Source of the DNA: Desulfurobacterium thermolithotrophum DSM 11699
Lineage (GTDB): Bacteria; Aquificota; Aquificia; Desulfurobacteriales; Desulfurobacteriaceae
Assembly (NCBI RefSeq): GCF_000191045.1
Contig: NC_015185.1
Coordinates: 688,501-752,500, forward strand
Length of the DNA: 64,000 nt
Direction of reading: 5' to 3'
A program made the position numbers and the translations under genes. Positions 1-64,000 of this stretch are shown here, piece by piece. A model generated the notes under the pieces. That model did no database searches. It was not told the origin of the DNA and worked only from the letters and a program-made list of their open reading frames with translations. The number at the start of each line of letters is the position of its first letter. Position 1 is the first letter of the stretch.

Positions 1-1282
1 TTATCTCTTCCCATGCCTTTTTATCTCCAAAGAACCAGAAAAAGATTAAAACTTCAAGAAGTGCAAAAAGAACTACAAAGAAAGTTCCTGCCCAAAAATC
101 CATTTCATCAAGAGCTTTTGGAAGGAAAATAGGTATTTGTGCCACTAAGAAAGTAAAAATAACAGTCGCAGTAACAGCAACTTTTCTATTTAGTTTAAAT
201 TCATCCTGAAGAAAGGCAACAATAGGCATACTGATTGCAACTGACGAAGTTGCACCGGCAAAAAATAATAAGAAAAACCAAAGAAAACCTAAGATATTTC
301 CTCCTGTAAGGTTTGAGAAAATTGCTGGTAAACTTACAAAGGCAAGATTAAAAGCACCGCTTTCTGCAACGCTTTGAGCATTCATTACTCCAAAAAAGGC
401 AACAGCAGCAGGAATAGCTATTGAACCTCCTAAAATAACTTCTGCAAATTCGTTTAAGGAAGCAGCCGAAAGTCCAGATGCCACAATATCATCATCTTTC
501 TTAATGTAAGAAGCATAGGTAATGATTGCGCCAAAACCAAGACTCAATGTAAAGAAAACCTGTCCCGCAGCAGAAAGCCATACTTGAGGGTTTAGTAGCT
601 GTGAAAAATCTGGATGCCACAGGAAGTTAAGCCCCTCTACTGCTGTTCCATTTGGTGTTTCTATCAAAATTACTCTTATCATTAAAATAGTTGCGAGAAT
701 AAATAAAGTTGGCATTGCAAGTTTTGCAAATTTTTCAATGCCACCACTTACTCCTTTATAGAGAATATAAGCATTAAAGGCTATGGTTACGAGAAAAAAG
801 AAGTAAGCAATAAGAGATGGCTTGGTATACCAACTTAAGAATTCAGAAAAAGGTTTCAAATATTGATCTTGAGGAAGTGAAGAATCAGGATGGGGAAGCA
901 TTCCAAACAGAGAAAAGAACGAATAACCTAAAGTCCACGATTCAATATAAATGTAATAACAGAGAACAACAAAAGGAATGAAAAGTCCTAGAGCTCCTAT
1001 ATACTTTGCTATAGGATTTTTCCACAGAAGTCGGAAAATAGCAGGAGTTGTTCCGTGTCCTTTTGCTCCACCGTATCTACCGATTGCCCACTCTGTCCAC
1101 ATAAGTGGTATAGCAATTACAAGCATTGCAATCATATATGGAATCATAAAGGCACCACCATTTTCTGCTGCCTGTGTAGGAAATCTCAGGAAGTTTCCAA
1201 GTCCTACTGCATTTCCGGCCATTGCAAGGATAAGTCCAAGCTTTGTACTCCACTGTTCCCTGTACTTTAAGGTTTCGGCCAT
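1..1282 (-). CDS. Sodium-dependent NSS-family transporter (3' end cut by window edge)
   Basis: Integral membrane symporter of the neurotransmitter:sodium symporter family (LeuT/SNF type), expected to import an amino acid or similar solute with Na+. Reading the minus strand from an ATG at 1280-1282 gives a start rich in family signatures: an opening with REQW and [16 protein letters not shown] (the Na+/substrate-binding first helix), then NFLRFP and NGGAFMIPY. The frame stays open for about 427 codons to the window edge, where it still reads [11 protein letters not shown], a typical C-terminal part, so only a little is missing. It is divergent from the radical SAM gene. The substrate cannot be told from sequence. 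Confidence 0.93.
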
Positions 1283-1350
1283 TTCCTTCCCCACTCTAAA
1301 TTTTGTATAAATTTCAGAGTGTTTATTTTATCACTCGGTTGGGGGTTTTT

Positions 1351-2274
1351 ATGAATTATATCTTTGGTCCTGTATTTTCAAGACGCTTAGGGTTATCCCT
1401 TGGAATTGATTTGGTTCCTCATAAAGTCTGTAGTATGGATTGTCTTTACTGTGAAGTAGGAAAAACTACAAAGAAAACCTTAGAAAGAGCTGAATACGTG
1501 CCTTTTGACACAGTAAAGGATGAACTAAGGGAATTCTTAAGTTATAAGCCGGAAATAGATTACATAACTTTTTCGGGATATGGAGAACCCACTCTTTTTT
1601 CAAGGCTTGGAGAACTTGTAAGATGGATAAAAGAAAACTATTCTTATAAGCTTGCTCTCCTTACGAATGCCTCTCTTTTTCATCGGGAAGATGTTCTTCA
1701 GGATATAAATGGAATAGATATAATTTTACCCTCTCTTGACGCTGCAACACAAAAAACCTTTAAGAAAATAAATAGACCTTCTCAAGGATTAAATATTGAA
1801 ATGATAGTTGAGGGAATAGAAAAACTCATTAAAAAAGGTGGGTCTGAAGTTTGGATAGAAACTCTTTTTGTTAAAGGAATAAATGATAGCGAAGAAGAAA
1901 TTGAAAGAATAGGTGAGATTATTCACAGGCTTAAGCCTCAAAAATGGCAGATTAATACAGTCGCAAGACCACCGGCTTATAATGTTGTAGGTTTAAGTTT
2001 TGAGGAATTGAAAAGAATAAAGAAAAAGATTGGTTATCCTGCAACGGAAATTGTTGCTATTTCCAAAGCCGAAAAGAAAAAAATGCCTATTTCTGAGATA
2101 AAGGAAGAGATATACAACCTTGTTAAAAGGCGTCCCTGTCCGATTGATGAAATTGCATCAGCTCTTGGAATTCTTGAAGAGGAAGCAGAAAGAGCTGTAA
2201 ATGAGCTTCTTTCTGAAGAAAAGGTAGAAAAGGTATTATTTGGAAATATACCCTATATAAAAGGTAAAGTATGA
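1351..2274 (+). CDS. Radical SAM protein (COG0731-like) with C-terminal winged-helix-like region
   Basis: Radical SAM enzyme with a CSMDCLYC cluster motif (Cx3Cx2C) at about residues 28-35, followed by the GYGEPTLF glycine-rich SAM-binding segment. The fold resembles the Fe-S oxidoreductases of COG0731, relatives of wyosine-tRNA enzymes; the substrate is unknown. The last ~60 residues look like a small helix-turn-helix module (PIDEIASALGI). The ATG at 1351 is preferred over an in-frame ATG 48 bases upstream because it follows a GGGGG ribosome-binding stretch and opens directly with the conserved YIFGPVFSRRLG. Its stop overlaps the start of the next gene (ATGA), suggesting translational coupling. 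Confidence 0.88.
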   Translation: MNYIFGPVFSRRLGLSLGIDLVPHKVCSMDCLYCEVGKTTKKTLERAEYVPFDTVKDELREFLSYKPEIDYITFSGYGEPTLFSRLGELVRWIKENYSYKLALLTNASLFHREDVLQDINGIDIILPSLDAATQKTFKKINRPSQGLNIEMIVEGIEKLIKKGGSEVWIETLFVKGINDSEEEIERIGEIIHRLKPQKWQINTVARPPAYNVVGLSFEELKRIKKKIGYPATEIVAISKAEKKKMPISEIKEEIYNLVKRRPCPIDEIASALGILEEEAERAVNELLSEEKVEKVLFGNIPYIKGKV

Positions 2275-4859
2275 GACTGTTGATTTTTTTACTGTTTATT
2301 TTTCTACCTTTAAAAGCTTTGGGTTTAGAAATTATTGTTGGAAAAAATGTTTATTTAGATAGAGAGCTTCTGAAACAAATTAAAGAACAATCTAAAGAAG
2401 TATGTAAATTTACAGATTGTAAAGAGGTTACTTCTGCATTACTGGAGTTTTTGGGCTATAGAACTTTTGTTCATGGAGATAAAATCTTCGTTGAAAAATG
2501 TGAAATAATTAGAAAAGTTGTTTTTAAGGGAGCTCCTAAAGAAATATCAGAATCCTTGAAAACTGTAGAGCTCCTTCTTCTTCAGAAAAAACTAAGCAAT
2601 GATCTCCTTGATAGTGCTAAACAGCTTCTTCTTTTAAAACTTCGTTCTTTTGGCTATAGAAGTAGCAAGATTTCTTTTCTTAAAAAGTCAACTCCCACAG
2701 GTTACGTTCTTATAGTTAATATATATACAGGTCCTCTTTTTGTAGTGGATAAGGTTGAAATAGTTGCTCCGGAACAATTTAAACCTTTTGTAGAAAAAAC
2801 CTTTGGAAAGTTTCTTCAAAAGTCTGTAAACATAAACAAAATTAAATCTGCTATTGAAAAAATAGAAAACTTTTTTATTGAAAAAAACTACTACAACGTT
2901 TCAGTTAGATATTCATTAATTTTGCTTGAAAAAAAGGATTATTCTATCCAAGGAAAAAAACGTATCAAGCTATTTATTAAGGTAAAACCTGGAAAGAAGT
3001 ATGTAATTAACTTCAAAAGCAACAAACACTTTTCAACTGAGACTCTTAAAAAACTTTTAACTTTCAAAAAAGCAAAATCCTTAGATGAGTTTGAAATAGA
3101 AAATTCAATTAAAAACATAGAGAATTTTTACAAGAACAACGGGTATCCTTTTGCAAAAGTTAAAGTAGAAACACAGGAAAATACAGGAAAAGTCATTTTG
3201 ACATTTATCATATATGAAGGAAAGTATACTATTATTAAAACAGTAAGAGTAATTCCTAATAGTTTTAGAGATTTTAGTTTAAGAGAACTTATAGGAAAAC
3301 CTTTTTCTCTAGAAAGAATAAAAAATTTTATTACTCAGATAAAACTTGATCTAAAAAAGAAAGGATATAAAGATGCAAATGTATCTTATGCAGTAAAAGA
3401 AAATACTCTTATTTTGAAAGTAAATTTAGGAAAAAAGTATTTAATAACTTCTTACTCCATTCATGGTGATTTGATTTCTTGTTCAAAGAAACTAAATCTA
3501 AGTGTGCCTCTTCCTTACACAAAAGAAGTTATAGAACAGCTTAAAGATAAACTATTAGAGTGTTACGCAGGAAAGGGATATCCAGACGTATCTATCAATG
3601 TGAAAGAAAAAATAAAGGAAGAAAAAAAGAAAAAATTTGTTCACTTATCAATTTCTATTCTTCCTGGTAAAAAGTATAAGTTTGGATATGTTCTTGTTCA
3701 GGGTTTAAAAAGAACTCGTTTAAGCTTTATCAAGAATATTTTTGTCTTGGAACCGGGAGAAGTTTACTCAAGAAAGAAAGTGATAAAGCAGTATTCTCTT
3801 TTTTCAGAAAGTCGTCTCTTTTCAACTGTTAACTTTGAAGATTTTAAAACTGACGGATGTATTAATGAAGTAATAACGTTAAAAGAAGGCGCTTTACTTC
3901 GTTCAAGAGGTTTTGTGGGATATGGAACTCATTCCGGATATGTTTTAAATGGGCTTTTATCAAGCACTTCTCCTTTAGGTTATGGTATAAAGTACTCTCT
4001 TTTTGGAAATTATAGGCAAAAAGAAGGTTATGATGCGGTTTTTAGACTAAGAAAGCCCTTTTTCCCGTCAAAAGATTATGAAACCTCCTATAGTATAGTA
4101 AAAAAAGAACAGATCTTTGAAAGTTTTATAGCTAATAGAACCATTTACAATTTTTCAATTACACGTAGAAGAGCAAGACATTTAGAACAAACATGGGGAC
4201 TGGAAATAGGAAGAGAAAAAATTCTCGAAACTTCTATTCAAACTGAAAAACGCTTTGTAAAAAGAGCAGTTTACTACGATCAAATTTACGATAAAAGAAA
4301 TAATACGTTTAATCCAACCAAAGGTTATCTTACTCAACTTACCCTTTTACTATCGGGATTAATCTTAGGAGGAAATACAGATTACTATAAGGTAAATACA
4401 AAATTCCTTTATTTGTTGCCTTTATTTAAAAGTTCTGTCATAGCATTGAGGACAGGAGTAGGAATAATAGAACCAATAAGAGGAAGTACCGTACCACTAC
4501 AAGACCGTTTTTATCTTGGAGGTGCTGAAAGTATTAGAGGTTACAAGTATGGAACGATATCACCTAAGGATGAAAAAGGAAACTTCATAGGTGGAAATGC
4601 GTATCTTCTTTTAAGTATTGAAAATAGATTCAATTTTAAGAAAAACTTGCAGTTTGCTCTCTTTTACGATTCAGGTAATGTTTTTCCACAGATAAATAAT
4701 GTCGACTTGAACTTTTTAAAGTGGTATTCTTCTGTGGGTATAGGATTGAGGTACATAACTCCTGTTGGACCTTTAAGAATTGATTACGGATTTAAACTCA
4801 AAAAGGTTTCGGGAGAAGGAAGAGGAAGAATTCACATTTCGTTTGGTTTTCCATTTTGA
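2271..4859 (+). CDS. Omp85-family outer-membrane assembly protein (BamA/TamA-like)
   Basis: Outer-membrane insertase of the Omp85 superfamily, 862 residues. A signal peptide (hydrophobic LLIFLLFIFLPLKALG) is followed by about five POTRA-like repeats (roughly residues 60-480), several ending in KKGY/KNNGYP-type motifs. The C-terminal half is a beta-barrel with the NPTKGY segment and YLGGAESIRGY, equivalent to the VRGF/Y lock of BamA. The chain ends in ...FGFPF, a C-terminal aromatic barrel signal. BamA is the most likely role because this is the only Omp85 visible here, but TamA cannot be excluded. It overlaps the radical SAM gene by four bases and is convergent with the next gene, with a four-base gap. 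Confidence 0.9.
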   Translation: MRLLIFLLFIFLPLKALGLEIIVGKNVYLDRELLKQIKEQSKEVCKFTDCKEVTSALLEFLGYRTFVHGDKIFVEKCEIIRKVVFKGAPKEISESLKTVELLLLQKKLSNDLLDSAKQLLLLKLRSFGYRSSKISFLKKSTPTGYVLIVNIYTGPLFVVDKVEIVAPEQFKPFVEKTFGKFLQKSVNINKIKSAIEKIENFFIEKNYYNVSVRYSLILLEKKDYSIQGKKRIKLFIKVKPGKKYVINFKSNKHFSTETLKKLLTFKKAKSLDEFEIENSIKNIENFYKNNGYPFAKVKVETQENTGKVILTFIIYEGKYTIIKTVRVIPNSFRDFSLRELIGKPFSLERIKNFITQIKLDLKKKGYKDANVSYAVKENTLILKVNLGKKYLITSYSIHGDLISCSKKLNLSVPLPYTKEVIEQLKDKLLECYAGKGYPDVSINVKEKIKEEKKKKFVHLSISILPGKKYKFGYVLVQGLKRTRLSFIKNIFVLEPGEVYSRKKVIKQYSLFSESRLFSTVNFEDFKTDGCINEVITLKEGALLRSRGFVGYGTHSGYVLNGLLSSTSPLGYGIKYSLFGNYRQKEGYDAVFRLRKPFFPSKDYETSYSIVKKEQIFESFIANRTIYNFSITRRRARHLEQTWGLEIGREKILETSIQTEKRFVKRAVYYDQIYDKRNNTFNPTKGYLTQLTLLLSGLILGGNTDYYKVNTKFLYLLPLFKSSVIALRTGVGIIEPIRGSTVPLQDRFYLGGAESIRGYKYGTISPKDEKGNFIGGNAYLLLSIENRFNFKKNLQFALFYDSGNVFPQINNVDLNFLKWYSSVGIGLRYITPVGPLRIDYGFKLKKVSGEGRGRIHISFGFPF

Positions 4860-4863
4860 ACTA

Positions 4864-5331
4864 TCAATCAAGAAGCCAAGAGAGAAAAGGTTTTATTTCC
4901 TCAGGATAGAAAAGTTTTTCCTTGAAAGACAAAACAAATCCTACTTTATAAGAACCTTTTAGTCCAAACCAAATGCTTTTTGAAATAAGGGTTTTCTGAA
5001 TAGTTTCTATAACTTTTTCTTCTGTTTTTTCAGTTTCAAGGATAAAAATAAAAGTAGAAAGATAATGATCTTCTGGAGTTTTTAGTAATTTTTTAGAAAC
5101 TGATAAGGAAATGTTCAAAATTTCTTTAAAATCATCTAGATATAATTGATGAAACCTTTTTCCAAAGATATAAAAATAACTTTTTATCTCATAATCTTTT
5201 ATAAAAAAAGTTGTATGAACTAAGTTGGTTTCAAGAAAAGCAAAAAAATCAAAACTGAATTCATCAATTATAAAAGTTTCTGTAAACTTTCCGTAGGGTA
5301 AAATTTTCTTCTTTATTTTTTCACTTAACAA
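4864..5331 (-). CDS. Hypothetical protein, 155 aa
   Basis: I do not recognise this family. The protein is rich in Phe, Ile and Lys, has no signal peptide or clear membrane segment, and ends in a Trp-Leu-Leu-Asp tail. Start is a TTG with a GAGGTGATC ribosome-binding sequence 7 bases upstream; it overlaps the end of the FtsB-like gene by 11 bases. It is the last gene of a run TPR protein, DUF507, FtsB-like, this protein, so it is probably co-transcribed with them. The tight overlaps support a real gene. Confidence 0.6.
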   Translation of the reverse strand: MLSEKIKKKILPYGKFTETFIIDEFSFDFFAFLETNLVHTTFFIKDYEIKSYFYIFGKRFHQLYLDDFKEILNISLSVSKKLLKTPEDHYLSTFIFILETEKTEEKVIETIQKTLISKSIWFGLKGSYKVGFVLSFKEKLFYPEEIKPFLSWLLD

Positions 5332-5617
5332 GTAAGATCACCTCTTCTCCTTTTTTCCCTTTAAGAAACATTTCCCTTGCAAGCTTGTGGTAGTAAAATT
5401 CTTTGTTTTTCTCAAAAGCAGAAAGTCTTTCCTTGAGAATTTCGTTTTGGTTTTTCCAGTAATTTTCCTCTTTCTTCAGCTGTTTATAGGTTTCCTTTAA
5501 TTTCAAATATGTAGATAAAGAATTCTCTCCAAAGAAGTAACTATAAATAGCCCATGGAACAAAGAAAATCCAAAAAATAAGCAAGTATCGAAATCTACAC
5601 TTCAGATTCGGCGTCAA
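5321..5617 (-). CDS. FtsB/DivIC-like septum formation initiator protein
   Basis: Small bitopic membrane protein of 98 residues: short basic N-terminus, one membrane segment (YLLIFWIFFVPWAIYSYFFG, residues ~12-31), then a coiled coil (TYKQLKKEENYWKNQNEILKERL) and a conserved-looking AREMF..KKGEEVILL end. This layout matches FtsB/DivIC (Pfam DivIC), which links FtsL and FtsQ in the divisome. The start is TTG with AGAGG five bases upstream; it lies inside the 3' end of the DUF507 gene, and the stop lies inside the next gene. The low sequence complexity means the assignment rests mainly on architecture plus the AREMFLKKGEE motif. Confidence 0.75.
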   Translation of the reverse strand: MTPNLKCRFRYLLIFWIFFVPWAIYSYFFGENSLSTYLKLKETYKQLKKEENYWKNQNEILKERLSAFEKNKEFYYHKLAREMFLKGKKGEEVILLVK

Positions 5618-6173
5618 TTAAGCCTCTTTCTATTAATTCTTCGTTATAGTAGCGTCTATAAAGTGCATACCATTCGGGAGTTCCTTCATAAATCGGTCTT
5701 GAATGAGAGGCTATTTTTTCTCTTACGTTTTTGTCTATTTCTTTTCTTAACTTTGCTACTTCTTCAAAAGACTTGACTATAATTGATCTTATTACTCCTC
5801 TTTCTTGGGTATAGTCTAATTCTTCATCCGTTAAGATGAGCCTAAGAATTTTTCCTGCAAGATAATTTGCCTTTTCTCTGGAGAAAATACTACCGACTAC
5901 AGAAATTCCCTTTTCTTTTGCTAATCTTTCTTTTATGAGTTTTCTTGCTTTATGAATAGAAACGCCTCTATAGGTAACCTCTTCTGCATTTTCCTGAATT
6001 ATTTTCTCGGCTTCTTCCTCTAACTCTTTTTCTGCTATGTAATCGTTATAAAGAATTTCATATATTTTTTTCTTAAAGTCTTCAGGATTATCTGCAATGA
6101 CATACTCGTTTTCTAAAAGGTTATTTGCAACTCTATCTGCAAGAAGTTTTAAAAACTTATTTTGTTTTGCCAT
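5595..6173 (-). CDS. DUF507 family protein
   Basis: Charged, helical protein of about 192 residues matching DUF507, a family I associate mainly with Aquificota and a few other deep lineages. Two related halves are visible: residues ~1-90 (LADRVANNLLENEYV...EKELEEEAEKII) and ~95-190 (KANYLAGKILRLILTDEELDY...ASHSRPIYEGTPEW). Function is unknown. The ATG shares bases with the TGA of the TPR gene (TGATG) behind a GGAGG site, indicating coupled translation. No signal peptide or membrane segment, so it is probably cytoplasmic. Confidence 0.8.
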   Translation of the reverse strand: MAKQNKFLKLLADRVANNLLENEYVIADNPEDFKKKIYEILYNDYIAEKELEEEAEKIIQENAEEVTYRGVSIHKARKLIKERLAKEKGISVVGSIFSREKANYLAGKILRLILTDEELDYTQERGVIRSIIVKSFEEVAKLRKEIDKNVREKIASHSRPIYEGTPEWYALYRRYYNEELIERGLIDAESEV

Positions 6174-8905
6174 CACTCCTCCTTTTTAAGCTTTTGTAAA
6201 AGAGATTTTACCCTTTCTGCGGCTATTTCGCCTTCTTTTGTTCCAGCTTTTAACTTGATTACTTTTTGATAAAGCTTTAAAGCTTGTTCGTAATCTCCTT
6301 TTTGTTCAAAAAGTTGAGCAGCTCTGTAAAGTGAGGTAGACGCCCAAGGCTCAATATCACCGTATTCATAGCTTATTTTCATATAGTTAAGAATTGCTTC
6401 TTCAGTTTTTCCTCTTTTAGCTTGAATTGAAGCTTTCCAGAAGAGAGATTCAGCTTTTTGCTCTTTTGTTTTAGCCTTTTTAATGGCTTCGTTAATTAAC
6501 TTCTCGGCTTCAGAAAGTTTTTCTTGTTTTTCTGCAAAAATTGCAAGTCCGACAAGGTCGTTGTAGTCTACCGAAGAAAATTTACCAAGATTTAGAAGTT
6601 CTTTTATAAATTTTAGAGCTTTCTCCTTTTCTCCTGTAAGTTTGTAATAACCAGCAAGTTTTGCTAAGAAAAGGCTTCTTTCTTCTTGTGGAATATTGTT
6701 TATATTTTTAACAGACTGAGCTGAAGTGTAAGCATCAATTAGTTTACCCATTCTAAGAAAAACCTTAAATCTTAGGTAATTTTTAAGGTCTTTATTCAGC
6801 TCATTTGTATTTGGTAAAAGTTCTAAGTCCTTTAGAGCTCTCTCGTAATTCCTTTCTTTTAAATCTATTTCAACTAATCTTCTTACGATTTTTCTTCTAA
6901 GATCTTCTAATGTTGTTCTTTGAAGAGCTAACTTAAGGAGTCCATAGGCTTTCCCGTATTCTACGGTTTGGATATAGTCTTCAGCCTTTGATACTAAGGT
7001 ATCAACAGAAGTTATTCCATTTTCCGGATTGTAAGCTATAAACTTAGGATCGTTAAAGAGTACAGGTTCAAAGTTCCTAGATTTAAAGGCAATATAATTT
7101 AGCATTTTCTTAGCAAAACCTGATATAGATTTGTCGGTAGAATAGTTGAAAATAAAGGTAAGATATTCCATTGCTTTATCTGGTGCTGAATTTTCATATT
7201 CAAGTGCTAAGAAAAGAGCAGCAGCAATTTTCTCATTTCCTTGAAGTTTGGGAAGGAGTCTTTCAACTTCTTTAGGATTATTTGAGACTATAGCAGCCAT
7301 AAGTTGAACAGTTGGAGATTCAAAGTGAAAATCTTTTATCTTGCTTTCTTTTTTTAAAAGCTTAGAAAGGTAAACTAACCTTCCACCGTTGACTTCGGGA
7401 TATAAACCATTTGTACTTATCTGTCTTTTTAGAGTTTCAAAAGCCTTTTCTTTATTGCCTATTTGGAAATAGTCAAATGCTAAAATCGTGGATGTGTCTC
7501 CGTCTTTAAAGGAAACCTTTGATAGATAGAGAACTCCTTTTTTAAAATTTTTTTGATTTGTATAGCTAATCCCAAGGAGTTTTTTAACTTCGTCTGTATC
7601 TAATCCTAATTGATCTTCTGCATATTTTAAAAGCTTTATAGCAAGAACCGTGTTTCCACTGTAAAGATAACTTTTTGCAGCTGGTATTAGAGCTTCCTTA
7701 TAAAAGGATGTGTTTTGGTAATTCTTCATTAATTCTGTGTAAACAACAGATGCAATTTCCGTATTTAGACTACCAATCTTTCCAAGAAGGTATAAAGTTC
7801 TTGGCAAAAGCAATTTGTTAGTTGGATTTTGAACAGCTTTTTCAAGCATAGATAAGGACTTTTTATAAAGTCCTCTTTCGTAATAAATATATCCAAGATC
7901 GTGATAAGAACCTATATATTGTGGCTGTTGTGTACTAAATGAAAAGATTAAGGCTTTTGGATAAAGCTCAGGATATAGTTTTTTTAGTTTTTCCACGTAA
8001 AATGTAGAACGATAAAAATCTAAAAGAATTTTTAGTTTTTCTGGAATCTGAGGTCTTGATACGTTGAAACCTATAAGTTGAGGAATTTTTTCTGAATGTC
8101 CAAGCTTAAAGTAACACCATGCTTTTAAGTACTTTGCTTCTTCTGAATTAACGTTTTCAAGGGCATTAAGAGCTTCTTCGTACTTCCCATTTAGATAATA
8201 GACTTTTGCAAGTTCAAGTTTTACTTTTTCCTCTGGGTATTCTTTATAAAGCTTTTCTATTTCAAAGAGAGCTTCGGAAAATCTTTTTTTTCTTTCAAGA
8301 TACTTAACATATTCTAGTCTTTCCTCTGGAGAAGTAAACCACTTACCGTAAACATCAAAAAGAAGATCTATTAATTGATAGTTCTTTTTTTCAAGTGCAG
8401 TAGACAAACACTTTTTCAAAAAACCGCTTTCTTTAAGAGCTCCCTTTAAATCCGTACTTTTTGAAGAAAGATCTACAATGTAGAGAAGTTCATCTGGAGA
8501 AAAGGAATATTTAGAAAGAACTTTAAAAAACGCTATCTTATCATCTATAGAAAGTTTAATAAGCTCTTCTCTATCTATTACCTGGTTAATTGGTTTACCT
8601 GAATGAAGTTTCATTATTGATTTTAAAGCTAAGAGCTCTCCTTTTTTAAATGTGTAAAAGTTACCTTCCCAGTAGTTAATTAGTTCCTCAAGACTTTTAA
8701 AGTTTTTAGAATTTAGAAACGATAGATAAATAATTTGATAGTACTTTTTAAAATCTTCTGGAGATAAATTTTCTAAATTTTCGCTGAAAGTCTTTGCAGC
8801 AAGGGAATAAAGACCATCTCTATAAAACTTTACTCCAAGATTGAAGTCGGAAGCTACAGCTTGAGAACAGAGAATAAGAGATAAAGTTAAAAGTTTTAGT
8901 CTCAT
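6173..8905 (-). CDS. Exported tetratricopeptide-repeat protein, 910 aa
   Basis: Large periplasmic or envelope-attached TPR protein. An N-terminal signal peptide (LLTLSLILCSQAVAS, cleavage near residue 19) precedes FNLGVKFYRDGLYSLAAKTF, the first TPR. Repeats of the form YYERGLYKKSLSMLEKA, YLNGKYEEALNAL, AAQLFEQKGDYEQALKLYQKVI continue to the C-terminus. TPR arrays bind protein partners; BamD/YbgF-like or pilus-related scaffolds look similar. It leads an operon with DUF507 and an FtsB-like divisome protein and is divergent from uvrB, so a role in envelope biogenesis or division is a reasonable inference but unproven. Confidence 0.8.
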   Translation of the reverse strand: MRLKLLTLSLILCSQAVASDFNLGVKFYRDGLYSLAAKTFSENLENLSPEDFKKYYQIIYLSFLNSKNFKSLEELINYWEGNFYTFKKGELLALKSIMKLHSGKPINQVIDREELIKLSIDDKIAFFKVLSKYSFSPDELLYIVDLSSKSTDLKGALKESGFLKKCLSTALEKKNYQLIDLLFDVYGKWFTSPEERLEYVKYLERKKRFSEALFEIEKLYKEYPEEKVKLELAKVYYLNGKYEEALNALENVNSEEAKYLKAWCYFKLGHSEKIPQLIGFNVSRPQIPEKLKILLDFYRSTFYVEKLKKLYPELYPKALIFSFSTQQPQYIGSYHDLGYIYYERGLYKKSLSMLEKAVQNPTNKLLLPRTLYLLGKIGSLNTEIASVVYTELMKNYQNTSFYKEALIPAAKSYLYSGNTVLAIKLLKYAEDQLGLDTDEVKKLLGISYTNQKNFKKGVLYLSKVSFKDGDTSTILAFDYFQIGNKEKAFETLKRQISTNGLYPEVNGGRLVYLSKLLKKESKIKDFHFESPTVQLMAAIVSNNPKEVERLLPKLQGNEKIAAALFLALEYENSAPDKAMEYLTFIFNYSTDKSISGFAKKMLNYIAFKSRNFEPVLFNDPKFIAYNPENGITSVDTLVSKAEDYIQTVEYGKAYGLLKLALQRTTLEDLRRKIVRRLVEIDLKERNYERALKDLELLPNTNELNKDLKNYLRFKVFLRMGKLIDAYTSAQSVKNINNIPQEERSLFLAKLAGYYKLTGEKEKALKFIKELLNLGKFSSVDYNDLVGLAIFAEKQEKLSEAEKLINEAIKKAKTKEQKAESLFWKASIQAKRGKTEEAILNYMKISYEYGDIEPWASTSLYRAAQLFEQKGDYEQALKLYQKVIKLKAGTKEGEIAAERVKSLLQKLKKEE

Positions 8906-8954
8906 CTTGTTTCTCCGATAACTATTTATTGTAAACAGGAATAAATTATAATCT

Positions 8955-10940
8955 ATGAAAAGAAGATTTAAAGTTGTTTCACCTTTTAAGCCAAAGGGAG
9001 ATCAACCTAAGGCTATAAAAGAACTTTCTGAAGGAATTAAAAAAGGTCTTAAGTACCAAACTCTTCTTGGTATTACAGGTAGCGGTAAGACTTACACAAT
9101 TGCAAAAGTCATTGAAGAAGTTCAAAAACCAACTCTTGTTATTTCTCACAACAAAGTTCTTGCTGCTCAGCTTTATCATGAGCTAAAAAACTTTTTTCCA
9201 GAAAATGCAGTTGAATACTTTATAAGTTACTACGATTATTACCAGCCAGAAAGTTACATTCCAAGTAGAGATCTTTATATAGAAAAAGATTGCTCTATTA
9301 ATCCTGTAATAGACAGAATGAGACATTCTGCAACGGTTTCTCTTCTTACAAGACAAGATGTTATAGTTGTTTCTTCTGTTTCTTGTATTTATGGCCTTGG
9401 TTCACCAGATTACTACAAAACTCTTTCATTAAGATTTCAAGTTGGAGAAGAAATCGAAAGAGATGAAGTTATTAGAAAGCTTGTAACACTTGGGTATGAA
9501 AGAAGCGAGTATGAGTTAAAACCTGGAATTTTCAAAGTTAGAGGTGACGTTATAGACATTTTTCCTGCCGATGTTGAAGACCATTTTGTAAGGGTTGAGC
9601 TTTTTGGAGATGAGGTTGATTCAATTGTTATGCTTGACTATTTCAACCAGAAAGTCTTGAAGGAGTTTAATTCTTATACAGTCTATCCTGCTTCCCACTA
9701 TGCAACTCCTTACTCAAAGATAGTTGAGGCTGTTCAGTCTATAGAAAAGGAGCTTGAAGAAAGAGTAAAGTACTTTTTAAGAGAAGGAAAAGAACTTGAG
9801 GCAAGGAGAATTGAACAGAGAACAAAATATGATATTGAGCTTCTTCTTGAAATAGGTCACTGTAAAGGAATAGAGAACTACTCAAGACATCTTGATGGTA
9901 GAAAACCTGGAGAGCCTCCGTTTACACTTCTGAATTACTTTCCAGATGATTTTCTTGTTGTCATAGATGAGTCACACGTAACAGTTCCTCAGATTAAGGC
10001 TATGTGGAGAGGAGATAGAGCTAGAAAGTATAATCTTATTGAACATGGTTTTAGACTGCCTTCAGCTTATGACAATAGACCTTTAAACTTTGAAGAATTT
10101 TTAAAGCGAGTTCCCCAAGCAATTTTTGTCTCTGCAACTCCAGGACCTTTTGAACTTGAAGTTTCTGAAAAAGTTGTTGAACAGATAATAAGACCAACAG
10201 GACTCCTTGATCCAATAGTTGAAGTAAGGAAAACAGAAGGACAAATAGATCACTTAATATCTGAGATAAAAAAGAGAGTAGAAAAAAACGAAAGAATTCT
10301 TATTACAACACTTACTAAAAAGAGTGCCGAAGAGCTTTCTAAATACCTTCTTGAAAAAGGAATAAAAGCAAAATACATGCATTCGGAGATAGATTCAGTT
10401 GAAAGAGTTGAAATCATAAGAGGATTAAGAAGTGGAGAATTTGATGTTCTTGTGGGAGTTAACCTCTTAAGAGAAGGTCTTGACCTTCCAGAAGTATCAC
10501 TTGTTGCAATACTTGATGCAGACAAAGAAGGTTTCTTAAGATCGACTACCTCTTTAATTCAAACTATTGGTAGAGCGGCAAGAAATGTAAACGGAAAAGT
10601 AATTCTTTATGCTGACAAAATTACTCCTTCTATGAAAAAAGCAATCGAAGAAACAGAAAGAAGAAGGAAAATTCAAAAAGAATACAACAAGAAATACGGT
10701 ATAACACCTCAAACTGTAAAGAGAGCTCTTGAAACAAGTATTCTTGAAGATGCAGGAATAATGCCTTTTTACAAGAAGGAAGAAAGGGAGAACACTCCAA
10801 AGACAGAAGAAGAGTTACTTAAAGAAATAGCTCGTCTTGAAAAAGAAATGAAAGAAGCAGCAAAAAATTGGGAATTTGAAAGAGCAGCAGAGTTAAGAGA
10901 TAAGATTAAGGAACTTCAGAAATTGCTAATTCCTTCTTAA
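8955..10940 (+). CDS. uvrB: Excinuclease ABC subunit UvrB
   Basis: DNA damage-verifying helicase-like subunit of nucleotide excision repair, cytoplasmic, partner of UvrA and UvrC. Full length at 661 residues. Walker [11 protein letters not shown] lies near residue 40; the damage-probing beta-hairpin region shows [12 protein letters not shown] (~residues 92-103). DESH is helicase motif II, FVSATPG is motif III, and [11 protein letters not shown] is motif VI. A C-terminal UVR motif ([13 protein letters not shown]) binds UvrC. The start agrees with the conserved [17 protein letters not shown] opening. No good Shine-Dalgarno precedes it (only a GGA ~15 bases upstream). It stands alone next to the mobile-element region. 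Confidence 0.98.
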
Positions 10941-10983
10941 AATTAGGATTTAATCTCAGAAAAGACTATAGAATTTTTACTTA

Positions 10984-11329
10984 GTGAACTACTCCTTCCT
11001 TACGGAAGGAGCTTCTGAGGGAGTTTGGTAGGTTATTCCTACCCTTATCCCTCTGGGTGGGTTCACTCCACCCTCTACTCCTATCCCTGCAAAAAGCAGA
11101 GATTCGGAGATACCTTCTATCTCGCTCCAGTCCCCACCCCACGCCTGCACAAAGCAGACGGACCGTCTACTGGAGCCTCTTTCCCGGCCTATTCAGTTGT
11201 TCAAAGACCTTGCGGTAGGTGTTCACCTACCGCTCCTTTCACCACCCTTAGCTGGTTTTCAACTCCTTCTGGAGTCGGTGGTGAAAGTAATCTCTTACTT
11301 TTGTAATTTATTCTACGGTTGTTAAATTT
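10984..11329 (-). mobile_element. Relic of a TnpB (IS200/IS605-type) element: 3' end of tnpB and structured right end
   Basis: A GC-rich island (about half G+C by count of one line, against a much lower background) with no intact gene. Perfect stems: 10992-10999 with 11004-11011; 11027-11032 with 11038-11043; 11212-11221 with 11224-11233; 11237-11246 with 11277-11286. On the minus strand a stop-free frame runs about 70 codons and ends in SEAPSVRKE, like the C-terminal tail of many IS605-type TnpB proteins (EAPSVR.., compare EAGSPSL in the intact copy at 21.7 kb). The terminal hairpin followed by a TCAC end matches the right end of that copy. The remainder of tnpB is gone; the island abuts the IS481 copy. 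Confidence 0.55.
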
Positions 11330-12385
11330 TGTTCGAGTTCAATACATGGTGGACACCTTGATGGTTTTTAATATATTCCTCAAACTTCTCAGCGGGAGTC
11401 TTGTAATTTAAAGAGTGATGGGGTCTAAGAAAGTTGTAAATCTTTAAATACTCAAAAAGTTTTTTATTCATCTCATCAACAGTCGGTTCTGTTCCTTCTA
11501 TCATCCATAGTTCACTTTCTGTCGTTTGAATAAACCTTTCTACATGCGCATTAGTCTTGGGAGATTTCGGATAACTAAAGTAGTGTTCTATCCCTTTTCT
11601 TTTAAGATATTCGTCTAACTCCCCTAAAAATTCGCTCCCGTTATCCGTTTGAACTTTCTCTATCTTGAAGGGAAGAAATTTTTCAAGTTCTTCAAAAAAC
11701 CTTCTTCCGCTCCTGCTGCTTTTTGTAGAATAAACCTTGGCAAATGCTATTCGGGTGAACTTGTCTATTGCCGTGAACTGGTAAAAGGTTTTACCGCACC
11801 AGTAGAGGTATTTAACGTCCATGAGGATTGTTCCTGGTTTGTCTGCTCTTAGTCCTTTTCTGGTGCGGTTCTTTTTCCCTTTCTGTTTCTTCCTCTTGTA
11901 GGTACTTTTTAGTTTCCAGGTTCTTTCTATTAGTCCGTGTCTTTTGAGAACCCTGTAAACTGTAGAGGATGATATTTTTACATTTAGGTATCTTTCCATG
12001 AAGGCTGCTATCTTTTCTTTGCTCCAGGTTGGGAATTTTTCCCTTATTGTGACGATGATGTGTTCTATTTCTGGTTCTGTTTGGGGTTGTCTTACTTTAT
12101 GAGGTCTTTTGTTTCTGTCTTGGAGTCCTTCTATCCCGTACTTGTCGTATCTTTTTTCCACTTGTAGAAGGTTGTTGGACTGATGCCAAAGTATCTGCAT
12201 GTTTTTCTGGCGTTGCCTGTTTTGTGGTAGTACTCTATCCATTTCAGTCTCCTTTTAACGTTTCTGTCTTTTGTTAGGTCAAGTTTCTTTTTTACTCTTC
12301 TTCCTTCTTTCAGGGTTTCTTTGAATGCTGTATTTGTGCTTGATATATGGAGGGATGTTCCTTTGAATCTTTTCAATTGTTTCAT
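11322..12385 (-). pseudogene. IS481-type transposase, frameshifted
   Basis: DDE integrase-type transposase split into two frames: an N-terminal part with the helix-turn-helix (start ATG at 12385 after a GGAGG site, running to a stop at 12131) and a C-terminal part from about 12150 to 11322 with the catalytic core (LMDVKYLY, VQTDNGSEF, NAHVERFIQ, the three D,D,E positions). Compared with the intact copy, one A is missing from the coding-strand A-tract just after FYKWKK. Ribosomal or RNA polymerase slippage on the A6 run could restore some full-length product; otherwise it is dead. The stop codon lies in flanking DNA, beyond the IS end. Confidence 0.88.
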
Positions 12386-12453
12386 CGGTGGACACCTCCT
12401 TCTGGGATTCAAAGGTTATTTTAGGGTGTCCACCTTCTATCTGAACTTCAACA
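11330..12453 (-). mobile_element. IS481-type insertion sequence, copy 1 (1124 bp, transposase frameshifted)
   Basis: Nearly identical to the copy at 16917-18041 but one base shorter. Ends are imperfect inverted repeats of about 30 bp, starting TGTT on each side and sharing the core GGTGGACACC. The one-base difference is a 6-T instead of 7-T run at 12152-12157 in the transposase gene. Flanks show no target-site duplication (AATTT left, CTTTC right), so the copy has probably been involved in a deletion or recombination after insertion. It lies between a TnpB relic and the tail of the broken HgdB-type gene. Confidence 0.88.
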
Positions 12454-13735
12454 CTTTCAATAAACGCTTCAACCCTTGTCTTGATCTGTCCAACATCCTC
12501 CATTGAATAGTCAGACTCTATTCTTAGGACCGGAATGCCCTCTGCCTGGAGCCTGTCCTGTCTATGACCTTCTTAGACTCAACGTTGTAAGTGTGGCAGA
12601 AGGAAAGTGAGTAGTAGATAATTCCGTCAGCCTTTTTCTCTTTATACATTCTAATTATTTTTTCTATTCTTTCTTCGTTTGGAGTAAAACAAGCACAATC
12701 TATTTTCATGTACCTTTCAAGCATCCTTTCAATAAGATCGTCAACCGTTTTTGCTCCTTCAATATCAATGTTGTCTTTGTAGTATCTATGGCCTATGCAT
12801 GCTTCTTCGTTGATTATTACACCTCCCGTTGTTTCAACTACATGGTGTAGTTTCCAGTTTGGAAGAGCCATAGGTGTTCCAATGACCATAATCCTTGGAG
12901 TACCTGGAGGAACTACAGAAATTCCTTTTTCTATTCTCTCCTCTAACTCATCGCAAAGCTCGTGTACTTTTCTCGTAAACCTGTCCGGATCATCATAGAA
13001 GGATATCTGATTGACTAAAAGTCCATCCTTACTGCTTATAGGGACAACTTCAGGGTTTGCACTCCTTAGATAGTCAAGTCTCTGCATTGCTTCTCTTTTC
13101 TTGTTTATCTTCTCTATACCCTCTTTGAGCTCTTCAAATGTTAGCTCTCTACCGATAATCTCTTCAATGTGTTTCTTAAAGTCGTAGATTTCCTGACGCC
13201 AGAGATTCTTCTCCCTCTCTCTCTTCATCTGAGGGATGTGCATTACGTGGGTCGGATGGAGTTTATTGAGAAGTTCCCAGGTCTTTTTCTTTGCCTCACA
13301 GGTTGTCTCACCATAGATGAAGTCTGAAGACTGTGTATAGGGACAAGTTCTCTGAACTTTAAAGCCGTAAGCAGACTTGATAAGGGGACAGATATTTCTC
13401 GGAAGGTCCCTTTCGGCGTCTGGAATTGAAAACTGAGCACCTCCACAGAGGCCATAGCAAGCTCCACCAGCACCAATAACGATTTCTTCCGGGACAAATA
13501 TGCAGAAAGTACCAACAAGAGGTTTACCTTGCTTCTTTATCTCAAGGAGCTCCACTATTCTCTTGCCGTGAATCTCGCTCATCAGCCAGTCAAAATACTC
13601 CATTCCTTTTGGCCTATTCTTCTGTTTAAGGAAGATTTCAGGGTAAATCTGAAAAAGAGCACTCATGAGCTCTTCGTGCTTTTCAATATCCATACTGAGC
13701 TCTTTGTAGATTTCTACATAGTCAGCAGCAGCCAC
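12454..13735 (-). pseudogene. Double-cubane/HgdB-type 2-hydroxyacyl-CoA dehydratase-family reductase, broken
   Basis: Member of the BcrC/BadD/HgdB family of ATP-activated Fe-S reductases, in the group known as double-cubane cluster proteins. Family cysteines are visible: [37 protein letters not shown] and SFCHTYN. The main frame runs from 13735 to a premature stop at 12524. The family C-terminus ([29 protein letters not shown]) is readable in another frame at 12454-12556. The break is a 5-bp tandem duplication (GACAG twice in the coding strand, near 12555), after which IS481 copy 1 removed the natural stop. No activase (HgdC-type) gene is adjacent. Start ATG follows AGGTGT. Confidence 0.85.
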
Positions 13736-13857
13736 AAGACACCTCCAATATGATTTCCTTAATCAATATAATTTTCTTAAATTTTAACAAACTCTATTGA
13801 ATATCGATAAAATCTATAACAAAACAGAAAAATATAACCATCAATTTTTAGCTACAC

Positions 13858-13886
13858 TTGACAATATGTATTAGAAATACTATATT
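13858..13886 (+). promoter_or_regulatory. Sigma-70-type promoter for IS607 tnpA, probably giving a leaderless mRNA
   Basis: TTGACA at 13858-13863, a 17-bp spacer, and TATATT at 13881-13886. The ATG of tnpA is at 13894, only 7 bases beyond the -10 box, so transcription would start at or one base before the start codon. The -35 lies in the terminal repeat of the element. Confidence 0.7.
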
Positions 13887-13893
13887 TCAGGGT

Positions 13894-14496
13894 ATGAAAG
13901 CAAGGGAAGTAATGGAAATACTACGGATTTCAAGGTCAACCCTTAGGAACTTGAGAAAAGAAGGAATTTTGAAAGCTGAAAGACTTCCCAATGGACACTA
14001 TGAGTTTGACCCTGAAAGTGTTTACAAGTATCTCCTTGAAAAGAGTGGAAAATCAGTAGAAAGGAAAACAGTTATTTACGCAAGAGTGTCAACTCCTAAA
14101 CAGAAGCAGGATTTAATCAACCAAATAGAAGTAGCAAAAAATTTCTGTATAGCAAGAGGGTGGAAGATAGACGGGGTTTATAAAGATATTGCAAGTGCTT
14201 TAAACTTTGACAAGAGAAAAGATTTTCATCTTCTACTTAACGAAATTCTCTCCTACCGCATAGCTAAGGTGGTGATAACGTTTAAGGATAGACTTATGAG
14301 AACAGGATTTAACTTTTTTGAGAACCTGTTCAAGCGTTACGGAACGGAAATTGTTGTAATTAACAACTACACCAATGAGAAGAACGACACAGAAGAGATA
14401 ATTGAAGAGATAATTACCCTTCTACATTCATTTTCAATGAAGTTTTACAGCAACCGAAGGAAAATCAGAAAGGTTTTAGAAGATGCAATCAAATAG
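13894..14496 (+). CDS. tnpA: IS607-family serine recombinase (TnpA)
   Basis: Site-specific serine recombinase that moves IS607-type elements. Residues ~1-55 are a MerR-like helix-turn-helix (MKAREVMEILRISRSTLRNLRKEG). The resolvase domain follows, with YARVSTPKQKQDL carrying the catalytic Ser and RDRLMRTGF-like FKDRLMRTGFNFFENLF downstream, ending at a resolvase helix. About 200 residues, normal for the family. The ATG at 13894 is preferred to a TTG 36 bases upstream because the latter falls in the -35 box and the conserved domain begins at MKAREVM. The gene overlaps tnpB by 14 bases. Confidence 0.93.
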   Translation: MKAREVMEILRISRSTLRNLRKEGILKAERLPNGHYEFDPESVYKYLLEKSGKSVERKTVIYARVSTPKQKQDLINQIEVAKNFCIARGWKIDGVYKDIASALNFDKRKDFHLLLNEILSYRIAKVVITFKDRLMRTGFNFFENLFKRYGTEIVVINNYTNEKNDTEEIIEEIITLLHSFSMKFYSNRRKIRKVLEDAIK

Positions 14497-16054
14497 AGTT
14501 TTGAACATTAGAATATCGGGAAAAGAGAGGAAAGAAAAGGTCAGGAAACTCCTACTTGACCTTGCTCACTTTAAAAACCTCTTAATACTTCTTATCAGGA
14601 GATACAAAGAGCTTTACGGATACTATCCGACTGACCAGTCAATCCTCTACGGACTCATAAAAGAAGGAGAATATTCCTCTAAGAAAGAAGAAAAACTCAA
14701 AAGTTTTAGAGAGGTTAAAGAAAACATCTTAAAAGATGAAGAACTTACGAGATTCTTAAAAGCTCTAAAAGAGCAGAAAAAGAAAACCGACAACAATTAC
14801 ATTCTTCAGCAGGTTATAAGAGACGTAGTGAAAAGTTTCAAAAGCTACAGGAAAGCATACAAAGAGTATCTAAAAAGTCCGAAAAAATTCAAAGGGACTC
14901 CCAGATCTCCAAAACCGAAGAAGCTAAAGTATTTGATGAACTTTTCGGTAGAACTCAACGTAAACACGTTTAAACGTTTAGAGGACAGCATCCTGATAAG
15001 CTTAAGAATCAACAACAAAGAATTTCTGAAAGTAAAACTACCCAAAGACTTTGACTTTGAAGTCAAGAGTATAAGACTGAAACTTTTTGGAACAGACGTT
15101 TATGCAGATGTTGTTTACAAAGCAGAACTTCCGAAAGTAGAAAAGACAGGAAAGCACGTAGCAGGTATAGACTTGGGACTCAACAACCTGATAACACTCC
15201 TTTCAACAAACAAAGACCTTAAGAGCTTTATAGTTTCGGGAAAAGAGATAAAAGCATTCAACCAGTGGTATAACAAAGAAAAGAGCAAACTCCAATCGGA
15301 AATAGACACCATCAGGAACAAGCTTTCGCAAGTAGAAGATGAAAAAGAAGGAGAAAGCTTAAAACAGTTAATTACAGAAAAACTTATAAGACTCAAAGAA
15401 CTATCGGCATACAGAAAGAGGAAAATAGACAACGACTTTCACAAGATAAGCAGGAAGGTAGTTGACGTTCTAAAAGCTACTGACCACAAAAAGCTCTACA
15501 TAGGGAAAGGAGCGACAGAGAGTAAGGACGGAGTGAATCTTGGAAAGAAAAACAACCAGCATTTTGTATCAATTCCGTTCAGGAGACTAATAGAACTTAT
15601 CAAATACAAAGCGGAAGAATTAGGGATAAAGGTTTTTGAAATAGAAGAACCATTTACCTCAAAGACCTCACCCTTTGCAGACATATTTGAGGTCAAAAGA
15701 ATAGGGAAAGAATATCTAAAAGCGAAAGAAGAAGGGGATAAGGATTTACTTAAAGAACTCCTCATCAAGCTTAAAAAACTTACGCAAGCTGTTAGGAGAC
15801 GCAGAGGAGTTTTAAAAGACAAAGTTTTAGACAAGATTTTCAATGCTGACTGTGTAGGAGCATACAACATAATCAGAGTGGGAGAGAACTCCCCAAGACT
15901 GATTAAGGACTTGAAACTTTTGTTTATTAAGCTCTGTAATCCGATTAGATTTAAGTTGACAGATTTTCTCTACAAAGTATCCTGCGAGTCTCTCTGCGAA
16001 TGCAGGGGGATAGCGGGTAGTAGTTCGCTTTTAAGCAGGGTTGAGTCCTTTTGA
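14483..16054 (+). CDS. tnpB: TnpB, IS607-associated, RNA-guided endonuclease family, zinc-ribbon-less form
   Basis: TnpB/Fanzor-type protein of 523 residues. RuvC-I is AGIDLGLNNL (Asp230) and RuvC-III is NADCVGAYNI (Asp455). The usual CxxC zinc ribbon between them is absent; instead there is EIEEPFTSKTSPFAD (residues ~386-400) and a basic RRRRG stretch. At the place where a RuvC-II Glu is usually found (IVVE) the sequence reads LYIGKG, so a Glu in the EIEEPF segment may substitute, as appears typical of this TnpB subgroup. Family members cut DNA guided by an omega-RNA encoded at the element's right end. The last ~45 codons overlap the putative RNA. Confidence 0.92.
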   Translation: MQSNRVLNIRISGKERKEKVRKLLLDLAHFKNLLILLIRRYKELYGYYPTDQSILYGLIKEGEYSSKKEEKLKSFREVKENILKDEELTRFLKALKEQKKKTDNNYILQQVIRDVVKSFKSYRKAYKEYLKSPKKFKGTPRSPKPKKLKYLMNFSVELNVNTFKRLEDSILISLRINNKEFLKVKLPKDFDFEVKSIRLKLFGTDVYADVVYKAELPKVEKTGKHVAGIDLGLNNLITLLSTNKDLKSFIVSGKEIKAFNQWYNKEKSKLQSEIDTIRNKLSQVEDEKEGESLKQLITEKLIRLKELSAYRKRKIDNDFHKISRKVVDVLKATDHKKLYIGKGATESKDGVNLGKKNNQHFVSIPFRRLIELIKYKAEELGIKVFEIEEPFTSKTSPFADIFEVKRIGKEYLKAKEEGDKDLLKELLIKLKKLTQAVRRRRGVLKDKVLDKIFNADCVGAYNIIRVGENSPRLIKDLKLLFIKLCNPIRFKLTDFLYKVSCESLCECRGIAGSSSLLSRVESF

Positions 16055-16106
16055 CTACCAGTTATGTGGTAATTTAACTACATTTTAATACATCTAGTAG
16101 TCAAAG
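15960..16106 (+). ncRNA. Putative omega-RNA scaffold/right end of the IS607-type element
   Basis: By analogy with characterised TnpB systems, the guide RNA scaffold overlaps the 3' end of tnpB and stops at the right end, with the guide taken from flanking DNA. Supporting structure: an outer perfect 9-bp stem TTTGACTAC (16050-16058) with GTAGTCAAA (16097-16105), enclosing an inner stem TACCA (16056-16060) with TGGTA (16067-16071); the two overlap slightly and would be alternatives. The 5' limit is a guess. Inference only. Confidence 0.35.
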
Positions 16107-16588
16107 GGAATACCTTAAATAGAAGAGGTTTTTTCCAGATAGCTTTAGAAAAGTTCAAAACTGCTAAAAGGTATAACATTCCATTTTCTGTAATTTTGCT
16201 TGATATTGACTATTTTAAAAAAATTAACGATACCTATGGTCACACAGTTGGAGATAAAGTAATTGCAGAAATGGCACTCATCTTAAAAAATAATCTGAGA
16301 GAAAGTGATGCTATCGGTCGTTTTGGTGGGGAGGAATTCATCATTGCCTGTAGTCATACTAACTTTGATCAAGCAGTATTACTGGTTGAAAAAATTCAAG
16401 ATCTGGTAAGAAAGCACTTTATACATTATCATGATAGAAAAATAAGGTTTACAGTGAGTATAGGATTTTTAACACTTGAAAATCCAGCAAAAAGAAGGCT
16501 TGACTTTGAAAAAATTATCCATCTAGCAGATAAAGCACTTTATCTTGCCAAAGAGATAAGAAATAGTGCTGTAGGAATAAAACTATAA
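16106..16588 (+). pseudogene. 3' fragment of a GGDEF diguanylate cyclase gene, cut by the IS607-type element
   Basis: The open frame contains a GGDEF domain from TLNRRGFFQIALEKF through ILLDIDYFKKINDTYGHTVGDKVI and the active-site FGGEEF to DKALYLAKE. It starts abruptly inside the NRR motif at the right end of the IS607-type element, without its own start codon or ribosome-binding site (a TTG at 16196 is internal). An N-terminal sensor and the first domain residues are missing. A 24-codon open stretch left of the element (13788-13857, ending HQFLAT) may be what remains of the upstream part. As it stands, no functional c-di-GMP cyclase is expected. The stop is two bases from tRNA-Ser. Confidence 0.8.
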
Positions 16589-16589
16589 A

Positions 16590-16684
<95 letters not shown>

Positions 16685-16690
16685 TAAGAA

Positions 16691-16766
<76 letters not shown>

Positions 16767-16773
16767 GATTTTC

Positions 16774-16868
16774 TGGCGGAGGGGGAGGGATTTGAACCCC
16801 CGGAGGGCTGGTTAGACCCTCAGGTGATTTCAAGTCACCCGCCTTCAGCCAGACTCGGCCACCCCTCC
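16774..16868 (-). tRNA. tRNA-Ser(UGA)
   Basis: Acceptor GGAGGGG pairs with CCCCTCC; anticodon loop CTTGAAA gives TGA; long variable arm (GAGGGTCTAACCAGCCCTC); T-arm GGGGGTTCAAATCCCTC; encoded CCA. Lies about 50 bases from the left end of IS481 copy 2. Confidence 0.96.
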
Positions 16869-16899
16869 AATTGCGTAAGTGAAAAATATACCTTATGTT

Positions 16900-17976
16900 T
16901 TAGTGTGTCAAGATTTTGTTCGAGTTCAATACATGGTGGACACCTTGATGACTTCTAATATAGTCCTCAAACTTCTCAGCGGGAGTCTTGTAATTTAAAG
17001 AGTGATGGGGTCTAAGAAAGTTGTAAATCTTTAAATACTCAAAAAGTTTTTTATTCATCTCATCAACAGTCGGTTCTGTTCCTTCTATCATCCATAGTTC
17101 ACTTTCTGTCGTTTGAATAAACCTTTCTACATGCGCATTAGTCTTGGGAGATTTCGGATAACTAAAGTAGTGTTCTATCCCTTTTCTTTTAAGATATTCG
17201 TCTAACTCCCCTAAAAATTCGCTCCCGTTATCCGTTTGAACTTTCTCTATCTTGAAGGGAAGAAATTTTTCAAGTTCTTCAAAAAACCTTCTTCCGCTCC
17301 TGCTGCTTTTTGTAGAATAAACCTTGGCAAATGCTATTCGGGTGAACTTGTCTATTGCCGTGAACTGGTAAAAGGTTTTACCGCACCAGTAGAGGTATTT
17401 AACGTCCATGAGGATTGTTCCTGGTTTGTCTGCTCTTAGTCCTTTTCTGGTGCGGTTCTTTTTCCCTTTCTGTTTCTTCCTCTTGTAGGTACTTTTTAGT
17501 TTCCAGGTTCTTTCTATTAGTCCGTGTCTTTTGAGAGTTCTGTAAACTGTAGAGGATGATATTTTTACATTTAGGTATCTTTCCATGAAGGCTGCTATCT
17601 TTTCTTTGCTCCAGGTTAGGAATTTTTCCCTTATTGTGACGATGATGTGTTCTATTTCAGGTTCTATTTGTGGTTGTCTTACTTTATGAGGTCTTTTGCT
17701 TCTGTCTTGGAGTCCTTCTATCCCGTACTTGTCGTATCTTTTTTTCCACTTGTAGAAGGTTGTTGGACTGATGCCAAAGTATCTGCATGTTTTTCTGGCG
17801 TTGCCTGTTTTGTGGTAGTACTCTATCCATTTGAGTCTCCTTTTAACGTTTCTGTCTTTTGTTAGGTCAAGTTTCTTTTTTACTCTTCTTCCTTCTTTCA
17901 GGGTTTCTTTGAATGCTGTATTTGTGCTTGATATATGGAGGGATGTTCCTTTGAATCTTTTCAATTGTTTCATCGG
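16900..17976 (-). CDS. IS481-type transposase
   Basis: DDE transposase with an N-terminal helix-turn-helix region (NARKTCRYFGISPTTFYKWKKRYDKYG), an integrase core with LMDVKYLY, KVQTDNGSEF and NAHVERFIQ (the D, D and E positions), and HHSLNYKTPAEKF near the end, as in IS481/IS3-related enzymes. The ATG at 17976 is chosen over an upstream in-frame ATG because an AAGGAGGTG site precedes it. The reading frame crosses the terminal repeat and ends 15 bases outside the element, so the last few residues are supplied by host DNA. A 7-A coding tract lies after FYKWKK. Confidence 0.95.
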   Translation of the reverse strand, partial: PMKQLKRFKGTSLHISSTNTAFKETLKEGRRVKKKLDLTKDRNVKRRLKWIEYYHKTGNARKTCRYFGISPTTFYKWKKRYDKYGIEGLQDRSKRPHKVRQPQIEPEIEHIIVTIREKFLTWSKEKIAAFMERYLNVKISSSTVYRTLKRHGLIERTWKLKSTYKRKKQKGKKNRTRKGLRADKPGTILMDVKYLYWCGKTFYQFTAIDKFTRIAFAKVYSTKSSRSGRRFFEELEKFLPFKIEKVQTDNGSEFLGELDEYLKRKGIEHYFSYPKSPKTNAHVERFIQTTESELWMIEGTEPTVDEMNKKLFEYLKIYNFLRPHHSLNYKTPAEKFEDYIRSHQGVHHVLNSNKILTH

Positions 17977-18041
17977 TGGACACCTCCTTGTGGTATTCAA
18001 AGGTTATTGTAGGGTGTCCACCTTCTATCTGAACTTCAACA
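16917..18041 (-). mobile_element. IS481-type insertion sequence, copy 2 (1125 bp, intact)
   Basis: Complete element with ~30-bp imperfect inverted repeats starting TGTT and sharing GGTGGACACC. It is flanked by a direct repeat: GATTT immediately left and GATTT immediately right (or AGATTTT if the ends are placed one base in), a target duplication in the range known for IS481. The repeat and the intact transposase suggest this copy is the younger or less disturbed of the two. It landed between the tRNA cluster and the Trm112-like gene. Confidence 0.92.
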
Positions 18042-18065
18042 GATTTTCTTTTTTAGGAGGTTAAA

Positions 18066-18236
18066 ATGTTAGATGGAGAACTCCTTCAAATTTTAGCATG
18101 TCCACAGTGTAAAGGAGATCTTGAATATAGAGAAAAAGAAGACAAATTGATATGCCATAAGTGTAAGTTAGCGTATAAAATAGTAGATGACATTCCTGTA
18201 ATGCTCATTGATGAAGCAGAGGTAATAGATGAATGA
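18066..18236 (+). CDS. Trm112-family (UPF0434/YcaR-like) zinc-ribbon protein, 56 aa
   Basis: Short gene with a perfect TAGGAGG site 6 bases before the ATG. The product opens [15 protein letters not shown] and has CPQC..CHKC metal-binding pairs followed by [12 protein letters not shown], the standard layout of bacterial Trm112-like proteins (YcaR). Eukaryotic Trm112 activates methyltransferases; the bacterial role is largely unknown. Full length for the family. It overlaps the next small gene by 8 bases. Confidence 0.93.
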
Positions 18237-18336
18237 GATAAGTTTTGTTTTATCTCTTGTTTTAACAGTTGCTTTCGTTGGTTCTACTGTATATGGAATT
18301 TTTAAAACGATAAAAAGAAGGAAGAAAATTTCATAA
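18229..18336 (+). CDS. Tiny single-span membrane protein, 35 aa
   Basis: ORF of 35 codons: [19 protein letters not shown] makes one hydrophobic helix, followed by [15 protein letters not shown], a strongly basic tail expected to stay in the cytoplasm. It starts inside the last codons of the Trm112-like gene (8-base overlap in another frame), a common sign of translational coupling. I do not recognise a family. The hydrophobic-then-basic pattern and the overlap argue for a real gene, but the length makes this tentative. Confidence 0.5.
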
Positions 18337-18399
18337 GTGTAACGTGTTCTTATATGTCTTTTTTCATCTCAGTTTAAAATCCGAATTTAAGGGGAAAAA

Positions 18400-19437
18400 A
18401 TGGTTGAGATAAAGAATTTAAACTTTGAAGAACTTCAAAACTTTGTACAAAGCCTTGGTTTCGAAAACTACAGGGCTAAACAGATAGCTCAGTGGATATA
18501 TAAAAAAAGAGTTAAATCATTTGATGAAATGACGAACATTTCAAAGGCTGCAAGGAAAGTTCTTTCCGAGAATGCAAAGATAGATGTACTTAAATTAGTA
18601 AAAGTTGAAAAATCAATGGATGGAACTAAAAAATACCTTTTTGAACTTGAAGACGGAAATAGGGTTGAATCAGTATTTATTCCTGAGAAAGATTGGAATA
18701 CTCTTTGTGTCTCTACTCAAGTTGGTTGTCCTGTTGGATGTAAATTTTGTCTTACTGCCAAGGATGGCTTTACAAGAAACCTTACAGCTGCTGAAATAGT
18801 TGATCAATACATTCATGTTCAAAGAGATGTCGGAGAAGATAAGAGAATTTCAAACGTTGTTTTTATGGGAATGGGGGAGCCTTTTCTTAATTTTGAGAAT
18901 GTAAAAAAAGCAGTTGAAATAATGACTGATAAAAATATGCTTGATCTTTCCACAAGGAAAATAACGATTTCGACTGTTGGAGTAGTTCCAGGAATTGACA
19001 GAATGGCAAAAGAGATGAACAAAGTTAAACTTGCAATTTCTCTCCATGCCACAACCGATGAAGTAAGAGAAAAAATTGTTCCTCTTAACAGGAAATATCC
19101 TATTTCTGAGATTATGGCAGCTTTGAGAAGGTATCCTGCTGACAATATAAGAAGGATAATGATCGAATACGTAATGTTAGAAGGTGTAAATGATTCTGTA
19201 GAAGATGCTAAAAGACTTGTAAAATTGGTTAAGGGAATTCCTGTAAAGGTTAATCTTATTCCTTTTAATTCTTATCCTGGAGCTCCGTTTAAACCTTCCT
19301 CAAAAGAACAAACAGAAAAATTTCAAAAAGTTTTATGGGATCATAACATCGCAGCTTTTATAAGAGACTCTCGAGGTCAGGATATCTCTGCAGCTTGTGG
19401 AATGCTAAGAACAAAGGAAAAGTGTAATAGATGTTAA
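18400..19437 (+). CDS. rlmN: Dual-specificity rRNA/tRNA adenine-C2 methyltransferase RlmN
   Basis: Radical SAM methyltransferase that methylates C2 of A2503 in 23S rRNA and A37 in some tRNAs. 345 residues, normal size. Visible motifs: N-terminal helical domain (YRAKQIAQWIYKKRV), the cluster motif VGCPVGCKFC, GMGEPFLN, and the resolving cysteine in AACGMLR near the C-terminus with the companion methylated Cys region. GGGGAAAA precedes the ATG. It follows the Trm112-like gene after 63 bases and precedes nfnA. Confidence 0.97.
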   Translation: MVEIKNLNFEELQNFVQSLGFENYRAKQIAQWIYKKRVKSFDEMTNISKAARKVLSENAKIDVLKLVKVEKSMDGTKKYLFELEDGNRVESVFIPEKDWNTLCVSTQVGCPVGCKFCLTAKDGFTRNLTAAEIVDQYIHVQRDVGEDKRISNVVFMGMGEPFLNFENVKKAVEIMTDKNMLDLSTRKITISTVGVVPGIDRMAKEMNKVKLAISLHATTDEVREKIVPLNRKYPISEIMAALRRYPADNIRRIMIEYVMLEGVNDSVEDAKRLVKLVKGIPVKVNLIPFNSYPGAPFKPSSKEQTEKFQKVLWDHNIAAFIRDSRGQDISAACGMLRTKEKCNRC

Positions 19438-19493
19438 AAAGTTGTTAAAATTTTGTAAAATTCATCTCCAAATATTCCCAGAAGGAGAGGAAA

Positions 19494-23025
<3,532 letters not shown>

Positions 23026-23150
23026 GGTCTATAATTTAATTGCAGGAGATTTGGATTTCAACGGCTTGTGCCGTGTGATTCATCCCTGCTTTAAAAAGCA
23101 GGGCTTTCTCGCAACGGTTTTCTGTAATGAGTAAATAACATATCTATCTA

Positions 23151-23177
23151 ATTCCTCCCCCAGTTAGGGGGAGGAAT
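23151..23177. repeat. Perfect 11-bp inverted repeat between TnpB element and infB
   Basis: ATTCCTCCCCC and GGGGGAGGAAT separated by AGTTA. There is no T-run after it on either strand (the A/T run precedes it when read in the infB direction), so it does not look like a standard terminator. Read minus, its right half GGGGGAGGAATTAG resembles the TnpB right-end sequence GGGGAGGATGTC, so it may be a decayed element end. Confidence 0.6.
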
Positions 23178-23207
23178 AAAAAAAATCTAAACTAAAAACA
23201 ATGGAAC

Positions 23208-25874
23208 TTAAAGTTCTTTTTCAACTTGCTCTGTTGTATAGCATTCAATAATGTCACCTACTTTGATGTCATTAAAGTTCTCAAGACCTATACCACATTC
23301 ATATCCAGCTTGCACTTCCCTAACATCATCTTTAAATCTTTTAAGTGAAGCAATTTTACCCTCGTAAATAACAATTCCATCTCTTACAAGTCTTACACCT
23401 GCATTTCTCTTAATTACTCCATCTTTTACATAACAACCAGCAACAGTTCCAACTTTTGGAACTTTAAAGGTTGCTCTAACTTCTGCAGAACCAAGGTAAA
23501 CTTCTTTTTCTTCAGGAGTAAGAAGACCTTGCATAGCTTTTTTAACTTCGTCTACTATGTCATAGATAACTCTATAGGTTCTAACATCAATTTTTTCTTT
23601 TTCCGCTGCTTTTCTAGCTGCAGAATCAGGTCTTACGTTAAATCCAACAACAATAGCGTTTGAAGCGGCAGCAAGCATAATATCGTTTTCTGTTATAGGA
23701 CCAACACCAGTATGAATAATTTTAACTTTAACTTCATCCGTAGAAAGTTCTTCAAGAGATTTTCTAATAGCTTCTATAGAACCTTGTGCGTCTGCCTTTA
23801 AAACAATATTTAGCTCTTTAACTTCTCCCTGCTGTACTTGTGCAAAGAGGTCTTCAAGGGATACTTTCTTTTCTTTTTCAAGAGCTGATTCTCTTGCAAG
23901 TTCTTGTCTCTTCTCTGCAATTTTTCTTGCTGTCTTTTCGTCTTTAACAACGTAGAATTTATCACCAGCAAGTGGGACTCCATCAAGACCTAAAACTTCT
24001 ACAGGCATAGATGGTCCTGCTTCTTTTATAGACTTTCCTTTATCGTCAAACATAGCTCTTATTTTTCCTGCATAAAGACCTGCGACAATAGCATCTCCTT
24101 GTTTTAAGGTTCCACTTTGAATAAGAAGTGTAGCAACAGGTCCTCTCTGTCTATCAAGTTTTGCTTCAAGAACAACTCCGCGAGCAGGCTTGTCTGGATT
24201 AGCTTTTAACTCCATTAATTCTGCTTGTAAAGCTATCATTTCAAGGAGTTCATCAACGCCTTCTCCCGTTTTAGCAGATACAGGAACCATTACAGTGTCA
24301 CCACCCCAGTCTTCTGCGATGAGGCCGTGTTGAGTAAGCTCCTGTTTAACTCTATCAGGATTTGCACCAGGTTTATCTATCTTGTTAATTGCAACAATTA
24401 TTGGAACTCCTGCAGCTTTGGCATGGTTTATTGCTTCAACAGTTTGAGGCATTACACCATCATCAGCTGCAACGACAAGGACCGCGATATCTGTTACTTG
24501 AGCTCCTCTGGCTCTCATTGCTGTGAAGGCCTCGTGACCGGGAGTATCAAGAAAGACAAGCTTTTTCTTTCCTTCGCTTGTATCAACTTCTACAACAGAA
24601 GCACCAATGTGCTGCGTAATTCCACCTGCTTCTCTTTCAGCAACTTTAGTGTTTCTTATATAGTCAAGAAGTGTTGTTTTTCCGTGGTCAACGTGTCCCA
24701 TAACAGTGATAATTGGAGGACGAGGTTTAAGGTCTTCTTCTTTATCTGGCGTTTCTTCTAACTCTTTTTCAAGGAGTGATTCTTCTTCCTCTTCACCTTC
24801 AAGTTTAACTACTTTACCGTATTTTTCAGCAACTTTTGCAGCAGTTTCAAAATCTATTGGCTGATTTATTGTAATGAACTTTCCAAGAGTAATTAAATCT
24901 TGAAGTAGCTGTGTAGGATCTATACCAAGTTTTTCTGCAAATTCTCTTGCTGAAATTACTTCTGGAATAATAACAGTTTTTGCTCTCTCCTCTTCCTCAA
25001 TGAGCCTTTGAAGTTGTTCTTCTTCTGAAAGTTCTTCAAAAGGAATCTCTTCTTTAACTTCTTCTTTCTTTTTCTTCTTGCGCTTTTTCTTTTTAGCTCT
25101 GTTTTTCTCCTCTATCTTTCTCATGAGTTCTTCAAATTTCTTCTGATCTTCTAACTCTTTTTGTTCCCTTTTCTTCTCAGCAAGCATATCCTCTACAGTC
25201 TTAGGTTTTTCTCTTTCTCTTCCTTCCTTTGTAGAGGCTACAAGTTTTTCAAGTTGCTCCCTTGTTACCTTCTCTTCTATAGGTTTTTGTTTCTCTTCTC
25301 TTTTTAATCTTTGAGGTTTTTCTCTTCTTCTTGGAGGTTTACTTTCCCTACTTTCTTCAACCTTTCTTTCTTCTTCATGTCTTCTGAAAGGTTTTCTTCT
25401 TCTTCTCCTTCTTCTTGCAAGTTCTTCAGGAGAAAGAATTCTCACATCTGATTTTTTCTTTCTCTTTTCTTCTCTTTTTTCTTCTCTTCTTTCTTCTCTC
25501 TTTTCCTCTTTTTTCTTCTCTGCTTTTTCTACTTTCTGAGGCTGTTCTTCTTTCTTCTCAGAAATAGATTCTTCTTCCTTCTGTTTGATATCTTGATCCT
25601 TGGAAATAATGACTTCTTCTTTCTTAATTTCCGTTTTATCTTCTACTTTCTCCTTAGGGAGCTCTTTTTCTTTACTTTTATCTTCAATAGTAGCTTTAGA
25701 AACTTCTACCTGAACAGGCTTAATGAATTCCTTAACAAGCATGACTTGTTTTTCATCAAGACCAGAATGAATACTCTTAACCTGTATATCAAGCTCTTCC
25801 CGGAGCTTTTTAATCAGTTCCTTTGACGACATACCTAACTCTTTTGCAAGTTGGTGAATTCTTACCTTTGCCAA
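23208..25874 (-). CDS. infB: Translation initiation factor IF-2
   Basis: GTPase that places initiator tRNA on the 30S subunit. 888 residues: N-terminal IF2N helix-turn-helix ([21 protein letters not shown]), a long Lys/Glu/Arg-rich linker (residues ~70-290) as is usual in IF-2, a second IF2N-like segment ([21 protein letters not shown]), then the G domain with [17 protein letters not shown] and NKIDKPG, followed by the two beta-barrels and the C-terminal fMet-tRNA domain ([21 protein letters not shown]). AGGAGG-like bases precede the ATG. It is the last gene of the rplS-rnhB-yraN-infB run. Confidence 0.98.
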
Positions 25875-25957
25875 AACAAAACCTCCATTTCTAAACGGTT
25901 AGAAACTTTAACATAAATATAAACGACAGCCGAATTATAGCAACAATTTACCTTTTC

Positions 25958-26323
25958 TTAAAAGGCATCTTCTACATGATCAATCTTTAATTTTCCTTTT
26001 TGGTCTATTATTCCTATAACGTCGAATCTAATAGATTCATAGGGAAACTTTATTTTTGAAAGGAATTTAAGCGCCGTTTTCCTAATTCTTTCTTGCTTTT
26101 TATAATCAACTGTTTCAAGAGGATTTACTTGAAAATTTTCAGATCTTAAACGAACTTCTACAAAAAGAAGTGTTTTAGTTGTTTCATCAAAAGCTATAAT
26201 ATCAATCTCCCCGAAGGAGCTCTTGTAATTTTTCTTGATAATAAAGTAACCTTTCTTCAACAGATAACGGGAAGCTATCTTCTCTCCCAATTCCCCTTTC
26301 TTTTTTCTCTCTGACTCTTCCAA
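25958..26323 (-). CDS. YraN family (UPF0102) putative endonuclease
   Basis: 121-residue protein of the YraN/UPF0102 family with the nuclease-like fold: [19 protein letters not shown], then [15 protein letters not shown] and LLFVEVRLRS, matching the GEIDLI..FVEVK restriction-endonuclease-like core. Its biochemical role is unclear; the gene is commonly next to rnhB, as here. The conserved domain starts about 8 residues in, so the start is close to right and the gene overlaps the 3' end of rnhB by about 120 bases in another frame. Confidence 0.9.
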   Translation of the reverse strand: MEESERKKKGELGEKIASRYLLKKGYFIIKKNYKSSFGEIDIIAFDETTKTLLFVEVRLRSENFQVNPLETVDYKKQERIRKTALKFLSKIKFPYESIRFDVIGIIDQKGKLKIDHVEDAF

Positions 26324-26912
26324 AACTCCTCCTGTGAACTGGAGAAATCCCTATTTCCTCTATTTTACTAATGTGAAATTTAGTCGGATATCCTTTGTGT
26401 TTTTCAAATCCGTAAGCAGGAAAAAGCTCTGCTAACTTTTCCATTATAAAATCTCTTGTTACTTTGGCAACAACACTGGCACAAGCACAGGAAAAACTTT
26501 TTTCGTCCCCTTTAGTTAAAACAAGAGATCTGTCTTTAAATTCTTCTATTTCCAAGGCATCTGTGATTAGAAAATCAGGTTGAACAGGAAGAGAGGAAAG
26601 AGCTCTTTTTACCGCAAGCTTTGTAGCATTTAGGATGTTGAGTTTGTCTATTTCTAAAGAATCAGCAAAACCTACACCAACGCAAATAGCTTTTTCAAAT
26701 ATTTTAAAAAATAGCTCTTTTCTTCTTTTTTCTGTTAGTTTTTTTGAGTCTTTAAATAAAAAAGGAATGACAGACTGCGGGAAGATAACTGCTGCTGCGA
26801 CCACTGGACCAGCCAATGGCCCTCTTCCCGCCTCGTCAATTCCTGCTATCAGTTTATATCCTTTATTCCAATATTCTCTCTCAAACTGGATAATTACTTC
26901 TTTGTCATCCAC
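26202..26912 (-). CDS. rnhB: Ribonuclease HII
   Basis: Removes ribonucleotides from RNA-DNA hybrids. Catalytic residues are visible: [21 protein letters not shown] (Asp-Glu pair near residue 24-25), [10 protein letters not shown], and ITDALEI. 236 residues, longer than the usual ~200. The conserved part ends at about PVHRRSFG and the last ~35 residues ([14 protein letters not shown]...) overlap the yraN gene out of frame. The ATG lies inside the last codons of rplS (19-base overlap). Confidence 0.95.
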
Positions 26913-27265
26913 TCTTTCTTCTCTTTAATCTTAGCAGCCTTTCCTTTACGCTCTCTGAGGTAGTAGAGTCTTGCTCTTCTTACGATACCCCTCTTAAGAA
27001 CTTCTACTTTGTCTATTACCTTAGCGTTAAATGGAAAAGTTCTTTCAACGCCTATACCGTAGGAAACCTTCCTTACTGTGAATGTAGCATCTGTTCCAGA
27101 GCCTCTTTTTCTGATAACGACGCCTTCAAAAGCCTGAATTCTTTCCTTGTCTCCTTCCTTAACCTTTACATAAACTCTTACAGTGTCTCCAGGTCTAAAT
27201 TCAGGAATATCTGTTCTTTTATATTTTTCCTGAACTACTTTCATAAGCTCATCAAGTCCAGCCAT
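26894..27265 (-). CDS. rplS: 50S ribosomal protein L19
   Basis: Ribosomal protein at the 30S-50S interface. 123 residues, normal length. Recognised by [51 protein letters not shown] and [19 protein letters not shown]. The ATG follows AAGGAGG. It heads the run rplS-rnhB-yraN-infB and has its own upstream promoter. Confidence 0.98.
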
Positions 27266-27303
27266 AATAAAACCTCCTTATTCGTGATAAAAAGCGAATG
27301 CAA

Positions 27304-27331
27304 ATTTTATGGAATTTTAAAAAAAAGTCAA
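27304..27331 (-). promoter_or_regulatory. Promoter upstream of rplS
   Basis: On the minus strand: TTGACT (27326-27331), 16-bp spacer, TAAAAT (27304-27309), about 38 bases before the rplS start codon. Close to the sigma-70 consensus. Confidence 0.55.
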
Positions 27332-27344
27332 CAAAAATAAAAAA

Positions 27345-27421
27345 TGGTGCGCCCGGCAGGGATCGAACCTGCGGCCTCGAGATTAGGAATCTCGCGCTCT
27401 ATCCTACTGAGCTACGGGCGC
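27345..27421 (-). tRNA. tRNA-Arg(CCU)
   Basis: 77 nt with encoded CCA. Acceptor GCGCCCG pairs with CGGGCGC; D-arm AGCTCAGTAGGATAGAGC; anticodon loop TTCCTAA gives CCT; T-arm GCAGGTTCGATCCCTGC. Confidence 0.97.
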
Positions 27422-27481
27422 ACTTGCCAATTACAAAAATATGAAAGGCATTATTTTGTGTCAACTATAGTGAGGACTGCG

Positions 27482-29434
27482 TTACTTTTTCTTTCCTGTA
27501 AAGGTATATCCGTAATTTCCAAGTTTTACTAGATTTATTGTTAAAAGTATTTGATAATCTATAGTGTTGTCGTAGTTTCTGACCCATCTATACGATAGTC
27601 TACCATTCCAACAACCTCTATTAACAGAAAATCCGTATTCCCTTTCTCTATCTTCAGAAAGTTTTAAATCGTACCTTTGCTGATAAGAGAAAGAAAGAAT
27701 TTTATTGATAGGTAAAGAAAGACCCCATCTTAAATAGTTTGCATTTAGGACGGAGTCAAAATCGTAGTAATGATTTAACCATACTGAGACTTTAAGTAAT
27801 TTTGTTGAAAGGAAAGTATTTGTTCTTCTAATTTCATTATTATAAGGAGAGTAGTAAATAGTTTCTTCTAAGTGAAACCAAGAGAAGGGACTTGTATCAA
27901 TGTCTAACTTCCACAAGTTCCAGGGATTTTCTTTGTTGTAAAAGTTGTAAAAAGCACTAAGAGATAATCTTCCTATGCTTTTTCCTGATTTGTAAATATA
28001 AGTGGTTAAGGAAGGGATAAGTGTCTTTTCTTTTTCTACTCTATCTGAATCATCATAGAAAGGATTGTTACTTTGATTTTCGTTTTCTATGAAGTGAAAC
28101 TGGAGCTCTGGATTAAAGGAAAGAGAAATATCATTAGAGATAGAGGAATGAAAGTCTGTAGTTAAAACATTAGAAAATTTAAATATGTTTCTCTTTCCAC
28201 CATGCTGATATTTTGTTAACAAAATTGCCCATTTTGCTGTGTTTTTAAATCTTCCAAAAAATTTGCTATATCTTATGGCAGGTTCAATGTTAAAACGATA
28301 TCCGCTATTACCAGCTTTTCTATAAAAGTATGTTAGCTCAGAGTCGGCACTAAGAGTAAATGGTGTTTTCCATATTGGAACATCTAAAAGGTAAAAATTA
28401 ACAGTTGGAAATCTTTGGTAGACAGTATCTGTGGAACCATCAAGATTATTCAAATAAACAGCATTTATATTTAAAATAAAATGTTTCCAAAGTTTTGAAA
28501 CGGTTAAATCCGATTTTGTGTATTGTTTTGTTTTTTCTTCTATATTAAAAGTATCTGTAGACTTAAAAAATCTTCTGCTGTTAATGAGCTCTATATCACT
28601 TCTGCCGTAAAAAAAGTCAGATGGACTAAATGAGTGAGAAAAAGAAAGTTTCCAGTCTTTTCCTTCTTTTCTATCTATTTTATAAAAATAAATATCTCCC
28701 TTACTATCTTGAGATAGGACATATCTAAATTCTCCACTTTGGGCATTTCCATTTCTAAATCGCTTTTCATAGGCTAAAGTGAGGTCGGCACTTCTACCTA
28801 AAACTAAGTAAAAAGGTTGTTTATAGACTAATCCATCGTCACTTCTATAACTTATTCGAGGAAATAAAAATCCAGATGTTCTCTTTTCAACAATGGGACC
28901 ACTTAAGTAAGGAGCGACCAAAACGGGAATTTCTTTTATTCTGAAAGAAATCCATTTTCCTTTAAAGCTTTTTCCTATCAGAATGTTAAATTTCCGTGCT
29001 CCTACAGACCAATCTGGACAGGTGTGAGAACAGGGAGTATACTCGCCATCGTATGCAATCCATTTTTCTTCGGAAATTCTTTCAACTCTGTCAGCTTTTA
29101 AGTAGTCAGTTAGAGAAAGCCTTCCCGAAACTTTCTCAAGAACTGTTTTTTTAGTAATTAAATTGTAAACTATATTTTGACAGTGAAGCTCAACTTCTCC
29201 TTCTTTTATGACAACGTTTCCTGAAACTTTTAAAAGGCCATTTTTTCTATCGTAAGTAGCCTTATCACCTGTAATTACTACATCATCATAGGTTATGATG
29301 GCCTTTCCCTCGGCTACTACTTTTTCGTTCACATTACCGCTTAACCTATCAGCAGTAATATGAACAGGAATTTCTGAAGAAAGAGCGTTAACTCCCACTA
29401 ACAAAAAAACGGCTGTCAAAAAGAACTTTCTCAA
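27482..29434 (-). CDS. lptD: LPS-assembly protein LptD (OstA/Imp)
   Basis: Outer-membrane protein that inserts lipopolysaccharide into the outer leaflet. A signal peptide (FFLTAVFLLVGVNALS) precedes an OstA/LptA-type beta-jellyroll (HITADRLSGN..AEGKAIITYDD..ITGDKATYDRKNGLLKVSGNV) and then the long beta-barrel (residues ~200-650). Cysteines in TPCSHTCPDW and elsewhere could form the disulfides seen in LptD. 650 residues, short compared with ~780 in E. coli but usual for Aquificota-like sequences. Convergent with nothing nearby; divergent from the phasin-like gene. Its presence supports a diderm with LPS. Confidence 0.9.
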   Translation of the reverse strand: MRKFFLTAVFLLVGVNALSSEIPVHITADRLSGNVNEKVVAEGKAIITYDDVVITGDKATYDRKNGLLKVSGNVVIKEGEVELHCQNIVYNLITKKTVLEKVSGRLSLTDYLKADRVERISEEKWIAYDGEYTPCSHTCPDWSVGARKFNILIGKSFKGKWISFRIKEIPVLVAPYLSGPIVEKRTSGFLFPRISYRSDDGLVYKQPFYLVLGRSADLTLAYEKRFRNGNAQSGEFRYVLSQDSKGDIYFYKIDRKEGKDWKLSFSHSFSPSDFFYGRSDIELINSRRFFKSTDTFNIEEKTKQYTKSDLTVSKLWKHFILNINAVYLNNLDGSTDTVYQRFPTVNFYLLDVPIWKTPFTLSADSELTYFYRKAGNSGYRFNIEPAIRYSKFFGRFKNTAKWAILLTKYQHGGKRNIFKFSNVLTTDFHSSISNDISLSFNPELQFHFIENENQSNNPFYDDSDRVEKEKTLIPSLTTYIYKSGKSIGRLSLSAFYNFYNKENPWNLWKLDIDTSPFSWFHLEETIYYSPYNNEIRRTNTFLSTKLLKVSVWLNHYYDFDSVLNANYLRWGLSLPINKILSFSYQQRYDLKLSEDREREYGFSVNRGCWNGRLSYRWVRNYDNTIDYQILLTINLVKLGNYGYTFTGKKK

Positions 29435-29499
29435 TAAGCTCCTTCCTTATTTCAAAGTTTGAAATAAATTTTAAAATAAATCATATCAGAGAGGAAATC

Positions 29500-29811
29500 A
29501 TGAAAAACCTTACAGAGCTTTTAAGAAAAATTGCTCTTCTCCAAATAGGAGCTATTTCCTTAGTGACCGAAAAAGCAGAAAGATTGATTAAGGAACTTGA
29601 GGAGAAGGGAAAAGTTTCTGAAGAAGAAGGAAAGAAGTTTGTTGATGGATTAAGAAAAGGTCTTCAAAAGCAGAAAGAAGAAATATCAAGACAAGTTGAA
29701 AAAATCTTAAAGGAAGTTAATCTTGTAACTCGTGAGGAAATCAAAACTCTAAAAAAAGAAATAGAAGAGCTGAAAAAAGAAGTTGAAAATCTTAAAAAGA
29801 GCAAAAACTGA
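29500..29811 (+). CDS. Phasin-like coiled-coil protein
   Basis: 103-residue helical protein: a hydrophobic N-terminal helix (LLRKIALLQIGAISLVTEKA), then GKVSEEEGKKFVDGLRKGLQKQKEE and a C-terminal coiled coil (REEIKTLKKEIEELKKEVENLKK). This matches the small phasin/poly(3-hydroxyalkanoate) granule-associated superfamily, often found beside UbiB/AarF genes. Its stop overlaps the next start (TGATG), so translation is coupled. No PHA synthase is visible, so a role with the neighbouring kinase-like protein is more likely than granule coating. Confidence 0.7.
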   Translation: MKNLTELLRKIALLQIGAISLVTEKAERLIKELEEKGKVSEEEGKKFVDGLRKGLQKQKEEISRQVEKILKEVNLVTREEIKTLKKEIEELKKEVENLKKSKN

Positions 29812-31313
29812 TGCGTTTTCTTCACAGATTTTGGCAAATTTTAGGTTATCTTTACTTTTGTACGTATGAACACCTTACTAATTACATTCCTGAAATTATA
29901 GTAAGGCTTATTGGTTTCTTCCTCTTTCATCCTTACCGATTTCTTCTTGGATATCCTCCCCCGCAAAGATTACGAATAGCTTTTGAAAATTTGGGAGCTG
30001 CCTATTTAAAAATAGGACAAATTCTATCTACAAGAGTTGATGTTCTACCTGCTGAGTATGTAAAAGAACTGGAAAAACTTCAAGACAGAGTTCCTCCAGA
30101 GCCATTAGAAGAAATATTGAAAAGTTGTCAGTATCTTAAAGAACACGTACTTGAGTTTGAACGTGAGCCAATTGGTTCAGGTTCTGTTGCTCAAGTACAT
30201 TGGGCAAGATTAAAAGATGGAAGAGAAGTAGCAATAAAAATACTGAGACCTAAAGCAAAGGAAACAATAAAACAAGATATTAAAGTTCTTAAAAAAAGTG
30301 TAAGTTTACTTTCAAACTTCATTCCTTTTTTCCGAGAATTTAGAATCCTTAAGATAATTGAAGAACTTGAAAGAGTACTTTTAAACGAGTTAAACCTCAC
30401 AACAGAAGCAGCATACATGGAACTTTTTAGAAAATTTTCAAGTAAAGAACCTTCTCTTTACATTCCTGAAGTTATTTGGGAACTTACAAGAGAAAACGTT
30501 CTTGTAATAGAGTTCATTAAAGGAAGAAAGTTAAACGAAATTAAGGATCTTCCCAAAGAAACAAGAAAGAAGTTAGCTAATGACTTTGTGAAGATTGTTA
30601 ATAGAATGGTCTTTGAGTTAGGAATTTTTCATGGAGATCTTCATCCTGGAAACATTTTTATTCTTGAGAATGGAAAATTTGCTTTTATAGACTTTGGAAT
30701 AGTAGGAAGATTATCACCAGACACACTGGCAGCATTTTTTTCTTTTTCTGTAGGAGTTATGAATAAAGATCCTGATCTAATAATTAACTCTCTAAAAAGA
30801 ATTGGAGCAATTACAAAGGAAGTAAATGTTTCTTTGCTCAAAAGAGAGATACTTATATTTCTTGATAGATACTATAACAGACCACTTTCACAAATAGACG
30901 CAGAAAAACTATTTTATGAAGAGTTGTCGGCTGCAAGAAAGTTTAAGATTATATTACCTGAAGAACTAGTAATTCTTATGAAGACAATAGCTCATACAGA
31001 ATCAATTGCAAGGCTTATATATGACGATTTTAGACTTCCTCCTCTTTTAAAACCTTACTTAAAGAAGTTAGCACCCAAAATGGCGATAAATGAATTTAGA
31101 AGAAAAAGTCTAAGTCTTTTAATGACTTACGTTGATTTAATAGAAAAACTTCCAGAAAGATTAAGTAGAGCTCCAGTAGTGTCTAAAAGCAGAGACTTTT
31201 TTTGGGGAATAGCTTTGCTTGGCAGTGCGGTAGTTTTATCATTTGCTCCAAAAATTATCTTAGTTTATCTTTTTGCTGTTTATATAACAAATCGCTTTTA
31301 TAAAAGACAATAG
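29811..31313 (+). CDS. ubiB: UbiB/AarF (ABC1) atypical kinase family protein
   Basis: ABC1-family atypical kinase/ATPase of 500 residues, linked to isoprenoid quinone synthesis and lipid handling. Hallmarks: LGAAYLKIGQILSTRVDVLP (the KxGQ motif), PIGSGSVAQVHWARLKDGREVAIKI (alanine/glycine-rich loop and Lys), IFHGDLHPGNIFI and FIDFGIVGRL (catalytic and metal sites). C-terminal membrane segment FFWGIALLGSAVVLSFAPKIILVYLFAVY. Overlaps the phasin-like gene by one base. UbiA lies far away at 61 kb. Exact substrate unknown; gene symbol by family only. Confidence 0.88.
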   Translation: MRFLHRFWQILGYLYFCTYEHLTNYIPEIIVRLIGFFLFHPYRFLLGYPPPQRLRIAFENLGAAYLKIGQILSTRVDVLPAEYVKELEKLQDRVPPEPLEEILKSCQYLKEHVLEFEREPIGSGSVAQVHWARLKDGREVAIKILRPKAKETIKQDIKVLKKSVSLLSNFIPFFREFRILKIIEELERVLLNELNLTTEAAYMELFRKFSSKEPSLYIPEVIWELTRENVLVIEFIKGRKLNEIKDLPKETRKKLANDFVKIVNRMVFELGIFHGDLHPGNIFILENGKFAFIDFGIVGRLSPDTLAAFFSFSVGVMNKDPDLIINSLKRIGAITKEVNVSLLKREILIFLDRYYNRPLSQIDAEKLFYEELSAARKFKIILPEELVILMKTIAHTESIARLIYDDFRLPPLLKPYLKKLAPKMAINEFRRKSLSLLMTYVDLIEKLPERLSRAPVVSKSRDFFWGIALLGSAVVLSFAPKIILVYLFAVYITNRFYKRQ

Positions 31314-31364
31314 GTTAAAATTTTGATATCTTTCAGTAGCAAAATTGAAAAATGGAGAGAATTA

Positions 31365-31913
31365 ATGGCTGTATATGTAGCGCTTCTTCACTATCCAGTT
31401 TACAATAAAGAAAAAAGAGTGGTTGCGACATCGCTAACAACACTTGACATTCATGATATAGCGAGAGCATCAAGAACATACGGAATAAAAAAGTACTTTA
31501 TTGTTCAACCAATAGAAAACCATCTCTGGCTTGCAAATAAACTTCTTTCATTTTGGCAGGGTGGACATGGTAGAGAATACAACCCAAAGAGATGGGAAGC
31601 CTTAAAACTCGTAAAAGCTGTTCCTTATTTTGAAAATGTTCTTGAAGAAATAGAGAAAGAAAATGGAGTTAAACCTAAGGTTGTTGTTACATCTGCAAGA
31701 GAGTATGAAAATAGTATTTCATTTGAATGTTTAAGAGATAGAATAAGATCTGGAGAAAACGTAATAATCTGTTTCGGAACAGGATGGGGACTTACAGAAG
31801 AATTTATAAAAAGCGCAGATTACATTTTAGAACCTATAAGGGGTGCAACTGACTACAACCATTTGTCTGTTAGATCAGCAGCAGCAATTATCCTTGATAG
31901 ACTTCTTGGTTAA
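31365..31913 (+). CDS. SPOUT-type RNA methyltransferase (Methyltrn_RNA_4-like)
   Basis: 182-residue protein resembling the RNA methyltransferase family PF09936: it starts MAVYVALLHYPVYNKEK, continues TTLDIHDIARASRTYGIKKYFIVQP, and ends with ICFGTGWGLTEEFIKSADYILEPIRGATDYNHLSVRSAAAIILDRL, which is the SPOUT-like knotted SAM-binding region. Substrate RNA is not known. An ATG at 31365, 7 bases after a GGAGAG site, is preferred to the earlier TTG. Its stop codon overlaps that of ispD on the opposite strand (shared TTAA). Confidence 0.85.
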   Translation: MAVYVALLHYPVYNKEKRVVATSLTTLDIHDIARASRTYGIKKYFIVQPIENHLWLANKLLSFWQGGHGREYNPKRWEALKLVKAVPYFENVLEEIEKENGVKPKVVVTSAREYENSISFECLRDRIRSGENVIICFGTGWGLTEEFIKSADYILEPIRGATDYNHLSVRSAAAIILDRLLG

Positions 31914-32593
31914 GAGAGAAATGTAGAAACTATCTCTAAGTCTTCCGGGGTTGTAACTTTTATGTTCTTGTAATCACCCGGAATTGATATTATTGAATAG
32001 CCATATTTTTCAAGAAGAGCAGAGTCATCAGTTGCAAAATACTCTTCTTTCTTAGCTATTTCATGGCACTCTAAAAGAACTTGATAACTGAAAATTTGTG
32101 GGGTTTGAACTAAAATTAGTTTGTCTCTGTTGAGGGTCTTTTTCACAAAAAAGTCACCTGGTTCTAGTGGAGCTCCTATTTCTTTTACAGTTTCTTTTGG
32201 TTTTACTCCTAAAATAACTCCATCAACATCGTAGTCAGAAAAGGAAATGACCAAATCTCTAATTAAAGAAGTTGAAATAACAGGCCTTACGCCATCATGG
32301 ATAATAACTTCTTTTACGGGTTCTTTAATAGATTTGAGTCCTTGATAAACAGACTCTTGTCTTTCTCTTCCTCCTTCTACAATTCTAATAATCTTTGAAA
32401 ATTTTTCTTTTAATTTTTTTCCAAACTCAAGATCTCCCTTAGGAAGGACAAGTATAATTCCATGAACGAGTTCACTTTTTTGAAAGATTTTTAAAGGATA
32501 CTCAATAAGAGGCTTTCCATTGACTTCAAAAAACTGTTTTTTTCCTCCAAATCTTCTTCCAACTCCAGCAGCAGGAATAACAGCAAACCTCAC
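31910..32593 (-). CDS. ispD: 2-C-methyl-D-erythritol 4-phosphate cytidylyltransferase
   Basis: MEP-pathway enzyme that makes CDP-methylerythritol for isoprenoid synthesis. 227 residues. N-terminal PAAGVGRRFGGKKQFFEVNGKPLIEYPL is the nucleotidyltransferase signature (with Gly-Gly-Lys-Lys in place of the usual GxxxPKQ), and IIHDGVRPVIS plus TPQIFSYQVL follow. Last gene of the hisD-to-ispD run; its start overlaps the PIN-TRAM gene's end by four bases. Confidence 0.93.
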   Translation of the reverse strand: MRFAVIPAAGVGRRFGGKKQFFEVNGKPLIEYPLKIFQKSELVHGIILVLPKGDLEFGKKLKEKFSKIIRIVEGGRERQESVYQGLKSIKEPVKEVIIHDGVRPVISTSLIRDLVISFSDYDVDGVILGVKPKETVKEIGAPLEPGDFFVKKTLNRDKLILVQTPQIFSYQVLLECHEIAKKEEYFATDDSALLEKYGYSIISIPGDYKNIKVTTPEDLEIVSTFLS

Positions 32594-33573
32594 TTTACTA
32601 CCTCTTTAGTTCTTGCAAATATTATCTTTCCTGAAGATGTCTGAAGTAAATTGTTAACAAGAACTTTAACTCTATGACCTATTAAATGTTTAGCGTTGTC
32701 AACTACAACCATTGTTCCATCATCAAGATAACCTACAGCTTGATTCTTTTCTTTACCTTCTTTTACAAGAAAGATTACTAATTCTTCGCCTACGGCAACT
32801 ACCGGTTTTAAAGCGTTTGCAAGATCATTGATATTTAGGATTTCAACCCCTTTAATTGAAGCAACTTTATTTAAATTGTAATCAGTAGTTATTAATTTTG
32901 CTCTTAATTTTCTACAGAGCTCCACAAGTTTAGAATCTACATCCTTTATCCAAGGGATGTCTCTTTCATAAATTTCTACGGAAGGTTTTTCAATATTTCT
33001 TAATTCTGAAACCATTTCAAGTCCTTTTTTACCTTTAGTTCTAATCATTGGTTCGGTAGAATCAGCAAGATTTTGGAGTTCCTCAAGCACAAATCGTGGA
33101 ATGATAATTTTTCCTTCAATAAATCCAAGTTTTGCAATCTCAACAATCCTTCCGTCTATAAGAGCACTGGTATCTATGACTTTTGGTGTTGAGTAAAGGC
33201 CTTGTTCATCTTTTAATAGTTCTGAAATTGGCTTATTCTTAGCAACTTCTACTGCTGTAAAACCAAAAAGATAGGGAAGTGTAATAAATAAGATTTCCTG
33301 TAAATAAGGAAAGCTTGTAAATACAGAATAAAGTGAAAGGGTAATTCCTTTTGCGATGTATAAACCTAAGAAAAAACCTGCAGAAAAGAGAATAATAGTT
33401 CTTATCTTCAGTTTCTTTTTCATTACAAATTCGTGAAAAAGAAAAGAAGCGGCAGTGATAAAAATACCAATTATGAGAGATTGGGTTAAAGTAAAACCAT
33501 AGTGCTTAAAAATTACAACAGAAACAAACAGAAGAAAAAGGAAAAAGCCTCCGAAAAATTTAGAAACAGTCAC
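32590..33573 (-). CDS. Membrane PIN-TRAM protein (YacL-like)
   Basis: N-terminal block of about four membrane segments (residues ~5-110), then a PIN-like nuclease domain with acidic sites (VIDTSALIDGRI, IIPRFVLEELQ, DSKLVELCRKL, LITTDYNL), and a C-terminal TRAM domain (VGEELVIFLVKEGKEKNQAVGYLDDGTMVVVDNA). This order is that of the Bacillus YacL family; in Bacillus yacL also sits near ispD and carD genes, as here. The function is unknown, with RNase activity inferred from the PIN residues. 327 residues. Confidence 0.9.
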   Translation of the reverse strand: MTVSKFFGGFFLFLLFVSVVIFKHYGFTLTQSLIIGIFITAASFLFHEFVMKKKLKIRTIILFSAGFFLGLYIAKGITLSLYSVFTSFPYLQEILFITLPYLFGFTAVEVAKNKPISELLKDEQGLYSTPKVIDTSALIDGRIVEIAKLGFIEGKIIIPRFVLEELQNLADSTEPMIRTKGKKGLEMVSELRNIEKPSVEIYERDIPWIKDVDSKLVELCRKLRAKLITTDYNLNKVASIKGVEILNINDLANALKPVVAVGEELVIFLVKEGKEKNQAVGYLDDGTMVVVDNAKHLIGHRVKVLVNNLLQTSSGKIIFARTKEVVK

Positions 33574-34061
33574 GGCTTTTTAACTCCTTTAAGAATTTTT
33601 CTTATTTTCTGTTTAACTTTTTTTACTGGTTCTCCTAAGGAAAGAGCTATTTCTTCAGCAAGTTTTCCAAAAGCTTCTTCAAACATTCTTTTTTCTGAAT
33701 AAGAGAGCTCTTTTTCCTTTGACCTATAAGAAAGATTTCTAACAACTGTTGCAAGCTCTTTTATATCACCTGTTTTAAGTCTATCAACATTAAGCCTATG
33801 TCTTACTGTCCATTTTTCACTTATGTTGGTAGGAATTTCCGATAGATAATTAAATATTTCTTCTATACTTTCTTCCGATAGAACTGGTCTAATTCCTGAA
33901 TTTTCAATACTTTCTTCAGGAACTAAAATTGACATACTTTTTCCCACGAGAGAAATCCTAAAGTAGATTACTTTTTTTCCTCCCACCTCTCTTTCTTCTT
34001 TTCCTTCAACGATCCCGACACCGTGAGGTGGGCAGGCAACCTTATCTCCTATCTTAAACAT
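33570..34061 (-). CDS. CarD/CdnL-type RNA polymerase-binding regulator
   Basis: 163-residue transcription regulator: an N-terminal RID domain that contacts the RNA polymerase beta subunit (FKIGDKVACPPHGVGIVEGKEEREVGGKKVIYFRI) and a helical C-terminal DNA-contact domain (WTVRHRLNVDRLKTGDIKELATVVRNLSYRSKEKELSYSEKRMFEEA). CarD/CdnL stabilises open complexes at housekeeping promoters. Overlaps the PIN-TRAM start by four bases and follows the protease gene after eight bases. Confidence 0.93.
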   Translation of the reverse strand: MFKIGDKVACPPHGVGIVEGKEEREVGGKKVIYFRISLVGKSMSILVPEESIENSGIRPVLSEESIEEIFNYLSEIPTNISEKWTVRHRLNVDRLKTGDIKELATVVRNLSYRSKEKELSYSEKRMFEEAFGKLAEEIALSLGEPVKKVKQKIRKILKGVKKP

Positions 34062-34069
34062 TTTTACTC

Positions 34070-34924
34070 CTAATGGGGTTTCCTAAGCGGTACACTTCCT
34101 TTTTTTGGTTCTCCGTAGGGAACAGGAATATATTGAACTGAAGGTTGTCCTGAAGGTTGGTAATAGAACTCCATTAAATCGTAAACTTCTTGAGGAACAT
34201 CTGTAGAGACATTTAATCCCATTTCTTTAATAACTTCTGCAGTTAAAGGATAGTCGTGAGTCCAGTAACCAGAAGTTAGAAGATCTGCTATGTTTTCTGC
34301 TTTTTCTTGACTATGTCCTTTGGCTGTAAGTATCTTAATTATTGTGTTTTTCATTTGAACTAAGGATTTTTCTGCAACATCTGCAAGAATTAGCATTTCA
34401 TCTTTCATCTCTTTCTTTTTCATCTCAAATGCTTTTAATATTGAAGGTGCTGGAAACTGCCCAAGCTGAGGATCAAGAGGACCAAGGACGGCATTTGGAT
34501 CCATTACTATTTCATCTGCAGCAAGAGCTATTAAAGTTCCTCCAGACATTGCATAATGAGGAACTATCACTCTAACTGGACTTTTATGTTTAACAAGAGC
34601 TGAAGCTATCTGAGTTGCTGCTAAAGCAAGACCTCCAGGAGTATGAACAATTAAATCTATAGGCATATCATCGGGAGTCATTCTTATTGCTCTTAGAATT
34701 CTTTCAGAATCTTCTATGGTAATGAATCTCATAATAGGAAAGCCCATAAAAGCTAATCTTTCTTGACGGTGAATCATTGTTATTACTCTTGATTTTCTCT
34801 TTTTTTCTATTTCTCTGATGAGGCGAAGCCTTGCCCATTCAAGGTTTTTCTGTTGAAAGATAGGCCATAGAGAAAAGAAAATAATTAAAAGCCAAAAGAG
34901 ATCAAAAAAACTTGGTTGATGCAT
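34070..34924 (-). CDS. SDH-type (ClpP/crotonase-fold) membrane serine protease
   Basis: 284-residue member of the SDH proteinase family (PF01972). One N-terminal membrane segment (FFDLFWLLIIFFSLWPIF) anchors it; the domain shows RQERLAFMGFPIMRFI, DLIVHTPGGLALAA, and the catalytic-Ser region YAMSGGTLIALAADEIVMDPNAVLGPLDPQLG. Archaeal homologues are soluble or membrane-linked proteases; targets are unknown. Start ATG follows GGGAGCT. Located between pyrC and carD with gaps of about ten bases, so in the same operon. Confidence 0.87.
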   Translation of the reverse strand: MHQPSFFDLFWLLIIFFSLWPIFQQKNLEWARLRLIREIEKKRKSRVITMIHRQERLAFMGFPIMRFITIEDSERILRAIRMTPDDMPIDLIVHTPGGLALAATQIASALVKHKSPVRVIVPHYAMSGGTLIALAADEIVMDPNAVLGPLDPQLGQFPAPSILKAFEMKKKEMKDEMLILADVAEKSLVQMKNTIIKILTAKGHSQEKAENIADLLTSGYWTHDYPLTAEVIKEMGLNVSTDVPQEVYDLMEFYYQPSGQPSVQYIPVPYGEPKKGSVPLRKPH

Positions 34925-34934
34925 GAAAGCTCCC

Positions 34935-36218
34935 TTAAAATTCTTTATAAACTATTTTACCATTATAAATTGTAAATTTCACCTTTCCTTTTAGTTTTTT
35001 GTTTAAAAATGGAGAGTTACAGCTTTTTGATTTAACTAACTCTTTTGTAAAAGTATATTCTTCTTCTGGGTCAAAAATCGTAATGTTTGCTCGAGCTCCT
35101 TTTTTAAGCGTTCCAATATCATTTTTGTTTATTATTCTTGCAGGAACTGTTGATAGCTTTTCTATGAGTTTTTTTAGAGAAAGATAACCTTCCCTAACAA
35201 GATTTAAAGATAAAGGTAACATTGTTTGAAAGCCTATTATTCCAAAAGGAGCCTGGCAAAATTCTACTAACTTTTCATCTATTGTATGAGGAGCATGATC
35301 TGTTGCTATAACATCAGCAATTCCGGTTTTTAGAGCTTCTTTACACATTTTTACGTCTTCTTCAGTTCTTAAAGGTGGAGCCATTTTTGCATTTGTGTCA
35401 AAATTTTTAACAGCTTCTTCTGTTAAAGTAAAGTGATGAGGTGTAATTTCACAAGTAACTTTTATTCCTTCCTCTTTTGCTGTTTTTATTATTTTTAGAG
35501 CTCCTTTACTTGATACGTGACAAATATGAACGTGAGCTCCTGTTAATTTCGCAATTAAAATATCCCTCATAGTTCCAATATCTTCAGCTTCAGCTGGTAT
35601 TCCCGGAATTCCAAGATAACTTGATAGATATCCTTCATTCATATGTCCACTAGCAGAAAGACTTTTTTCTTCACTGTGGCAAAAAACGGGAATTCCAAGG
35701 CTTTTCGCATAATCCATTGCATTTCTTAAAAGCTTTGCATCTTTTGGTGTTTCTCCATCATCAGAAATTGCAACAGCACCTGCCTTTACCATAAGGCCGA
35801 TTTCAGCTAACTCTTCACCTTTTAATCCTTTTGTTATTGCTCCAACAGGAAAGACGTCGCAAAGTCCTACTTTTGTAGCTTTTTCAATGATATACCTTGT
35901 AACGGTAGGATTATCATTTACAGGATCGGTATTTGCCATACAACATACAGACGTTATACCTCCAGCAATAGCAGCATGAGAACCACTTTCTATGTCTTCT
36001 TTCCATTCCTGACCTGGATCTCTTAAGTGAGAATGAAGGTCTATAAAACCAGGAGAAACAATAAGATCTCTAACGTCTAACACTTTTGAGGATTCAACTG
36101 TAGATATATTCTCTTCTACTTTTACAACTCTTCCATTTTCGATTAAAACATCATATTGACCATCTATTCCTTGAGATGGATCAATAACCCTTCCGCCTTT
36201 TATAAGAAGAGATGTCAT
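34935..36218 (-). CDS. pyrC: Dihydroorotase
   Basis: Third step of pyrimidine synthesis, carbamoyl-aspartate to dihydroorotate. Class I type of about 427 residues: metal ligands in FIDLHSHLRDPGQEWKED, FCHSEE, CHVSS and ATDHAPH. The ATG at 36218 is preferred over an upstream in-frame ATG because AAAGGAGAG lies upstream and it shares bases with the stop of the cytochrome gene (TAATG). Follows pyrB and the triheme cytochrome in one operon. Class I dihydroorotases in some bacteria, including Aquifex, associate with aspartate carbamoyltransferase. Confidence 0.96.
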   Translation of the reverse strand: MTSLLIKGGRVIDPSQGIDGQYDVLIENGRVVKVEENISTVESSKVLDVRDLIVSPGFIDLHSHLRDPGQEWKEDIESGSHAAIAGGITSVCCMANTDPVNDNPTVTRYIIEKATKVGLCDVFPVGAITKGLKGEELAEIGLMVKAGAVAISDDGETPKDAKLLRNAMDYAKSLGIPVFCHSEEKSLSASGHMNEGYLSSYLGIPGIPAEAEDIGTMRDILIAKLTGAHVHICHVSSKGALKIIKTAKEEGIKVTCEITPHHFTLTEEAVKNFDTNAKMAPPLRTEEDVKMCKEALKTGIADVIATDHAPHTIDEKLVEFCQAPFGIIGFQTMLPLSLNLVREGYLSLKKLIEKLSTVPARIINKNDIGTLKKGARANITIFDPEEEYTFTKELVKSKSCNSPFLNKKLKGKVKFTIYNGKIVYKEF

Positions 36219-36559
36219 TATTTGTTCTCTCCTTTTTGTTTTTGTTTGTGGCATCTTAAGCAGTTCTTTGGATTTTTAGCATCAAAGGCTTTTGAACCGT
36301 TGTGACAGACGCCACAGTACTTTCCTTGCCAAATGTCGTGCATTGAAAATTTATCTTTTCCAAATTTTTTGTGAAAAATCTTCGGATGACAGTAAGAGCA
36401 GTGCTGCTTTGCAGCTTTCACATGATAAACATGACTAAATACAACATCTCCATTTTTATTCTTGAAAACTAAATCTTTATTTAAAACTCCTCCTTCAAAA
36501 CAACCAAAAATAAAAAGTCCAGAAAGTAAAAGAGCTCCTGAAACTAAGAACTTACCCAT
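36218..36559 (-). CDS. Triheme cytochrome c7-like lipoprotein
   Basis: 113-residue exported cytochrome with three CxxCH sites (CSYCH, CGVCH, CLRCH) spaced as in the cytochrome c7 family (PF14522-like, with upstream FSHVYHVKAAKQH ligands and CHNGSKAF). An N-terminal signal with a lipobox-like LFIFGC around residue 20 suggests a lipid anchor. The ATG (not the overlapping TTG) follows AAGGAGG and overlaps the pyrB stop; its own stop overlaps the pyrC start. A periplasmic electron-transfer protein embedded in a pyrimidine operon is unusual; reason unknown. Confidence 0.88.
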   Translation of the reverse strand: MGKFLVSGALLLSGLFIFGCFEGGVLNKDLVFKNKNGDVVFSHVYHVKAAKQHCSYCHPKIFHKKFGKDKFSMHDIWQGKYCGVCHNGSKAFDAKNPKNCLRCHKQKQKGENK

Positions 36560-37490
36560 CAATTTCCTCCTTTAGTTTTTCAGTTTTTCCACAAAGAAGA
36601 GAAAGAACAACCATTCTAACAGCAAGTCCTGTTTCAACCTGTTGAAATATAAGACTACGAGTCGAAGTAACAACATCATTATTTAATTCTACTCCTCTAT
36701 TAAAAGGTCCTGGATGAAGGATAACCGTATCTGGTTTTAACATTTCAAGCCTTTTTTTATTCATTCCAAAGAGTTCTGCATATTCTCTCAAAGAAGGAAA
36801 TACTTTCCTTGCAGATTGTCTTTCAAGTTGGATTCTGAGGAGAATTACAACATCTGAAATTTGTGCAACTTCCTCAAATGAAGAAAGTTTCTTTACACCA
36901 ATAGCTTCTGGAAATCTTGGCATCATGGGAGATGGTCCATAGACAAAAACTTCAGCTCCTAATTTTCTAAAAAGTATTGCATCAGATCTGGCAACTCTGC
37001 TGTGAGATATATCTCCCATTATGGTAATTTTTTTTCCTTCAAGAGTTTGTAAGTGTTCAGTCAAAGTAACTGCATCAAGAAGAGCTTGAGTAGGATGTTG
37101 ATGACAACCATCTCCGGCATTTACTATCGAAGCGTTAATATAATTTTTTACAGTATATGGAGCTCCCTCACAAGGATGCCTTAAAACAACAACATCCGGA
37201 TGCATCATGTCAAGGTTCTTTAGTGTGTCTATTAAGCTTTCACCTTTTTTAACACTACTTGTGGAAGTGCTTATGTTAATGACATCTGCAGAAAGAAACT
37301 TTCCGGCCTTTTCAAACGAAGTTCTCGTTCTAGTAGAAGGTTCAAAAAAAAGATTTACAATACACTTACCTTTTAAGACAGAAAACTTCTTTCTATCTTC
37401 TCTTAAAGCTTTCTTTACCTGCTGAGAAAGTTCGTATATCTCCTGAAATTGCTCCTTTGAGATGTCCTCTGCTGAGATGAGATGTTTCAT
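36552..37490 (-). CDS. pyrB: Aspartate carbamoyltransferase catalytic subunit
   Basis: Second step of pyrimidine synthesis. 312 residues; carbamoyl phosphate-binding FFEPSTRTRTSFEKAG, HPCEGAPY, GDGCHQHPTQALLDAVT and LHPGPFNRG are all visible. No regulatory subunit gene is adjacent. Downstream of hisD (21-base gap) and overlapping the cytochrome gene by 8 bases. Confidence 0.97.
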   Translation of the reverse strand: MKHLISAEDISKEQFQEIYELSQQVKKALREDRKKFSVLKGKCIVNLFFEPSTRTRTSFEKAGKFLSADVINISTSTSSVKKGESLIDTLKNLDMMHPDVVVLRHPCEGAPYTVKNYINASIVNAGDGCHQHPTQALLDAVTLTEHLQTLEGKKITIMGDISHSRVARSDAILFRKLGAEVFVYGPSPMMPRFPEAIGVKKLSSFEEVAQISDVVILLRIQLERQSARKVFPSLREYAELFGMNKKRLEMLKPDTVILHPGPFNRGVELNNDVVTSTRSLIFQQVETGLAVRMVVLSLLCGKTEKLKEEIDG

Positions 37491-37511
37491 GTTTTACCTC
37501 TTTTGTCGTTC

Positions 37512-38837
37512 TCAAACCTTTTCTTCTGTTTTTATAGGTATTTTGATTGCTTCTCTTACCTCAACTGCAAGTCTGTGGGCTTCTAATCCTTCACACTCAG
37601 CAAGGTTTCTTGCATGTTCTGAAATTTGCTTAAATCCTTCTTTACTAACGTAAAGGATTGAGGAACGTTTAATGAAATCGTAAACTCCTAGAGGAGAAAA
37701 GAACTTTGCACTTCCACCTGTTGGTAGAACATGGTTGGGTCCTAATATATAGTCTCCCAAAGATTCACAGGTATAATGCCCGAGGAAGATAGCACCAGCG
37801 TTTTTTATGTGATCAAGAAGAGCAAAAGGTTCTTTTGTCGCAACCTCAAGGTGCTCAGGTGCTACTATATTTGCTACTTCGCAGGAATGATAGATATCTC
37901 TTGTAATAAAAGCTGTTCCAAAATTCTCTATAGATTTTTCAGCTATCTCACGGCGTTTTAGTTTTTTAAGTCTATCCTCAAGAGCATCAATAACTGCTTT
38001 AGCAACTTCTTCACCGTGAGTAACAAGGAAAGAACCGGCTAGTTCATCGTGCTCGGCTTGAGATAAAAGGTCAACAGCAACCCAATCTGGATTTGCGGAT
38101 TCGTCTGCAATTACAAGAATTTCACTTGGACCTGCAACCATATCTATATCAACCGTTCCAAAAAGAAACTTCTTTGCTAAAGCAACGTAGATATTTCCAG
38201 GACCAACGATTTTATCAACCTTTGGTATAGACTCAGTACCAAAAGCTATTGCAGCAACTCCATGAGCTCCACCGACCCTGTAGATCTCATCAACTCCAGA
38301 AAGCTTTGCAGCCACAAGTGAATAAGGATTAACTTCAAAGGAACCAATGGCTGGAGTAATCATTACAACTTTTTTAACTCCTGCAACCTTTGCAGGAACT
38401 GCATTCATTATTACAGAGGATGGGTAAGAAGCCTTTCCACCGGGAACGTAAATTCCAGCACTTTCAAGGGGGGTAACCTTTTGTCCAAGAAGCATTCCAG
38501 GTTCAGTTACAAAGTAAGAGTTTTCTTTTTGGTGTTCATGGAATTTTCTAACTCTTGTAACAGCAACTTTTATAGCTTCAAGAACTTCAGGTTCAACCTT
38601 TTTAAACGCTTCTTCAATTTCTTCTTCAGTAACCCTAACGTTTTCTGGAGTGAGTTCAATTTTGTCAAACTTCTTTGCATAAGAAAAGACCGCACTATCT
38701 CCAAACTTTTTCACGTTTTCAATTATCTCTAAAACACTCTGGGCATATTTGCTTTCAAGTCCTTGCCCCCTGTTTTTGATTCTTAGGAGCTCTGAATTCT
38801 TTTCCCAGCTTTCTGTTCTAAGGTCTACAATTTTCAT
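37512..38837 (-). CDS. hisD: Histidinol dehydrogenase
   Basis: Last two steps of histidine synthesis, Zn- and NAD-dependent. 441 residues, usual length. Signatures: YVPGGKASYPSSVIMNAVPAKVAGV, VDKIVGPGNIYVA, DMVAGPSEILVIAD, and LSQAEHDELAGS with the catalytic Glu/His in APEHLEV. It begins the run that continues with pyrB. Upstream is a short intergenic gap after the response regulator. Confidence 0.97.
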   Translation of the reverse strand: MKIVDLRTESWEKNSELLRIKNRGQGLESKYAQSVLEIIENVKKFGDSAVFSYAKKFDKIELTPENVRVTEEEIEEAFKKVEPEVLEAIKVAVTRVRKFHEHQKENSYFVTEPGMLLGQKVTPLESAGIYVPGGKASYPSSVIMNAVPAKVAGVKKVVMITPAIGSFEVNPYSLVAAKLSGVDEIYRVGGAHGVAAIAFGTESIPKVDKIVGPGNIYVALAKKFLFGTVDIDMVAGPSEILVIADESANPDWVAVDLLSQAEHDELAGSFLVTHGEEVAKAVIDALEDRLKKLKRREIAEKSIENFGTAFITRDIYHSCEVANIVAPEHLEVATKEPFALLDHIKNAGAIFLGHYTCESLGDYILGPNHVLPTGGSAKFFSPLGVYDFIKRSSILYVSKEGFKQISEHARNLAECEGLEAHRLAVEVREAIKIPIKTEEKV

Positions 38838-38904
38838 GAATCACCTCTTTTAAAAAGTTAGTTTTTGGTTTCCTTGATAAGTGTTCATGTTTGATAATTC
38901 TACA

Positions 38905-39576
38905 TCACTCCTTAGTCAACTTATACCCCAGTCTTGGTAAAGTCTTTAGATATTTTCCTTTATCTCCAAGTTTCTTTCTTAATCTACTTATATAAACATC
39001 AACTGTCCTTGTTGTTTCGTTATGGTCGTGTCCCCAGATTTTTTCAAGGAGTTCTTCCCTTGAAAAGAGCTGTTCTGGATGTTCAAGGAAAAACTCAAGA
39101 AGCTGGAACTCTGTTTTTGTTAGATAGATAGAATTTCCATCTACTGTAACACTTTTGGATCTTTTGTCATAAACTATTCCGTCAAACTCTAATATGGCTT
39201 TACGAACGTAACCAGCTCTTCTTAAGACAGCTTCTATTCTAGCAAGGAGTTCTTTCATACTGAAAGGTTTTGTTACATAATCATCAGCTCCTATGGAAAA
39301 ACCTTTTACTTTCGTATCTTCATCTGAAAGAGCCGTTAAAACAATTACAGGAACATCTTTATTAATGGAGTTTTCTCTTATTTCCTTACAGATATCAAGC
39401 CCACTTGCTCCTGGGAGCATAAGATCAAGAATGATTAAATCATAACTGTTTGTTTTTATTTTCTCTAAAGCTTCTTTTCCATCAAGAGTCCAGTCAACTT
39501 TAAATTGATTTTTTTCAAGGTTATACTTTAAAAGTTCTCCAAGATCTTCATCATCTTCGACTAACAAGACTACCAT
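38905..39576 (-). CDS. OmpR/PhoB-family response regulator
   Basis: Two-component transcription regulator, 223 residues. Receiver domain with VEDDEDL, phospho-acceptor Asp in IILDLMLPG, and the switch Lys in DDYVTKPF. C-terminal winged helix GNSIYLTKTEFQLLEFFLEHPEQLFSREELLEKIWG...TRTVDVYISRLRKKLGD. No histidine kinase is adjacent, so the partner lies elsewhere. AGGAGAGG precedes the ATG. Resembles PhoB but the regulon cannot be deduced. Confidence 0.94.
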   Translation of the reverse strand: MVVLLVEDDEDLGELLKYNLEKNQFKVDWTLDGKEALEKIKTNSYDLIILDLMLPGASGLDICKEIRENSINKDVPVIVLTALSDEDTKVKGFSIGADDYVTKPFSMKELLARIEAVLRRAGYVRKAILEFDGIVYDKRSKSVTVDGNSIYLTKTEFQLLEFFLEHPEQLFSREELLEKIWGHDHNETTRTVDVYISRLRKKLGDKGKYLKTLPRLGYKLTKE

Positions 39577-39620
39577 TTACCTCTCCTAAAATCTTTATAT
39601 CTTTTAGATAATCATTAAAA

Positions 39621-39996
39621 TTATAACTTAAACCTGATAGGTAAGAGTTTTTCTAAGGTAAAGACTTCAAATTTTTTGCCATTAGTTACTATGATTTCAA
39701 AATCTTCAGAACAAAACTCAGCCATGACCTGTCTACAAGCACCACAAGGATAAGGCATTCCGTCTGGAGAGTAAATTAGCATACTAAAAAAATTTTTTTT
39801 CTCCTTTAGAAACAGCTTTAAATATAGCGGTTCTTTCAGCACACATAGTTAATCCATAAGAAACGTTTTCAATATTTACTCCTGTATAGAATTCTTTTTT
39901 ACCAATTAAAACAGCTGAAACGTGAAAGTTAGAATAAGGACAATAAGAGTTTTTTATTGCTTTTCTTGCGATATTTAGCATTTCCTCTACTTTCAT
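39621..39996 (-). pseudogene. cdd: Cytidine deaminase, frameshifted in an A8T7 tract
   Basis: The two halves are in adjacent frames. The first (start at 39996 after a GGAG site) reads SYCPYSNFHVSAVL and MCAERTAIFKAV, the second reads PDGMPYPCGACRQVMAEFC, together the Zn-binding CAE and PCxxC motifs of a cytidine deaminase of about 125 residues. The break lies at 39786-39800, a run of eight A then seven T on the coding strand; one fewer T gives FFSMLIYSPDG in frame. Options: a real pseudogene, slippage-corrected expression, or a homopolymer sequencing error. dCMP deaminase occurs elsewhere in the window. Confidence 0.88.
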
Positions 39997-40064
39997 ATTT
40001 ATCTCCATAAATTTAGATTTTTTGGATGAAAATTATACAAACAGTTATGTTAGAATTGATAACC

Positions 40065-41219
40065 ATGATGAATAGAAGAGAGATTTTAAAAGGGTTTATC
40101 GGAGGCTTTTGCTTTTTTCCTTTTTTAGAAGAAGCCGATGCATCAAGTATTTCGCTTATAAAGCGTATTAGGTATTCTTCTAATGAGGAAAGAACAAGGA
40201 TTGTTTTAGATTGCACAGGAAAAGTTATCAAGAGAAACATTGAACCTTTTCTAAAGGGAAAAACTCTTTGGATAAAGTTAAAGAATGTAAGAGCAAACAA
40301 AATAGTAAAAAGTTTAAAAAGTCCTCTTGTCTCAGAAGTAAAAGTAATTCCAATTAACAAGCATGTAGTCAAAGTCAAACTTGTAATGAAAGAACCCCAT
40401 AAGTACAAAATTTTTGCACTCAAGCCTTATAGAGGAAAACCGTTCCGAATAGTAGTAGATGTTTTCCCTGACTTTATAGTTACAAACTGTAGATTAAAAA
40501 CAAATAAGAAAAGAATTGTCGTTATAGATCCCGGTCATGGAGGAAAAGATCCGGGGGCTGTTTGGCCGATTCGTTCTAAATATCCAAGAATAAGAGAAAA
40601 GGATATTACTTTATCAATAGCTTTAAGAGTAAGAAGGATATTAAAGCGTTATTCAGATATTAAAGTCATAATGACAAGAACAAAAGATGTTTACGTTCCT
40701 CTCTTAAAAAGAGCAGAAATTGCCGCAAAATCCTGTGCCGATGCTTTTGTAAGTATTCATGCAGATTCAATGCCACACTATCCAAACTGGAATGGTGTTA
40801 CAGTCTTTAAAGCTTCTCCTGCACTTTTTGCAAAGGCACAGATAACTGCAAAAGAAGTAGCAAAAAAGGTCAGAATATGCAATGACATCATGTGTTGGAG
40901 CATTAGTCCACTCTTACTTAATATGTCAACAACTATTACTTTTGTAGAGAGCTCCAAGTTAGCAGAAAAAATAGTAAACAATTTAAAAGCTCATGTTAAT
41001 GATGACCTTGTTAACGGCATAAGAGATATGAAAAGGAATATAGTTGTTCTAAAAACGCCGGGTAGACCTGCTGTTTTAGTAGAAACAGGTTTTTTAACAA
41101 ATCCTCTTGATAGAAAAAGACTTGTGCAAAACTGGTACCAAGAAGAAATTGCAAGAGGGATTGCAAAAGGAATTAGAGATTATGTATCTTCTTTAAATCA
41201 AACTGCCTTTGTAATGTGA
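40065..41219 (+). CDS. N-acetylmuramoyl-L-alanine amidase (AmiC-like)
   Basis: Periplasmic cell-wall hydrolase, ~385 residues. The start has a twin-arginine-like signal: NRREILKGFIGGFCFFPF; then an AMIN-type domain (residues ~40-140) and an Amidase_3 domain with DPGHGGKDPGAVW, the Glu in REKDITLSIALR, SIHADSM and the catalytic Glu in VLVETGFLTNP. The tandem ATG at 40065/40068 is chosen because it fits the signal peptide; two earlier ATG codons are in frame, and no clear ribosome site supports any of them. Precedes aroA by 22 bases. Confidence 0.93.
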   Translation: MMNRREILKGFIGGFCFFPFLEEADASSISLIKRIRYSSNEERTRIVLDCTGKVIKRNIEPFLKGKTLWIKLKNVRANKIVKSLKSPLVSEVKVIPINKHVVKVKLVMKEPHKYKIFALKPYRGKPFRIVVDVFPDFIVTNCRLKTNKKRIVVIDPGHGGKDPGAVWPIRSKYPRIREKDITLSIALRVRRILKRYSDIKVIMTRTKDVYVPLLKRAEIAAKSCADAFVSIHADSMPHYPNWNGVTVFKASPALFAKAQITAKEVAKKVRICNDIMCWSISPLLLNMSTTITFVESSKLAEKIVNNLKAHVNDDLVNGIRDMKRNIVVLKTPGRPAVLVETGFLTNPLDRKRLVQNWYQEEIARGIAKGIRDYVSSLNQTAFVM

Positions 41220-41241
41220 AAAAAGCTAAGGAGAGGTAAAG

Positions 41242-42534
41242 GTGTTTAGAGCAGAATTTAAAGGGACACTAAAGGGTAGCATAAGAGTTCCTTCTGATAA
41301 ATCAATTTCTCACCGTTCGATAATGTTAGGTTCTTTAAATAAAGGTACTGTTGTTGTAAGAAACTTTTTGCGCTCTGAGGATTGTCTTAATACTTTAAAA
41401 GCTTTTTTAGAACTTGGTGTAGAAATAGAAGATAGAAAAGATGTAATTATTATAAAGGGAAAAGGGAAACATTCTTTAAAAGAGCCATTTAACATAATAG
41501 ATCTTGGAAATTCTGGAACATCCATAAGACTTATATCAGGAATTCTTTCAGGACAACCTTTTTATTCTGTCCTTACAGGGGATCAGTACTTACGTCGTCG
41601 TCCTATGGATAGAATAGCTATTCCGTTAAAAATGATGGGAGCAGAGATTTTTGGAAGAGAAGGAGGGAAGTATCCTCCTTTAACAATCCTCGGAAAAAGA
41701 AAGTTAAAAGGAATTGACTATAAAAGTCCAAAAGCCTCAGCACAAGTTAAATCAGCAGTGCTTCTTGCTGGGCTCTTTAGCGATGAACCTGTTTCTGTTA
41801 CTGAACCTGCAAAGAGCAGAGACCATACAGAAAGAATGCTAAGAGCATTTGGAGTAGATGTAGAGATTAAAGGTTTAACTGTTTGTCTTGGTAAAAACAG
41901 AAATCTTGAAAAAGATATTGAAATAGACGTTCCTGCAGACATATCATCAGCTGCTTTCTTTTTAGTAGGTGCAGCAATTACTCCAGGTTCAGAAATAGTA
42001 TTAAAAGATGTTATTTTAAATCCAACACGAACTGGCATATTAGATGTAATGAAAAGGATGAAAGCAAATGTAAAAGTTGAAAATATTAAAAGTGTATCTG
42101 GAGAAGAGGTTGGAGATATTTCTGTTTCTTACTCTCCAAATCTGAAAGCGACAGAAATAAAAGGAGAAGAAATACCAAGATTAATAGATGAGATACCAAT
42201 AATAGCTCTTCTTGCTACACAGGCAGAAGGCGAAACTATCATCAAAGATGCTCAAGAGTTAAGGGTTAAAGAAAGCGACCGCATAAAATCAACTGTTGAG
42301 AATTTAAGAGCAATCGGAGCAGAAGTAGAAGAGCTCCCAGATGGGATGATAATAAGAGGAAAGACTTCTTTAAGGGGAGGCATGGTTCAATCCTACGGCG
42401 ATCACCGAATAGCCATGACATTCACCATTGCTTCGTTAATATCTGAAGAAGTTATAGAAATAGATGATGTTGATTGTATAAAAACTTCATATCCTCGCTT
42501 TTTTGAAGATTTTAAACACTTGCTAATAGAATAA
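41242..42534 (+). CDS. aroA: 3-phosphoshikimate 1-carboxyvinyltransferase (EPSP synthase)
   Basis: Shikimate pathway step making EPSP. 430 residues. Conserved DKSISHRSIMLG, DLGNSGTSIRLISG, RRRPMDRI, SAQVKSAVLLAGLF, SRDHTERM and YGDHRIAMT are visible. GTG start 6 bases after AGGAGAGG. Follows the amidase gene closely and may be co-transcribed. Confidence 0.97.
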   Translation: MFRAEFKGTLKGSIRVPSDKSISHRSIMLGSLNKGTVVVRNFLRSEDCLNTLKAFLELGVEIEDRKDVIIIKGKGKHSLKEPFNIIDLGNSGTSIRLISGILSGQPFYSVLTGDQYLRRRPMDRIAIPLKMMGAEIFGREGGKYPPLTILGKRKLKGIDYKSPKASAQVKSAVLLAGLFSDEPVSVTEPAKSRDHTERMLRAFGVDVEIKGLTVCLGKNRNLEKDIEIDVPADISSAAFFLVGAAITPGSEIVLKDVILNPTRTGILDVMKRMKANVKVENIKSVSGEEVGDISVSYSPNLKATEIKGEEIPRLIDEIPIIALLATQAEGETIIKDAQELRVKESDRIKSTVENLRAIGAEVEELPDGMIIRGKTSLRGGMVQSYGDHRIAMTFTIASLISEEVIEIDDVDCIKTSYPRFFEDFKHLLIE

Positions 42535-42600
42535 CCTAGCTTGATTTTTCCGCATTTATGTTTTAATTTTAAATCAAACATTTGTTAGGAGGTACTAACT

Positions 42601-42867
42601 ATGGAAGTAATACCGAAGAGAAAGTTTAAATGTTTTGACTGTGGACACGAGTTTGAAGAACCTTTTGGAAAGCCTCGCTGGATGGTTAAATGTCCAAAAT
42701 GCGGAAGTGAAAACATTGTAAGAGCTGATACTCCTGCAGGATGGTGTGGAAAAGGTTACGGAAGAGGAGCTGGAAGAGGAAGAGGTAGAGGCTGGGGCTG
42801 GTTTGGAGGCTGGAGAAGAGGCGAAGGAAGAGGAAGGTTTGGATTTGGTTGGGGAAGAAAATGGTAA
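42601..42867 (+). CDS. Zinc-ribbon protein with RG-rich tail, 88 aa
   Basis: Residues 1-48 form a zinc ribbon: FKCFDCGHEFEEPFG..MVKCPKCGSENI, two CxxCG knuckles. Residues ~50-88 are almost only Gly, Arg and Trp (GRGAGRGRGRGWGWFGGW...GRGRFGFGWGRKW), an RGG-type low-complexity tail. The tail would bind nucleic acid or drive condensation in other systems; the function here is unknown. TTAGGAGG precedes the ATG by 6 bases, so expression looks strong. It follows aroA after 66 bases and is convergent with the aminotransferase gene with a two-base gap. Confidence 0.85.
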   Translation: MEVIPKRKFKCFDCGHEFEEPFGKPRWMVKCPKCGSENIVRADTPAGWCGKGYGRGAGRGRGRGWGWFGGWRRGEGRGRFGFGWGRKW

Positions 42868-42869
42868 AT

Positions 42870-43577
42870 CTATATAAAACTTTGAATTATATCTAAAATT
42901 CTCTTTCCCCAGCTTTTACCCGCTGGGGTTTTTAATTCCACTTTTCCTACTCTTTTTACTTGAGCGACATCATATCGAGCACTTGTTATAAATACTTCAT
43001 CAGCAGAAATTAGATCTTCAAGACTATAGAAACCTTCAAAAATAGGAATATCCATTTCTTTTAAAAGATTAAGTATAAATTCTCTTCTTGTCCCGGGTAA
43101 ACAGCCTGTTTTAAGCGAAGGAGTAAAGAAGACACCGTCTTTTACAAAGAAAATATTTGCAAAAGCTGTTTCGGAGATAAAACCATTAATATCAAAGAGT
43201 AAGGCTTCATCTCCACCCAATTTTCTTGCTTCTTCTATTGCATAAATGGAATCCATAATGTCTATTGTTTTGTGAAGAGAAATAGGAGAGTAATAGCGTT
43301 TTATGCTATTAACTGGAATGAGTGTAACAGAGGTTTTTTTCTGGCAAGGACGAGAGTAAATATTATAATTTCCATTTTTGTAAAGAGTTAACCTCACAAG
43401 AGAAACTTCATAATCTGCACTTTCTTCTATCCTTTTTTTGAATTCTTCTAAAGATAGCGAAAGAGGAATTTTAAGTAATTTAGAGCTCTTTTTTAATCGC
43501 CTAAAGTGATAGTTTACAAAGATTGCTTTACCATTTTCGACTCTTACAGTTTCAAATATTCCAAAACTTCTTTCCAT
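42870..43577 (-). CDS. Class IV aminotransferase (ADC lyase PabC / IlvE-like)
   Basis: PLP fold-type IV enzyme of 235 residues. Starts with RSFGIFETVRVENGKAIFVNYHFRRL; has SISLHKTIDIMDSIYAIEEARKLGGDEALLFDINGFISETAFANIFF (PLP Lys, Glu) and CLPGTRREFIL. The size and the FGIFETVRV start suit 4-amino-4-deoxychorismate lyase (folate synthesis); branched-chain or D-amino acid aminotransferase is the alternative. Follows recO after 18 bases. Confidence 0.85.
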   Translation of the reverse strand: MERSFGIFETVRVENGKAIFVNYHFRRLKKSSKLLKIPLSLSLEEFKKRIEESADYEVSLVRLTLYKNGNYNIYSRPCQKKTSVTLIPVNSIKRYYSPISLHKTIDIMDSIYAIEEARKLGGDEALLFDINGFISETAFANIFFVKDGVFFTPSLKTGCLPGTRREFILNLLKEMDIPIFEGFYSLEDLISADEVFITSARYDVAQVKRVGKVELKTPAGKSWGKRILDIIQSFI

Positions 43578-43595
43578 TGCAATAACCCAAAATAT

Positions 43596-44246
43596 TTAAG
43601 ACAACCTATACCTTATATGAGCTTCAAATACCTTATTTATTTTTTCAAGCTTTACATAAGAAATTTTAATATCTTTCATTTTTTCAAAAGAATTTTTTGC
43701 CAAATTTAAAGCTAATTTTGAAAGTTCAAAATTCCACGAAAAGCTCTTAGAATTTAAACAACTTTGACAAACGACTCCTCCTTTTTCAATAGAAAAGGAA
43801 ATTACTTTCTTAGAACTACAATTAACACATCTTGTAAGAACAGGAAATATTCCTTCAATGAAAGCAAACTTTAAAAGAAACATCGTGTAAGCAACACTAT
43901 AAGATTTTTCAACAGAAAAGTAAGCTTCAATTAGCTTAAAAAGTTTTTTACTTTCTACTAAATGATAAGGAACTAAGAGTTTAGAAATTTTACTTAGATA
44001 AAAAAATTTTTCCATACTTTCTGGAAAGTACGACTTTATTAGATCAGCTTCTTTGAGCTCGTAGCCTTCTCCTTTTTGATTGAGTTGAAAAGATGAAAGG
44101 GAAAAAAGGTCAAATTTGAGGGGAAAATCCCCTCTCTTCAACTTTACAATAAAATCAACTTTTCCAAGCTTATCTGTGAATGCCGTTATATGTTTAAGAT
44201 TACTTCCTAACTGCTTTGATCTTAAGACAAATCCCTTCAATTTCAT
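43596..44246 (-). CDS. recO: DNA repair protein RecO
   Basis: Recombination mediator acting with RecF/RecR to load RecA. 216 residues, with N-terminal OB fold ([39 protein letters not shown]) and C-terminal zinc site CVNCSSKK...CQSC. The ATG overlaps the ychF stop (TAATG), so the two are coupled. Confidence 0.9.
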   Translation of the reverse strand: MKLKGFVLRSKQLGSNLKHITAFTDKLGKVDFIVKLKRGDFPLKFDLFSLSSFQLNQKGEGYELKEADLIKSYFPESMEKFFYLSKISKLLVPYHLVESKKLFKLIEAYFSVEKSYSVAYTMFLLKFAFIEGIFPVLTRCVNCSSKKVISFSIEKGGVVCQSCLNSKSFSWNFELSKLALNLAKNSFEKMKDIKISYVKLEKINKVFEAHIRYRLS

Positions 44247-45346
44247 TAAACGTTGAACCTAAAATAGATTATATCTCCGTCTTGGACTTCATAATCTTTC
44301 CCTTCTAATTTCATAAGACCTTTTTCCTTACATGCCTGCATAGAACCTTCTCTTATAAGGTCTTCATACTTTGTTACTTCTGCTCGTATAAATCCTCTTT
44401 CTATATCTGAGTGAATTTTTCCTGCAGCTTGTGGAGCTTTTGTTCCTCTTTTTATAGTCCATGCTCTAACTTCCTGTTCTCCAGCAGTAAAGAAAGTAAT
44501 TAGGTCTAAAAGCTTATATCCTTCTCGAATAACAGCATTCAATCCTGGCTCTTCCATTCCTAATTCCTTCAAAAACTCTTCTTTTTCTTCTTTTTCAAGC
44601 TCTGCTAATTCTGCTTCTACCTTAGCACAGATCTTTACAACGGGAGCTTCTTCTTTTTCCGCTAACTCTTTTACCTGTTTTACATATTCATTGTCTTCAA
44701 AAAGTCCTTCTTCATCAACGTTTGCAATATACATTACAGGTTTCGCTGTAAGAAGAGAAAGCTCTTTTACAACTCTTTTTCCTTCATCAAGCTTTTCAAG
44801 ATAAGGATAGATTCTTTCTCCTCTTTCTAAGATCTCCTTTAATGTTTCAAGAACTTCAACTTCTAACCTTGCTTTTTTGTCTCCAGACTTTGCTTGTTTA
44901 AAAACTTTTTGAAGTCTCTTTTCAATGCTTTCAATATCTTTAAAGACGAGCTCCAAATTTATCGTTTCTATATCCCTTAGAGGATTTACACTTCCATCTA
45001 CATGCACAACATTTTCATCGCTAAAACATCTTACAACATGTGCTATTGCGTCAACATTTCTAATGTTTGCAAGAAATTGATTTCCTAATCCTTCTCCTTT
45101 ACTTGCACCTTTAACAAGACCTGCAATATCAACAAATTCTATAGTCGTAGGAGTTATCTTTTCAGGCTTTACAATTTCTGCTATTTTATAAAGTCTTTTG
45201 TCTAGAACCTCTACAATTCCGACGTTCGGTTCGATGGTACAGAAAGGATAGTTAGCAGCTTCTGCCTTTGAAGTGTTTGTTAAAGCGTTAAAAAGTGTCG
45301 ATTTTCCAACATTAGGAAGACCAACAATTCCGCAGTTAAATCCCAT
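44246..45346 (-). CDS. ychF: Redox-regulated ATPase/GTPase YchF
   Basis: Obg-related P-loop protein that prefers ATP and associates with ribosomes. ~366 residues. G1 [15 protein letters not shown], switch [22 protein letters not shown], and the C-terminal TGS domain ([39 protein letters not shown]) are visible. ATG at 45346 follows GAGAGG and is preferred to an upstream in-frame ATG. First gene of ychF-recO-aminotransferase. Confidence 0.96.
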
Positions 45347-45374
45347 TATACCTCTCCACAAAAAAGTTTTAGCA

Positions 45375-45410
45375 AAAATAAAAAAAGAGGTGAACCACGT
45401 TCACCTCTTC
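45375..45410 (-). terminator. Rho-independent terminator downstream of the SurA-like gene
   Basis: Minus strand: perfect 11-bp stem AAGAGGTGAAC/GTTCACCTCTT with a 3-base loop, followed by a long T-run (plus-strand A-run 45378-45387). It closes the SurA-like gene before ychF. Confidence 0.9.
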
Positions 45411-45433
45411 TATATAAAGTTCTTTATTAAATT

Positions 45434-46150
45434 TTAATCTTTAATCTTTTTTAGTAGATCCTTATTAATTGTTACTTTGTAGGTATCAAGTAAATAATGG
45501 GCAAGCTGATTAGCAGCTAATTGTCTTTTTTCTTCTCTTATAGCTTCAACAAGTTCTTTTTTCCTTATTACTTGTAGCTTTGGATTTTTAGGATCTGGCT
45601 CAAAACCATATTTTCCTTTATGAGCCATCATGAAGTTGTCAATATCGTCTCTAGTTACTTTAATGGCATCCTTTAAAGTCATCTCCAAATAAGCTTTTAC
45701 TTTATAGCCATTTATAAGTCTTGCTTTAAGCTTTTTAGCTAGTTCTTCTAACTTTTTATTACTTAACTTTTTTTCATTTTTAAGCTTAGATATATAGTTA
45801 TCTATTTCCTTAATCCCTTCTTTAATTTCTTCCTGGTATTTTTTGAAATATTCAGTGGTTTCAATCTTATTTTTTTCTGCTTCATGAAGGAGTAGTTTTT
45901 GAACCATTAACTCTTTAGTGGCTGCAATTTTATCTGCAAGGGTAAAAAACCAATTACCTTTTCCTTTTTCTTTAATAATTTCAGCTTTGTAATGTTTATA
46001 GTAAGATTTAAATTCAGGAATCGTTATACAAATATTATCAACTTTGGTATATGCTACACAGTCTGATGAAGAATTTGTTGCATAGGTATTATGCAAACCA
46101 ACAAAAAAGAATAGTATAAACATTGACAAAAATTTTTTAAGAGCATTCAT
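45434..46150 (-). CDS. Exported SurA-N-like chaperone-domain protein
   Basis: 238-residue protein with a signal peptide (NALKKFLSMFILFFFVGLHNTYA). The rest is helical and matches the layout of SurA/PrsA-type chaperone N-domains: KVDNICITIPEFKSYY, ADKIAATKELMVQKLLLHEAEKNKIETTEYFKKYQEEIKEG and a C-terminal helix (EEKRQLAANQLAHYLLDTYKV). No PPIase parvulin domain is present. Start ATG at 46150 follows TTGGAGGTATG; an in-frame earlier start is rejected because it lacks the signal layout. Downstream of the octaheme cytochrome but separated by a terminator, so transcribed separately. Confidence 0.75.
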   Translation of the reverse strand: MNALKKFLSMFILFFFVGLHNTYATNSSSDCVAYTKVDNICITIPEFKSYYKHYKAEIIKEKGKGNWFFTLADKIAATKELMVQKLLLHEAEKNKIETTEYFKKYQEEIKEGIKEIDNYISKLKNEKKLSNKKLEELAKKLKARLINGYKVKAYLEMTLKDAIKVTRDDIDNFMMAHKGKYGFEPDPKNPKLQVIRKKELVEAIREEKRQLAANQLAHYLLDTYKVTINKDLLKKIKD

Positions 46151-46234
46151 CAAGTCATACCTCCAACAGAATTTAAAATTAAATATAGCAAAATCATAGC
46201 ACATGAGCAAATTTTAATCAGTATAAAATAACAA

Positions 46235-46279
46235 AATAAAAAAATAAAGGGAGGAGAATCAAAAGACTCTCCTCCCTTT
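46235..46279 (-). terminator. Rho-independent terminator of the octaheme cytochrome gene
   Basis: Minus strand: perfect 12-bp stem AAAGGGAGGAGA/TCTCCTCCCTTT with a 10-base loop, followed by a T-rich run. Starts 20 bases after the stop codon. Confidence 0.93.
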
Positions 46280-46298
46280 AAAGATTATTTCCTAATTA

Positions 46299-47825
46299 TT
46301 AGTGAATGTGATGCTTCTTCTTGTACTTCTCTACCTTCTTCACGTGCTTCTTAATCCAGGATACGTACTTGCTTACGTAATCTGCTCCAAGTCTTGGCTC
46401 TACACTGCTTTCAAGCCACTCTACAAGCTCAAATGCTACTCTGTAAATTCCTTCCCACCAAATGTATCCTGGTGCATAGTGGAACATCGCTATCTCTGTT
46501 GGTCTAACTGCCATCGCTCCAATGTCTCTTACTATCTTCCTGTCAAGTGGTGTGTTAAGTCCCGCCTTCTCAAGGTCTCTCTCAACCTGGAACGCTACTC
46601 TTCTGAAGTAGTCAAGTACTCCCATTGTGAGGTCTCCACCTATGAAGCAGTTTGCTACCCACTGCTTGGTGTGACACTGGGTACACATCGCAAATGCTCT
46701 TTCTCTGTTCTTGATTCCATCTGTCGGATACTTAACGCTTGGTAGTCCTGGGTGTGGTCTTCCCGCTTTCCTTACAAATACTAACTTCCACATTCCAAGC
46801 TTCCACTTACAGATTGAAGCTGGGTTGTGGGTTGGAGCATATATCATTTTATCTCCTTGATATACTGCTCCCATGTGACATGTTCCACATGTCGGCGCAA
46901 AGTAGTCTTGACCAGCCTTTATTGCTGGGGCATCCATGTTCCATTCATCAAACTGAGATAAGAACATTGCTCCATGCATTGATTTTCCAAACATTTCGTA
47001 GTTTGGATGGTCTTCAGATTCGTGACATCTTCCACATGCTCCTATTCCTGCTCTTACTATCTTGAGTCTGAAGCTGTGGAATGGGTGACATGCTGCACAG
47101 TTTCCTATTGTTCCGTCTGGGTTGATAGTTCCTGCCCCTATCATTGGCCATGTACGTAGGTCAAATACTACCTTGTCTTTCGTCTTTTTCGCTATCTCTA
47201 TCTTTGTTCCGTGACAGGAGTAACATCCCCAGTTCGCAAAGATCTTAATTACTGCTGATGCTTTTGGTCTTGGTGTCTTGAGGTTGTTTGGTACTCCAGC
47301 GTATGGCCAGCATGGGTCGTTTATTATATCGTCCCATGTAGATTCTCCGTTTGTTGTTTGGTGCGGTATTACTGTGTTCTTGTCCCATCCCATCATTTGC
47401 ATTACGATTACTGCAAAGTTTCCACCAGACTTAGCTTCTGCTTTCTGGGAAATTAATCCAGAGTGTGCGTGAATTGAGTCCATGTATTCTTTTGCAACTT
47501 TTGGGTGACATACTCCACACTGCTTTGGTGTTACTAGTGTTGAAATTGTGAATCCGTAGTGGTCATATGCTGCTGGGTTAGATTCGTCTGTCTTGTGACA
47601 TTCGTAACATCCTACTCCGTTGTAAAAGTGCTTTGATCTCTTCCAGTCGTTTACTACAAATGGTGTAGCCTTGCGGTGACAGTCAAGACACTGGGATGAC
47701 TCTTTGGAGAGACCAGATGCTGAGTAGTTTGTGTAGTCGTACTTAGCAGCTGCATCGGTAGTATAAATACCAAGTGATAAAATACCTGCAGCTGCTATGG
47801 TGGCTAATTTCATTAGCCCTCTCAT
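46299..47825 (-). CDS. hao: Octaheme c-type cytochrome, hydroxylamine oxidoreductase-like (Hao family)
   Basis: Exported multiheme cytochrome of ~508 residues with eight CxxCH sites: CLDCH, CYECH, CGVCH, CYSCH, CAACH, CGRCH, CGTCH, CTQCH. Order and spacing match octaheme HAO-type proteins; the motifs CGTCHMGAV and CTQCHTKQW are characteristic. Signal peptide KLATIAAAGILSLGIYTTDAAA. In ammonifying epsilon-proteobacteria and Aquificota, Hao-like proteins are proposed to reduce nitrite or hydroxylamine; direction here is inference. ATG at 47825 follows AGGAGGTAGCT. No NapC/HaoC partner is adjacent. Codon use looks less A/T-biased than neighbours, consistent with strong expression. Confidence 0.92.
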   Translation of the reverse strand: MRGLMKLATIAAAGILSLGIYTTDAAAKYDYTNYSASGLSKESSQCLDCHRKATPFVVNDWKRSKHFYNGVGCYECHKTDESNPAAYDHYGFTISTLVTPKQCGVCHPKVAKEYMDSIHAHSGLISQKAEAKSGGNFAVIVMQMMGWDKNTVIPHQTTNGESTWDDIINDPCWPYAGVPNNLKTPRPKASAVIKIFANWGCYSCHGTKIEIAKKTKDKVVFDLRTWPMIGAGTINPDGTIGNCAACHPFHSFRLKIVRAGIGACGRCHESEDHPNYEMFGKSMHGAMFLSQFDEWNMDAPAIKAGQDYFAPTCGTCHMGAVYQGDKMIYAPTHNPASICKWKLGMWKLVFVRKAGRPHPGLPSVKYPTDGIKNRERAFAMCTQCHTKQWVANCFIGGDLTMGVLDYFRRVAFQVERDLEKAGLNTPLDRKIVRDIGAMAVRPTEIAMFHYAPGYIWWEGIYRVAFELVEWLESSVEPRLGADYVSKYVSWIKKHVKKVEKYKKKHHIH

Positions 47826-47855
47826 AGCTACCTCCTGTTCTGATTTTTGATTAAT

Positions 47856-47885
47856 AGTATACTTCTCTAAAATTAGGGTTGTCAA
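47856..47885 (-). promoter_or_regulatory. Strong sigma-70 promoter of the octaheme cytochrome gene
   Basis: Minus strand: perfect TTGACA at 47880-47885, 18-bp spacer, TATACT at 47856-47861. Transcription would begin about 47849, giving a short leader containing the AGGAGG site. Confidence 0.8.
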
Positions 47886-48149
47886 CATAAATTTTTATGA
47901 TTTTTTCTTATAATTATTTTTTTTATTTTTATTACAGAATAAATCTTCTGTTATATAGGGTTTTTGCAGTAAATTTAAATTTCTTCTATAGTTTGCTTAT
48001 AAATACACAATAAGTATAATAGAAAGGAACCGTTCTTTTTGGTTTTACTTTTTTAATTAAAAAATAGAGATGAAGTTTTTATAGGTCTTATTCAAGAGTT
48101 AAATAAGTTTTAGATTAAAGGATACAAAAGCTTGGAAAGAAAAGAAAGT
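47886..48149. other. AT-rich intergenic region upstream of the octaheme cytochrome gene
   Basis: No gene of convincing length on either strand. A plus-strand TATAAT (48015-48020) has a weak TTTGCT -35 17 bases upstream and is followed by a poor AACC..GGTT hairpin and T-rich stretch; a small RNA is possible but not supported. It may hold regulator sites for the cytochrome promoter; I see no clear operator palindrome. Confidence 0.4.
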
Positions 48150-48173
48150 TGAGGCGTAGCAAAAACTACGCCC
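48150..48173 (-). terminator. Hairpin terminator of the YeiH gene, containing its stop codon
   Basis: GGCGTAG (48153-48159) and CTACGCC (48166-48172) pair perfectly around CAAAAA. Read minus, the TAG stop codon of the gene lies in the 5' arm. A modest T-rich tail (TCAACTTTCTTTTC) follows, so efficiency may be moderate. Confidence 0.6.
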
Positions 48174-49203
48174 CAAGGCTCATAGCAAACTTTGTAATGA
48201 AATAACCACCAAAAATTAACCATAAGAACAAAACAAAAGCAAGATATATAGGTTTTAACCCTACTCCCTTGAATTTATCCATACTTGTTTCCATTCCGAG
48301 TGCTGTCATTGCCATAGTAAGAGCAAAAGTATCAAGAGCATTGATATAAGAAACTACTTTTTCTGGTAAAAGATGTAGAGAATTAAATCCTGCAACTGCA
48401 ATAAATCCTATTGCAAACCAAGGAATTGTTATCTTTGTTTTTTCATTACTTGCTAATGCTTTCCCAAGTTTTGGTAATAATAAGCTAAGGATTATTAAGA
48501 AAGGAGCTATTAGCATTACTCTAATCATTTTTACAATAATTGCATCTTTTGCTACCTCTGGTCCTATTGCATTTCCAGCAGCTACAACGTGTGCAACTTC
48601 ATGAACAGTTGCACCAATGTATACTCCCATAGTTTCAGGATCAAAATGTACATATCCTGCTTTATAAAGGAAAGGATAAAGAAACATAGCTATTGTTCCA
48701 AAAAGAACAACTGTAGAAACTGCTATTGCACTCTTATGCGCTTCAGCTTTTACCACAGGTTCAGTTGCTAACACAGCTGCAGCTCCGCAAATAGAACTTC
48801 CAGCACTTGTTAAGATAGAAGTATCTCTATCAAGTTTAAAGATTTTAGTTCCCAGTAGATAGCCTATGAAAAACGTAGAGAAAACAATGGAAACACTTGC
48901 AACTATTCCAGGAATTCCTACTGCTGCTATACTTTGAAAAGTTATTCTAAATCCATAGAAAACAATTGCTGCTCTTAAGAGTGTTTTTGTTGAAAAAATA
49001 ATGCCTGGAGTCCATGCTTCTGGAAGCTTATTTCTCAAAGTATTAGCGTAAAACATTCCAAGTACAATTCCTATAATTAAAGGACTTATACCAAGATGTG
49101 AAAAGAAAGGACATTGAGAAATGTACGTAGCTGCAATAGCGAATAGAGCAACAAACAGTATACCATTTAGCGTGTGAGCTCGATTTTCTTTACTAAAAGC
49201 CAT
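48166..49203 (-). CDS. YeiH/UPF0324 family putative sulfate exporter-like transporter
   Basis: 345-residue polytopic membrane protein with about ten helices. Family signatures: PLIIGIVLGMFYAN, IVFYGFRITFQSIAAVG, GTKIFKLDRDTSILTSAGSSICGAAAVLATEPVV, and GATVHEVAHVVAAGNAIG. The family (YeiH, PSE) has been linked to sulfate export or sulfonate metabolism, but the substrate is not certain. Start ATG follows AGGAGGCAGGG. Single-gene unit between two intergenic regions. Confidence 0.93.
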   Translation of the reverse strand: MAFSKENRAHTLNGILFVALFAIAATYISQCPFFSHLGISPLIIGIVLGMFYANTLRNKLPEAWTPGIIFSTKTLLRAAIVFYGFRITFQSIAAVGIPGIVASVSIVFSTFFIGYLLGTKIFKLDRDTSILTSAGSSICGAAAVLATEPVVKAEAHKSAIAVSTVVLFGTIAMFLYPFLYKAGYVHFDPETMGVYIGATVHEVAHVVAAGNAIGPEVAKDAIIVKMIRVMLIAPFLIILSLLLPKLGKALASNEKTKITIPWFAIGFIAVAGFNSLHLLPEKVVSYINALDTFALTMAMTALGMETSMDKFKGVGLKPIYLAFVLFLWLIFGGYFITKFAMSLGA

Positions 49204-49225
49204 TTTTTCCCTGCCTCCTGATTAA

Positions 49226-49255
49226 ATTATGGATACCTAAATTTGAATAATCCAA
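49226..49255 (-). promoter_or_regulatory. Promoter upstream of the YeiH gene
   Basis: Minus strand: TTGGAT (49250-49255), 18-bp spacer, CATAAT (49226-49231), about 23 bases before the start codon. Two -35 mismatches, one -10 mismatch. Confidence 0.5.
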
Positions 49256-49588
49256 TTCTAAGCGTCAAGCTTCTTATTTTATCTTTCTTATAAAGACTTA
49301 AGAAAGATATATATTAAAGATTAAATAAGATGTAGTCAAAAGCAAGGAGTACCCTAAAAACTTGGAACTTAGCTTTTTTCTTACTCATGAAAACGAAACA
49401 AGAATTTCAATCTATCTTAACAGATAAACTATGATACCCTTTGAAAAGAATACACTGATACAATTTTCAAAAAACTAATATTCTATAAATTTAACTTTCA
49501 GCTTCATAATATCTACTGATTTTATTTTTCCACTATCTTAATTGATATAATTTTATTTAATGATTATCCATAGGGGTTGATATTAGAC
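49256..49588. other. AT-rich intergenic region
   Basis: About 330 bases with no convincing gene. A TATAAT lies shortly before the dCMP deaminase (around 49545) without a clear -35. Direct or inverted repeats of note were not seen. Confidence 0.4.
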
Positions 49589-50044
49589 ATGCCAAGACCT
49601 TCTTGGGATGAATATTTTATGTCTATAGCCGAAATGGTTTCTACTCGTTCTACGTGTATTAGAAGAAAAGTTGGTGCTGTTCTTGTAAAAGACAAAAGAA
49701 TAATAGCAACCGGCTATAATGGTCCTCCATCTGGATTAAAACATCCTGAAGAAGTTGGATGTCTTAGAGAAAAGTTAAACATTCCTAGTGGAGAAAGACA
49801 CGAACTTTGCAGGGGGCTTCACGCAGAGCAAAATGCCATAATTCAAGCAGCACTTCATGGAGTTTTTACAAAAGGAAGTATTCTCTACTGTACTCACTGT
49901 CCTTGTTCTCTTTGTACAAAAATGCTCATAAATGCAGGTGTAGTGAAAGTTATCTACAAGGAAGGATATCCTGATCAGCTGGCTAAGGAATTAGCAGCAG
50001 AAGCTAACTTACCGATGATTCAGTTTAAAAAAGAAGAAGACTAA
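49589..50044 (+). CDS. dCMP deaminase family protein (ComEB-like)
   Basis: Zinc deaminase of ~151 residues that makes dUMP from dCMP. Zn sites: [14 protein letters not shown] (His-Ala-Glu) and [11 protein letters not shown] (PCxxC); [22 protein letters not shown] is the N-terminal signature. ATG at 49589 ([11 protein letters not shown]) is preferred to an upstream TTG that directly abuts the AGGGG site. Its stop codon overlaps that of murB on the other strand. Confidence 0.94.
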
Positions 50045-50868
50045 CGAGGAATTTTTACTTCTAATTCAAGTTCAACGTTGAATTTTTCTTTAACTCTTTC
50101 TTTTGCAATGGAAATAAGCTTCTTAAATTCTTCAAAACTTCCTTTTTCATTTATACAAAAGTTTGCGTGAATTTCAGAAAACTTTACTCCTCCAACTTTA
50201 AACCCTTTCATTCCTACAAGGTCTAAGAGTTTTCCTGCAGAATCTCCCAAAGGATTTTTAAAGGTCGAACCTGCAGTTTGTAGATAAAAAGGAGGTTGTT
50301 TAGAAAGTCGGAAAAATACAAACTTTTTTATTTTTTCTTTCACGTGATTATCTTTTTCTATTTTGAATTCTGTTTCTAAAACAACTCCCTTCTTTGGAAA
50401 GGGAGACTTTCTATAGGAAAAGCTTGAAAAATTTTTTAAAGTAGCAACTTCATAAGAATCTAAATCCAAGTAAACAACCTTTTCTAAAAAGTCCTTTATT
50501 TCTCTTCCAAATGCTCCTGCATTCTGAGCTACAAGTCCACCAACGGTTGCTCTTGGGATTCCTGCAAAGATTTCAAAAAGAGAAAAATTTTCTTTTATTT
50601 GTAGTTTTAGGACTTCAGAAAGAGAAACTCCTGCTCCTAAAATTATTGAGTTTCTTTTTATTTTGATTTTTTTAAACTTTCTAAGACTTACGATTTTGCT
50701 TTCTATTTTTTCTGGAAGAACCGTATTTGAACCACCACCAATTATGTAAACTTTTTCACTTTTTAAGATTGACTTAAGTTCTTCAAGATTTTCAGGAAAA
50801 TAAACGGGATAGACAGAACCTATCCCGATAGTTGTTAAAACGTGTGCAGGAAGTTTTTTAACTTCCAA
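50041..50868 (-). CDS. murB: UDP-N-acetylenolpyruvoylglucosamine reductase
   Basis: Peptidoglycan precursor enzyme (UDP-MurNAc synthesis), FAD and NADPH dependent. 275 residues: [43 protein letters not shown] and [10 protein letters not shown] (active-site Ser) are visible. Overlaps the end of pyrG by 11 bases. Confidence 0.95.
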
Positions 50869-52477
50869 ATTGTTCCTCTAATTCTTTTGCTGCTTTTACA
50901 AAGCTTTTAAAGAGAGGATGAGGATTTCTTGGCCTTGATTTAAATTCTGGATGAAATTGAACTGCAACAAACCAAGGATGATCGTTTATTTCTACAATTT
51001 CTACTAATCTTCCATCAGGAGATGTTCCGGCAATTACAAGACCGGCTTTCTCAAGAACTTCTCTAAATTTGTTATTAAATTCGTATCTATGTCTATGTCT
51101 TTCAGAAATTTCATTTTCTTTATAGGCTTCATAGCTTAAAGTTCCCTCCTTCAAAACACAAGGATAGGCTCCAAGACGCATTGTTCCGCCTTTTTCTTTT
51201 ACTTTCTTTTGTTCTTCCATAAGATCTATAACAGGATAAGGAGTAGTTGAACTAAATTCTGAACTGTGAGCATCTTTAAGACCAGCAACATTTCTTGCAA
51301 ATTCTATAACTGCACATTGCATTCCAAGACATATTCCAAAAAATGGAATTTTATTTTCTCTTGCAAACTTAATGGCCTTTATCTTTCCTTCAACGCCTCT
51401 TTCCCCAAATCCACCAGGCACTAAAACTCCTGAAACATCTGATAGAAATTCTTCGGGTTCTTTTTCGTCTAATTCTTCTGCGTTTACCCATTTTATTTCT
51501 ACTTTTACATCATTTGCAGCACCAGCATGAACAAACGATTCTATTATGCTTTTGTAAGCATCAGGGAGCTCTATGTACTTTCCAACAACTGCTATTTTCA
51601 CTGTACCTTTAGAAGGTTTTTTCATTTTCTGAACGATATTTTTCCAGTCATCCAAGTTTGACTTTTGAGAAGCAGAAAGCTGTAGTTTTTCTATTATCAA
51701 TTCGTCAATTCTTTCTTTCTGAAGAACAAGAGGTACTTCGTAAATAGTTGACAAATCTTTAGCAGTTATAACTTCATGCTCTTTTAGATTTGCAAATAGA
51801 GCAATTTTCCTTTTTACACTTTGGGGAATAGAACGCTCTGCTCTGCACACAATTATGTCTGGTTGAATACCTATAGCTCTGAGCTCTTTAACAGAATGCT
51901 GAGTTGGTTTAGTTTTTAGCTCTCCTGCAGCTTTAACGTAAGGAACATAAGTAACATGAATGTATATTGCATTACTTTTTCCAACTTCCGCTCCAAGTTG
52001 TCTTATTGCTTCAAGAAAAGGTAACCCTTCTATATCTCCGACAGTTCCTCCGACCTCAACAATAACAACATCTACATCTGTAGACATTAATTGTTTAATT
52101 TTTTCTTTTATTAGATTTGTCACGTGAGGTATTACTTGAACTGTTCCTCCTAAAAATTCTCCTCTTCTCTCTTTTTGGATTATCTCCTGATAGATTTGGC
52201 CTGAAGTAATATTGTTGATTCTCTTCATGGTTGCTTTTGTAAACCTTTCATAATGACCAAGATCAAGGTCAGTCTCAGCACCGTCATCTGTAACGTAAAC
52301 TTCTCCATGCTGATAAGGATTCATAGTTCCTGCATCAACGTTTAAGTAAGGATCAAGCTTTTGAATAGTTACTTTAAATCCTCTACTTTCTAAAAGAGTT
52401 CCGATAGAAGAAGCAGTAATTCCTTTTCCTATAGAAGAGAGAACTCCTCCTGTAACAAAAATTAGCTTTGAAGCCAT
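50858..52477 (-). CDS. pyrG: CTP synthase
   Basis: Makes CTP from UTP and glutamine. 539 residues. Synthetase domain starts [14 protein letters not shown] with [39 protein letters not shown]; the glutamine amidotransferase domain has [16 protein letters not shown] and the His/Glu in FHPEF. The ATG overlaps the kdsB stop by one base. Confidence 0.98.
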
Positions 52478-53205
52478 TAGACCTCTCCTCTTTCCAATTT
52501 TTCAGCAGCTTTTTTCAAATCTTCTTCTGTATCTATTCCAAAAGACCCTTCTGAAACTACAGATACATAAATCTTTTTTCCGTTTTCTATAATTCTAAGC
52601 TGTTCTAATTTCTCTATTCTTTCCAAAAAACCCTCATTCCATGAGACAAACTTTTGTAAAGAATTTTTTGTATAGCCATAAATTCCTATATGTTTCAAGT
52701 AGTTACCTATTTGAATTCTACCATCGCGAGGATAAGGAATTACATTCCTTGAAAAATAGATTGCATGGTTATGTTTATCAACTACAACTTTAACATTGTT
52801 TGGATTTAGTATCTCTTCTTCATTGTTAAATCTTACCGCGATAGTTGCGTATTCTTCTCCTTTCTGGAGAGCTCCCACGATGGGTAAAACATGGTCTGCT
52901 TTCACAAAGGGTTCATCTCCCTGGACATTTACTATGTACTCAAACTCAAGATCTTTAACAGCTTCAAAAATTCTATCTGTACCACTTGGATGAGAAGGAG
53001 ATGTCATTACAGCTTTAGCTCCAAATTTTTCAGCTATTTTCTTTACTCTTAAATCATCTGTTGCAACAAGAACGTTTTCTGTAATCTTAAGACATGACTC
53101 TACAACCCAAGCAATTAATGGCTTACCACAAAGAAGCCTTAAAGGTTTTTCAGGAAGTCTATTAGATTTTATTCTCGCAGGAATGGCAATAAGAAACTTC
53201 TTCAC
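52477..53205 (-). CDS. kdsB: 3-deoxy-manno-octulosonate cytidylyltransferase
   Basis: Activates Kdo as CMP-Kdo for lipopolysaccharide core synthesis. ~242 residues. [26 protein letters not shown] is the family opening; [12 protein letters not shown] and [15 protein letters not shown] follow. GTG at 53205 is preferred to an ATG 39 bases upstream because TTGGAGGAATA sits just before it and the earlier start would overlap purQ and add residues with no family match. Confidence 0.95.
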
Positions 53206-53236
53206 TATTCCTCCAAGGATCAGGGAAGAAAAACTT

Positions 53237-53929
53237 TTAAACAAGAACAGATTTAACTATTGATTCAAACATTCTGTATCCATCCACACTACCTAAGATT
53301 GCCTCAGAAGCTCTTTCAGGATGAGGCATCAATCCAAAAACATTTCCTCTTTTGTTACAGATACCAGCAATGTTATTAAGAGAGCCGTTTGGATTAAATT
53401 CTTCAGAAATAACTCCCTCTGGTGAGCAGTACCTTACGACTATTTGTCCATTTTCTTCTAATTCCTTTAGTGTTTCAGGAGTACAAGTATAGTTTCCTTC
53501 AGCGTGAGCTATAGGAATTCTTATAATTTCTCCTTTTTTATAAAGGTGGGTAAAAGGAATCTCGTTGTTTTCAACTTTTAAATAGACAAATTCACATATG
53601 AAGGATAACGTTTTATTGGGTAACATTGCTCCTGGCAAAAGACCTGCTTCTAATAGAATTTGAAATCCATTACAAATCCCCATTACAAGGCCACCTTTTT
53701 CTGCAAATTCACAGATAGCTTCTGTAACCGGAGAAAGTTTTGCCATCGCTCCAGCTCTTAAATAATCTCCATAAGAAAATCCCCCTGGAACAATAACACA
53801 ATCAATACCAGCTAAACTTTGCTCTTTATGCCATAGATACTTCACATCATGACCAAGAACTTTTTCAATAACCCATCCGATGTCTCTATCACAGTTACTC
53901 CCAGGATAAACAGGTATTCCAAATTTCAT
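53237..53929 (-). CDS. purQ: Phosphoribosylformylglycinamidine synthase subunit PurQ
   Basis: Glutaminase subunit of FGAM synthase in purine synthesis. 230 residues: [34 protein letters not shown] (nucleophile Cys) and GLMPHPERA (His-Glu). The start overlaps the purS stop by four bases. The PurL subunit is not in the window. Confidence 0.97.
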
Positions 53930-54186
53930 CTTTTCACCTCTTCTACTTCATAAGTATACTCTTCTATTACTGGATTTACTAAAAACTTCTTTGCCATTTC
54001 CTCTATTTCCCTTTTTACTTCTTCAGGAGAATCAGCTTCAATGTTCATTGTAATGTATTTACCAACTTTAACGTTCTTTACTTTTTCGAATCCTAAACTA
54101 TGAGCTGCCTTCTCTACTGCAATTCCCTGAGGGTCAAGAACTCCTTTTCTGTAAGTAATAAAAATTTTCACAAAGTAATTTGCCAT
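53926..54186 (-). CDS. purS: Phosphoribosylformylglycinamidine synthase subunit PurS
   Basis: Small bridging subunit of the three-part FGAM synthase. ~86 residues: [45 protein letters not shown] is diagnostic. ATG at 54186 follows AAAGGAGTGG; the longer frame from an upstream ATG lacks a ribosome site. First gene of purS-purQ-kdsB-pyrG-murB. Confidence 0.95.
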
Positions 54187-54242
54187 TTTCCACTCCTTTA
54201 TGCATAATCTTTGGGGAAATTTTAGCAAACGGAGATTGAAGT

Positions 54243-54827
54243 TTGGCTCGTAAGAAGTGTAAAAGTTGTAGATTTGTGAAACTTTACTTTGTTGTAATTT
54301 TTGTTTCTTCTATAGTTGTAAGATTCTTTAAAGATTATTCCGCTGTAGTTAGTTTTTTCTTAATGGTTGGTATTCCTATATTACTTTTAAGAAAAACTCC
54401 AGAAGAATTAGGTTACAAAAACTTCCTTAAAGGTTTAAAGTGGGGTATTGGAACGTCTTTATTAATTCTTCCTGTTTATGCTCTACTTTGTAGCAATTTT
54501 GGAGAAATTAATACTCATTTTAAAAGTTTTTTAAGCATTATTCTTTTTTACTTTACAGTTGCTGTGGCAGAAGAAACATTTTTTAGAGGATATCTTTACT
54601 CGGAAATAGAAAATGAACCTCTCTTTGGCCCTATTTCTAAAGCAAACTTTGTATCAAGTTTTCTTTTTGCCATAGCTCACGTTCTTATTTACTACAATCC
54701 AATCATGTTTAAAGTCTTCTTTCCTTCTCTCGTTATGGGATATATTTATGAAAGAAGTAAGTCCATTGGAGCTCCTATAATCTTCCATTGGCTTTCTGAT
54801 ATTATTTACCAGTTTGTTAGATGTTAA
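54243..54827 (+). CDS. CPBP-family intramembrane metalloprotease (CAAX/Abi type)
   Basis: 194-residue polytopic protein with the CPBP signatures: AVAEETFFRGYLYSEI (EExxxR), FLFAIAHVLIYYNP (His of motif 2), and a final helix with IIFHWLSDIIYQF. The TTG start follows GGAG by nine bases. The family includes immunity and lipid-related proteases; the substrate here is unknown. Divergent from purS and upstream of mnmE. Confidence 0.82.
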   Translation: MARKKCKSCRFVKLYFVVIFVSSIVVRFFKDYSAVVSFFLMVGIPILLLRKTPEELGYKNFLKGLKWGIGTSLLILPVYALLCSNFGEINTHFKSFLSIILFYFTVAVAEETFFRGYLYSEIENEPLFGPISKANFVSSFLFAIAHVLIYYNPIMFKVFFPSLVMGYIYERSKSIGAPIIFHWLSDIIYQFVRC

Positions 54828-54873
54828 AAAAGACGTTTAGAAAAGAGTATCAAATGATAACAATGGAGGAACC

Positions 54874-56265
54874 GTGGATTATCTTTGGGAAGATACTATA
54901 GCAGCAATAGGAACTCCTATTGGAAAGGGTGCAATAGGAATAGTCAGAATTTCGGGAAAAGATTCTCTAAAAATTCTTAAAGAGATATTTAGAACCAAAG
55001 AGGGAAGTAAAAAAGAAAAATTTGAAAACCGAAAAATGCACTACGGTTTAGTAGTTGATAGATTCGAAGAACCAATAGATGAAGTTCTTGCGGTATACAT
55101 GAGAGCTCCTAAAACTTTTACTGGAGAGGATATCGTAGAAATCCATAGCCATGGAGGTATAGTCGTTGTAAGAAAAATATTAAGAGAAGTACTATCAAAG
55201 GGAGCAAGACTTGCAGAGCCTGGCGAATTTTCAATGAGAGCTTTTATAAATGGAAAAATAGATCTTGTTCAAGCTGAAGCAATAAACGAGCTTATTAATG
55301 CTACAAGTGAAGTTGGTGCAAAATTGGCACTTAAACAGCTTGAAGGTGCTCTTTCAAATAAAATAAAAGAATTAAGAGATAAACTTCTTGAAGTTAAAGC
55401 TTATATAGAAGCTGCAGTTGATTTTCCAGATGAAGAAATAGAAATATTTGAGACTGGACACATTAGAGAAAAAATACTTGAAATAGTAGAAAAAATAGAA
55501 AAATTGGTTTCAACTTATAAAGATGGAAAAGTTTTAAAAGAAGGAATAAAAGTAGCTATTGTTGGAAGACCCAATGTTGGGAAATCATCGCTTCTTAATG
55601 CTATCTTAAAGGAAGAAAGAGCTATTGTTACAGAGATTCCAGGAACAACACGAGATATTATCGAAGAAACGGTTACCTTAAAAGGAATTCCACTGAGGTT
55701 AATAGATACTGCCGGAATAAGAGAAGCTATAGATAAAGTAGAGCAAATAGGAATAGAAAGAACTATGAAAAGTTTAGAAGAAGCTGACGTAATTCTTTTT
55801 GTTATAGATGGTTCTATTGGTTTTACAGAAGAAGACAGAAAAATATCTAAAGTTCTTAAGAAAAAAGAAAATGTAATCCTCGTTATCAACAAAAAAGACC
55901 TTGGACTTAAACTTTCCTGCAGAGAATCTATAGATTGGAAAGAATGTGTTGAGCTTAGTGCAAAGAGTACAGAAGGAATAGACGAGCTTGGAGAAAAAAT
56001 AGTAAATCTTGTTCTTTTAGAACCTGAAACCATTTTAAAGGGAGAAGAACCACTATTAACAAACGAAAGGCACAGGGAACTTCTTGAATCTGCAAAAAAA
56101 TCTTTGTTAAAAGTGATAGATAGTCTTGACACAGGATTTGAATCTCCAGAGTTTATTTCAATGGATATAGATGAAGCTCTTTATTCACTTGGTAAAATTG
56201 TTGGGCAAGTTACAACTGAAGATATGCTTGATATAATTTTTTCAAAATTTTGTATAGGAAAGTAA
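54874..56265 (+). CDS. mnmE: tRNA modification GTPase MnmE
   Basis: GTPase that with MnmG makes (c)mnm5-U34 in tRNA. 463 residues: DTIAAIGTPIGKGAIGIVRISG (formyl-THF domain), FTGEDIVEIHSHGG, G1 GRPNVGKSSLLN, G3 IDTAGIRE, and C-terminal FCIGK. GTG start 3 bases after TGGAGGAACC. Followed by the M23 peptidase three bases later. Confidence 0.97.
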   Translation: MDYLWEDTIAAIGTPIGKGAIGIVRISGKDSLKILKEIFRTKEGSKKEKFENRKMHYGLVVDRFEEPIDEVLAVYMRAPKTFTGEDIVEIHSHGGIVVVRKILREVLSKGARLAEPGEFSMRAFINGKIDLVQAEAINELINATSEVGAKLALKQLEGALSNKIKELRDKLLEVKAYIEAAVDFPDEEIEIFETGHIREKILEIVEKIEKLVSTYKDGKVLKEGIKVAIVGRPNVGKSSLLNAILKEERAIVTEIPGTTRDIIEETVTLKGIPLRLIDTAGIREAIDKVEQIGIERTMKSLEEADVILFVIDGSIGFTEEDRKISKVLKKKENVILVINKKDLGLKLSCRESIDWKECVELSAKSTEGIDELGEKIVNLVLLEPETILKGEEPLLTNERHRELLESAKKSLLKVIDSLDTGFESPEFISMDIDEALYSLGKIVGQVTTEDMLDIIFSKFCIGK

Positions 56266-56268
56266 AAG

Positions 56269-57141
56269 TTGAAAGACTCGAAACTACAGGTTATTGTAAT
56301 TGACAGTGATGTAGAAAAACCAAAAAGATACAGAATTTCAAAAAAGAAAATCAAAGTTTTAGCTATTGCTTCCTTATTCTTTACTACAGTTCTTTTGATA
56401 TATACAAGTATTCTTACTTACAAATCGTATAGTTATTACAGCAAGACAGAGAAAGAAATTAAAGAGTTAAAAGAGGAACTTGCCCAGTATAAAAGTGAAA
56501 ATGGACAACTGAAAGTACAGTTAGCTAAGCTCAAAGACGAAAAAGAAAAAACTATAGAAGAATTAGCAAAGAGAATAGAAATTATAGATTCGATTATGAA
56601 GAAAGTAGGTATAAATGTTCTATCAACAAATAAAGAAGGTGAAGGTGGTCTTGCAATACCGATAGAAAAACTTCTTACCACTAATGAAAATATTGATTTA
56701 TCTCCAGTCATTCCAGATCTTGACTACATAATCCAAAACCTGAAAACAACTCCACTAGGTTACCCTACAGTAGGAAGAATAACTTCTGGATTTGGACTAC
56801 GGAGAAATCCAATTACGGGAAGGATAGAATTCCATCTTGGTGTTGATATTGCCAATACTTGGGGGACTCCTGTAAGAGCTTCAGCAGATGGTAAAGTTAT
56901 AAAAGCAGGTTGGTGCGGACTTATGGGTAAATGCATTGTTATAAAACATAATAAAGATTTTTCCACTTACTACGGTCATTTAGCGAAAATTTTTGTTAAA
57001 AAAGGAGAATATGTAGAAAAAGGGCAAATTATAGGAATAACAGGAAATAGCGGTAGAAGTACAGGCCCTCATCTTCACTATACAATTAAGTACAAAAATA
57101 AAATAGTCAATCCCATTGCTTATATGGAGGTTTCCCCATGA
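56269..57141 (+). CDS. Membrane-anchored M23 peptidase (MepM/NlpD-like)
   Basis: 290-residue peptidoglycan hydrolase or divisome activator. N-terminal membrane segment (VLAIASLFFTTVLLIYTSILTY), a coiled coil (residues ~60-110, EIKELKEELAQYKSENGQLKVQLAKLKDEKE), then LytM domain with FHLGVDIANTWGTPV, GHLAKIFVKKGEYVEKGQIIGITGNSGRSTGPHLHYTI (Zn ligands His, Asp, His). TTG start shortly after the mnmE stop. Its stop overlaps the bactofilin start, a pairing known from cell-shape systems. Confidence 0.92.
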   Translation: MKDSKLQVIVIDSDVEKPKRYRISKKKIKVLAIASLFFTTVLLIYTSILTYKSYSYYSKTEKEIKELKEELAQYKSENGQLKVQLAKLKDEKEKTIEELAKRIEIIDSIMKKVGINVLSTNKEGEGGLAIPIEKLLTTNENIDLSPVIPDLDYIIQNLKTTPLGYPTVGRITSGFGLRRNPITGRIEFHLGVDIANTWGTPVRASADGKVIKAGWCGLMGKCIVIKHNKDFSTYYGHLAKIFVKKGEYVEKGQIIGITGNSGRSTGPHLHYTIKYKNKIVNPIAYMEVSP

Positions 57142-57527
57142 TAGGAAAAAAGAAAGAAAGTAACGATTTAACGGAAATTAAAAGCATTTTAGCTGAAGGG
57201 TTAAAAATAGAAGGAAATGTCTGTGCAGAAGGAAAAATAAGGATTGATGGAGAGATTGTTGGGGATATAAAAGGTAATTACGTAATCCTTGGAGAAACTG
57301 CAAAAGTAAAAGGAAACATATTTGCAGAATCTATAATTATCATGGGAAATGTTGAAGGTAATATAAACTCTCATGAAGTAGAAATAAAAGCGTATGGAAG
57401 AGTAGAAGGAGATATAAATACTCAAAAGCTCTCTATAGAACCTGGAGCAAGTATTAACGGAGTCGTGAAATCTGGGAACTTTTACGAAAAAAGCGAGCTT
57501 AATTCTTCCACTGAAATAACAGAATAA
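57138..57527 (+). CDS. Bactofilin (polymer-forming cytoskeletal protein)
   Basis: 129-residue bactofilin with a central right-handed beta-helix of about six repeats (VCAEGKIRIDGEIVGDIKG, AKVKGNIFAESIIIMGNVEGN, GRVEGDINTQKLSIEPGASINGVV). Bactofilins polymerise without nucleotide and recruit cell-wall enzymes; the overlapping M23 gene is a likely partner. The 3' end overlaps the bioW 3' end on the other strand by 46 bases. Confidence 0.94.
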   Translation: MIGKKKESNDLTEIKSILAEGLKIEGNVCAEGKIRIDGEIVGDIKGNYVILGETAKVKGNIFAESIIIMGNVEGNINSHEVEIKAYGRVEGDINTQKLSIEPGASINGVVKSGNFYEKSELNSSTEITE

Positions 57528-58276
57528 CTTAAAAATCCTTTTGCAATAAAAGGCTCTTTTTCAAGATAGTTGATAAATTTTTCTACATCTATTTTTTCTT
57601 CTACAAAAATAGCTCTACCTCCTTTTGGTAATCCTTGAGGCTTAATGTTTTTTATACGAAAATAACCTTTTCCTTTTAAAGATAGATAACCTATTGTGTA
57701 ATCAGGATCATCAGAAACACATAGTTCTCCTAATACATTATTGAAATGCAAAATTTTTGTTGATAAAACAAGAGCTTCCTTAAAGTTTTCTGTATACCTA
57801 TCTTCTAATTTTTCCTTAAGAATACTAACCGTTTCTTTATCAACATCTAAGTAGGAAGCTCTAACTCCTCTATACTGGTTTGGTTCCAATCTTTTCCCAG
57901 ATGGAACTGCAACAATCATTGCTCCTCTCATTATTTGTCCATTTGGAGCTGGACCAGTAAGAAGTTTTTTGTAAACTTCAATTCCAAGCTCTAGAGGTAC
58001 CTTAGATAAGGAAAAAAGTTTTTTAAGGAGTTCTTTCACACTTTTGTAATCTGTAACTTCAAAAACAGGAAGAAGAGGAGAATAAACAGGATTTTTCTTC
58101 AATTCCTCTATCTTTAAATTGACAAAATCAGCTTTTCCCCTTGAGTGGTTAAGAGCTCTTTCTATAAGCTGAATTGCTACAGTTTTTAACTCTTCTTCTA
58201 AAACTATCCTTTCAGCTCCTGAAATATGTAATCCTTCTTTAGAGCTTCTCATCTTTACGCTGTAAAGTTTCTTCAT
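57482..58276 (-). CDS. bioW: 6-carboxyhexanoate-CoA ligase (pimeloyl-CoA synthetase)
   Basis: Activates pimelate for biotin synthesis. 264 residues, matching BioW: YSVKMRSSKEGLHISGAERIVLEEEL, ALNHSRGKADFVNLKIEEL, GAMIVAVPSGKRLEPNQYRGVRASYLDVD, and GKGYFRIKNIKPQGLPKGGRAIFVEE. The start overlaps the MscS gene by 38 bases, and no strong ribosome site is visible there. No other biotin genes are in the window. Confidence 0.94.
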   Translation of the reverse strand: MKKLYSVKMRSSKEGLHISGAERIVLEEELKTVAIQLIERALNHSRGKADFVNLKIEELKKNPVYSPLLPVFEVTDYKSVKELLKKLFSLSKVPLELGIEVYKKLLTGPAPNGQIMRGAMIVAVPSGKRLEPNQYRGVRASYLDVDKETVSILKEKLEDRYTENFKEALVLSTKILHFNNVLGELCVSDDPDYTIGYLSLKGKGYFRIKNIKPQGLPKGGRAIFVEEKIDVEKFINYLEKEPFIAKGFLSYSVISVEELSSLFS

Positions 58277-59372
58277 TTTTAACTTCTACTTTTAAAGGAT
58301 TTCTAAACCACACATCATTTTGAGGGAAAGGTATTTCTATATTGTTTTCCTTAAATAATTTATCAATTTTTTGATGTAGAATTGATTTTACTTCAAAAGC
58401 AATATCCTTTTTTTCAACATAATAGATGAGCTTAAATACTAAAGCACTATCTCCAAACTGAGTAAAGTAAACAGAAGGAGGAGGATTTTCTACTATTCCT
58501 TCTATTTCCTCTGTAGCTCTAAGTAGGAGTTTTTTTACTAACTCAACATCTGAGCCGTAAGCTACTCCGATTTCAACAAAGTCTTTAACACGGGGATCTG
58601 GATATAAAGAATTTTCTATTATTCCCTCAGTTAACTTTGAGTTTGGAATAGTTATGAGATTGTTCCCCGTTATTGTCAAAATTTTAGTAGTCCTGAGACC
58701 AATATCATAAACATATCCTTCAATGTCTATATCCTTAATGTAAACTCTATCTCCTATTCTAAATTGTCTGTCAGTAACTAGAAGAACTCCCGATATGAAG
58801 TTCTTAATCGTATCCTGAGCAGCTAAACCTACAGCAAGAGAACCAACACCAAGGGATGTCACAAGGGAAGTAACATTAAATCCAAACTTATCAAGAATAG
58901 CTATTAAACCAATAATAAAAACAAAAATTTTTACAAGTTTTGAAATCATAGAGTAGTAAGTTTCTACTAAGGGAGCTTCAGAAGGTAGTACTTTTCTTTT
59001 CATACTACTTGAAAATTTTTCAAGAACTATATCAAGGATCTTTACCGATATAAACGAGATTATCCCAACATAAAGAATGAAGAAGATTTTATTAATAACG
59101 AGTAAAAACTTCGAAGGTACTGGTAACTGAACAATTGATAAATTCAAAAAAAGAAGAGCTAAAAAGTAAGAAATCCAGACAGAAAGTTTTATAAAAAGTT
59201 TTTCTCCCTTAGTTAACTTTTCATCTTTTAGGAAAAACTTCATTAAAAGTTTTGTTATAACAGAAGGGAAGTTCAAAGAGACTATAGAAAATAGGAAAAA
59301 GATAAGTGCAAGGAGATATTCCAACTTTACCCAAGCTGGTAAATAATCTATCAAAGAAGATAGAAATTCCAT
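58239..59372 (-). CDS. MscS-family mechanosensitive channel
   Basis: 377-residue membrane protein. Four N-terminal helices, then pore-lining helix and beta-domain: FGFNVTSLVTSLGVGSLAVGLAAQDTIKNFISGVLLVTDRQFRIGDRVYIKDIDIEGYVYDIGLRTTKI, then TIPNSKLTEGIIENSLYPDPR. The C-terminal alpha/beta domain (DVELVKKLLLRATEEIEGIVENPPPSVYFTQFGDSALVFKLIYYV) is complete. Follows dtd after 33 bases. Confidence 0.95.
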   Translation of the reverse strand: MEFLSSLIDYLPAWVKLEYLLALIFFLFSIVSLNFPSVITKLLMKFFLKDEKLTKGEKLFIKLSVWISYFLALLFLNLSIVQLPVPSKFLLVINKIFFILYVGIISFISVKILDIVLEKFSSSMKRKVLPSEAPLVETYYSMISKLVKIFVFIIGLIAILDKFGFNVTSLVTSLGVGSLAVGLAAQDTIKNFISGVLLVTDRQFRIGDRVYIKDIDIEGYVYDIGLRTTKILTITGNNLITIPNSKLTEGIIENSLYPDPRVKDFVEIGVAYGSDVELVKKLLLRATEEIEGIVENPPPSVYFTQFGDSALVFKLIYYVEKKDIAFEVKSILHQKIDKLFKENNIEIPFPQNDVWFRNPLKVEVKNEETLQRKDEKL

Positions 59373-59405
59373 TTAATTCTTTCCCTTCTATAAGGTTTCC
59401 TAAAA

Positions 59406-59855
59406 TCAAGAGAAGTCTTTACTGTTAAGTATAAAAGTTACAGGTCCATCATTTACAATATGAACCTTCATATCTGCTCCAAAAATCCCTGTTTGAACTT
59501 CAACTCCAAACTCTTTACACTTTTCTACAAACTTTTTGAACATTTCCTCAGCCTTTTCTGGATCCTCGGAAGACTGAAAACTTGGTCTTCTTCCCTTTCG
59601 ACAATCTGCTGCTAAGGTGAAATTAGGAACTATTAACAAAGCTCCATTTACGTCTTTTAGGGAAAGATTCATTTTACCAGTTGCATCCTCAAAGATTCTT
59701 AAGTTGATAATTTTATCAGCCATTTTATCTATATAAGAGTTTATATCCCCTTTCTCAAAACCTACAAGTACAACTATACCCTGTCCGATTTCTCCAACCA
59801 CTTCACCAGCAACAATGACTTTTCCACTTAAAACTCTTTGAAGAACAACTTTCAT
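59406..59855 (-). CDS. dtd: D-aminoacyl-tRNA deacylase
   Basis: Hydrolyses D-Tyr-tRNA and related mischarged tRNAs. 149 residues: MKVVLQRVLSGKVIVAGEVVGEIGQGIVVLVGFEKGD, the conserved NFTLAADCRKGRRPSF (usually ADTRKG; here Cys) and NDGPVTFIL. Three-base gap to marC upstream. Confidence 0.95.
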   Translation of the reverse strand: MKVVLQRVLSGKVIVAGEVVGEIGQGIVVLVGFEKGDINSYIDKMADKIINLRIFEDATGKMNLSLKDVNGALLIVPNFTLAADCRKGRRPSFQSSEDPEKAEEMFKKFVEKCKEFGVEVQTGIFGADMKVHIVNDGPVTFILNSKDFS

Positions 59856-59858
59856 TTT

Positions 59859-60482
59859 TTACCCCTGAATCCATAGGTGTTTTACTCCATCAACCACAAA
59901 TTGAGAACCGAGAGCTCCTACAAGAAGACCTAAAATTCTAACAACAACATTTATTCCCGTAGTTCCAAGCTTCTTTGCAAAAAATCCCGTATTTTTCAAA
60001 ACAAGATATATTATAAATGCAGTCAAGATACCAGCCAGAATAAGCATAATTTCGTTCCAAACTCCTAAAGCCTCCTCTTTAAAAATCAGAACCGTAGTAA
60101 ATGTTCCAGGTCCAAAAAGTATAGGAATTCCTATTGGAATTATGGATATATCATCCTTTTCCATTGCAGCTTCTCCTTCTTTGGCAGTATGCTTTGCTTT
60201 TGGAGGATTTGCTTGAAGCATTTGAAAAGCCATTTGAAGAAGTATAAGTCCTCCGAATATCTTTACGCTAAATATGTTTACACCCATAGTTTTAAGAAGA
60301 CGCTCACCTGCAAAGATGGTAACTAAAAAAGCAATTAAAACAGTAAGAGAACTCCTAAAAGCTACTTTTTCTAATAATTTTTGGTCTTTTATCAATCCTC
60401 CAACAACTATGGCTGCAAATATAGGATCTACAATTACTAAAAGAGAAATTAAGTACTTTAAGAGCTCCATATCATATTCCAT
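59859..60482 (-). CDS. MarC family membrane protein
   Basis: ~207-residue protein with six hydrophobic helices (LLKYLISLLVIVDPIFAAIVVGGL, SSLTVLIAFLVTIFAG, ISIIPIGIPILFGPGTFTTVLIF, IMLILAGILTAFIIYLVL, VNVVVRILGLLVGALGSQFVVDGV). PVRIGPPG-type PIGIPILFGPG supports MarC/UPF0056. Function unknown (once linked to multiple antibiotic resistance). An ATG at 60470 is a possible alternative start. Overlaps ubiA's end. Confidence 0.88.
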   Translation of the reverse strand: MEYDMELLKYLISLLVIVDPIFAAIVVGGLIKDQKLLEKVAFRSSLTVLIAFLVTIFAGERLLKTMGVNIFSVKIFGGLILLQMAFQMLQANPPKAKHTAKEGEAAMEKDDISIIPIGIPILFGPGTFTTVLIFKEEALGVWNEIMLILAGILTAFIIYLVLKNTGFFAKKLGTTGINVVVRILGLLVGALGSQFVVDGVKHLWIQG

Positions 60483-61330
60483 AGGTAGTTAAGCAGTGTA
60501 AAAAGAAAAATACTTAAACTAATGTAGCCATTCAAGTTAAAGAAAGCATAATTAATCTTTGTTTTATCTTTAGAGATAATCCTATGTTCTCTAAGCATAA
60601 AAAGTGCAGAAATAGCTAATCCAAGATAGTACCAAAAACCCAAGTTCTCGATAATGCCAACCCAGATTAATCCAAAGAGAGTTAAAATATGAAATACCTT
60701 TGAAAGGAACAGAGCTCTCTTTTCACCCAAAACTGCAGGAATAGAATAAAGTCCTTCTTTTCTGTCAAATTCAACATCTTGAAGAGCATAAATTATGTCA
60801 AAACCTGCAACCCAGAGGCCAACTGAAATAGAAAGAAGAAAAGCAGAAAGAGATACAGAACCTTTGATAGCTACCCAGGCTCCAAAAGGAGCAAGAGCAA
60901 TTGCCACTCCCAAAACGATGTGACAAAGCCATGTAAAACGCTTAGTGAAAGAGTAAAGAGTAAGGACAGCAACTGCGATCGGAGAAAGTTTAAGAGCGAG
61001 AGAATTTAGCTTATAAGCTCCATAGATCATAAGAGCAAAACCCACAATAGCTAATACTAAGACCTCTGTTTTTTTAACAACACCTCTTGGAATATGTCTG
61101 TTTGCTGTTCTAGGATTTTTTGCGTCAATTTCAGCATCTATAAGACGATTGAGACTCATTGCTGCAGTTCTTGCCCCAAAAAGTGCAACAATTATCCAAA
61201 AAGTTTGATAAAGAGAAGGAAATCCATTAGCAGCAATAAGGGCAGAAGTAAGAGCAAAAGGTAGAGCAAACACTGTGTGCTCTACTTTTATCATTTCCAT
61301 GTAATTTTTGATTCTATTAAGCATTACCAT
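60458..61330 (-). CDS. ubiA: UbiA-family prenyltransferase
   Basis: Membrane prenyltransferase of ~290 residues, probably for quinone synthesis. VEHTVFALPFALTSALIAANG, FGARTAAMSLNRLIDAEIDAKNPRTANRHIPRG (first Asp-rich motif NRLIDAEID) and IIYALQDVEFDRKEGLYSIPAVLGEKRA (second). This matches the 4-hydroxybenzoate octaprenyltransferase group more than MenA, but quinone type is undecided. ATG at 61330 follows GAGG with six-base spacing and overlaps the HAD gene's end. Confidence 0.88.
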   Translation of the reverse strand: MVMLNRIKNYMEMIKVEHTVFALPFALTSALIAANGFPSLYQTFWIIVALFGARTAAMSLNRLIDAEIDAKNPRTANRHIPRGVVKKTEVLVLAIVGFALMIYGAYKLNSLALKLSPIAVAVLTLYSFTKRFTWLCHIVLGVAIALAPFGAWVAIKGSVSLSAFLLSISVGLWVAGFDIIYALQDVEFDRKEGLYSIPAVLGEKRALFLSKVFHILTLFGLIWVGIIENLGFWYYLGLAISALFMLREHRIISKDKTKINYAFFNLNGYISLSIFLFTLLNYLWNMIWSS

Positions 61331-62132
61331 TTTCACCCTCTAAAAGTCTTGAACATTCTCCAATGTGACTAAACGTATAGTCGGGTCTTAGGTCTTTTTC
61401 TATTTTGTTTAGTATAGAGGAGTCTTCGTATTTTCCACTCAAAACAAAGACAGTTTGGAAATTTACATTTTTCTTTCCTTCTGCAAGATCGGTAAAAGGA
61501 TCATCGCTTACCATATAAATTTTCTTAGGATCACTTAAGCCAAGAAGCTCAAATGCTCTTTCAAAGTACTCTTTTGAAGGCTTTCCAAAAGAAGTAAAAG
61601 ATTTATTTCCTGCATATGAAAGCGCAGTAGCAACAGCTCCGACACTTGGGCCTACAAGGCCATCTACATCACGAATTACTCGATTTTTATGAAAAGAAAA
61701 AAGTTTTGCATCATTTAAAACCAGAGCAGAAGTAGCTATTTTCAATTTTTGATAGGTAATTTCTTTATCTCTTCCTACAACCACAGCATCAACATTATGG
61801 TCGTCTCTTACTTCAAATCCTTCTTCCTCAAAGAATTCTTTTATTTTATCAGTACCTAAAAAGTAAATAGATTTGACATTATTTTTCCTTAAATAATCAC
61901 AAGCAAGGAGGCTAGGAGATAGGAGCTTATTCTCATCTACATTAAATCCTTTTGATCGTAAAATTTTTACAAGCTCGTAAGGTTTTTCTGTAGAGTTATT
62001 TGTAGCAACTATCCATGGAGTTTTTTTTTCATCAAGGAGTTTTGTAAACTCAAGAGCTTCTGGTATTGGTGTATAACTTTTATCTTTAACAAGAGTTCCT
62101 TCTAAATCAAGAAGAAATCCAATACTTGCCAT
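61317..62132 (-). CDS. HAD-IIA (NagD-like) hydrolase
   Basis: 271-residue phosphatase. Motif 1 reads FLLDLEGTLV (DxEGT rather than the usual DxDGT, so the general acid-base Asp is a Glu), motif 2 WIVATNNSTEKPYELVKILRSKGF, motif 3 GKPSKEYFERAFELL, and motif 4 MVSDDPFTDLAEGKK. Substrate unknown. Activity is probably altered or low if the Asp-to-Glu change is real. Overlaps ubiA. Confidence 0.85.
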   Translation of the reverse strand: MASIGFLLDLEGTLVKDKSYTPIPEALEFTKLLDEKKTPWIVATNNSTEKPYELVKILRSKGFNVDENKLLSPSLLACDYLRKNNVKSIYFLGTDKIKEFFEEEGFEVRDDHNVDAVVVGRDKEITYQKLKIATSALVLNDAKLFSFHKNRVIRDVDGLVGPSVGAVATALSYAGNKSFTSFGKPSKEYFERAFELLGLSDPKKIYMVSDDPFTDLAEGKKNVNFQTVFVLSGKYEDSSILNKIEKDLRPDYTFSHIGECSRLLEGENGNA

Positions 62133-62143
62133 TTTTAGACCTC

Positions 62144-63331
62144 CTATCTACTTATTATGGCAGCACCAATTGTATCTCCGAAAACGTTGACAGCTGTTCT
62201 ACACCTATCTAAAAACCAGTCAATTGCAAGTATCAGCCCTATTCCTTCCTGAGGAATTCCTACAGACTGAAGGACAAGTACCATAGTAACAAGTCCAGCT
62301 TCAGGAATTCCGGCTGCTCCTATAGCAGCAAGGGTAGCTGTAAAGAATATAGTTAAGTAATGAGTCATAGACAAATCTATTCCATAAGCTTCAGCTAAAA
62401 AAACTGTAGCAACAGCTTCATAAAGAGCAGTACCATCCATGTTCACTGTAGCTCCAAGAGGAAGCGTAAATTCTGCAACTGACCTTTTAACTCCAGCAGA
62501 AGTTACGCTTTTTAAAGTAACTGGAAGAGTTGCTGAAGAAGAAGCAGTTGCAAATGCAGTTACGAGTGCTTCTTTTACCTTTCCTAAGTAAGAGTATGGA
62601 TTTTTTCTAATAAAGAGGTAGTAAATAAGTGGAAGCAGCAAAAATGCATGAATAGAAAGAGCTATAAGAACTGTCATAACGTATTTTCCAAGAGAATAGA
62701 GAACGGGAATTATGGCTTTTGCTCCTCCCATAGAAGCGATTTTTGAAGCAATAAGAGAAAATATCCCAAGAGGAGCAAACTTTATTATCCACTCAGTAAA
62801 CTTTAAAAGAGCAATATCCAATTCAGAAATTAACTTGTAAAGCTGCAGTTCTCTTTTTTCCTCAATAGATAAAACGGCCAAGGAAAATAGGATAGTCGCA
62901 ATAATAACTGGAAGAATATTAAACTGTACAAGTGCTTCAAAAATATTTGATGGGAGTAAATTCACTATAAGATCACGAACACTAAAATGTATTTCCCTTT
63001 GAAAAACATTTTCAGAGTGTAAAGGAAAACCTTCTCCTGGTTTTATCAAAATAACCGTGAGAATTCCTATTCCAACAGCTATTGATGTTGTTACTGTATA
63101 GTAAAAAAAAGTTTTTATTCCTACATTCTTGAAACTTTCAAGACTTTTCATATTTAGGATTGAATTTGCGATAGAAACTATTATAAGAGGCAGAACAACC
63201 ATTTTAAGAGCATTCAGAAAAAGTTCACCGATAAAAGAAACATTTAATGCAAAATGGGGAAAATAACCACCTATAATAAAGCCAAGAAAAACCCCTGTTA
63301 GTAAGAAAAGGAGGAACTTTTTATTATGCAC
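62144..63331 (-). CDS. Dicarboxylate/amino acid:cation symporter (DAACS/GltP type)
   Basis: Glutamate/C4-dicarboxylate transporter of ~395 residues with eight membrane helices and two re-entrant hairpins. Signatures: LKMVVLPLIIVSIANSIL, ATASSSATLPVT (hairpin 1 serine-rich), LPLGATVNMDGTALYEA, AAGIPEAGLVTMV and DRCRTAVNVFGD. GTG at 63331 follows GAGGTTACA and is preferred to an upstream ATG. Next to the fumarase gene, so uptake of fumarate, malate or succinate is plausible. Confidence 0.93.
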   Translation of the reverse strand: MHNKKFLLFLLTGVFLGFIIGGYFPHFALNVSFIGELFLNALKMVVLPLIIVSIANSILNMKSLESFKNVGIKTFFYYTVTTSIAVGIGILTVILIKPGEGFPLHSENVFQREIHFSVRDLIVNLLPSNIFEALVQFNILPVIIATILFSLAVLSIEEKRELQLYKLISELDIALLKFTEWIIKFAPLGIFSLIASKIASMGGAKAIIPVLYSLGKYVMTVLIALSIHAFLLLPLIYYLFIRKNPYSYLGKVKEALVTAFATASSSATLPVTLKSVTSAGVKRSVAEFTLPLGATVNMDGTALYEAVATVFLAEAYGIDLSMTHYLTIFFTATLAAIGAAGIPEAGLVTMVLVLQSVGIPQEGIGLILAIDWFLDRCRTAVNVFGDTIGAAIISR

Positions 63332-63383
63332 TGTAACCTCTAATATAGGCGTTCCCCTACAGAAAGGAGCAGCCAAAAAGTTG

Positions 63384-64000
63384 TTAGAGCTCTATTTCTT
63401 TATGTCTTGAAGCATGGCATTGAATATTTACAGCTACCGGCAAAGAAGCAATGTGGCAAGGATACCACTCAATTTTAACGTCAAGAGCTGTAACTTTTCC
63501 TCCAAAACCAGAAGGACCTATTCCAAGTTTGTTTATTTCTTCAAGAAGCTCTTCTTCTAGTTTTGCATATCTTGGATCAGGATTTCTATGTCCAATAGGT
63601 CTTAAAAGAGCTTTTTTTGCAAGAAAAGCAACCTTTTCAAAAGTTCCACCTATTCCAACTCCAACAGTGATTGGAGGACAGGGATTAGGCCCTGCTTTAC
63701 TTACAGTTTCAATTACAAACTTTTTAATTCCTTCAATTCCATCAGCCGGTTTCAACATAGCGAGACGGCTCATGTTCTCACTTCCGCCACCTTTTGCAGC
63801 CATTGCTATTTTTAGCTTGTCACCTGGAACAATTTTATAGTGAATAACAGCAGGAGTATTGTTTCCAGTATTTTTCCTGTCAAAAAGAGGATCCGAAACG
63901 ATAGATTTTCTTAGATAACCTTCAGTATAACCTTCAGCAACACCTTTGTTTATAGCTTCTTCTAAATCCCCACCAACAAATTTTATTTCCTGACCGATTT
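63384..64000 (-). CDS. Class I fumarate hydratase alpha subunit (5' end cut by window edge)
   Basis: Iron-sulfur fumarase alpha subunit (FumA N-terminal domain/TtdA-like); the frame is open to the right edge. Visible: GYTEGYLRKSIVSDPLFDRKNTGNNTPAVIHY, GDKLKIAMAAKGGGSENMSRL, GPNPCPPITVGVGIGGTFEKV and SLPVAVNIQCHASRHKEIEL. Two-subunit fumarases of this type work in the reductive TCA cycle of Aquificota-like autotrophs (inference). The beta subunit is not in the window; the DAACS symporter follows after 52 bases. Confidence 0.93.
   Translation of the reverse strand, partial: IGQEIKFVGGDLEEAINKGVAEGYTEGYLRKSIVSDPLFDRKNTGNNTPAVIHYKIVPGDKLKIAMAAKGGGSENMSRLAMLKPADGIEGIKKFVIETVSKAGPNPCPPITVGVGIGGTFEKVAFLAKKALLRPIGHRNPDPRYAKLEEELLEEINKLGIGPSGFGGKVTALDVKIEWYPCHIASLPVAVNIQCHASRHKEIEL

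Follow-up and report, generated by a model that had tools for sequence, protein, structure and literature searches.

The gene at positions 42601-42867 (+) of the window, the whole stretch of 64,000 nucleotides of the Desulfurobacterium thermolithotrophum DSM 11699 genome analysed here, encodes an apparently soluble zinc-ribbon protein of 88 amino acids with a C-terminal tail resembling those of IssA and of DUF5320 proteins: a predicted disordered polycation in which glycine alternates with another residue, with Trp, Phe and at least one Cys. At the level of sequence, there is good support for a tail of the IssA/DUF5320 kind as regards chemistry and of the DUF5320 kind as regards periodicity. 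As the chemistry is that of the IssA/DUF5320 kind, we favor binding of metal sulfides over binding of RNA as the function of the tail; by this analogy, we place its chances somewhat short of even.

The zinc ribbon and its distribution

An initial annotation of the region, based on the sequence, had described two CxxCG knuckles, an excellent ribosome site and a tail of nearly pure G, R, W and F. All three were recovered. The frame, which starts with ATG, carries the knuckles C11-FD-C14-G and C31-PK-C34-G within its head (MEVIPKRKFKCFDCGHEFEEPFGKPRWMVKCPKCGSENIVRAD), which is followed by a tail of 45 residues (TPAGWCGKGYGRGAGRGRGRGWGWFGGWRRGEGRGRFGFGWGRKW); G, R, W and F make up 36 of the 46 residues (78%) beyond R41-A42, and a Shine-Dalgarno sequence precedes the start codon by 7 nt (Table 1). 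A tail cysteine (Cys49) and a palindrome around the ribosome site are features that this annotation did not contain. Since orthologues with both ribbon and tail occur in 20 of 136 genomes of the phylum, and substitutions in the tail are mostly synonymous in six close pairs, the frame is not a product of chance. The genome consists of one contig of 1,541,968 bases, and D. thermolithotrophum BSA is described as a thermophilic anaerobic sulfur reducer in the accessible part of PMC3368423.

Table 1. Sequence features in and around the ribbon gene (window positions)
Feature	Position	Strand	Basis or remark
Promoter-like elements TTGATT (42541-42546) and TAATTT (42564-42569), 17 nt apart	42541..42569	+	alignment A4 of 19 upstream regions
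Perfect inverted repeat GTTAG-GAGGTA-CTAAC, GTTAGGAGGTACTAAC	42584..42599	+	encloses the Shine-Dalgarno sequence
Shine-Dalgarno sequence AGGAGGT	42587..42593	+	sequence; ATG 7 nt downstream
Zinc ribbon, residues 1-43, Cys 11, 14, 31 and 34 (predicted fold)	42601..42729	+	alignment, Pfam, AlphaFold
Gly-X tail (X mostly Arg, Trp, Phe), residues 44-88	42730..42864	+	20/20 orthologues, Gly periodicity, low pLDDT
Tail cysteine Cys49 within G-W-C-G	42745..42747	+	tail Cys present in 20/20 orthologues
Intrinsic-terminator-like hairpin	42907..42928	+	consensus scan, 1 found against 0.6 expected

An alignment of 15 sequences (A3) contains 14 invariant columns, including all four cysteines as well as F18, G23, P25 and W27. 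AlphaFold2, run on an alignment of 20 sequences, predicted a folded block over residues 1-40 (pLDDT 76-87); with its two CxxC knuckles, this modelled head places the protein in the zinc-ribbon fold class. A search of solved structures gave no match at E ≤0.001, and the best weak matches were archaeal MCM zinc domains, followed by HypA, Rpo12 and others. In Pfam, the window protein is matched best by Zn_ribbon_8, with a score of 28.7 bits against a cut-off of 34.4, and TIGR02605 likewise stays under its cut-off (20.3 against 31.3 bits).

These models describe the FmdB family (Zn_ribbon_8; PF09723, TIGR02605), and the protein resembles that family in its small size, its low-complexity end and two similarly flanked CxxC knuckles. 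The protein might accordingly be a divergent FmdB-like carrier of a metal (Zn, Ni or Cu) or a protein-docking factor, with the tail as a generic sticky or Cys-bearing end comparable to the Ser/Gly/Cys tails that certain FmdB-like proteins have. Zn_ribbon_8 matches all 20 orthologues; short Cys-bearing tails are also present on the FmdB-type paralogues encoded in the same genomes, and tails rich in S, G and C on some FmdB-like proteins from other phyla. However, the window protein scores below both cut-offs and has the sequence F-G-x-P-x-W between its knuckles, G23 and W27 are missing from both aligned paralogues of the window genome, and the tail is rich in R and W, not in S and C, and we therefore regard this assignment as improbable.

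Searches of the phylum with the protein and with a profile of the ribbon identified orthologues in 17 of the 22 genomes of the window's own family (f1), in one of two in family f2 and in two of seven in family f5, and in none of the 105 genomes of families f3 and f4. All 16 genomes of the window's own family that are at least 90% complete contain one. The orthologue set is clearly delimited, as its 20 members score at least 87 bits with the ribbon profile and the next match 32.9 bits; weaker hits that were read proved to be FmdB-type ribbons, one HypA-like protein and other frames. This distribution could be explained by lineage alone. A scan of contigs across phyla returned at least 58 loci. 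Two of these are orthologues from Desulfurobacteriaceae, and the other sequences given among the matches listed were FmdB-like, HypA-like or other ribbons, none with a tail rich in G, R and W (GRW tail).

Synteny did not yield a partner gene, and this candidate was rejected, as the neighbours differ between genera and no constant operon partner was seen; elsewhere in the phylum they are, as we presume from their sequences, aroA, a U32-type peptidase gene, respiratory genes and others. An origin from phages or plasmids was likewise rejected, as tblastn gave no match in phage or plasmid collections. The ribbon profile matched viral contigs three times, twice in proteins of about 640 residues and once in a frame of 62 residues, none of them with a G/R/W tail. 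The search against Rfam produced nothing close to a gathering score. Within the window, the terminator-like hairpin falls within the end of the convergent frame 42870-43577 (-). Farther away, a frame at 39621-40008 (-), which we take to be cytidine-deaminase-like, is apparently split into the overlapping frames 39784-40008 and 39621-39842, possibly by a frameshift or sequencing error, and the gene at 46299-47888 (-) encodes a large protein with many CxxCH-type motifs, by eye a multihaem cytochrome and perhaps hydroxylamine-oxidoreductase-like. Among the papers found on DUF5320 and on bacterial RNA-binding zinc-ribbon RGG proteins, neither the titles nor the openings of the abstracts pointed to work on this family of ribbons with GRW tails.

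Composition, periodicity and selection of the tail

The tail occurs in 20 of 20 orthologues, with a length of 28-70 residues and a net charge of +5 to +11, and the pooled tails consist of 36.1% Gly, 21.6% Arg, 11.7% Trp, 7.2% Phe and 2.9% Cys. In the window tail, G alternates with a second residue that is mostly R, W or F, rather than forming RGG. Over the 20 tails, pairs of glycines are scarce at lag 1 (z -11.6) and frequent at lags 2, 4 and 6 (z 13.7, 11.2 and 8.0), thus every second residue tends to be Gly. Among the remaining residues, Arg or Lys adjoins an aromatic more often than in shuffled tails (174 against 131.6, z 5.0). In addition, an aromatic residue directly precedes a tail cysteine in 16 of the 20 orthologues, whereas 20,000 shuffles averaged 5.0 and did not exceed 14; as the sequences are related, this count does not represent a probability. 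The AlphaFold2 model predicts the tail to be disordered, with a pLDDT below 50 over most of residues 47-88.

According to Nei-Gojobori estimates, dN/dS in six close pairs was 0.06-0.17 for the tail and 0.02-0.15 for the ribbon, while two distant pairs, in which the alignment is unreliable, gave 0.37 for the tail. Together with the tail statistics, these values indicate that the exact order of residues is held in the short term and the chemistry and period in the long term. The initial annotation had considered that the tail might be a drifted low-complexity end, to be recognised by homologues that lack it. Such homologues did not appear among the orthologues; more distant FmdB-type paralogues lack this tail. 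A drifted C-terminus without function would agree with the wide variation of order and length between genera and with the simple GGN/AGN codons, which favor slippage. It was nevertheless rejected as extremely improbable, as the tail is present in every orthologue, on genome stretches ranging from 27 to 52% G+C, and displays a low dN/dS, a glycine period of two and the aromatic-Cys pattern.

What did not hold was the designation of the tail as RGG-type: the window tail contains six RG but no RGG, the pooled tails have 12% W and each has a Cys, and they resemble the tails of IssA and DUF5320 proteins. The part of the earlier interpretation that stands is a tail that is real, selected, basic and predicted to be disordered, so that binding or condensation of a polyanion is plausible. 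RGG-box proteins, such as SmD1 with its RNA-binding GR tail, have Arg-Gly repeats, predicted disorder and positive charge in common with it, and the window protein produced a weak sequence hit to SmD1 in the PDB. In contrast to them, it is bacterial, has a different ribbon and is rich in Trp with Cys in every tail, and the RGG triplets that are repeated in an RGG box number zero in the window tail and 0 to 3 in the others.

If the polyanion were RNA, the ribbon may dock on RNA, the ribosome or RNA polymerase, the RG/aromatic tail would bind RNA non-specifically and possibly condense, and the protein may repress its own translation at the palindrome. We consider this rather unlikely. The basic, RG-rich and predicted disordered tail agrees with such a role, as do the weak structural hits to MCM, Rpo12 and eS27 and weak hits by sequence, and zinc ribbons are often nucleic-acid binders. 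However, apart from the missing RGG triplets, neither a Trp content of 12% nor the presence of Cys in each tail is expected of RNA-binding RG tails, and the like tails seen elsewhere sit with PF02579 and DUF5320.

GRW ends outside the ribbon gene were also sought at the DNA level. A pattern of the GRGxGRGxG type gave 83 listed sites in the 136 genomes, some 21 of them in the ribbon gene by our count, and in many f3 genomes the reversed control pattern had as many sites or more. Translation of 37 loci (20 with the pattern and 17 others, three of these chosen for protein hits) revealed one further GRW end, in an f5 genome (G106) in which no ribbon orthologue was found. There, a short frame (L189:2478-2630, -) with a helical-looking stretch terminates in FRGRGFGRGWGRGWKHRFGWSF, and by its sequence may represent either a gene that is broken or a GRW end placed on a different head.

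The palindrome around the ribosome site

Across the orthologues, the inverted repeat has the consensus GTTAG-GAGGTG-CTAAC, with one variable position (GTTAG-GAGGTN-CTAAC). Its inner four pairs are whole in 18 of the 20 orthologues, a count that takes in L104, which is not part of the upstream alignment A4 of 19 regions. In L102, one of the two exceptions, three pairs remain, and in L106, the other, four of five, with one pair in each retained through a change on both sides; such changes thus affect two of the five pairs, in one sequence each, and the outermost pair is broken in six of 12 distinct sequences. Further upstream, a TTG and a T/A-rich element some 17 nt downstream of it keep their positions in the 19 aligned regions despite differing neighbours; in the window, this promoter-like pair matches the -10 consensus weakly and was not listed by the consensus scan.

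Of 36 GGAGGT-ATG sites in the window and 19 loci, 15 have the palindrome arms and all of these belong to the ribbon gene. The 14-base core TTAGGAGGTNCTAA occurs once in the window genome and has 29 exact matches in the 136 genomes, 15 before the ribbon gene, five elsewhere in families f1, f2 and f5, and nine in f3 and f4. The reversed control pattern matched once in the former three families and 18 times in f3 and f4, exceeding the count of the true pattern there. Among the other occurrences, a core TTAGGAGGTGCTAA lies just ahead of a conserved frame of 151 amino acids in three f3 genomes (L213 in G036, L215 in G038, L237 in G037), and once ahead of a gene that by eye is IscU/NifU-like (L216 in G039). 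The second GTTAG-N6-CTAAC of the window genome, immediately upstream of an hslV-like gene's ribosome site and at the apparent end of the preceding frame, looks coincidental and was set aside.

A palindrome that is kept with the gene across different neighbourhoods, and the core of which is unique in the window genome, is as expected of self-regulation and thereby speaks for RNA binding. Minimum-energy folds of six leaders at 37 C contained the hairpin in only two cases (the window and L105), which speaks against repression of the protein's own translation through it, and a strong hairpin sequestering the Shine-Dalgarno sequence is unsupported, as the folds vary between leaders. Covariation was slight, with a score reached by 10 of 500 shuffles. 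With slight covariation and a hairpin in two of six folds, we do not claim a stable RNA hairpin, and a site on RNA or DNA bound by a protein is as likely. The accessible part of a paper from 2025 links RGG-coding mRNA with self-binding (PMC11789052), and the palindrome could fit this view. It could also mean feedback by a nucleic-acid binder, which weighs against metal sulfides as the ligand. A conserved palindrome around the ribosome site provides a ready handle on the regulation of the gene.

IssA, DUF5320 and the possible function of the tail

According to the accessible part of its description (PMC5524996), IssA of Pyrococcus furiosus (PF2025) is a thioferrate storage protein that is detected after addition of S0. 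Its tail is described there as cationic, rich in Gly and aromatic residues, predicted to be unstructured, carrying the sole Cys of the protein and proposed to wrap thioferrate; in long-tailed members of the clade the prevalence of W, G and R is conserved and their order is not, and some members have little or no tail. The 20 tails of the ribbon proteins match this description, with their cationic, predicted disordered, Gly/aromatic-rich composition, W, G and R, a Cys and conservation of chemistry over order, and both proteins belong to anaerobic thermophiles grown with S0. As far as the published description goes, the tail here is richer than that of IssA in Gly (36 against 21%) and in cationic residues (23 against 10%). 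The head, on the other hand, is a zinc ribbon and not a PF02579/IPR003731 domain, for which a search of the window genome gave three sites, all outside the ribbon gene, and the comparison sets a biochemically studied protein against a sequence.

With DUF5320 (PF17253), the likeness concerns a Thermodesulfatator protein (L265; 66.9 bits against a cut-off of 27) with the same alternating G-R-G-W core including WC (GRGWRRGRGFGWGRGWGRGWCWRFFGG). L265 has an N-terminal TGPWGEGPMTGRG motif, a helical-looking C-terminal end and no ribbon, whereas neither the N-terminal motif (TGP..GPxTGRG-like) nor the helical end was seen by eye in the 20 sequences. The DUF5320 gathering score was reached in none of the 136 phylum genomes, the only hit being an orthologue tail with 24.5 bits when read through; on a tail alone, the score was 13.6 bits. 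In a set of ten tails, the DUF5320 model matched one at E 0.16 and none of ten shuffles of it; any Pfam hit was found for four of the ten, with a best E of 0.052 and none over cut-off. Alignment of the window tail with the L265 core was no better than with shuffles once the Gly positions were fixed. As no DUF5320 score exceeds the cut-off and the alignment equals such shuffles, common descent of tail and core is not supported, and the likeness, as read from the sequences, is one of composition and periodicity rather than proven homology.

In three genomes of genus g2 (G116, G117 and G118), the ribbon gene directly adjoins a divergently oriented PF02579 gene, which in G117 is followed by two ferredoxin-containing MinD/ParA-type P-loop ATPase genes. 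In G115, also of g2, it is not adjacent, and the adjacency is seen in one genus only. As to an ORP/MinD-ferredoxin cluster, both partners thus lie beside the ribbon gene in G117 and PF02579 alone in two relatives; a query with the MinD-ferredoxin ATPase matched eight of 136 genomes and not that of the window (18 of 27 candidates scored), and an ORP-type cluster is therefore not required. Among the many PF02579 proteins listed for the phylum, 28 were inspected, with one spurious frame set aside, and none of these has such a tail. A GRW-rich protein was also missing from 16 other PF02579-bearing stretches, in which G, R, W, F, Y and M made up no more than 16 of 25 residues, against 22 for an orthologue.

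Outside the phylum, ten genomes that had been reached through loci with FmdB hits, and had not been selected for tails, were searched with PF02579 (found in six) and PF17253 (found in three). In two unrelated genomes among the six with PF02579 (G136 and G138), a GR or GRW module is fused to or beside PF02579; no such tail was seen on or beside it in the sequence read of the other four (G137, G139, G141 and G142), and in G137 a DUF5320 gene adjoins DUF134 with PF02579 on a separate contig. In G136 (L079, Thermodesulfatator autotrophicus), the C-terminus of a PF02579 protein is a GR-rich tail that contains three Cys but lacks Trp. Downstream of its gene lie two genes for P-loop ATPases and a further PF02579 gene, and a different contig encodes a DUF5320 protein with GWC in a core styled like the window tail. 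In G138 (L084, Baldrarchaeota), a GRW peptide of 63 amino acids starting MPWGWGGRGWRGWGRGWGRGWCWW and containing GWC is encoded on the same strand as a DUF5320 gene on one side of it and PF02579 genes on the other, and the nearer PF02579 protein has a DUF5320-like C-terminal stretch (23.1 bits against a cut-off of 27). This row of DUF5320, GRW peptide, PF02579 with DUF5320-like end and second PF02579 (L271:1-1528, -) is, by its gene content, a candidate operon for a metal-sulfide system in Baldrarchaeota. Another PF02579 protein of G138, cut by the contig end, has a GMGRG tail ending GMGRGRGAGMGRGMGRGRWRDTGSW and lies beside P-loop ATPases, two of which have ferredoxin-like Cys motifs by eye.

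We propose an inorganic polyanion as the ligand that the tail wraps and condenses. The likeliest candidates are thioferrate-type iron sulfide or related metal-sulfide clusters, which anaerobes that produce sulfide, such as these, would have to handle. Arg may balance the charge, aromatic residues may pack and Cys may anchor the metal, while the ribbon would stand where IssA has its globular, NifX-like PF02579 domain and would serve as metal site or docking head; the tailless PF02579 proteins of the phylum may act in trans with it. This function is suggested by the match with the IssA tail as far as its description is available, by the L265 core of the same style, by the GR/GRW modules with PF02579 in G136 and G138, by the divergent PF02579 gene in three g2 species and by the confinement of the orthologues, within the phylum set of 136 genomes, to families f1, f2 and f5. 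Against it stand the ribbon protein's lack of a PF02579 domain, the lack of Trp in the G136 tail, an adjacency limited to a single genus and not extending to G115 with other neighbours varying, and the failure to detect an orthologue in five of seven f5 genomes by protein and ribbon-profile searches. The missing GRW-rich proteins in the 16 PF02579 stretches of the phylum, and beside PF02579 in four of six outside genomes, count in the same direction, as do the DUF5320 scores and the tail-L265 alignment. These negatives lowered our estimate from only just below even to slightly less, and metal-sulfide binding stays the favored reading.

The further step, to a bacterial system of iron-sulfide storage or condensates, in which a GRW tail that binds thioferrate has left the NifX-like domain for a zinc ribbon, is under dedicated control by the palindrome and acts as a 'mineral-binding tail' module transferable between unrelated heads, is one that we put forward as doubtful. 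The characterised basis of thioferrate iron/sulfur storage is one protein, the archaeal IssA, in the accessible part of PMC5524996. If the proposal is true, storage of the thioferrate type would extend to bacteria, and the tail rather than the NifX domain would be its portable part; it would also be a warning against taking every Arg/Gly-rich tail as RNA-binding.
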